Assembly: GCA_014762625.1 (NCBI GenBank)
Contig: JABURQ010000064.1
Location: forward strand, 1 to 33,987
Source: Planctomycetaceae bacterium
GTDB taxonomy: Bacteria; Planctomycetota; Planctomycetia; Planctomycetales; Planctomycetaceae
Reading direction: 5' to 3'
DNA length: 33,987 nt
In this document: positions 1 to 33,987 of the stretch, piece after piece
How positions within the stretch are numbered: position 1 is the stretch's first letter
Layout of the letters: each line of letters opens with the position of its first letter
Translations under genes and position numbers: made by a program
The notes under the pieces: generated by a model
What the model was told of the DNA's origin: nothing
Databases searched by the model: none
The model's input: the letters and a program-made list of their open reading frames with translations, nothing else

Positions 1-1007
1 GCGTAAAATCGATGACGACCGATCAATTCACTCACGCTCCCGCTCAGTTATTTCTGAACAGCGGGAGTCCGATTCCGGGACGCCCATCGATGGGTTCCTG
101 GGTCACTTATGGCCTGGGAAGCGAAGCGAACGACCTTCCCGGCTTTGTGGTGCTTTCGACGGGAGGGGGAACCAGCGGCGGTGCCTCCAACTGGACCAAC
201 GGCTTTCTTCCCGGACGCTATGCGGGCGTTCCTTTCCGCTCTCAGGGAGATCCCATTTTGAACGTCTCGAATCCGGACGGACTCTCCACCGGGCAACAGC
301 GAGAATCACTCGATTTGATTCGCCAACTCAATCAGCAGCAGTACGAGAAGTTACACGATCCTCAGATCGCCACGCGCATCAACGCCTACGAAATGGCCTA
401 TCGGATGCAGGCCCGAGCCCCCGAACTGATGGATCTCGGCTCGGAAACCAAACAGACCCTGGAAAGCTACGGAGCTGTGCCGGGAAAATCCTCGTTCGCA
501 AATAACTGTCTGCTCGCGCGACGGTTGATCGAACGGGGGGTGCGCTTTGTAAACGTCTACCATAAAGGGTGGGATCATCACAGTAACGTCGAAGGGGGGC
601 TGCGTGGGCAATGCGGACAAACGGACCGCCCCGCAGCGGCTCTCGTGAAAGATCTGAAGGAGCGGGGACTGCTTGAAGAGACCCTCGTTATCTGGGGGGG
701 AGAATTCGGACGGACGCCGATGGTGGAATCGTCCGCCTCTCTGGGGCGGAAACTGGGACGCGACCACCACCCGCAATCGTACGCCATGTGGTTTGCCGGC
801 GGCGGTGTCAAAACGGGGCAAACGATCGGGCAAACCGACGAGCTCGGTTTTCACATCACCGAGGATCGCGTCCACGTTCACGATCTGCAGGCGACGATCC
901 TGCATCTTCTGGGACTCGATCACGAACGACTGACGTTCACCTATCAGGGGCGACAATTCCGTCTGACCGACGTCCACGGCGAACTGGTGGAAAAACTGCT
1001 GGCGTAG
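1..1007 (+). CDS. DUF1501 domain-containing protein, 3' part (5' end outside window)
   Basis: The reading frame is open to the left edge (V-K-S-M-T-T-D-Q-F at the start), so the ATG at 12 is very probably internal and this is the C-terminal part of a longer protein; full-length relatives are about 430-480 residues. The visible part carries the hallmarks of the planctomycete DUF1501 (sulfatase/alkaline phosphatase-like fold) family: [53 protein letters not shown] and the terminal [16 protein letters not shown]. Family members are usually Tat-exported and encoded next to DUF1549/DUF1553 cytochrome-like proteins; that partner would lie upstream, beyond the window. Their biochemical role is not firmly established. 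No start, RBS or signal peptide can be assessed here. Family assignment is near certain; function is not inferred. Confidence 0.93.
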
Positions 1008-1128
1008 ACGCTTTTCAGTCGGAAAAATATGGATTTTTTCCGTTCCGCCGCAAGCAGTCGAAGCACTAAATTCGTAGGATGAATGTCCCTTCATCCGCTG
1101 ATCTTCTCCGTTCCGGAAAGTCTGCTCC
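1008..1128. other. Intergenic gap with two small hairpins
   Basis: Between the DUF1501 gene and the solute-binding protein gene there are two inverted repeats. At 1020-1042 an A-rich arm (cggaaaaa) faces a T-rich arm (tttttccg), giving a terminator-like hairpin of weak stability. At 1077-1096 ggatgaa and ttcatcc form a perfect 7-bp stem with a 6-nt loop and no following T-tract. Either could end DUF1501 transcription, but neither is a textbook terminator. Confidence 0.3.
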
Positions 1129-2613
1129 ATGTTCCTGAAAAGACAATTATCTCACTACTCATTTTGGGGGACTCTGATCTGCTCGATCGCCCTGCTCTCG
1201 CTGCCCCTCGGCTGTGATTCTGACGACGACGAGGATCGACAGGTGATCGAGGAAGTGATCACATTTTCGGACGAGGTGGTCACCATCCTCTATCCACAGG
1301 AGATTGAAGGAGCGCTGAGCTGGAAGCCCCCGTTGGATGAATGGAAAGCCCAGACACTCGGTCAGGTGGAACTTGTTGTCTACAGTGACCTCGATGAGCT
1401 GCTGGAGAAACAGGTCGCCGACCCCGCCTCCAATATGATCCTTTTTTACCCGCGCACCGAGTTTGCAAAAATTGGATCGAAAAAACTGTTTCAACCAATC
1501 CCCGAAATTCTCCAGGGTCCGGACGATCTGGACCTACGGGATTTGTTTGACGCTCTCGGCAATTCCGTAATCGAATGGAACGGCGAACCGGCCGTCATTC
1601 CGATCCGTGAACCGATGCTGTTGTTGTATTATCGTTCCGATTTGCTCGAAGCAGCGGGAAAAGAACCTCCCGCCTCCTGGGACGAATATCGGGAATTGCT
1701 GAAGTCGCTTTCGAACTGGGCACCGGGGTTGACCGCGGTCGAACCCTGGGGACCAGACTACCGTCCGGTCAGCTACCTCACACACACTTTGCCTTACGCC
1801 AAAACCCGCGGAAATTACTCGGTCTTTTTCGACTACCGTAGCGGCGAACCGCTGGTCGATTCTCCCGGATTCGCAGAGGGTATCGCGCAATGTCGCGAAC
1901 TGTTACCGCTGCTGGCCCCCGAATCGTTGCAGATGAGTCCCGACGATTGTATTGACGAAATTCGGCAGGGCCGCGCCGCGATGGCGATCGGGAGCGCTTT
2001 CGATTCGGTGAGTGATAGCGGCGGAACTCCGAAACCGGATGATTATCCCGTCTCGGTCGTCCCCATTCCGGGAGCAGCCAAAGTGTTCGATTCAGGGAGA
2101 GACTCCTGGCGCGATCTGGAGGGGGAAGTCAACCGTGTGATGGTGACGGGATGGGACGGGCTCTCCGTCAGCATCCTGAAAGGGGTAAGAGGTGAGGAGA
2201 ACACCGCTGCCTGGAACCTGCTGAGAAGCCTGCTGATCGATTATTCTGCAAACAGTTTTGTGCCGGGATATCGAACCTCCACCCGACTCTCGACCTCGAC
2301 GCAAATCTGGTCCCCTCGATTCCCTCATCTCAACGAACGGTCTCATGTGGAGGCTGTCAGTGAGAGCCTGAAAGAGTCGGAGGTGGTCCCCGCGTTGATG
2401 ATCGATCACCGCGATGAGTTCCTGAAAGAACTCTCGACCATGATCGATCAGGCGATTATCGAGAAAGCCGTTTCCCCCCACGAAGCCCTGGCGACGTTAG
2501 CGACTCGCTGGTCTGAACTGATGGAAAAATACGGACGGGAAGAAACGCTCTCCTCCTACGCATCCGGACTGGGAGTCACGATCCGTAACCTCAAACCGGC
2601 CTCCTCTCGATAA
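1129..2613 (+). CDS. ABC-type extracellular solute-binding lipoprotein (orphan)
   Basis: A 494-residue secreted protein. The N-terminus has a hydrophobic segment (about residues 12-27) ending at Cys29 in PLGC, a lipobox-like site with an unusual Pro at -3, followed by a very acidic DSDDDED stretch, so a lipid-anchored periplasmic protein is likely. The body resembles family 1 (sugar-type) solute-binding proteins: a short N-lobe, then PAVIPIREPMLLLYYRSDLL, where such proteins have the conserved 'lyYNkdlfe' segment, then PPASWDEYRELL, and a later GRAAMAIGSAFD region. No permease or ATPase genes are adjacent, so the transported solute cannot be guessed and the protein may serve a remote transporter or act as a sensor. 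A weak GGAA lies about ten bases before the ATG. The gene ends just before a strong terminator. Confidence 0.75.
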   Translation: MFLKRQLSHYSFWGTLICSIALLSLPLGCDSDDDEDRQVIEEVITFSDEVVTILYPQEIEGALSWKPPLDEWKAQTLGQVELVVYSDLDELLEKQVADPASNMILFYPRTEFAKIGSKKLFQPIPEILQGPDDLDLRDLFDALGNSVIEWNGEPAVIPIREPMLLLYYRSDLLEAAGKEPPASWDEYRELLKSLSNWAPGLTAVEPWGPDYRPVSYLTHTLPYAKTRGNYSVFFDYRSGEPLVDSPGFAEGIAQCRELLPLLAPESLQMSPDDCIDEIRQGRAAMAIGSAFDSVSDSGGTPKPDDYPVSVVPIPGAAKVFDSGRDSWRDLEGEVNRVMVTGWDGLSVSILKGVRGEENTAAWNLLRSLLIDYSANSFVPGYRTSTRLSTSTQIWSPRFPHLNERSHVEAVSESLKESEVVPALMIDHRDEFLKELSTMIDQAIIEKAVSPHEALATLATRWSELMEKYGREETLSSYASGLGVTIRNLKPASSR

Positions 2614-2657
2614 AGCCGATCCCAATCTAACAATCAATTCGTCAAACAGAGCCCAAA

Positions 2658-2696
2658 ATAAAAGCCTCGCCGAAATTTATCGGACGAGGCTTTTAT
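2658..2696. terminator. Strong bidirectional terminator between solute-binding protein gene and rpsT
   Basis: Arms 2658-2669 (ataaaagcctcg) and 2685-2696 (cgaggcttttat) form a perfect 12-bp stem, extended by ccga/tcgg near the loop. The A-rich and T-rich ends give a U-tract in both directions, stronger on the minus strand. It sits between the convergent ends of the solute-binding protein gene and rpsT and should serve both. Confidence 0.9.
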
Positions 2697-2718
2697 CTAT
2701 GTCGATCTGCAAGCGGCT

Positions 2719-2988
2719 TCAGGAAGCGAAGGCTTTTTTCATTTGCTTCGAGAGTCGGGATTTCGTCCGTGCTGCCGCATTTTTGTGAATCAGATTTTTG
2801 CTGGCCGCCTGATCCAGTTTTTTCGTCACCCGTTGAAAAGCGGCTTTGGCTTTCTCTTCGTCTCCAGCCTCCACAGCTTCGCGAACTCGTTTAACGTAGG
2901 TCCGTAAAGCCGAACGGTGCATACGGTTACGATCACGACGTTTCAGGCTTTTACGAAGGGCTTTATCAGCGTTAGGTGTATTCGGCAT
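2719..2988 (-). CDS. rpsT: 30S ribosomal protein S20
   Basis: An 89-residue, strongly basic protein with the bS20 pattern: [21 protein letters not shown] at the start (typically 'MANIKSAKKRIRQSEKRR' in other bacteria), a central helix [24 protein letters not shown], and the conserved ending [20 protein letters not shown]. It binds 16S rRNA early in assembly of the small subunit. Length is normal for the family. It stands alone, as rpsT usually does, with its own strong downstream terminator; the next gene upstream on the same strand is a TPR protein 161 bp away, so a separate promoter is likely. No leader structure was recognised. Confidence 0.97.
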
Positions 2989-3149
2989 ATTTGTGGTTCG
3001 TCACTTGAATGAACGGATTCTTCGAAGTTTACTCGTCGGAGCCACCCCGACCAAGCGATCCAATCTAGAAAACTGGCGGCGAAATGTCCACTCTACGGCA
3101 GCCAGTGTTACAGCAAATTTGAGTGTTTTTCCGTCTCCAGAGTGGGAAA

Positions 3150-4613
3150 TTACTCCTCTTCTTCACCCTGGACATTTTCCAGGCGCTGCAAAGCGTCCCG
3201 ATACTCGTAATTAACCCCGATCACCTCGTTGTAGTGTTCAATCGCTTTCGCGTAGTCCTTTTTGGCTTCGTATAGTTTCCCCAGCCAGTAATGAGCCTCG
3301 CAGAACAGATCGGGCTGATCGTGAGTGTTGATCGCTGGCAGGGCCTTATTCAAGCTGGAGATCGCCAAAGTCGCCTTCTTCACCGCGATGAAACATTTCG
3401 CCAGTAACACGCCGACATCCGCCGTCAATCGCTGATCGGCACTCGCTTTCTGGAGCAGCGGGATCGCTTTCTCGTGCTGATTGACTAAATGGAGCCGTTT
3501 TGCCAATTCAAACTTCAACCGGTTATCGCGGGGATAGGTTTCGACACGACCACTGAAGACGGAAATTTCCTGTTTAACCAGTTCTTCCTTGAGAGCTTTC
3601 GCGTTCTCTTTCGCAACTTCATCCTTAGGATCGGATGCCATGGCGGACTTCGCCAGTTCGACATTATTGCGGGTGATGTCGAGCTGAACGTCCTCCAGCA
3701 ATTCGCGAACTTTCGGATCGCCGCTCACCTGCTGGGCTTGCGTCAAGGTTTCAGCCGCTTGTTCGAGCTGTTTCTGTCCCCGGTAATATTCGGCCAGCTT
3801 AAGGTAAGGTTCGACTTCTTCGGGGTTCTTGCGAACCGCACGTTGCAGGTCGGCTTCCTTCGACATGCCCGGTCCGATTTCCTTCTGTCCCGATTTTGAG
3901 GCGGCGGGATCGAAATCGTCGTAGGCGTTTTTCTGTTCCTGCTTGACCGACTTGGTATCGTCGGCATCTTCATAACCGCCACGATCCATCACAGTCGCCG
4001 CATGCAACTGCGTCACTTTCGATCGGGCATCCGAATCCATGGGGTCGATCTGATGAATGCGGTCCCAGATCTTGATCGCCTCGTCGTACTTGGCTTGAAC
4101 TTCCAACGCCTCCGCTAGCTTGCGCAGATAATCGAGGTTCTCCTTGTCCTGATCGATGGCCCATTTGTAGTTGACGGCGGCCATGTTGTGAAAACCGCGC
4201 TCGAAGCAGGCGCGTCCCAGTTCCGCCAAGAGTCCCGCATCCCAGGGATTAACGCTCAAGCCTTCTTCGGCCAGATTGTCAGCCTCGTTCCACTCCTCTT
4301 TGGCAGCCGCTTTTTTGACTTTGTTTCGAATCCCACGGAGCTTCATCCCCGACATCCGGGCTCCCGTCCCGTTGTTGCCGTGGACTTGTCGTTGGGCGAG
4401 TCGCAAGTGAAAACGAAAGTCCTGATTTTCAGGATCGAGTTTGACGGCGTTACGCCACATCTCGACGGCGTAGTCCCAGTTCTGTTTTTGCTCCGCCTGC
4501 GTGGCGCGGGTAAAAAACTGTCGAGCGATTTTGCGTTTTTCTTCTGGAGAGGCCAATCGTCTGCCCTCGAAATAGTGGGGGTCTGGAATGAGAAAGGGGT
4601 GGCCTGAATCCAC
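3150..4613 (-). CDS. Tetratricopeptide repeat (TPR) protein
   Basis: A 487-residue, largely helical protein with TPR-like repeats in two blocks. The first (about residues 30-210) contains units such as WDYAVEMWRNAVKLDPEN, FHNMAAVNYKWAIDQDKEN and YDEAIKIWDRIHQIDPMD. The second (about 265-480) includes EEVEPYLKLAEYYRGQKQLE and YAKAIEHYNEVIGVNYEY. A charged, low-complexity linker (about 215-255) separates them. There is no signal peptide or membrane segment, so a cytoplasmic scaffold or assembly factor is likely; partner unknown. The annotated start is GTG (complement of 4611-4613) without a convincing Shine-Dalgarno, so the true start could differ by some codons. It lies divergent to the DUF1080 gene and upstream of rpsT. 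Confidence 0.85.
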   Translation of the reverse strand: MDSGHPFLIPDPHYFEGRRLASPEEKRKIARQFFTRATQAEQKQNWDYAVEMWRNAVKLDPENQDFRFHLRLAQRQVHGNNGTGARMSGMKLRGIRNKVKKAAAKEEWNEADNLAEEGLSVNPWDAGLLAELGRACFERGFHNMAAVNYKWAIDQDKENLDYLRKLAEALEVQAKYDEAIKIWDRIHQIDPMDSDARSKVTQLHAATVMDRGGYEDADDTKSVKQEQKNAYDDFDPAASKSGQKEIGPGMSKEADLQRAVRKNPEEVEPYLKLAEYYRGQKQLEQAAETLTQAQQVSGDPKVRELLEDVQLDITRNNVELAKSAMASDPKDEVAKENAKALKEELVKQEISVFSGRVETYPRDNRLKFELAKRLHLVNQHEKAIPLLQKASADQRLTADVGVLLAKCFIAVKKATLAISSLNKALPAINTHDQPDLFCEAHYWLGKLYEAKKDYAKAIEHYNEVIGVNYEYRDALQRLENVQGEEEE

Positions 4614-4795
4614 AAAACAGGCGACCTGATCTTGGCTATAAATCCTAACAGAGAAACTGCTTCAGGAAAAGACGCAGTCTGAATCCCGGTCAAATCGGTG
4701 CTTGCATTTCGCTCGTTCTCGTTTCAGAATTTTAGCCTGAGGGAGCTTCACACCAACTGTCTGACTGAATTTCCACCAGCGCGAAGGTATCCACC

Positions 4796-5794
4796 ATGCA
4801 TCGATTTCTTGCTCATTTAGTAATCTGGGGGACAGTTTTCACACTAATCCAAAATCCCGAGTGCCTCTGGAGTCAGGAGCCTGTGGAGACGCTGGATCCT
4901 CAGCAAGCAGGCGAAGATTTCCGCTTTCAGGGAGAATATCGCGGAGAAGTACAAACGGACGATGGCCCGCTTCCTCTGGGACTGCAAGTGATCGCCCTGG
5001 GGAAAGGAAACTTCGAGGCCAAAGCCTACACGGGTGGTCTCCCCGGAGCGGGGTGGGATGGCGAGGAAGTTCTCTCAGCCAAAGGAACTCTCAGCGACGG
5101 GAAAGTGACCATCACCGCCAAACAAGGGTCGGCGGTCCTCTCCAACGGGCAGGCGGTCGTCTCCAATCCAGACGGACAAGTCGTCGGCACTCTGAACCAG
5201 ATCGTCCGGAAATCTCCAACTCTGGGTGCCAAACCGCCGGAAAACGCCATCGTGCTTTTCGATGGCACCTCGGCAGAACAGTTCGAGAATGGCAAACTTT
5301 CTCCTGAAGGCTGGTTGATCCAGGGGACCAAAACCAAGCTCAAGATGGGGAGCGTCCAGCTACACCTTGAATTCCTGTTGCCATTCAAACCGGAAGCCCG
5401 AGGACAGGGGCGCGGGAACAGCGGCTGTTATCTGCAATCCCGTTACGAGGTGCAGGTTCTCGATTCGTTCGGGCTCGAAGGCAAAAACAACGAGTGCGGT
5501 GGCATTTACTCCGTCAAAGCCCCGGATCTGAATATGTGCTTCCAGCCGCTGTCCTGGCAAACGTACGACATCGATTTTACCGCGGCGACCTTCGACGAAT
5601 CGGGGAAGAAGACGGCGGACGCCCGCATGACCGTCAAACATAACGGCGTTTTGATACACCATAATGTCGCGGTTCCCAAATCGACCACAGCCAGTCCGCT
5701 CAAGGAAGGCCCCGAGCCGGGACCTCTCTATCTGCAGGATCACGGTAACCCGGTTCGCTATCGGAATATCTGGATCGTTCCGCAGGAGGATTAA
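4796..5794 (+). CDS. Secreted DUF1080 (3-keto-disaccharide hydrolase fold) protein
   Basis: A 332-residue exported protein. A hydrophobic leader covers about residues 5-25; the cleavage site is not clear (possibly near WSQ). Residues 40-140 form a beta-rich N-terminal segment. Residues about 150-330 match the DUF1080 domain (concanavalin-like fold, PF06439) that is heavily expanded in planctomycetes: IVLFDGTSAEQF, QGTKTKLKMGSVQLHLEF, GRGNSGCYLQSRYEVQVLDS, and the ending LYLQDHGNPVRYRNIWI. Some members of this family act on 3-keto-glycosides, but many have no known activity, so a carbohydrate-related extracytoplasmic role is an inference. A GAAGG sequence eight bases before the ATG supports the start. 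Convergent with the downstream PLP enzyme gene, with only nine bases between stops. Confidence 0.88.
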   Translation: MHRFLAHLVIWGTVFTLIQNPECLWSQEPVETLDPQQAGEDFRFQGEYRGEVQTDDGPLPLGLQVIALGKGNFEAKAYTGGLPGAGWDGEEVLSAKGTLSDGKVTITAKQGSAVLSNGQAVVSNPDGQVVGTLNQIVRKSPTLGAKPPENAIVLFDGTSAEQFENGKLSPEGWLIQGTKTKLKMGSVQLHLEFLLPFKPEARGQGRGNSGCYLQSRYEVQVLDSFGLEGKNNECGGIYSVKAPDLNMCFQPLSWQTYDIDFTAATFDESGKKTADARMTVKHNGVLIHHNVAVPKSTTASPLKEGPEPGPLYLQDHGNPVRYRNIWIVPQED

Positions 5795-5803
5795 GCGAGC
5801 GTG

Positions 5804-6976
5804 TTAACTCTCCAACGCCTGCTTGAGATCAGCGATGAGATCATCCGGATGCTCGATTCCCACCGACAACCGAATGGTCTGCGTAGTGATGCCGGCTTTG
5901 CGCCGCGCTTCCGGTTCCATGGAGAGGTGAGTCATGCAATCCGGCGAACAGATCAGCGATTGTACGCCTCCCAGCGATTCCGCCAGCAGGAACAAACGGG
6001 TTTTCGTGCAGACCCGTTCTGTGTCTGTCTTGTCCCCTTTGAGTTCAAAACTCAGCATCGCCCCAAACCCTTTCTGCTGAGTTTTGGCCAGTTCATGCTG
6101 AGGGTGGGATTCGAGACCGGGGAAGTAGACGCGATCGACCTGGGGATGACTCTCCAGAAACTTCGCCACCGCCATCGCCCCTTTTTGATGGGCTTCCATC
6201 CGCGGTCCGAGCGTTTTGAGCCCCCTCAAAACGAGCCAAGCGTCAAACGGAGAATTTCCGAGGCCGAGTGAGTTGACCAGAAAATCGACCTGCTCCGCGT
6301 GCTCCTCCGATTTCGACACGACACAGCCTCCCACGACATCGCTGTGTCCGTTGAGATATTTCGTCGTCGAATGCACGACCAGATCCACTCCCATCTCAAA
6401 CGGGCGCTGGAGATACGGCGTGAGGAAGGTATTGTCGGCGATCGTGGTGAGGCCCTTGGCTTTTGCGATCTCAACCACAGCGGCGATATCCACCAGCCTC
6501 ATCAACGGATTCGAGGGCGTTTCTATCCAGATCGCTTTGGTGGCCTCCGTGATCGCCGCCTGTACGTTGGCGGTGTCGCTCATATCCACGAAACTGAATT
6601 GATATCCCATTTTGGTAAAGATCTCGGCAAACAGGCGATACGTTCCCCCGTAGATATCATGTCCCGTGATGATATGGTCGCCGGGCTGGAACAGATGCAG
6701 GACCGTCAGGACCGCCGACATTCCGGTAGACGTGGCTCGACAGGAGAGCCCCCCTTCGAGAGACGCGATATTGTCTTCCAATGCGCGCCGCGTCGGATTT
6801 CCGCTGCGGGTGTAATCGAAACCTTTATTGGTTTCGAGATCTTCCCAGTAGAACGTCGAAGCGGGATAGATCGGCGTCGTACAGCTATTGAAAGTCGTAT
6901 CGATATCGACGCCGGCGTGAACGCTACGCGTCTCGAACTTCATCGCGTCGCTATTTGAATCAGATGCGGCAGCCAT
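5804..6976 (-). CDS. PLP-dependent transsulfuration enzyme (cystathionine gamma-synthase / gamma- or beta-lyase type)
   Basis: A 390-residue member of the Cys/Met metabolism PLP enzyme family, of full normal length. Visible motifs: FDYTRSGNPTRRALEDNIA (residues 54-72), the phosphate-binding ATSTGMSAV (81-89), IETPSNPLMRLVDI (151-164), Asp181 in ADNTFLTPYLQRP, and the Schiff-base Lys206 in HSTTKYLNGHSDVVGG. The C-terminal TIRLSVGIEHPDDLIADL is also typical. These enzymes make or cleave cystathionine in methionine/cysteine interconversion. The exact reaction (MetB, MetC or CGL) cannot be settled from motifs alone, so no symbol is given. An AGGAA seven bases before the ATG supports the start. 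It is divergent from the Ldh2-type oxidoreductase gene. Confidence 0.93.
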   Translation of the reverse strand: MAAASDSNSDAMKFETRSVHAGVDIDTTFNSCTTPIYPASTFYWEDLETNKGFDYTRSGNPTRRALEDNIASLEGGLSCRATSTGMSAVLTVLHLFQPGDHIITGHDIYGGTYRLFAEIFTKMGYQFSFVDMSDTANVQAAITEATKAIWIETPSNPLMRLVDIAAVVEIAKAKGLTTIADNTFLTPYLQRPFEMGVDLVVHSTTKYLNGHSDVVGGCVVSKSEEHAEQVDFLVNSLGLGNSPFDAWLVLRGLKTLGPRMEAHQKGAMAVAKFLESHPQVDRVYFPGLESHPQHELAKTQQKGFGAMLSFELKGDKTDTERVCTKTRLFLLAESLGGVQSLICSPDCMTHLSMEPEARRKAGITTQTIRLSVGIEHPDDLIADLKQALES

Positions 6977-7213
6977 CGGGTCGTTCCTGTGCGGTCCAGT
7001 TAGATTTTCCGGGCGGGCATTTTACGTCATCCGGAAGGTTCAGACAATGAACCGGCTGACTCACTCTCCGCACAAAAGAGAGCCGTTTTTTCGGGCTGCA
7101 TTCGCGAAAAACCGCGAAACGGACGAAATTCCGGTTGGCGAGGATGCCCGAAGTAAGGATGATGAGAGTTCCTGTCCACTTTCCCCCTTAATTTACGTTA
7201 CGGAACCTGCCAG

Positions 7214-8290
7214 ATGTCGATGCTTGGATATCCAAAAGACTCTTCTCAGGAACGTCTAATTGCTGTCGACGACCTGGAGGCATTCATTAAAGCTCTGTTG
7301 ATCAAAAATCGGATGTTTCCGGCGGATGCGAAAATTGCCACCGCACGAATGATCGAGGCCGATATGCGGGGTATCGTCTCCCACGGAACACGTGCTCTGG
7401 AACGCTACCTCCCCTCCATCGAAATGGCCGATATTGACCCCCGAGCTGAAATTGTCACGGAAGTCGATACTCCCGCGATGGCCGTCCTGAACGGCAGCCA
7501 GGGAATGGGACACGTCGCGGCGACCAAAGCAATGCAACTCGCCGTTCAAAAAGCGAAAGCAGTCGGTACGGGGACCGTAGTCGTGAAAAACAGTCACCAT
7601 TACGGCGCTTGCGGGGTTTATGCCTTATTGGCGGCTGAGCAAGGAACGATCGGGTACACCACCACCTCCGCGGGCAAACCGAACGTCGTCGTGCCGGGAA
7701 CGAAAGCGGGGGGTGAGACGAATCACGGAATCGCCTGGGCGTGCCCGAATCCGAACGGAGCCCCCATCGTATTGGATATGGCGGTCGCGGAGAGTTCGTG
7801 GGGAAAAATCGAAACACTGGCGGAATACGGCGTTCCGATTCCCGAACACTGGGCGTTTTCGGAAGAGGGAACTCCCACCACAGACGGGCGTCAAGCCACT
7901 CTGCTCAATCCAATCGCAGGACCGAAAGGCTTCGGTCTCGCCTTTTTTGCGTCGCTGGTCACCGGAGGATTGGGGGGACGAAAACTGGCGATCGAAAAGA
8001 CACGAGCCGTCGCGACCGAAGGGGGAGAACATTTCTTTTACGCCCTCGATATCGAACAGTTCACCGATCGCTCGAAATTCGACGAACGTTTAGCGTCCGC
8101 CATCGAAAAAATTCGCCAGCTCCCGCCGACACCTGAAACCGACCGAGTCACTCTGCCCGGCGAACGGGAATGGGAAATGGCTCAACAAACGCGTCAGGAC
8201 GGCCTCTCGCTGCACGAGAAACATGTCGCTGCTTTGGAACAACTGGGACGTCAGCACAAAGTGGACGTCCCCTGGAAGACGACGTCATGA
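7214..8290 (+). CDS. Ldh2/malate dehydrogenase-family NAD(P)-dependent oxidoreductase
   Basis: A 358-residue protein of the Ldh_2 (malate/L-lactate dehydrogenase, PF02615) family, full length. Motifs: ADMRGIVSHGTRAL (residues 50-62), NGSQGMGHVAATKAM (93-107), the catalytic-histidine region VVVKNSHHYGACG (122-134; usually N-S-N/H-H-F/Y-G), VLDMAVAESSWGKI (187-199), and GPKGFGLAFF (236-245). Members reduce or oxidise 2-oxo/2-hydroxy acids or related imino acids with NAD(P); the substrate cannot be read from sequence. Two ATG codons (7214, 7220) are possible starts; neither has a good Shine-Dalgarno. The stop codon overlaps the start of the DUF1570 gene (ATGA), suggesting one mRNA and coupled translation. 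Confidence 0.92.
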   Translation: MSMLGYPKDSSQERLIAVDDLEAFIKALLIKNRMFPADAKIATARMIEADMRGIVSHGTRALERYLPSIEMADIDPRAEIVTEVDTPAMAVLNGSQGMGHVAATKAMQLAVQKAKAVGTGTVVVKNSHHYGACGVYALLAAEQGTIGYTTTSAGKPNVVVPGTKAGGETNHGIAWACPNPNGAPIVLDMAVAESSWGKIETLAEYGVPIPEHWAFSEEGTPTTDGRQATLLNPIAGPKGFGLAFFASLVTGGLGGRKLAIEKTRAVATEGGEHFFYALDIEQFTDRSKFDERLASAIEKIRQLPPTPETDRVTLPGEREWEMAQQTRQDGLSLHEKHVAALEQLGRQHKVDVPWKTTS

Positions 8291-9492
8291 CCGGAAAGTT
8301 CCAGCATCTCACCCGATTGACCGATCTCTCGCGGAGACGCTTCTTACAGCAGGTAGCGTGGGGGACGACTCTGGCTACTACGCGTTCCGTCTTCGGTAAC
8401 ATTGCCCCGGACGATTCGGAGCCCGCCGGGGAACCAATGGAACGTGTCAAGTTCCAGACAGAGATGAATGACCGTACCGAAGAGGGACGCATCATCATTG
8501 AGGCTCAGGACGGCGGTGTGATCCTTGAAGGGAGAGACGGTCGCTTATGGACGATTCTTCCGGACGATCTGATCGAACGTAAAGTTCTGATGGAAACCCA
8601 ATTCGCTCCCTTTTCACACCAGCAGTTAGGGGAGCGGATGACGCTGGAACTGGGAGAGAACTTCGAGCATCGGAAATATGGTCCACTCGTGATTTGCACC
8701 AACGCCGGGAAAAATTATGCGGATTGGTGCGGCCATCTGTTCGTGCGTTTGCAATCCACCTTTCAGAAATTCTGGAAGCGGGACGACCTCCCGCTTCAGG
8801 AACCGGAATTCCCCTTGCCGATCTGCCTGTTTGCGACTCGCAAACAATATTACAACTACGCTCTGGCGGATGCGGATGCGGCGACCGCCGAATCGTACGG
8901 CTATTATTCCGTGAAAACGAACCGAACCGCGATGTTCAATATCACTGCCGACGAGCGGGGAGCGGCTCGAAGCGTGGCGGATGTGAATCGTCGCATGTCA
9001 AAATTGCTGGGGAATGTAGCGACGATGGTTCACGAGGCGACGCATCAGTTCGCGTTCAACGGCGGTCTCCACCAACGTTACGCCGATAATCCGTTGTGGC
9101 TGATGGAAGGGATGGCGATGTTCTTCGAAGTCCCCGATCTGAACAATAAAGCGGGCTGGGCCTCCGTGGGACGCCCCAATTACTTTCGGCTCAACGTACT
9201 GAAGAATTCGCGACGCCCGCCCAATTCTCTGCAAACACTCATTCGTGACGACGCACGTTTTCTGGATCCCGACACGGCTGCCGTCGCTTATGCGGAAGCG
9301 TGGGCGTTGACGTTTTATTTCATTAAGCGTCGACGGGACGAATACGCGGCCTATCTGAAACAGGTCGCCGAGAAACCGATGCTGGCCTACCTGACACCCG
9401 AAGAACGAATAGCCGAGTTCGAGAAATTCTTTGGAGACGATTGGGCAAAGCTCGACGAAGAGATGGTCTCACTCCTTCGTCGTATCCGCTGA
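8287..9492 (+). CDS. Tat-exported DUF1570 protein, putative zinc metalloprotease
   Basis: A 401-residue protein. A longer frame opens at 8170, but the ATG at 8287 is preferred because it overlaps the preceding stop as ATGA and puts a twin-arginine signal (SRRRFLQQVAWGTTLATT, residues 15-32) at the right place. Residues about 240-390 match DUF1570, a family common in planctomycetes. MVHEATHQFAFN contains an HExxH zinc-binding motif (residues 249-253) and WLMEGMAMFFE follows about 20 residues later, giving a gluzincin-like H-E-x-x-H...E arrangement. The AVAYAEAWALTFYFI segment is also typical. Export folded through Tat fits a protein that binds its metal in the cytoplasm. Proteolytic activity is inferred only from the motif. 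Coupling to the Ldh2 gene is unexplained. Confidence 0.87.
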   Translation: MTGKFQHLTRLTDLSRRRFLQQVAWGTTLATTRSVFGNIAPDDSEPAGEPMERVKFQTEMNDRTEEGRIIIEAQDGGVILEGRDGRLWTILPDDLIERKVLMETQFAPFSHQQLGERMTLELGENFEHRKYGPLVICTNAGKNYADWCGHLFVRLQSTFQKFWKRDDLPLQEPEFPLPICLFATRKQYYNYALADADAATAESYGYYSVKTNRTAMFNITADERGAARSVADVNRRMSKLLGNVATMVHEATHQFAFNGGLHQRYADNPLWLMEGMAMFFEVPDLNNKAGWASVGRPNYFRLNVLKNSRRPPNSLQTLIRDDARFLDPDTAAVAYAEAWALTFYFIKRRRDEYAAYLKQVAEKPMLAYLTPEERIAEFEKFFGDDWAKLDEEMVSLLRRIR

Positions 9493-9503
9493 TGTCGTTG
9501 CCA

Positions 9504-10331
9504 TCATTGCTCGAACGGAGGTCTTGACTCTTCGTAATACTCGATCGTTCCCGGCGTCCCCTGGTTGGCAGGAGATACCGGAACCTGATATCCGGCAGGC
9601 TGAGTGGCTTGAGTCCGGTAGTTCTCCGAACGAGCAGCGTAGCGACTAGTCTGTTCGCTGCGGAGTTCTTGATATAATTTCTTCGCCTCGGGATACCTCG
9701 GATCGAGCATTAGAGCTTGAGCGGCATAATATTCGGCACCGCGCAATTCTCCTCTTCGCTTTAAGACCACCGCCAGGTTAAAATTGGCCTCAGAATCAGG
9801 AAGCACGCGACGAAACTCATCGAGCGATTCTGGTATCTTCCCAAATTCCGCCAGCGCGACTGCGTGATGATAACGGTAGGTCTCATTGTTCGGTTCACTC
9901 GCGACCGCCCGATCCAGCATCGACAGAGCACGTGTCCAATCGCCTTTTTCAGCGTAAAGCTGAGCCACGGCATCGAGCACCTCGGCGTCGGTAGGGGTTC
10001 CTTTCAAAAGCTCTTTCAAAGCGGTTTCTGCTTCCGAATAATTCCCCAGCCTCGTGTTGACCCGGGCCAACCCCAGTTTCGCTTCACGATTCGCACGATT
10101 TTCAGAGAGAACAATGCGATACGATTCCTGGGCCTCCTGCAGTTGCCCCTGCTGTTCCTGCCACTTGGCGTAGGAAAGCGTGAACTTCTCCGGATTGTTC
10201 AGTTTCGACAGAGCCTTGTTCCCGGAACTCTTCTTGAAACTTGAGATCTTCAATTTATCCGGCAACGAGCAACCCGTCAGCATTCCAGCCGCGAGCAACA
10301 GCACAAGCATGGTCTGTTTTTTCAGGGTCAT
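9504..10331 (-). CDS. TPR-containing lipoprotein
   Basis: A 275-residue protein with a lipoprotein signal peptide: a short basic n-region, hydrophobic LVLLLAAGM, and a perfect lipobox L18-T19-G20-C21. After a Lys/Ser-rich linker, residues about 50-215 contain successive TPRs: AKWQEQQGQLQEAQESYRIV, LGLARVNTRLGNYSEAETAL, DAVAQLYAEKGDWTRALSML, and a last unit ending AAQALMLDPRYPEAKKLY. The C-terminus (about 225-275) is polar and Pro/Gln/Tyr-rich. It resembles PilF/NlpI-like TPR lipoproteins, but nothing nearby points to a pilus or secretion system, so function is open. A strong GGAGG lies seven bases before the ATG. It is convergent with the DUF1570 gene, with 11 bases between them. Confidence 0.88.
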   Translation of the reverse strand: MTLKKQTMLVLLLAAGMLTGCSLPDKLKISSFKKSSGNKALSKLNNPEKFTLSYAKWQEQQGQLQEAQESYRIVLSENRANREAKLGLARVNTRLGNYSEAETALKELLKGTPTDAEVLDAVAQLYAEKGDWTRALSMLDRAVASEPNNETYRYHHAVALAEFGKIPESLDEFRRVLPDSEANFNLAVVLKRRGELRGAEYYAAQALMLDPRYPEAKKLYQELRSEQTSRYAARSENYRTQATQPAGYQVPVSPANQGTPGTIEYYEESRPPFEQ

Positions 10332-10576
10332 GATCGCACCTCCATGTGCGAGTCTTCGGCGTATGGATCTGGTTTCTGCAGAATGCTGCGTCGAGTGGAC
10401 AATCTACGCGCAGCCTTGAAGACCGTATAAAAAGAGTATCGGCCCGAGTGGATCCCTCTCTTCAGGGCAATCTAGCGATCAGTCAAACTTTATCGAGAAG
10501 TCATCGGAAGCGATGCTTTTCAAGCACCAAATCTACAAATCGACTCAAGAATCACGAACATCTCGAGTCGTCAGGG

Positions 10577-12316
10577 TCAGGAATTGGTGACGGGAGGGAC
10601 GGCTTTTTCGACTTCGTCGAGCAGCATATCGAGACGGAACGGTTTGTAAACCACCCCCTGTAAGCCTTCCTGGCGAGCCTTCACGATGGAATGCGACGAA
10701 TCGTAGCCGAATCCGGTCATCAGCAGCACCGGTAAGTTTTCGTCGATCGTTTTTAACTGGCGGTAGCACTCGTAGCCCGTCCGATCGGGCAAACGGATAT
10801 CGGTAATCACCAAGTCGTAATCGAAACTGCGTGCCATCAGAAACGATTCTTCTGCATTATGGGCCGTCTCGACCACACAGCCGTATCGCTCCAGAAGCTC
10901 GTGGGCGGATTGCAGGGTTTCTTCATCCTGATCGGCAACCAGAATCCGACGCCCCAATAGAGTAGGACGGGAATCGGTTTGAGTCACCAGAGCTTCATTC
11001 GGCTCCTCGGGCGCGATCGTCGCGCCGGCCTGATGAATCAACTGGCGAATTTGACGGGCATCTTTGAGCAAACGCTGGACCCGTTTGGTCAGTTCTTCAT
11101 CCTGTCCGTAGAGCTTTTCGAGAATCCACGTCGCGTCAATGAGAATTTCATCGACGGGATTCGCCACTTTCCGCAAGATAAGTTGCGTCCCTTCGACCGC
11201 GGTCGATTGTCGCTCCGCCTGTAATAGATTCAGCGTGTTCAGCGCGGCGGCAATCTCCCGACTAAAGAGTTCCAGAAACTGTAAGTCTCGCTCGTCGAAC
11301 GCTCCGGTTTCGTGCGCTTCGACGTTAAACGTCCCCAGGACCTGATCGTGAAGGATCAGCGGCACCGTCAGCGAGCTTTTCGCTCCCTGAGCCCCCGGCA
11401 AATACAGCGGGTCGTGATCGATATCAGGGCAAAGGTAGCTGCGTCCCGTCTCGGCCACAAAACCGGTCACGCCGTTCCCTTGAGACGAGGCGTACAATTC
11501 GCGATCCGCCGCCAGCGGTTGCATCCCCACTTGCAACAACTGATTCAGTTTTCCGGTCTGGCTGTCGAGAAGACGAATTTCGACAGTTTCATATTTGAGG
11601 ATATCCGAGGTGTAGTACAGGATTTTGGATTTGAGTAATTCCACTCGCTCCTGTTGAGACATCCCGGAAATATCCTGGGGAGAAAGGTCTCCCAGGTCGA
11701 GCCCCGCTTGGGCGATGGCGTCGAATTTGTGTCGATTGGTTTCGCGTTCCGAGACATCCCGGACCGTGACGAATAACAGCGTCGGATCGTCACTGGAGCG
11801 ACATTCGCGAATCGCCCGGGAATCGATTTCAAAGTAGCGATCATCGTGAATCCGAAGCGTGTCACGAATCGTTTCCGATTCTGTCAGCGTCAACGACAAG
11901 GGACAGTCCACCGGAGCGGGAGGCTCGTCGATTCCCAACAGATCGTAGAACGACCGGGAAGTCGGATTCGGCTCATTCACGAGACGCGAAAACTCGTCGT
12001 TCGCCCACACGACTTCGAACGTATCTGTGAGTAAAGCAACACCGACCGGTAACAGTGGCAATAACTCGCTGGCCAACAGGAGCGATTCCTGCCCGGTACT
12101 CTGATTGGGAAGGAAGAGAACTCCCGTCATCTCCTTCGACTGTAGAAGCGATAACGCTTCCTGCAATGATCGCGGCACAATCAGTTCGCACCCAGAGCTT
12201 AATTGCTGTTGCAATTGATCGACGGAATCGGAATCCGGAGTGCCCAGGACGACAAACCGAGGTTCGGTGTGTGAGTTCAGTGGAAACCTCGCCAAAACGG
12301 TGTGATGCCAACTCAA
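10577..12316 (-). CDS. PAS-GAF-receiver signalling protein with degenerate kinase core
   Basis: A 579-residue soluble regulator. Order: a receiver-like N-terminal segment without phospho-acceptor Asp (about 20-70); PAS (about 83-190, with VGVALLTDTFEVVWANDEF and FVTVRDVSERE); GAF (about 225-362, with SSLTVPLILHDQVLGTFNVEA); a helical segment about 375-430 like a histidine-kinase dimerisation helix but with R382-K-V-A-N-P where H-E-L-x-N-P is expected; and an intact C-terminal receiver (455-575) with acidic D462, phospho-acceptor D506 (VITDIRLPDRTG), T534 and K558 (VYKPF). No ATPase (HATPase_c) domain is present, so it cannot autophosphorylate by the usual route and probably relays or reads out a signal from another kinase. 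The start is TTG (complement of 12314-12316), lies within an inverted repeat, and has no clear Shine-Dalgarno, so the N-terminus is uncertain. Confidence 0.85.
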   Translation of the reverse strand: MSWHHTVLARFPLNSHTEPRFVVLGTPDSDSVDQLQQQLSSGCELIVPRSLQEALSLLQSKEMTGVLFLPNQSTGQESLLLASELLPLLPVGVALLTDTFEVVWANDEFSRLVNEPNPTSRSFYDLLGIDEPPAPVDCPLSLTLTESETIRDTLRIHDDRYFEIDSRAIRECRSSDDPTLLFVTVRDVSERETNRHKFDAIAQAGLDLGDLSPQDISGMSQQERVELLKSKILYYTSDILKYETVEIRLLDSQTGKLNQLLQVGMQPLAADRELYASSQGNGVTGFVAETGRSYLCPDIDHDPLYLPGAQGAKSSLTVPLILHDQVLGTFNVEAHETGAFDERDLQFLELFSREIAAALNTLNLLQAERQSTAVEGTQLILRKVANPVDEILIDATWILEKLYGQDEELTKRVQRLLKDARQIRQLIHQAGATIAPEEPNEALVTQTDSRPTLLGRRILVADQDEETLQSAHELLERYGCVVETAHNAEESFLMARSFDYDLVITDIRLPDRTGYECYRQLKTIDENLPVLLMTGFGYDSSHSIVKARQEGLQGVVYKPFRLDMLLDEVEKAVPPVTNS

Positions 12317-12338
12317 TTAAAAGGCAGAATTGAGTTGG
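12308..12338. promoter_or_regulatory. 11-bp perfect inverted repeat, operator-like
   Basis: Arms 12308-12318 (ccaactcaatt) and 12328-12338 (aattgagttgg) are perfect reverse complements separated by 9 nt. The repeat covers the proposed TTG start of the PAS-GAF-receiver gene and lies about 100 bp upstream of the divergent Nramp-like gene. No T-tract follows on either strand, so an intrinsic terminator is unlikely; a regulator-binding site or an mRNA hairpin masking the start are the alternatives. The repeat is seen directly; the role is inferred. Confidence 0.5.
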
Positions 12339-12436
12339 GGTTTGTGGTATTTTACTCACAAGGCAAATCAGGGAAAGGCTAAGTCTTTCCACAAATGAAG
12401 CTTTTTTTGATTCCTCTCCAATTATATCGGTAAAAG

Positions 12437-13741
12437 ATGCACCCGTCTGAGAGCGATCGCTCCCCTGCCCACTCCCGTACACTGCTCTCCCGAATCGCGA
12501 TCTTCGGACCGGGACTGCTCGTCGCGGCCACCGGAGTGGGAGCCGGCGATCTGGCGACGGGCGCTTTCACCGGCGACAAACTGGGAACCACGATTCTATG
12601 GGCCGTGCTGGTGGGAGCTTTTTTCAAATATGTACTGAACGAAGGTCTGACCCGTTGGCAGTTGGCAACCGGGGAGACGCTTCTGGAAGGTTGTCTTCGA
12701 CATTTCGGGACTCTCTTTGAAGTCCTCTTCCTCGGCTATCTGATGGTGTGGAGTTTTCTTGTGGCGCTCGCCTTGATGAGTGCCTGCGGAGCCACCTGCC
12801 ATGCGATTCTCCCCTGGAACACTGCCAGTCAGGACAAAGTCTTCTACGGGATTGCTCAAAGCCTGATCGCCGTGGTGCTCGTCCGCCGGGGAGGGTTTCA
12901 ATTGTTCGAAAAACTGATGTCCGTCACGATCGGCCTGATGTTTCTCACGGTCATCAGCACCGTCGTCGCGCTCCAACCGGATTACTCATCGCTCGCTACC
13001 GGATTGTTTGTGCCGAGATTCTCTCCCTTGATGGAAAATTCCGGAGAGGGATTGATGTGGACCGTCGGACTACTGGGCGGTGTGGGAGGAACGTTGACCA
13101 TCGTTTGCTACGCCTATTGGATTCGCGAGCTGGGACGTGAAGGGCTCGACCAGCTTCCTCTCTGCCGAGTCGATCTGGGGACGGGCTATGCCGTGACGGC
13201 GTTGTTCGGGATCGGAATGGTGGTGATCGGTGAGCATGCCGGCCCGTTCAGCGCGAAAGGTTCGGCGCTCTTGGTGGAGTTGAGCCAGACTCTGGGTGAA
13301 ACTCTCGGACCGACGGCCCGCTGGGTCTTTTTGATCGGGGCCTGGGGGGCAGTTTTCTCAAGCTTGCTGGGAGTCTGGCAGAGTGTGCCTTATCTGTTTG
13401 CCGATTTCTGGCAATTGAGACAACAGCCGCGCGACGCTTCCTTATCGCGTCTGGAGGTCGATTGCGAATCTCGCGAGTATCGCGTGTTCCTCTATGCCCT
13501 GGCAACAGTTCCGTCGCTGGGAATGCTCGTTCTGGATTTCAAAAAAACTCAGCTTATCTACGCCATTGTGGGGGCGTTGAGCATTCCTCTGATCGCCTGC
13601 GTACTCGTGATTTTGTGTGGTCGGTCGAAATACATCGGAGCAAACGCGCGGAATCACTGGGCCACGAATCTTCTGCTGGTGCTGATCCTGCTCTTTTTCG
13701 CTGCAATTGGTGGCTGGAACGTGTGGCAGAAAATCCAGTAA
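12437..13741 (+). CDS. Nramp-family-like metal transporter with non-canonical metal-binding motifs
   Basis: A 434-residue polytopic membrane protein with about eleven hydrophobic segments. The opening IFGPGLLVAATGVGAGDLATG aligns with transmembrane segment 1 of Nramp transporters (GPaflaaigyiDPGNfAT), and the rest has the spacing of that family. The D-P-G-N quartet that binds metal in canonical Nramps appears here as G35-A36-G37-D38, and the M-P-H motif of segment 6 appears to be replaced by a Gly-rich GGVGGTLTIVCYAYW stretch (residues 214-228). It is therefore best called Nramp-related; substrate (Mn, Fe, Mg or other) cannot be assigned. The ATG start has no good Shine-Dalgarno. It is divergent from the PAS-GAF-receiver gene, with an inverted repeat between. 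Confidence 0.8.
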   Translation: MHPSESDRSPAHSRTLLSRIAIFGPGLLVAATGVGAGDLATGAFTGDKLGTTILWAVLVGAFFKYVLNEGLTRWQLATGETLLEGCLRHFGTLFEVLFLGYLMVWSFLVALALMSACGATCHAILPWNTASQDKVFYGIAQSLIAVVLVRRGGFQLFEKLMSVTIGLMFLTVISTVVALQPDYSSLATGLFVPRFSPLMENSGEGLMWTVGLLGGVGGTLTIVCYAYWIRELGREGLDQLPLCRVDLGTGYAVTALFGIGMVVIGEHAGPFSAKGSALLVELSQTLGETLGPTARWVFLIGAWGAVFSSLLGVWQSVPYLFADFWQLRQQPRDASLSRLEVDCESREYRVFLYALATVPSLGMLVLDFKKTQLIYAIVGALSIPLIACVLVILCGRSKYIGANARNHWATNLLLVLILLFFAAIGGWNVWQKIQ

Positions 13742-13750
13742 CCCCACCAC

Positions 13751-13771
13751 CGGGATCGGTTTGAAATCCCG
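13751..13771 (+). terminator. Possible weak terminator after the Nramp-like gene
   Basis: Arms cgggat (13751-13756) and atcccg (13766-13771) form a 6-bp stem ten bases after the stop codon, but no T-tract follows. It may be a transcript-end hairpin rather than an intrinsic terminator. The rest of the 171-bp gap to the next gene shows no other structure I can support. Confidence 0.25.
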
Positions 13772-13912
13772 ATATCGAGCCGCTACGATTAGGAATATCG
13801 AAAGAATGCTCATATCCCTCCATCGGGACGTAACGACTTTCGATGTCGGCGAGGGAATCTCGTCGGTCTGTCGTGACTTGAATACAAGTTAGAACCTACA
13901 TAAGGATCCACC

Positions 13913-15016
13913 ATGATTTCACGCCGCTTTCTGACTGTTGTGTTTACACTCTTGACGGCTGTCGTGATCAGCCAACCCGTGTCCGCCCAGGATGATGAGT
14001 CTAAGGAGTCCGCTTCTCCGGAAGTGAAGACACTCGTTGTTGATCTCGAAAGTCCCTCGGGTGTTGCCGTGGATCCAGAGACCGGACATGTATTTGTCGC
14101 CAGTCGCTGGGGAGTTTATCGCTACGACCCTGCAAAGCACACGCAGGATGTTCCCAAGGGAGAAAAACTGGTTCTGGCGATTTCTTCCTATCCGACCGAC
14201 ATCTACGGAAAAGGCCCCAAGTACAACATCGGCCCCCTCGGTGTTACTGTATGGAAGGATTGGCTGATTGTGGGTGACGGCAGCCGCCCCGACGGCGAAG
14301 AGTTGGTACGCGTCTATAAAATTGAAAAAGAGATGCCCCAGGAAACCGCCAAGGAAGATACCGCCGCCTTCACGCTCGGTCCCATCAAAGCGGGTGAAGC
14401 ATCCGCCAAAGGGGAAGGAAACTTTTACGGCGTGACAACCGTCGGAGACACGATTGTGGTCACCGCCAACGGAGATGACACCAAGGGATGGGTCCTGAAA
14501 TCCGATATTGCGGACGGGAAACCGGGAGACCTGACCCCGTTCATCGCCACTAAGGAAGCTTTGGAAGTTGACGCACCGGCTGCAGCTACCACCACCCCTG
14601 ACGGCAAGGAAATCGTCATCTCCCAAATGGGTGAAGTGAACGTCGCCGGCGACAGCTTGCTCACCTTCTACAATCCCGCAGACGGCAAACTGATTCGTAG
14701 CCTCGAAACGGGACTCTCGGATATCATCGGACTGGCTTACAGCCCGAAAACAAAGAGTTTGTACGCGACCGATTTTTCCTGGGTCGATACGACAAAAGGT
14801 GCTCTGTATCGCCTCGACATCGAAGGTGACAAAGTGACCCCCGTCAAAATTGTCGATCTCGAAAAACCGGCCGGACTCGCCTTCGACAAAGAAGGAACCC
14901 GTCTCTATATCACGACCTTCGGTGCTGACTCCGGGAATGCCGGTGAAGAACCTAAAGAGGGTGACGAAGACAAAATGTCAGCCGGTAAACTGGTTGTGAT
15001 TGAAGCGGGTCTTTGA
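13913..15016 (+). CDS. Secreted beta-propeller-like protein of unknown function
   Basis: A 367-residue exported protein with a typical Sec signal peptide (RRFLTVVFTLLTAVVISQPVSA, then QDDES; cleavage after about residue 25). The mature part has repeated beta-blade signatures of NHL/SMP-30-like propellers: LESPSGVAVDPETGHVFVAS, YNIGPLGVTVWKDWLIVGDG, LSDIIGLAYSPKTKSLYATDF, LEKPAGLAFDKEGTRLYITTF. The spacing suggests a six-bladed or similar propeller. No catalytic residues are identifiable, so a binding or scaffold role is as likely as an enzyme. An AAGGA six bases before the ATG supports the start. It is followed by a clear terminator and so is probably a single-gene unit. Confidence 0.82.
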   Translation: MISRRFLTVVFTLLTAVVISQPVSAQDDESKESASPEVKTLVVDLESPSGVAVDPETGHVFVASRWGVYRYDPAKHTQDVPKGEKLVLAISSYPTDIYGKGPKYNIGPLGVTVWKDWLIVGDGSRPDGEELVRVYKIEKEMPQETAKEDTAAFTLGPIKAGEASAKGEGNFYGVTTVGDTIVVTANGDDTKGWVLKSDIADGKPGDLTPFIATKEALEVDAPAAATTTPDGKEIVISQMGEVNVAGDSLLTFYNPADGKLIRSLETGLSDIIGLAYSPKTKSLYATDFSWVDTTKGALYRLDIEGDKVTPVKIVDLEKPAGLAFDKEGTRLYITTFGADSGNAGEEPKEGDEDKMSAGKLVVIEAGL

Positions 15017-15040
15017 TTGAAACGCGTTCTCAATAATTCA

Positions 15041-15074
15041 CGGTGGACGATCAAAAATCGTTCACCGTTTTTTT
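15041..15074 (+). terminator. Intrinsic terminator after the propeller gene
   Basis: Arms cggtggacgat (15041-15051) and atcgttcaccg (15057-15067) form an 11-bp stem with one G-U pair and a 5-nt A-rich loop, followed directly by seven T (15068-15074). It starts 24 bases after the propeller gene's stop codon. Confidence 0.93.
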
Positions 15075-15098
15075 ATGGAATGATAAAGTCTTGAATCT

Positions 15099-15662
15099 AT
15101 GAATCTGCCACGAGAACTGCCGACGGAACGACTGCTGTTGCGATGGTGGAAGCCCGAGGATCGAGCTCCGTTTTATCAACTGAATGCTGACCCGGCGGTG
15201 AACGAGTTTCTCACCGGCCCTTTAACGCGGGACGAAAGCGATCACGTCGCGGATCGGATCGAGACGCACTTCGAGCAACACGGGTTTGGCTGGTGGGCGG
15301 TCGAAATCTCCGACCGGGTGCCTTTTATCGGGTTCGTAGGGCTCTCCGTCCCGCACTACAAGGCCCCCTTTACGCCTTGTGTGGAAGTAGGCTGGCGACT
15401 GGATCGTGCCTACTGGGGACAGGGATACGCGACGGAAGCGGCCCGCGCAGCACTCACATTCGGTTTTGAAACGTTGAAACTCGATGAGATCGTCGCGATG
15501 ACCGTTCCCGCCAATGATCGTTCCCGTAACGTGATGGAAAAGCTCGGCATGACGCGCGATCCCGCGGATGATTTCGATCACCCGTTACTGCCGGCGGATC
15601 ATCGACTTTCACGGCACGTTCTCTACCGGATCAGTCAGCAGGAGGCTCTCGCACAACGTTGA
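15099..15662 (+). CDS. GNAT-family N-acetyltransferase (RimJ/RimL type)
   Basis: A 187-residue protein with the GNAT fold of the RimJ/RimL-like group (Acetyltransf_3). It opens with the usual PTERLLLRWWKPEDRAPFYQL, has the acetyl-CoA pyrophosphate-loop motif RAYWGQGYATEAARAAL (about residues 103-119; R/Q-x-x-G-x-G/A), and ends with VPANDRSRNVMEKLGM (about 146-161). Such enzymes acetylate protein N-termini or small amines; the acceptor cannot be predicted. The start ATG lies 25 bases after the terminator T-tract and has no clear Shine-Dalgarno, so a leaderless or weakly translated message is possible. It is convergent with the hydrolase gene, with ten bases between stops. Confidence 0.92.
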   Translation: MNLPRELPTERLLLRWWKPEDRAPFYQLNADPAVNEFLTGPLTRDESDHVADRIETHFEQHGFGWWAVEISDRVPFIGFVGLSVPHYKAPFTPCVEVGWRLDRAYWGQGYATEAARAALTFGFETLKLDEIVAMTVPANDRSRNVMEKLGMTRDPADDFDHPLLPADHRLSRHVLYRISQQEALAQR

Positions 15663-15672
15663 GAGCGATCGA

Positions 15673-18033
15673 TCATTCCAGTTCGATTTTCGCTCGGGCG
15701 ATTTCTTCCCGATCGGCGCGTCGGGAAAAGTCTTCCAGCATCGCGCGGACATCTTCATCGATCAATTGCTTGGTGATTCGCCCGCGGCTATCTTTCACGG
15801 TCAGCCGTTTGTCAAAATCAAAAGTACTGGGAGTCAGCCAGATAGTCACTTTGTCCGGTCGTCGGCCTCGAAAATAAAGCGTTTGCAATTCAGAATTCTG
15901 CCCGGTCGCCAGAGTCGCCACCAGATTCCAGTCAGTGAGCTCTTTGGGGTTCGTAATGGGATCGTTGGTATAGAGGACTTCGGGAAACTCATGGACTTCA
16001 TACCAGTAAAACCGCTTCAACTGAGGACGGAGCAGTTTGACGTCGATTTCTGAAATTCCGCGTTGCAGACGATGCTTCTCCATCCAGTCGAATAACTGGT
16101 GTATCTCTTCGTAATAATCATCCACGCCGCGCCCGATGTACTCGGTGTAGATGATATCTTTTTTGGAGATCATCATCCGTTCGAGGACCTCGGCATTGAT
16201 CGTCAACAGGTTCCGATCCTTCTCCCCGCTGATCACATACAGCGCCAGATTGGGATCGTTATTTCTGGTGTATTTGCAGTGATGCTGACACTTTCCGGAA
16301 ATTGCGATGATGCCCGCAAAGAGACCGGGTTGCGCCATGCCATAATCGAACGCCGCCTCCGCACCCGAACCGTGCCCCGCCAGAAAGATACGATTCGAAT
16401 CGATCCGAAATCGCCTCATCGCATCGCGCACACAGCGTTCCATCGTCTCCAGGGAATTTGGAGAATAGTCGTACTCTCGATCTTCCTCCCCCAAATACTC
16501 CGGCGAGACGACGATATACCCTCGCCGGGGGGCCTGGTCCCCCCACCATCGGATCGATTTTTCGAGGGGAATGGTGGCGGGTCTCATGTGGATGATGAGC
16601 GGATAAGCGTGGTGCGGAGAATATTCCAAAGGGAGTATAGCTCGATACTTGACGGGGGAACTTTTCTCCGTCCCCGAGAACGTTTCCAGTTCCAGCGTTT
16701 GTGGACTGAGGTAATTCGTTTGCAGGCCTTCGGTCGGCACGATCCCCGGTAGGTGTTCGAGAATGGGAACCAGCGTCGAAGGGCCGATTCCCTCCGCCCG
16801 CTCGATCGAATCGATCAGAGATGCCGTGCGGGTGGGGTCGGTATTTCGCAGGAACTCCAGAATCAGATGACGGGCGTCCCACTGACGGAGCGTATTTTTC
16901 AAATCGGTATTGGCGTTCGCCGGTCCCAAAATCCATCCTGAAAAGGCCAGCGCCAGCTTTTCTTCCGCCGACAGTGAGTCATCCCCCGCCAGGTTCAGGA
17001 ACGGTTCGAGACGGGAAACTCCTTCCGCATCCAGAACCACGTCGATCAGCATGCGAACTGACTGGACTTGCTGACGCAGGTCGTCATCCTCGATCTGAGC
17101 TTGCAGTTCTCCGAGCATTAAGCGGGCGTCGTTGATCTGCCGATTCAAACGGAGTTCGATCGACTGTATCTCGCGAATTCGTTGTCCAACTTCCGGCGCG
17201 GGATTCGGTATGAGCTTGAGGAACTCCTCCGTCATCTTCGACGCGAGCTGATGCTGTCCGGACTGCTGACGAACTTCCAGGTCCCCCAGTAACTGATTCG
17301 CCCAGACCGTTTGCAGGGTCTCCAGCATCTTTTCCACTTGCTCGGCAATCTCGGGAAATTCCTGCCGGATCCTGAGAAGTTCCCCCAGCGCCAAATGGTA
17401 CTGTCGGGTTTGCAGATAAAAGCGGGCGATAGACATCCGATCGCTGGAATCGTTCGGATCGATCGCGCTGTTGATGATCGTGCGGATGATATGATCGGGG
17501 ATCGAGGTGGTCGTCTCCGCGAATTTCCATTGAACCAGGTTGATGGACTCCCAGGTCACGTGAAACGGATTGATTTCCGTCATCCCCAGGATGATATTTT
17601 TGGGACCGTTAGGCGTCGTCACTTCGACCGTTTTGCGACCGAACTCATTGAGAGGGATGACCGTTTTGTACTGGCCGATGTTATTGAGTTGCAGATTGGT
17701 ACGTAACGGTTTTTGTTCGATCTTGAATTTCTCATAGCGGGATAAGTCGGCGGCGGCGTTTATCTTCGCGGGAGGGGGTTTGGGGATAAAATAGCGCCGC
17801 ATTCCGTCGTCGACCATCGTGAACGGACGGATGTTGAATTGGCCCGCCGTGACTCCACGATTGTGATCCAATGAACGGACATTGACAGGAGTCCCTCGAA
17901 TCGTAAATCCGGATTCGGTTTCAACTTCCCCACCCAGCACACTCACCGCAGGAAGAAAGCCGGCCAGCAGGCAAAGCATCTGCCGGCATCGAATATTCGT
18001 GACCAATATGTGAAGTCGCCTGAGAAAAATCAC
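15673..18033 (-). CDS. Large secreted protein with C-terminal alpha/beta-hydrolase domain
   Basis: A 786-residue exported protein. The start is GTG (complement of 18031-18033) with AAGGA five bases upstream; the signal peptide is long (positively charged n-region, hydrophobic MLCLLAGFLPAVSVLG to about residue 34). Residues about 35-460 are not assigned; they include a helical stretch (SDRMSIARFYLQTRQYHLAL, about 200-300) with TPR-like character. Residues about 470-680 form an alpha/beta-hydrolase of the esterase/peptidase type: LIIHMRPATIPLEKS, RGYIVVSPEYLG, nucleophile Ser556 in GHGSGAEAAFDYG, and acid D606 in VISGEKDRN. Where relatives usually have catalytic His in a G-R-G-H-E pattern, this protein has G-R-G-V637-D, so activity is uncertain. 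A beta-rich C-terminus follows. Substrate unknown. Confidence 0.8.
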   Translation of the reverse strand: MIFLRRLHILVTNIRCRQMLCLLAGFLPAVSVLGGEVETESGFTIRGTPVNVRSLDHNRGVTAGQFNIRPFTMVDDGMRRYFIPKPPPAKINAAADLSRYEKFKIEQKPLRTNLQLNNIGQYKTVIPLNEFGRKTVEVTTPNGPKNIILGMTEINPFHVTWESINLVQWKFAETTTSIPDHIIRTIINSAIDPNDSSDRMSIARFYLQTRQYHLALGELLRIRQEFPEIAEQVEKMLETLQTVWANQLLGDLEVRQQSGQHQLASKMTEEFLKLIPNPAPEVGQRIREIQSIELRLNRQINDARLMLGELQAQIEDDDLRQQVQSVRMLIDVVLDAEGVSRLEPFLNLAGDDSLSAEEKLALAFSGWILGPANANTDLKNTLRQWDARHLILEFLRNTDPTRTASLIDSIERAEGIGPSTLVPILEHLPGIVPTEGLQTNYLSPQTLELETFSGTEKSSPVKYRAILPLEYSPHHAYPLIIHMRPATIPLEKSIRWWGDQAPRRGYIVVSPEYLGEEDREYDYSPNSLETMERCVRDAMRRFRIDSNRIFLAGHGSGAEAAFDYGMAQPGLFAGIIAISGKCQHHCKYTRNNDPNLALYVISGEKDRNLLTINAEVLERMMISKKDIIYTEYIGRGVDDYYEEIHQLFDWMEKHRLQRGISEIDVKLLRPQLKRFYWYEVHEFPEVLYTNDPITNPKELTDWNLVATLATGQNSELQTLYFRGRRPDKVTIWLTPSTFDFDKRLTVKDSRGRITKQLIDEDVRAMLEDFSRRADREEIARAKIELE

Positions 18034-18195
18034 AAGGATCCTTTCCCGTCATAGATCGTCGCCAATCAACACACACGATGCATGTGGGGAGGGCATCCGC
18101 ATCGGTGACTCACTTTATGCTCGTTGATTTTCGTGAATCAATCCAGAGGAGTTTGCTCGAATCAGCCCGGAAGCAGCAAACGTTTCGCTCAATCT

Positions 18196-19917
18196 TCAAT
18201 TGGCAGCCGTCGCGGAAACGGATTCGATCTCCGAAAGTTGCTCGATGAACTGGAGATCGGGAATCAGACAGGGATGCTTGTACTGCTCCAGGCTCCCCCC
18301 CTTTCGCTGGTTCCGATTCCTGGCCAGATTCTCCATGGTGCCGTCGGCGACGAATTGGCCGGTCAATCTGGCGAGTCGATCCGTGTGGCGTTTCTCGCAA
18401 TATTCCACATTCAAATCACAAAGGTTGTTGTCCACCCGTCCAGAGAGTTCCTGCAAGGTCGCCTCGGAATCATATTCGCTCGCTTCCACGATCAATCGAT
18501 ATGCGGGCGGATCCCCCCAGACAGGAGCCACTACGAACTGGGGAACGGCAAGGCCCAAATCGGACGCCGCTTGACGGACCGCGTCGACGACCTGAGATTC
18601 GGTCACCTTTTCTCCAGTGATGTTGGAGATATGGGCTCCTTTGTGCAAAAATTTCAGGACAGGAGTTGTTCCCTCAAACCCGGTACATTGAACGACATCA
18701 CGAATGTTATAGCGATAGAGCCCCGAAACGGTCGTCATCAGGATGTAGTAGTTCTGTCCGGGCTCCAGTTCGTGAGCCAGTAAGGTGGGAGGGTCTTCCC
18801 GATCGGCAACCTCTTCCGGGATAAACTCAAAAAAATGAGAGACGATGTCGAGCACCCCTTCACTGGTTCCCCCATTGAGCGGAATGGTCATCCGCCCCTC
18901 ACTGGCATGCAGCCCATGATCGCGAATCGCCACGTCCCCAAACAAAGAGCGAATTCTCGGAAGATATGCACCGGCGCTTCCGCCCGTCCAGATTGCGAGT
19001 AACGTCAGCCGCGGCCAGCAATCCTTCGGCAATAATGTGCCGGTCTGTTGGTAGATGTTCGCGAGAAAGTCGGCACGCTCAGGAAGTGGCTTCGTGTAGG
19101 CTCCCTGAATCGCCTGTCGCTGCTGATCGGTCAAATCGGCGGAAATCTGGCCGGTCCGAATATCGTCGATCAGTTGTTGGGCGTTGTGGTGCAGAATTCC
19201 GGAGAGTCGAACCAGAGTGCCGGGATTCGCCGTCGTCACCCAGGTAATCGACTCATCCGCCAACGCAATTCTGAGGACGGTGTAATACTTGGCGTCGGGA
19301 TCCTTGATATCGGCCACCGCCGCCGGAAGCGTATAGAGCCGTCGCAACACCCTGTTTTGCATCGAGCTCACCAGCCCGCTGATATTCCCGCACGGAGTCC
19401 CTGCTTCGGTGATGAATCGATTCTGCGAGCTGGTGATTTGAAAAATATGACCGCGGTCGCATCCGGGATGCCCATCGACGGCACCGATGCCCCAGATACG
19501 CCAACCCTCCCGATAGTCGTTCAAGAATGGTTTGGTGATCGGAACAAACTTGGATTCGTTCGTCGTGCCGCTGCTGAGCGCAAACATCAGAAGTTCGTTT
19601 CTGGGACCGAGCAGCGCTGAGTGGTCTCCCTCACGCATCTTGTCGATGTAGGGTTTATAGAGGTCATATTCGCTGATCGGAAATTTCTCGCGAAATTCCG
19701 ACACCGACAACGACGGGGTTAGCTCGTAGTCCTGAGAAAGCTGACTGCCGACATTCAGCGCAAGTATTCGCGACAACGTCTTGCGTTGAGTTTGCTCGCA
19801 ATCGAGACAGGCATTGAGAAAACGTCCACGGATCTTCCGAACCTTGGCACGAAGCAGAGCACCGACTCCTTCGATGAAAACCGATTTTAAGGCGCTCAGC
19901 CCGCGTCCGGGATTCAT
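18196..19917 (-). CDS. GH3-family acyl-adenylating / acyl-amido synthetase-like protein
   Basis: A 573-residue protein of the GH3 (auxin-responsive promoter) family, a branch of the ANL adenylating enzymes. ATP-binding motif 1 is FALSSGTTNESKFVPIT (about residues 112-128). Further family motifs are HASEGRMTIPLN, corresponding to the adenylate-binding region, and SGLYRYNIRDVVQC, corresponding to the family's Y-R-x-x-x-D-V-V motif. In plants GH3 proteins join jasmonate or auxin to amino acids through an acyl-AMP; bacterial members occur in several phyla with unknown substrates. No signal peptide; cytoplasmic. Length is normal. No obvious Shine-Dalgarno before the ATG. It lies between the small basic protein gene and the secreted hydrolase on the same strand. 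Confidence 0.92.
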   Translation of the reverse strand: MNPGRGLSALKSVFIEGVGALLRAKVRKIRGRFLNACLDCEQTQRKTLSRILALNVGSQLSQDYELTPSLSVSEFREKFPISEYDLYKPYIDKMREGDHSALLGPRNELLMFALSSGTTNESKFVPITKPFLNDYREGWRIWGIGAVDGHPGCDRGHIFQITSSQNRFITEAGTPCGNISGLVSSMQNRVLRRLYTLPAAVADIKDPDAKYYTVLRIALADESITWVTTANPGTLVRLSGILHHNAQQLIDDIRTGQISADLTDQQRQAIQGAYTKPLPERADFLANIYQQTGTLLPKDCWPRLTLLAIWTGGSAGAYLPRIRSLFGDVAIRDHGLHASEGRMTIPLNGGTSEGVLDIVSHFFEFIPEEVADREDPPTLLAHELEPGQNYYILMTTVSGLYRYNIRDVVQCTGFEGTTPVLKFLHKGAHISNITGEKVTESQVVDAVRQAASDLGLAVPQFVVAPVWGDPPAYRLIVEASEYDSEATLQELSGRVDNNLCDLNVEYCEKRHTDRLARLTGQFVADGTMENLARNRNQRKGGSLEQYKHPCLIPDLQFIEQLSEIESVSATAAN

Positions 19918-19998
19918 AGGTGACCAATATTCACGAAGAGCTGCATAGCGAAAAATAGACAGACTGACACGATAGCCTGCCTTGAGATGACCTCAGCA

Positions 19999-20205
19999 TC
20001 ACTCGTCGTCTTCTTCCTTGGACTTCTTCTTTTTCTTTTTGCCGATCACGGTCCGTTTCACACGGACTTTGGGCATTCCCAAAACCGTCGAGTTGTCGGT
20101 CCAGCGATCTTCGGCTTCCAGCTGACTGACTCGTTCAGCCCGCTTCAAAACATTGCGCGTACCGGACATCTTGTTACCGCGGCGCAAACTTTTATCCAAA
20201 CTCAC
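19999..20205 (-). CDS. PVC-group small basic protein
   Basis: A 68-residue basic protein, MSLDKSLRRGNKMSGTRNVL at the start, ending in a poly-Lys and acidic tail (KKKKKKSKEEDDE). It matches the 'small basic protein' conserved in Planctomycetes, Verrucomicrobia and Chlamydiae, which is thought to be ribosome- or RNA-associated but has no firmly established function. The start is set at GTG (complement of 20203-20205) and not at the longer ATG at 20271, because relatives begin at (V/M)SLDKSL and a perfect GGAGG lies eight bases before this GTG, inside what would otherwise be coding sequence. A highly expressed housekeeping gene is likely. Strong phylum marker. Confidence 0.9.
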   Translation of the reverse strand: MSLDKSLRRGNKMSGTRNVLKRAERVSQLEAEDRWTDNSTVLGMPKVRVKRTVIGKKKKKKSKEEDDE

Positions 20206-20502
20206 TTTTATTTCCTCCATTGGTCGAGCGCACTCATCATCAGAACTGATTGATGGTGTCGACGGGATCACGCAAACCCTATTTACAACCTATCATGATA
20301 GATGTCGGAGTGTTCCAATTCAAGCACAGGAAACGACTTGAATTTGCGGAAAATCGGCAATCTGAACGTCTCCGATCAATCACTCCAGTTATATCGGTTG
20401 CCCGCTTTTTTTTTGACTCGACCGAGATCCCCCGAACCTCAGCCTCGAAATCCCGCTCAAAACCACATAAAATGAGACCTACACACCATTACAGAGGCTG
20501 GA
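20206..20502. other. Divergent intergenic region between small basic protein and acetolactate synthase genes
   Basis: About 300 bp that should hold promoters for both divergent genes. I see a long T-run (around 20406-20414) but no convincing -35/-10 pair, T-box, attenuator or branched-chain leader peptide. No gene supported. Confidence 0.5.
20214..20218 (-). promoter_or_regulatory. Shine-Dalgarno that decides the small basic protein start
   Basis: GGAGG on the minus strand (cctcc on the plus strand), eight bases before the GTG at 20205. It makes the GTG the most likely start and argues against the upstream ATG at 20271. Confidence 0.8.
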
Positions 20503-22377
20503 ATGGTGCGCACGCACGCAGCTTCCGGAGACTCTCTATTGCCTGTTCTGAAGGAATTTTCTGTGGCCACTATCGATCAATCGACCGAAACCCGTACTCT
20601 CACCGGAGCCGATGTTCTTGTTGAATCGTTGATTCATCAAGGCGTGTCCGCCGTCTTCGCTTATCCGGGCGGAGCGAGCATGCCGCTGCATCAGGCCCTG
20701 CGCCTGCAACGGGAAAACATCCGCACGGTCCTTCCCCGTCACGAACAAGGGGGCGGTTTCGCGGCTCAGGGTGTGTCCCGAACTTCCGATGAGGTCGGGG
20801 TTTGCATGGCAACGAGCGGTCCTGGGGCGACCAATCTGGTGACCGCCATCGCGGACGCCAAAATGGATAGTATTCCCATGGTCGCTGTAACGGGACAAGT
20901 TCCCCAAGCGGTCATCGGAACCGATGCGTTTCAGGAAACACCGATCGTCGAGATTTGTCGGGCTGTGACCAAGCATCACTACATGATCACCGCCGAGGAT
21001 TACAACAATCCCGACGATGTCCAGGAAGCACTGAGATCGATCCCCCGGATAGTGAAAGAGGCGTTTCATGTCGCCAAAACCGGGCGTCCGGGGCCCGTGT
21101 TGATCGACTTCCCCAAAAACATTCAATTGGCCACCATTGAAACCCCGATCGACTTCGATCCTCCGATGGCGCTACCGGGTTATTCCCCCATCACCAACGG
21201 CGCAGCTCCCGAACAAATCCGCCAGATCCTGGCCGCGATTCGTCGTTCGAAGAAACCGATGCTCTATGTGGGTGGCGGTTGTATCAATTCCGGAGCCTCG
21301 GAAGAGCTCACCAAATTTGCCTTGAAGACGGGAATCCCCGTCGCCATGACGGTGATGGGATTGGGGGCGTTCCCCGGCGATCACGAACAATCCCTGCATA
21401 TGTTGGGGATGCACGGAACCGTCTACTCCAATTACGCCGTCAACGAAGCCGATTTGCTGCTCGCCTTCGGCGTTCGCTTTGACGACCGTGTGACCGGGAA
21501 ACTTTCCGAGTTTGCCACGCATGGAAAGATTATCCACGTCGATATCGACGCTTCGGAGATGCACAAGAACAAGGAAGCCCACATCCCGGTGGTGGCGGAC
21601 CTGAAGAAGGTTCTGACCCAGTTGAACGCCGAAATAACGGATGAAGACATTCCGCAAATCGACGCCTGGAACGAACAAATCGCCGAGTGGAAAGAGAAAT
21701 TTCCGATGCGATATAAATCGGAGGGTGATTTCATCGCTCCGCAACATGCCATCGAAGAACTCTGGAAACTGACGAAGGATCAGGACACTTATGTGGCCGT
21801 CGGTGTGGGACAACACCAGATGTTCGCCGCCCAGTATTACAAATTCGATCGCCCTAACCGATGGCTTTCGAGTTCCGGTTTAGGAACGATGGGATTCGGG
21901 TTACCGGCCGCCATGGGCGTCCAACTGAAACACCCGGACAGCCTGGTGATTGATATCGATGGCGACGGTTCGATTCTGATGAACATTCAGGAACTGGCAA
22001 CCTTGCACTGCGAGAAACTGCCGGTCAAAATTCTGCTGTTGAACAACCAGCACCTCGGCATGGTCGTTCAATGGGAAGATCGTTTCATGGAAGGACGTCG
22101 AGCCAACACCTACCTCGGCCCGGTCGATCATCCGGAAGCCCTGGGAGAAGGTGAAGGAGGCCACTACGAAGAGACCTATCCGGACTTCGTCTCGATGGCG
22201 AAAAGTTTTGGAGTCGAGGCCGCCCATGTTCGCAGTAAAAAAGCATTACCCGACGCTCTCAAGAAGATGCTGGAGCACGACGGACCTTATCTACTGGATG
22301 TCGTCTGCCCCTACCAGGAGCATGTGCTCCCGATGATTCCCGGCGGTGGAACCGTCAAGGACATCATCATCGAGTGA
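20503..22377 (+). CDS. ilvB: Acetolactate synthase large (catalytic) subunit
   Basis: A 624-residue thiamine-diphosphate enzyme that condenses two pyruvates to acetolactate (or pyruvate plus 2-oxobutyrate), the first shared step of valine, leucine and isoleucine synthesis. Motifs: [11 protein letters not shown], the TPP-activating glutamate E81 in [39 protein letters not shown], and the TPP/Mg motif from G487-D-G to N514-N515 ([10 protein letters not shown] ... NNQHLG). Length is slightly above the usual 560-600, with an EGEGGHYEE insertion near residue 550. Two starts are possible: ATG 20503, or GTG 20563, which has AAGGAA six bases before it and begins nearer the conserved region. No small regulatory subunit gene (ilvN) follows, so regulation by a distant ilvN or an unregulated form is possible. 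A terminator follows. Confidence 0.94.
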
Positions 22378-22424
22378 GGCAGCACCGTCTCTTTACAAAG
22401 CTTTTTCAGACAATGAAAATCGCC

Positions 22425-22456
22425 TCCGTTGAGTCCGCTCGGCGGAGGTTTTTTCG
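22425..22456 (+). terminator. Intrinsic terminator after ilvB
   Basis: Arms cctccg (22425-22430) and cggagg (22445-22450) form a 6-bp GC-rich stem, followed by TTTTTT at 22451-22456 and a second T-run shortly after. It lies about 50 bases downstream of the ilvB stop codon and just before the end of the convergent enolase-superfamily gene. Confidence 0.85.
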
Positions 22457-22460
22457 TTTT

Positions 22461-23648
22461 TTAGAGCACATTCAGATTGTGAGTCATGGTTTGAACCGTC
22501 ACTCGATCGACGGCTGCCTGATCGACAGTCATCCCCAATCCCGGTTTGCGTAATGCTTTTCCGGTACCGTCGATCCAGAATGTGAGATCCTCTTTCGTTA
22601 ACCGTTCTTTCACCAGGTGATTATCGAAGCTTCCCTCCGCCGCGAGCCAACCCTGAATGTGAGTCACAAATTGACGTCCGGCAGCCGTTAGAATTCCGGT
22701 CTCCCCGACTTGCGATCCCATCTGAAAACCCAGACCGGACTCCGCAGCCATGACGGCAATCTTGACACTATTGAGAAACCCGCCGCACTTGGAAAGTCGG
22801 ATATTGAACAGGTCACAAAGCTGATGGGAGATGGCGTATTCCGCATCCTGGAGACTACAAAGGGATTCATCGAGCATAATCGGGATGGATATCTGCGGTC
22901 TCAATCCCGCGAGCTTATCCCGTTGAGAATGATGAACCGGCTGCTCGATGGAAACGATTCGAAAGGGTTCCAGTTCCCGCGTCTTACGAACAACCTCTTC
23001 GGGGTTCCAAGACTCATTGGCATCCACACGCAATGAAATCTTCGTTCCCAGACTTCGTCGCGCAATCGTCAGCAGTTCACGGTCGTCAACTCCTTCGATG
23101 CCGACTTTCACTTTACAATCCCGAAACCCCCCCAGTCGATACAGGCGACAAAGCCACTTCACTTTTTTCATTGAGGACGACGCGACGATCGCACTGTAAC
23201 GTACCTTCGGCTGAAACTCGATCAGCTTTTCAGCACCGGGGATCGTGTTCAGATATTCGTGAAACGGAAAGTCCAACGAGCGACTGACCGCATCGAGAAT
23301 CGAAAGCTCGACCGCACATCGCAGAGGGTTTCCCAACGCTCCTCTCGGATCATCGGCAGAGCAGGGAAAGTCGAGACTTTGAACCAACTGCGACGCATCG
23401 TCGGGAGTCTTCAACTCCCGGTCCAACAATGAGTTCCAGTCCACCGACTGAAAGAGTTCGAGCGTGCTCTCGATCGTATCTCCCGTGACGTAGTCGCGAG
23501 GAAGACCTTCTCCCCAACCAGACGTGCCATCAGAAAGCCGACAGCAGACCACCACGGAATCGGTACTGGTGCGTTCGTGGGAAGCGTGTTTCACTTTCCG
23601 TTTCAATGGGATGCGAACGTGCCGACATGTCAATTCCGAAATTTTCAT
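22461..23648 (-). CDS. Enolase-superfamily (mandelate racemase/muconate lactonizing enzyme-like) protein
   Basis: A 395-residue protein of the MLE/dipeptide-epimerase side of the enolase superfamily. Visible catalytic features: the K-x-K acid/base pair in DCKVKVG, three metal-binding carboxylates in LRVDANESW, VSIEQPVHH and IMLDESLCS, a second Lys in NIRLSKCGGF, and GSQVGETGI near the C-terminus. Possible reactions include dipeptide epimerisation, N-succinylamino acid racemisation or muconate cycloisomerisation; the sequence does not choose between them. The start is set at the ATG at 23648 (MKISELTCRHVRIPLKRK), where family members normally begin. A TTG at 23690, overlapping the groES stop region, would add 14 residues and couple translation to groES. 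Neither has a strong Shine-Dalgarno. Confidence 0.88.
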   Translation of the reverse strand: MKISELTCRHVRIPLKRKVKHASHERTSTDSVVVCCRLSDGTSGWGEGLPRDYVTGDTIESTLELFQSVDWNSLLDRELKTPDDASQLVQSLDFPCSADDPRGALGNPLRCAVELSILDAVSRSLDFPFHEYLNTIPGAEKLIEFQPKVRYSAIVASSSMKKVKWLCRLYRLGGFRDCKVKVGIEGVDDRELLTIARRSLGTKISLRVDANESWNPEEVVRKTRELEPFRIVSIEQPVHHSQRDKLAGLRPQISIPIMLDESLCSLQDAEYAISHQLCDLFNIRLSKCGGFLNSVKIAVMAAESGLGFQMGSQVGETGILTAAGRQFVTHIQGWLAAEGSFDNHLVKERLTKEDLTFWIDGTGKALRKPGLGMTVDQAAVDRVTVQTMTHNLNVL

Positions 23649-23682
23649 CGACGCGTTCAACCCGATCGGGAACAGGAGTTTT

Positions 23683-23970
23683 TCACCCAATCACCGCCAG
23701 GATCTGCGATTCCGGCATAATAAGAAACGACTCGCCATCGACTTCAATTTCCGCTCCTGCATAACTCACGAACAGAACGCGGTCCCCTTCGTGAACCTGA
23801 AGCGCGTTGCGAGATCCGTCCGGCATCAGTAGCCCGTCTCCCACACTGAGCACACGGCCTTCCGCTGGTTTTTCCTGAGCAGAAGTAGGCAACACGATTC
23901 CCCCTTCTGTCGTCTCTTTGGCTTCGACACGTGCAACGATCACATTTTCGCCCAAGGGGGTGAGTTTCAT
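23683..23970 (-). CDS. groES: Co-chaperonin GroES-like protein (no groEL alongside)
   Basis: A 95-residue GroES/Cpn10 protein. The start is set at MKLTPLGENVIVARVE; a longer frame to 24006 adds 12 unlikely residues. It has the mobile-loop region (ETTEGGIVLPTSAQEKPAEG, with I-V-L that docks on GroEL), the conserved EGRVLSVG and the ending GDRVLFVSYAGAEIEVDGESFLIMPESQILAV. It would form the heptameric lid of GroEL. No groEL follows, whereas most bacterial groES genes are in groESL operons; planctomycetes often have several chaperonin loci, so this is probably an extra copy. The next gene on the strand is the enolase-superfamily enzyme. No CIRCE element was found upstream. Confidence 0.93.
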   Translation of the reverse strand: MKLTPLGENVIVARVEAKETTEGGIVLPTSAQEKPAEGRVLSVGDGLLMPDGSRNALQVHEGDRVLFVSYAGAEIEVDGESFLIMPESQILAVIG

Positions 23971-24189
23971 GGTGTTTCTCAATAAGTAGTGGGAACTGAG
24001 TCTCAAGGTGCGATGATTCGCAACATTTTCGCTGCACTCAGGTTATAGCATCCCAGAACGAGAATCTACGCCAGCACCGCGGAGCTCTCGAATTTCCGAG
24101 AAGTGTGATTCTGTCAGCCGCCCCCTCCAAAATTCCGGTTGCCTTAACAGTCCGACAAAGCCTACATTTCGTAGAGAGAGGCCATCTTC

Positions 24190-26733
24190 ATGAAGCTTTC
24201 CACCATCTCGGCACTTTTCCTGACTTTACTTTGGGGATCGATCGCCGCCTGCGCCCCCCAATCAGAGGATGCTGCGGAAACTCAGTTCTATCAGGGGCTT
24301 CGCGATCGCGGTTTTTTTTCACTGGTCGAAAGCACGCTTCAGACGGAGTTGGCCGAACCTCAACTCACTCCCGACCGCAGAACGTTTTTGCAACTGGAAC
24401 TCTCGCGGACGTTCGCGGCCCATGCAAGACAACGACTCGGAGAGGAACAGGCCGAACTCTGGCAACTGGCCCAATCCGTCGCGGATTCCGGGTTGAACAG
24501 CGATCAGGAGACGCAATGGACATCTCGGCTGCTAGTGCAGTCCGTGCTGATCCCTCTGGAAAAAACTCGCTTCGAACTCGAGCAGTTTCGCATTATTCCG
24601 CATGAAATCAACGCGGAACGCCTCCGTACCGAACTCCAGACGCATCTCCTGCAACTTCGCAAGCTGGAGCTGGAATTGAATCAGAGATCGCGAGCCGTTC
24701 TTTCGCGGTACCGCGCCAACCCGCAACAGATCTCTCCCTACAAATTTCGCTCCGTCCAAAAGCAGGTCATCTATGAGATCTCCCAAACGTTGACGGAAAT
24801 TGCGGAACTGGAATATGAGAGTCCCGAGGACCGATCTCCTCCTATTCGAGCGGCCCTCGATCGTTTGAAGGTCTTAACGAGTGGCGCAGAAGACGAACGG
24901 ATCACCTGGAAAGCGAGACTTCTGGTGATTCGCTGCGAGTGGTTGCAACACGATTTTGAAACCGCTCGGGTTTACGCTCGTCGATACGAAGACGATTGGC
25001 CGACTTCATTCCAGTCCGCGGCAGTCGGAGAACAGGCTCGTATCGATCTGGAAAATCAACAACCGGATCTCGCTCTGGAACGCCTGCACGAATGGAGAAA
25101 CAAACGCGGATACCTCTCCGGCGAACTCTCTCTGCTTCAGCTTCAAGCGTTGTCATCACTATGGGAACTCGCTTGGAAGAACGAACGGCCTCAACTCGCC
25201 AAGGATCTCGCACAACAACTCGAAGCTGCTGCCCAGAGAACGCAACGGGAAATCGGTGGCATCTGGGGCTGGCGATCGCGACTCCTGGTGGACTATAGCC
25301 GTCAAGCGACTCAATACGGTCCGGAAGTCGCATCTCGACTCCGAACCGCGCAGGCCACCTATCAGCGCGGCGACTACGAAGCCGCCGTGTCGCAGTACAA
25401 AGGCATCGCCGACCTGGCAAAATCTCAAGGACGGACCGAAGTCGCGTCGGAAATGTTATTTACCGCCGGTTCGATATTGTTGCAGAGGGGCGACTACGAA
25501 ACAGCACGCGATCTCTTTCAAAACTCTGTCAATCAATTTCCGGAGGCGAAGCGTGCCGCCGACTGTCATTTGATGTGGGTCTGGTGCCTGGGAAAAACCT
25601 ACGAACAAAGCCCCACCAAAAGCCATCGGCTCGCTTACACAGCCGCTCTGGACGAGCACCTCGAAAGATTTAAAGACAGCGAGACCACGGGGAGCGCTCA
25701 TCTCATGTACGGCCAGTTTCAGGAAAACCGGTTACAGGACACCATCGCGGTCGAACACTATCTCGCCGTCCCGACGAATCACGCCAAAGCCGTCATCGCT
25801 GATTTATCACTGCTGCGCTGCTATCGCAAAATATTGGAACGACTCAAAGCTCAAAATCGATCCACCAACGCCTGGCGGGATGAAGCGATTCGCCAAGTCT
25901 CTGCTAGAACGGCCCAATATCCTCAGGAACCGAACCAGCTCTCCCCTCAGCAATGTCAGGCCATTCTGGGGCTGGTGAGACTTCAAATGGAACAGGGAAC
26001 TCGGGACGATCAGCAAATATCGGCGTCTCTGAACCGTGTCATCGAGGCCTGCTCGCTGAAAACGAACCAGGACGAATCGTCTCAATCGTGGAAGGAGACG
26101 GCCCTCGCCGCTTATCGCTTGAAAATCGTTTCTCTGGCTCAATCGGGACGCACGCGCGAAGCGGAAGCGTTAATCGCTCAGATCGCCAACGCCGGACGTC
26201 AATCATTACTGGAGCTTTTAAACGGTCTGTCGCAGGCCGCGGAGAAAGCCAATCCGCAAACCCAAAAAGGGATCGCGGAACTGCAACTGGAAACCTGCGA
26301 ATCACTCAACACTCAGCGGGACCTGCTCTCTCCCACTCAGCAACAATTACTGGACCGCACAAAAGCCCGCGCTTTGATTTTGGCGGAACGTTCCGTAGAA
26401 GCTCACGAGATGTACGAGGACTTGATTCAAAAATCCCCCGACGATCTCCAGCTTCGACGCGAACTGGCGAAGTCTCTTTCAGATTGTGGTACGGTCAGTT
26501 GTCATCATCGCGCGCTGGTGCACTGGCAGTATCTGGAAGATCATTCCAAGAAAGGAACGCTGGACTGGCTGCGGTATCGAGCGGAAGTGATTCAATCGCT
26601 GATTCATGTCGGCAAGTCGAAAGAAGCCGCGAAACTTCTGAAAATCACCCGACTGCTCTACCCCGAAATCGGTGACGAGACCCTTCGGGAAAAGTATTCA
26701 TCACTCCAACAAAAGATCGACCGCGACAAATGA
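24190..26733 (+). CDS. Large exported TPR protein, probable lipoprotein
   Basis: An 847-residue protein with a signal peptide ending at I18-A19-A20-C21, an acceptable lipobox (Sec signal peptidase I cleavage after ACA is an alternative). The rest is almost wholly helical, with many TPR-like units: LRTAQATYQRGDYEAAVSQY, MLFTAGSILLQRGDYETARD, LFQNSVNQFPEAKRAADCHL and, near the C-terminus, AEVIQSLIHVGKSKEAAKLL. The N-terminal third (about 130-260) is rich in Leu, Glu, Arg and Gln and may form coiled coil. Planctomycetes encode many such large exported TPR proteins without known partners; a scaffold in the envelope is an inference. GAGAGG lies eight bases before the ATG. The stop codon lies in the loop of the terminator hairpin. 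Confidence 0.85.
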   Translation: MKLSTISALFLTLLWGSIAACAPQSEDAAETQFYQGLRDRGFFSLVESTLQTELAEPQLTPDRRTFLQLELSRTFAAHARQRLGEEQAELWQLAQSVADSGLNSDQETQWTSRLLVQSVLIPLEKTRFELEQFRIIPHEINAERLRTELQTHLLQLRKLELELNQRSRAVLSRYRANPQQISPYKFRSVQKQVIYEISQTLTEIAELEYESPEDRSPPIRAALDRLKVLTSGAEDERITWKARLLVIRCEWLQHDFETARVYARRYEDDWPTSFQSAAVGEQARIDLENQQPDLALERLHEWRNKRGYLSGELSLLQLQALSSLWELAWKNERPQLAKDLAQQLEAAAQRTQREIGGIWGWRSRLLVDYSRQATQYGPEVASRLRTAQATYQRGDYEAAVSQYKGIADLAKSQGRTEVASEMLFTAGSILLQRGDYETARDLFQNSVNQFPEAKRAADCHLMWVWCLGKTYEQSPTKSHRLAYTAALDEHLERFKDSETTGSAHLMYGQFQENRLQDTIAVEHYLAVPTNHAKAVIADLSLLRCYRKILERLKAQNRSTNAWRDEAIRQVSARTAQYPQEPNQLSPQQCQAILGLVRLQMEQGTRDDQQISASLNRVIEACSLKTNQDESSQSWKETALAAYRLKIVSLAQSGRTREAEALIAQIANAGRQSLLELLNGLSQAAEKANPQTQKGIAELQLETCESLNTQRDLLSPTQQQLLDRTKARALILAERSVEAHEMYEDLIQKSPDDLQLRRELAKSLSDCGTVSCHHRALVHWQYLEDHSKKGTLDWLRYRAEVIQSLIHVGKSKEAAKLLKITRLLYPEIGDETLREKYSSLQQKIDRDK

Positions 26734-26754
26734 TTCTCGCGGTCGATCTGTTTT
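26715..26754. terminator. Bidirectional terminator enclosing the stop codon of the large TPR gene
   Basis: Arms gatcgaccgcga (26715-26726) and tcgcggtcgatc (26737-26748) form a perfect 12-bp stem with a 10-nt loop (26727-26736) that contains the TGA stop (26731-26733). A T-rich tract follows on the plus strand (tgtttt) and TTTT follows on the minus strand, so it probably also ends transcription of the convergent secreted-protein genes. Confidence 0.9.
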
Positions 26755-26778
26755 GAAGCTTCATTGTCGCTGAACGAT

Positions 26779-27525
26779 TCAGATTTCTGAATCAGACTCG
26801 GAGTCCTCGACAATCGGAGTCGGAGCGAGGTCCTTTTCTTGAGCACCAATATTTTGCATCATGCCGTTTACAGTCTGGGCGTGATACGGATGCATCGGAT
26901 CGATGCGACGTTGCCAAAGCACTGGGTTCGGAGCGAGCGGGTAATTGGCTCGGTTCGGCATCCATTGAGGCACGTATTGATAGGTATAGCCCAACTGCGT
27001 CGTGTCGGTCGGAGTATGCACCATCGGGTACTGAACTTCCGAGTATTTCATACCGGGAGTTCCATAGAATTGATTCGGCAAGTATCGTCGATAGGTGACC
27101 GGTTGGTGAAAGACGCGTGGATTCGATGTGGGAGCATAGAAACCATAGCTGGGATGCAAAGTTGCCGCATAAGGATCCTGGCTGAACCAGACATGAAGCG
27201 GCGTGGCGTATGTTTTGGGTTCCCAAGTTTTCCCGTACTCATCTTGGATTGCGTGACCATGGTGATGCTGCACGACCTGGCCGTTCTCGTCCAGAATGAT
27301 GCCTCCCTCCGGAATCGGCGCGGGAGGAACCTTCGGTCCATTGACCTCTCCAGCCACTTCCTCAGGTAAGGGAGCGGGCACATTGGCGAGTTTGCTCGCT
27401 GTCGTCTGTTGAATGCCGTCAGAAATGCGGACCACTCCCGGTTCCTCGGCCGATGCCAGCTGCGGAACAAATCCGACACCAAGCATCGCAGTGGCTAACA
27501 TCGTTCGAAGTGAGGGAAAGATCAT
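26779..27525 (-). CDS. Secreted protein of unknown function with GVVRISD motif, Pro/Tyr/His-rich
   Basis: A 248-residue protein with a Sec signal peptide (RTMLATAMLGVGFVPQLASA, cleavage after about residue 26). The mature protein begins EEPGVVRISDGIQQTT; GVVRISD sits at residues 30-36, the same position as in the neighbouring cysteine-rich protein. The middle is Pro-rich (PAPLPEEV, PPAPIPEGG), contains a VVQHHHGHA cluster, then a Tyr/Pro/Asn/Gln-rich region with many aromatic residues (HPSYGFYAP, YTYQYVPQWMP) and an acidic Ser/Asp/Glu end. Only the start region has any family-like feature. No enzyme motif. Such compositions are seen in structural envelope or surface proteins, but that is inference. 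AGGA lies nine bases before the ATG. First of three adjacent genes for secreted proteins on this strand, counted from the terminator. Confidence 0.78.
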   Translation of the reverse strand: MIFPSLRTMLATAMLGVGFVPQLASAEEPGVVRISDGIQQTTASKLANVPAPLPEEVAGEVNGPKVPPAPIPEGGIILDENGQVVQHHHGHAIQDEYGKTWEPKTYATPLHVWFSQDPYAATLHPSYGFYAPTSNPRVFHQPVTYRRYLPNQFYGTPGMKYSEVQYPMVHTPTDTTQLGYTYQYVPQWMPNRANYPLAPNPVLWQRRIDPMHPYHAQTVNGMMQNIGAQEKDLAPTPIVEDSESDSEI

Positions 27526-27604
27526 GTGACTGAATCCTGGTACTTGAAAATGACGATTTGTAGGGAAGACACCTTATCTCTAAATCTCTGACTCGTGATT
27601 TTCA

Positions 27605-28348
27605 TCACGGACGCGGCATCACTTGTGTTTGAGGATGACGCACAACATGCGGCATCGGGGGAGCCGGCAGCGGGTTGGCGACGGGTGTCAATCGGCTGCT
27701 GGGAACTCCCCAGCCGTAGTTGTAAACGGCACCCACATTGGGAGCGAGTGGAACGGACACATTCACACCGTAACCCTGGGCGGCATACATGGCCCCATCA
27801 CGCTGATCGACGTAACCGGGGTTAATCGGATAGCCAATGGTGTAGCATCCGAAGGGGGGCAGATTGCCGGGCCGGAAGTATCCGAATCGGTTTTGGGCTT
27901 TGCTCTTCTTACCGTTATGGTAGGGGCAATTCCCGTTTTTGCAGTGGGGACAATTTGGGTTGTAGTCCGCATGCTGATGATGATAGGGACAATTCCCCTT
28001 CTTGCAGTGTTCGCAATTCTGATGAAAGCCCTGATGTTGGCATCGGGGGCAGTCGCCGCGATAACGGTGCAGCGTGAACATGTCATCAAAGAGCCCGCGA
28101 AAATCACAAAAATTGTGAAAGTGAAAGCGTCCATTGCAATTGTCGCATTGGTCGCATTCTCCGGCAGGATCGGTTTCGCAGCCGAGTTCTTTCTGGACGG
28201 CGTGAGACTGCAATTTCATTTGCGTGCCCACCGTATCCTGGTCGCTGATTCTCACAACACCTGCGGTCGGTTCTTGAGCTCCCGCGATTGTTGCGGAGAA
28301 CGCAACCACGACGATCATCAGTCCGGCCAGTCGAGTCAAAAGTTTCAT
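27605..28348 (-). CDS. Secreted Cys/His-rich protein with repeated C-x-x-C units and GVVRISD motif
   Basis: Taken from the ATG at 28348 (longer frame to 28417 is less likely), a 247-residue protein with a clear signal peptide (MKLLTRLAGLMIVVVAFSAT, then IAGA and QEP). GVVRISD is at residues 30-36. Residues 57-141 hold thirteen cysteines (one more at 168), mostly as C-x-x-C pairs: ECDQCDNC, DCPRCQHQ, and two near-identical 16-residue units, NCEHCKKGNCPYHHQH (111-126) and NCPHCKNGNCPYHNGK (132-147). This could bind metal (zinc-ribbon-like) or form disulfides in the periplasm; there is no C-x-x-C-H haem site. The C-terminal third is Gly/Pro/Tyr/Asn-rich and uncharacterised. A frame on the opposite strand is an antisense artefact. 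No homologous family recognised. Confidence 0.78.
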   Translation of the reverse strand: MKLLTRLAGLMIVVVAFSATIAGAQEPTAGVVRISDQDTVGTQMKLQSHAVQKELGCETDPAGECDQCDNCNGRFHFHNFCDFRGLFDDMFTLHRYRGDCPRCQHQGFHQNCEHCKKGNCPYHHQHADYNPNCPHCKNGNCPYHNGKKSKAQNRFGYFRPGNLPPFGCYTIGYPINPGYVDQRDGAMYAAQGYGVNVSVPLAPNVGAVYNYGWGVPSSRLTPVANPLPAPPMPHVVRHPQTQVMPRP

Positions 28349-28445
28349 GGCGTTCACCAATCCCTTTACTGTCTTTACTTTGGGTTGATCCGAAACCATT
28401 ACGGACAGAAGCCTCATTGGCCTCTCGTCCCGGCATTGGTTGTTT

Positions 28446-28985
28446 TCACCTCTTGAAACCGTTAAAGCCCGAGAGGATTCCGTGTTTTGGTTTGTACTTC
28501 ACATCGACCTTGGTTCCGGTCAGATGCCAGACATCGTTACTGCGAACTCCCCAGGGAGTCACAATCCAGCCACCTTTAACGACGTAGTAAAAAGGTGGGT
28601 ACATGGCTTGGTAACGATGCTTGTAGAGCATCTCGTGAGGATAAAAAGCCTGGTTCGTATGCATCGTGCCCCCCACTTGGTGAGGAACGTTGGGAATCGG
28701 AGAGGGATAGAGCGCGGCACCCGTTTGCGGATACGCATTAATCATTTGTCCGGGAGCAGGTTGCAGTGACGGCGGTGTCGCGGCTCCCTGCTGTTGAGAC
28801 GCTCTCATCGCTCCGTAATTCATGGTGTGTGTTGGGAGTAAATTCGGCTGCACGCCACCCATCGGCTGAATGCCGTATTGATGCCCTGCCGGCGTGACCT
28901 GAGGCAGTTGGGCTTCAGCGCCGTTCAGTAAAAATGCAGTCAGCCAAACGGCCACTACAGTTTGAATAATCAGTGAGCGGGACAT
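28446..28985 (-). CDS. Small secreted protein of unknown function, Pro/Gln/Tyr-rich
   Basis: A 179-residue protein with a signal peptide (IIQTVVAVWLTAFLLNGAEA, cleavage after about residue 25). The mature N-terminal half is Pro/Gln/Met/Gly-rich and probably unstructured (GHQYGIQPMGGVQPNLLP). The second half is aromatic and looks like a small folded domain: AFYPHEMLYKHRYQAMYPPFYYVVKG, GGWIVTPWGV, DVWHLTGTKVDVKYKPKHG. It lacks GVVRISD but shares composition and location with the next two genes. A very strong AAGGAGG lies seven bases before the ATG, which suggests high expression. It is probably the first gene of a three-gene group reading toward 26779, although gaps of 79-97 bp leave room for separate promoters. 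No family recognised. Confidence 0.78.
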   Translation of the reverse strand: MSRSLIIQTVVAVWLTAFLLNGAEAQLPQVTPAGHQYGIQPMGGVQPNLLPTHTMNYGAMRASQQQGAATPPSLQPAPGQMINAYPQTGAALYPSPIPNVPHQVGGTMHTNQAFYPHEMLYKHRYQAMYPPFYYVVKGGWIVTPWGVRSNDVWHLTGTKVDVKYKPKHGILSGFNGFKR

Positions 28986-29467
28986 TCTGCTCCCTCCTTG
29001 GGTTGTCGATGTCTCATTCTTCGTCGGGCGAGGTTACTTACGCCGATTCCTCCGACGTGGACTCCCAACGATGGGAATAGTCATAATTCAGTTTCGGCAC
29101 AGATGATTCCGTTCGATGAGGTCTGATTCCCGAATGGAGACGAGCGGAAATCAAAACGAGAAATGTAATCGGTCAAAACGTTATAACCCGCAATCCTTGT
29201 CACAATGCCGCAAAACTAGCTAACATGCATTCATCGCCGCATCAACATCACCCGCACACCTCCTACCGAGGGCGTATCACACTGATATTCCAGTAAATTC
29301 CGCCCTTGATCCCGATGCCACTTCCGGAGAAACTGTGTCGCCGGACTGGTGAGGCGCTGTCAAGCTGGGTAGTCTTGAGCGACTCTTTTCATTGAAGGAA
29401 TTATGCGAATTTTCAGGTTCTGTGGATGACCTCCCAGAACTGCACTGTCAGGAAGACGGAGTAACCA
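28986..29467. other. 482-bp divergent intergenic region
   Basis: Between the secreted three-gene cluster and the topoisomerase genes. It should carry two divergent promoters, but no convincing -35/-10 pair was found. Seen in it: an 8-bp palindrome gttataac near 29180; and, close to the topoisomerase start, a hairpin with arms gttctg (29417-29422) and cagaac (29435-29440). A tiny frame at 29403 (ATG with AAGGA three bases upstream, 8 codons, M-R-I-F-R-F-C-G) is a possible leader peptide. No RNA gene or full-length protein gene is supported. Confidence 0.45.
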
Positions 29468-31828
<2,361 letters not shown>

Positions 31829-31863
31829 CCTTCGGATCACTTCTCGCTCGAAACGGATCATTC

Positions 31864-33795
31864 ATGGCGACAGCGGCGAAAAATGGCAACGGAAAATACA
31901 GTGCGGACGATATCGAGGTCCTGGAAGGCCTCGAAGCGGTACGTCGTCGTCCGTCGATGTATATCGGAGGCGTCGATAATCGCGGACTCCATCACCTACT
32001 CTGGGAAATCATTGACAACTCGGTCGACGAATATCTGGCGAGTGAAGCCGACCGACTCACCGTCACGCTCCATAAGGATAGCGCCTCAGCCACCGTCAGC
32101 GACAACGGTCGCGGCATCCCCGTCGATAAGCACAAAAAGCTGAAAAAGTCCGCTTTGGAAGTGATCCTGACGACGCTGCACGCCGGCGGGAAATTTTCCG
32201 ATAAGAATTACGCCCGCAGCGGCGGGCTCCACGGCGTCGGTTCGTCCGTTGTGAATGCGCTCTCGGAAGAGATGGTGGCCACCATCCATCGCGACGGCCA
32301 CGAATGGGTCCAACGCTACAAACGGGGTCGCCCGACGACGCCGGTCAAAAAAGTGAAAAAGTTTCGTGGGCACGGGACCTCGATCTATTTTCGCCCTGAC
32401 GACTCGATCTTTCGAAAGACGATCTTCAACGCCGAGACCATCAAGCAGCATCTCGAGGATATTTCCTACATCCACGGAGGATTGAAAATCCTCTTCGAGG
32501 ACGAAGCGAAAGGGGAAAAGGTCGAATTCCACCACCCGGAAGGAATCACCGGCTATCTCCAAAAGCTGACCACAGAGAGCGATAAAAAAGTCGTTCACGA
32601 ACAGATCTTCTCCGCCGAGAAGGAAGAGGGAAATACCAAGGTGGAAGTCGTCCTGCATTGGACCGAATCGACCGACGAACAGATACGAAGTTACGTGAAC
32701 GGCATTCGCACGCATGGAGGAGGCACCCACGAGAACGGCTTCAAAGCCGGCATCACGAAAGCCGTCCGCAACTACATGGACGTGCATAACATCAAACAAA
32801 AAGGTCTCAATATCACGGCGGACGACATCCGGGAAGGATGTATGGCGATCGCTTCGATCTTTTTATCCGACCCGATGTTTCAAGGACAAACGAAAGAAAA
32901 ACTCAATAATCCGGAAATGACCGGCTGGGTGGAAGGGCTGGTTCGTCCGGCGCTCGAAACCTGGCTCAATAACAATCCCTCGATCGCCGATGCAGTCATC
33001 GGTCGCATCGTCCTCGCCGCCCGCGCTCGACTGGCAAGCCGCGAGGCCTCAAGCGGCGTGCGTCGGAAGTCGCCTTCCAAGCGAACGAGTCTTCCGGGGA
33101 AACTCCTCGACTGCCGCTCGACGAAACCCGAGGAATCCGAACTGTTCATCGTAGAAGGAGATTCCGCCGGCGGAACCGCCGCAATGGGGAGAGACAGCCG
33201 GACTCAGGCCGTATTGCCTCTGCGGGGAAAAATCCTGAATACCGAAACCCTCGCCGCGTCGAAGGCCCTCAAGAATCAGGAAGTCAAAGATCTGGTCGAA
33301 ACGTTGGGGACCGGACTCGGAGAACATTTCGACATTCACAAACTCCGTTACGGCAAAGTGATCCTGTTGATGGATGCCGATAGCGACGGCTTTCACATCA
33401 GCACCCTGTTGCTGACGTTCTTTTTCCGTCACATGCCGGAACTGATTCGTTCGGGCAAACTCTATCTGGCGCAGCCTCCCCTGTATCGAATTCTGGTCGG
33501 GAAAGAGACGATCTACGCCCAGGACGACGCCGAGAAAGAGGAAATCCTGAACAGCCTCCCGGAAAACCGGAAAACCGAGGTGATTCGCTTCAAGGGCCTG
33601 GGCGAGATGTCGGCCAAGCAACTCAAGGAAACCACACTCGACCCCAACGAACGCATCCTGCTCAAAGTTGATATCGACAGTCAACTGGAAGCGGACGCCA
33701 CCTTTTCTCAGCTACTCGGGAAGGACGCCTCCGAACGCTACAAAGTGATCATGGAGGAAGCCAGCTTCGTCGATCTGGAAGAAATCGATCTGTAG
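31864..33795 (+). CDS. Type IIA DNA topoisomerase subunit B (DNA gyrase/topoisomerase IV subunit B, divergent)
   Basis: A 643-residue ATPase subunit. The ATG at 31864 is chosen over one at 31804, which lies inside the A-subunit gene and adds an unlikely N-terminus. GHKL ATPase motifs: YIGGVDNRGLHHLLWEIIDN with E48 (general base) and N52, DNGRGIP (80-86), GGLHGVGSSVVNALS (120-134), and switch lysine K344 in FQGQTKEKL. Toprim motifs: E431-GDSAGG, PLRGKILN, and D504-A-D-S-D-G (33373-33390), here ADSDGFHI in place of the usual ADVDGSHI. Length fits ParE or short GyrB rather than the roughly 800-residue GyrB with insert. Together with the A subunit it should form a heterotetramer that relaxes, supercoils or decatenates DNA. 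Confidence 0.94.
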   Translation: MATAAKNGNGKYSADDIEVLEGLEAVRRRPSMYIGGVDNRGLHHLLWEIIDNSVDEYLASEADRLTVTLHKDSASATVSDNGRGIPVDKHKKLKKSALEVILTTLHAGGKFSDKNYARSGGLHGVGSSVVNALSEEMVATIHRDGHEWVQRYKRGRPTTPVKKVKKFRGHGTSIYFRPDDSIFRKTIFNAETIKQHLEDISYIHGGLKILFEDEAKGEKVEFHHPEGITGYLQKLTTESDKKVVHEQIFSAEKEEGNTKVEVVLHWTESTDEQIRSYVNGIRTHGGGTHENGFKAGITKAVRNYMDVHNIKQKGLNITADDIREGCMAIASIFLSDPMFQGQTKEKLNNPEMTGWVEGLVRPALETWLNNNPSIADAVIGRIVLAARARLASREASSGVRRKSPSKRTSLPGKLLDCRSTKPEESELFIVEGDSAGGTAAMGRDSRTQAVLPLRGKILNTETLAASKALKNQEVKDLVETLGTGLGEHFDIHKLRYGKVILLMDADSDGFHISTLLLTFFFRHMPELIRSGKLYLAQPPLYRILVGKETIYAQDDAEKEEILNSLPENRKTEVIRFKGLGEMSAKQLKETTLDPNERILLKVDIDSQLEADATFSQLLGKDASERYKVIMEEASFVDLEEIDL

Positions 33796-33987
33796 CAATG
33801 AGTGTCGGCGATTGGGGGCGAGATAGGATTCGGAATCATCGCTGTCACCTCCTTGCCTTGTTTGAAAGAAATTCCGTTGTCTGAAGGCTAAACCCCGAGG
33901 GTTTCCAAGATGACAATTTTGCGAGTTGTCATCTTGTCAAGTTGTCATCTTCGAACGAAACCCGATGGTTTTGCCCGGTTTTGACTC
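33796..33987. repeat. Downstream hairpins and TTGTCATCTT repeats at the window end
   Basis: After the B-subunit stop there is a 6-bp hairpin with a 3-nt loop (aaaccc 33890-33895 / gggttt 33899-33904). Then aagatgacaa (33907-33916) pairs perfectly with ttgtcatctt (33926-33935), and a second direct copy of ttgtcatctt follows at 33942-33951; the 11-mer gttgtcatctt repeats with a 16-base period. The first hairpin pair may end the topoisomerase transcript, though no T-tract follows. The extra direct repeat is unexplained. The region runs out of the window. Confidence 0.55.

Follow-up and report, generated by a model that had tools for sequence, protein, structure and literature searches.

A conserved cluster of genes for putatively exported proteins in the planctomycete orders Planctomycetales and Pirellulales

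Three adjacent genes of a Planctomycetaceae bacterium, labelled gC, gB and gA (cluster genes 1, 2 and 3), encode putatively exported proteins that belong to no recognised family and are kept as a cluster across their own family. A related arrangement, in which a shorter gC precedes a single gene (gBA) that carries the gB signature and then the gA signature, occurs in nearly all of the Pirellulales genomes searched. We propose that the proteins may work together as a structural element of the outer envelope. The window, by which we mean the whole stretch of DNA analysed, is the 33,987-nt contig JABURQ010000064.1, and inspection of its open reading frames (ORFs) found the three genes side by side on the minus strand, where a preliminary description of this DNA had placed them. 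The features are as follows.

28446..28985, minus strand: gC, first gene, 179 aa; signal peptide, Gln/Pro/Tyr-rich linker, conserved core and a predicted long beta-hairpin (residues 123-164)
Within gC, minus strand: conserved core around LYPSP...GGTxxTNQAFxPHEMLYxHxY
27605..28348, minus strand: gB, second gene, 247 aa; signal peptide, GVVRISD motif, Cys/His-rich spacer and C-terminal signature
Within gB, minus strand: C-terminal signature around QGYGxxVxVPLAPNVxxxYNYGWGxPSSRLTP
26779..27525, minus strand: gA, third gene, 248 aa; signal peptide, GVVRISD motif, Pro-rich spacer and C-terminal signature
Within gA, minus strand: C-terminal signature around PTDTTQLGYxYQxVPxW
28992..28999, minus strand: strong Shine-Dalgarno sequence AAGGAGGG, 6 nt before the gC ATG
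26711..26752, both strands: bidirectional terminator-like hairpin between gA and the convergent TPR-protein gene
24190-26733, convergent to gA: TPR-protein gene, its 3' end overlapped by the hairpin
29468..31828, plus strand: gyrA (listed TTG start), divergent neighbour of gC, often kept; a synteny marker outside the claimed system
31804..33795, plus strand: gyrB (listed TTG start), the next neighbour after gyrA, often kept

Each of the three N-termini reads by eye as a Sec signal peptide, in agreement with the preliminary description, and the start of gB is most likely the ATG at 28348 (MKLLTRL) rather than the longest-ORF start at 28417. The very strong ribosome-binding site ascribed to the first gene is present (AAGGAGGG), and upstream inspection found no comparable Shine-Dalgarno sequence before gB or gA. 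The hairpin said to end the group has arms at 26711-26729 and 26734-26752 that are 89% complementary, and it was stable on both strands (folding z of -6.7 on the minus strand and -5.9 on the plus strand, with 0/200 shuffles as stable), although a simple terminator scan of the window did not report it. Its overlap with the end of the convergent TPR gene allows it to serve the genes on either side. The 3' end of the TPR gene itself makes up one arm of this shared terminator, and a TPR relative lay within the fetched stretch at 9 of the 41 family loci described below.

The unusual composition was also borne out. By composition count, Pro, Tyr, His and Gln together account for 29.4% of gA, 26.3% of gB and 29.6% of gC; in the 19 other window ORFs taken as genes the mean is 14.6% and the highest value 17.5%. 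Cys-richness applies to gB only, which has 14 Cys (5.7% versus 0.9%) and 14 His, with CxHCKxGNCPYH present twice; the window's gA and gC have no Cys.

The claim that the proteins belong to no recognised family held when the search was widened to their relatives. Alignments were made for gC (38 of 41 rows kept), gB (34 of 41), gA (37 of 40), gBA (19 of 20) and Pirellulales gC (20 of 20), rows with odd ends or lengths being dropped; the window's gB went into its alignment with one codon too many (27605-28351). Pfam and NCBIfam scans of the window proteins and of all 148 members of these five alignments gave no convincing match. Five library families, DUF963 (E 4e-7), FAM222A, CFAP143, GRP and TIGR01370, each matched one alignment member, which we take as low complexity or chance, and no curated family of either library was common to the members. 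The gC, gB and gA profiles had no PDB sequence match at E <= 1, and a Foldseek search with the gC model returned nothing at E <= 0.001. Its top fold matches, none of them significant (best E 0.18), were beta-pore stems, with flagellar LP-ring chains lower down. Peptide motifs of the three proteins were not found in the literature searched; the available portion of the Gupta 2012 signature paper (PMC3444138) does not describe them, and that of a transposon-screen paper on Planctopirus limnophila (PMC10632474) does not name gC, gB or gA. With no known family and no literature account found within these searches, the cluster stands, as far as they go, as an undescribed set of conserved exported proteins, which is what the preliminary description had suspected.

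The proteins combine conserved ends with a freely varying middle. Homologues of gB range from 176 to 1,613 aa, the C-terminal signature being kept while the middle varies, and across 41 loci the number of Cys per protein is 0-40 in gB (0 in L097, 2 in L125 and 40 in L124), 0-30 in gA and 0-7 in gC. The 1,613-aa gB homologue (L103:6722-11563, genome G081) has a long Pro-rich middle between two recognisable ends, and a tandem-repeat scan of it turned up nothing beyond an 18-base repeat in two copies. Most invariant columns hold Pro, Gly or aromatic residues and a few hold polar ones; they do not look like a catalytic set. In structure models of low overall confidence, the window's gC consists of the signal peptide, a disordered stretch and a hairpin of two ~20-residue strands (block pLDDT 78-94, pTM 0.30), and the window's gA is mostly disordered (mean pLDDT 53.9, pTM 0.23). 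The PTDTTQLGYxYQ motif of gA is nearly invariant despite the predicted disorder.

Codon comparisons indicate that gC, gB and gA evolve under purifying selection. The dN/dS ratio was 0.07-0.18 in 8 of 9 within-genus pairs; dS was unsaturated (0.41-0.49) only in the three L112-L113 pairs, whose dN/dS was 0.10-0.18, while five of the remaining pairs had dS of 2.1-2.6 and one was saturated. Spurious ORFs are ruled out by dN/dS together with conservation, and independent orphan genes by synteny. A hydrophobic N-terminus was seen in most homologues; as the start codon was picked for the best hydrophobic segment, this recurrence is an illustration and not a test.

Within Planctomycetaceae the genes are near universal and nearly always present in one copy: gC was found in 163, gB in 160 and gA in 151 of 170 genomes. 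The unbiased figure for order and strand comes from the 150 matches listed for each of gA and gC, among which 142 genomes had both genes. In 132 of these the two share a contig, and there gA always follows gC, on the strand of gC and within 6 kb; in the other 10 the two were on different contigs. Thus, among the matches listed, homologues are not scattered, and the order is conserved across several genera, as the preliminary description had anticipated for a real cluster. A profile search of 41 loci (40 chosen plus the window) found gC in 41, gB in 41 and gA in 40, with gyrA in 31 and gyrB in 24 of the fetched stretches, mostly next to gC and divergent from it; these loci were picked for gene proximity and so illustrate synteny without measuring it. 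Nine ORFs at these loci were matched by both the gA and the gB profile, which we put down to the shared head of the two proteins. Distances between gC sequences correlated with those between gyrA sequences (Mantel r 0.71, 31 loci), as did gA distances (Mantel r 0.71, 30 loci), with 0/999 permutations as high in either case, as expected for vertical inheritance. A function could not be read from the neighbours: gyrA-gyrB is frequent and gives no functional hint, and the downstream neighbours vary.

Named carriers of gC in the order Planctomycetales include Gimesia, Schlesneria, Fuerstiella (including Fuerstiella marisgermanici), Planctomicrobium, Thalassoglobus neptunius, Planctopirus limnophila, Polystyrenella longa and Alienimonas californiensis. 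Four metagenome bins with a gC relative are labelled Candidatus Kuenenia stuttgartiensis, a label taken as wrong, since one of their contigs was assigned to Planctomycetaceae; the label of a bin called Rhodopirellula, which has a gC relative, was likewise taken as wrong. One genome (G168) has two cluster copies near the ends of two contigs (L125 and L126), with differing flanks (gyrA side versus TPR side). Their gA and gB look alike, and they are perhaps one locus that was broken and duplicated in assembly.

The genes extend beyond the window's family. The gC profile, run on a class sample of 297 genomes, found a relative in 150 of them, comprising 82 family members (two family genomes had no match) and 68 others. 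At all 20 loci fetched from these 68 non-family genomes, a second gene for an exported protein, gBA, follows gC on the same strand. The order is Pirellulales, since family f5, that of genome G173, also includes Rosistilla; Rosistilla oblonga is a named carrier. A gBA profile was built first from the 12 of 20 loci that were clear by eye and proved to be present at the remaining 8 as well; in Pirellulales it matched 111 of 117 genomes and 69 of 72 genera. The six genomes without a match (G536, G550, G554, G370, G574 and G577, of which G370 has gC) are possible losses, misses or assembly gaps. At 3 of the 20 loci (L166, L168 and L170) the gC-gBA pair is divergent to gyrA-gyrB, which suggests that this neighbourhood is older than the split of Planctomycetales and Pirellulales. 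Many of the short Pirellulales gC proteins (L165, L173, L177, L179 and others) end in an alternating strand that closes with WW or YW, and most Pirellulales gBA proteins end in RGPW or RAPW; such ends could be an outer-membrane targeting tail.

Elsewhere the searches were negative. In the class sample, none of the genomes matched outside the window's family came from families f2, f3, f4, f6 or f8. Three of 45 Isosphaerales genomes gave a gBA match at E <= 1 (best 0.03), each a short fragment, and two of 81 genomes of Gemmata's order did so, one at E 0.005 with three stops and one partial at E 0.6; none of these matches is convincing. Kolteria novifilia had neither gC nor gBA, and Isosphaera pallida, Paludisphaera borealis and Gemmata obscuriglobus were negative in the cluster searches. 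In a phylum sample of 149 genomes, the two gC profiles between them matched only seven family members, including the window's own genome, and one Pirellulales genome, leaving 141 without a match. These absences are bounded by the limited number of first-look candidates scored per genome (11-13 in the class searches and 34-90 in the order searches). The 'lineage-specific' label of the preliminary description therefore stands in that the genes are restricted among the genomes searched, but the lineage is wider than it implied, covering two whole orders.

How does one gene in Pirellulales relate to two in the window's family? Profile comparison with hhalign aligned gB to the first conserved part of gBA with a score of 77.8 and probability 97 (maximum 25.5 in 98 column shuffles), and gA to the second with a score of 38.5 and a moderate probability of 64 (maximum 19.4 in 96 column shuffles). 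Fused forms also occur within the family. Thirteen family loci were picked for a separate gA that was missing, weak or far (12 fetched for the purpose and L130 earlier). Of these, 10, from six genera, have a fused ORF matching the gB profile in its first part and the gA profile in its second; the remaining three, all of genus g32, have gB alone, with a separate gA in two. Given gBA in Pirellulales and these fused family loci, gB and gA are most simply read as two halves of one ancestral gene, of which the fused form would be the older. Such a gBA gene would have been duplicated, with both copies keeping the head and each losing the other's tail. GVVRISD follows the signal peptide in both gB and gA. 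The exact GVVRISD-type DNA pattern has four matches in the window's genome. Two of them are the motifs of gA and gB, in frame; each of the remaining two falls on the strand opposite a long ORF and shares its frame with none of the listed ORFs. A genome-wide sorting signal is therefore unsupported for the exact pattern. Homology of gC to gBA or gA was also unsupported (hhalign probability 7 and 28).

The distribution can be set against cell plan. Both carrier orders are said to bud at a pole and to switch between sessile and motile life (PMC7716846). Most of the named carriers have pear-shaped or ovoid cells with a budding pole (PMC7716846; for Rosistilla, PMC7716947), and descriptions of Pirellulales species include polar pits, fibres or a holdfast (PMC7717034, PMC7716947), the species of PMC7717034 being from the carrier order and not matched individually to searched genomes. 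Among the non-carriers, Isosphaera and Paludisphaera are spherical with crateriform pits all over (PMC7716859), Kolteria buds laterally with pits not observed (PMC12288469, PMC7716859), and Gemmata obscuriglobus is listed without stalk or holdfast (PMC12288469). These trait tables are sparse, and 'not observed' differs from absence. The polar correlate is blurred by G. obscuriglobus, which is a non-carrier yet listed as spherical to pear-shaped, budding and dimorphic (PMC12288469). Among carriers, a stalk was not observed in some, and Thalassoglobus neptunia is listed as round and Planctopirus limnophila as spherical to ovoid (PMC7716846). A general role in holdfasts is unlikely, as a holdfast is reported for P. 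borealis (PMC7716859), which lacks the genes. A pit component would be expected wherever pits are reported, which is not what was found: I. pallida and P. borealis are reported with ubiquitous pits and were negative for the genes; a component of pits restricted to the pole would be compatible. The distribution thus speaks against a tie to budding or crateriform pits in general and loosely fits a polar structure, although a single shared ancestry could explain both the genes and the traits of the two orders, so that the correlation is weak evidence.

The export signals, the conserved end motifs round a spacer of free length and the lack of a catalytic-looking set together suggest structural envelope proteins that co-assemble. 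We propose that gC, gB and gA, most simply derived from an ancestral gC and a fused gBA, would be exported and build one structural element in the outer envelope of both orders, a proposal we put at about an even chance. The gB and gA proteins would be tethers or matrix proteins, with GVVRISD at the N-terminal end, the aromatic signature at the C-terminal end and a disordered Pro/Cys-rich spacer between, and would probably take on an ordered form only once bound to a partner; gC, with its predicted beta-hairpin, would be a more compact partner. The most likely site would be a polar attachment or fibre apparatus, although the polar site, taken alone, is put forward tentatively. The preliminary description had spoken of one surface or envelope system. 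Its 'one system' gains from the shared order (132/132 among the matches listed) and from the gB-gA fusion in other lineages, which supports joint action; the envelope is their presumed location.

Several other readings were weighed. The proteins might instead be periplasmic or outer-membrane factors for assembly or quality control, for example in appendage biogenesis, and not building material. We consider this unlikely, though it is a reading with points in its favour: the genes, mostly present once per genome, occur almost throughout two orders, as housekeeping factors do, and the proteins are small, with short conserved motifs that resemble docking peptides. The gC and gA models, however, contain no folded catalytic or chaperone domain, and the free variation in length and Cys content (most marked in gB) suits a material better than a machine part. 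It is rather improbable, too, that gB handles metals or thiols, its Cys/His-rich spacer binding metal or forming a redox or disulfide network that protects the envelope. The twice-present Cys/His motif of the window's gB and the many Cys-rich homologues would fit such a role, but Cys are among the least conserved parts, the window's gA and gC lack them, and the invariant columns are mostly aromatic, Pro, Gly and other non-Cys residues.

We see little chance that the proteins are developmental or lifestyle signals released from the cell to govern a swarmer/sessile switch; of all the readings this is the least probable. Signals are not usually inherited vertically with a conserved core, which counts against it. 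The small size and export of the proteins would suit signals, as would the polar budding and sessile/motile switch of both carrier orders (PMC7716846), yet G. obscuriglobus, listed as dimorphic (PMC12288469), is negative. A slim chance is given to a pore, in which several gC hairpins would come together as an outer-membrane barrel, for instance as part of a pit, and gB and gA would be its partners in the periplasm. The two predicted ~20-residue strands and the likeness of the best fold matches to beta-pore stems speak for it, but those matches are not significant and any long hairpin can match such stems. Isosphaeraceae, moreover, are reported to have pits (PMC7716859), yet gBA was unconvincing in 45 genomes and gC matched none of the f2 genomes of the class sample. 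In Pirellulales, gC is also much shorter.

A Caulobacter-type holdfast combines polysaccharide export with anchor proteins. It resembles the proposed system in that polar surface attachment is a possible role of the cluster; the likeness was tested via library scans only, and a holdfast is reported in a non-carrier (PMC7716859). Another comparison is with the YTV-domain Cys-rich cell-wall proteins, which are planctomycete-specific and reported in Gemmataceae (PMC8567305, citing Hieu et al. 2008). Like the cluster proteins, they are exported, Cys-rich, planctomycete-specific and candidate envelope material. However, Pfam scans found the YTV domain in 0 of 148 alignment members at E <= 0.01, the window's gC and gA have no Cys, and the cluster was not found in the order of Gemmata (gBA profile, 81 genomes). 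Planctopirus limnophila, a carrier, has small polar pits, a stalk and fibres (PMC5394234), structures of the kind whose parts the cluster could encode, although the available part of that paper ties no gene to them and pits all over the cell occur in non-carriers.

The cluster is a neat candidate for a gene split, in which gB and gA share an export head and keep one tail each while their relatives are in one piece. Few parts are known for the polar pits, fibres and stalks of planctomycetes or for their FtsZ-free budding, and the cluster offers a small and concrete list of targets; it is carried by P. limnophila, a tractable species for which a published transposon screen exists (PMC10632474) and in whose genome (G092) the three genes lie on contig 1 at about 150.4-152.5 kb. 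We think it possible, though unlikely, that with this cluster a first set of genes specific to the polar cell plan of the two orders has come to light, encoding a self-assembling tether complex at one pole. If true, this complex would organise the fibre or attachment apparatus, or mark the pole from which these FtsZ-independent bacteria bud.
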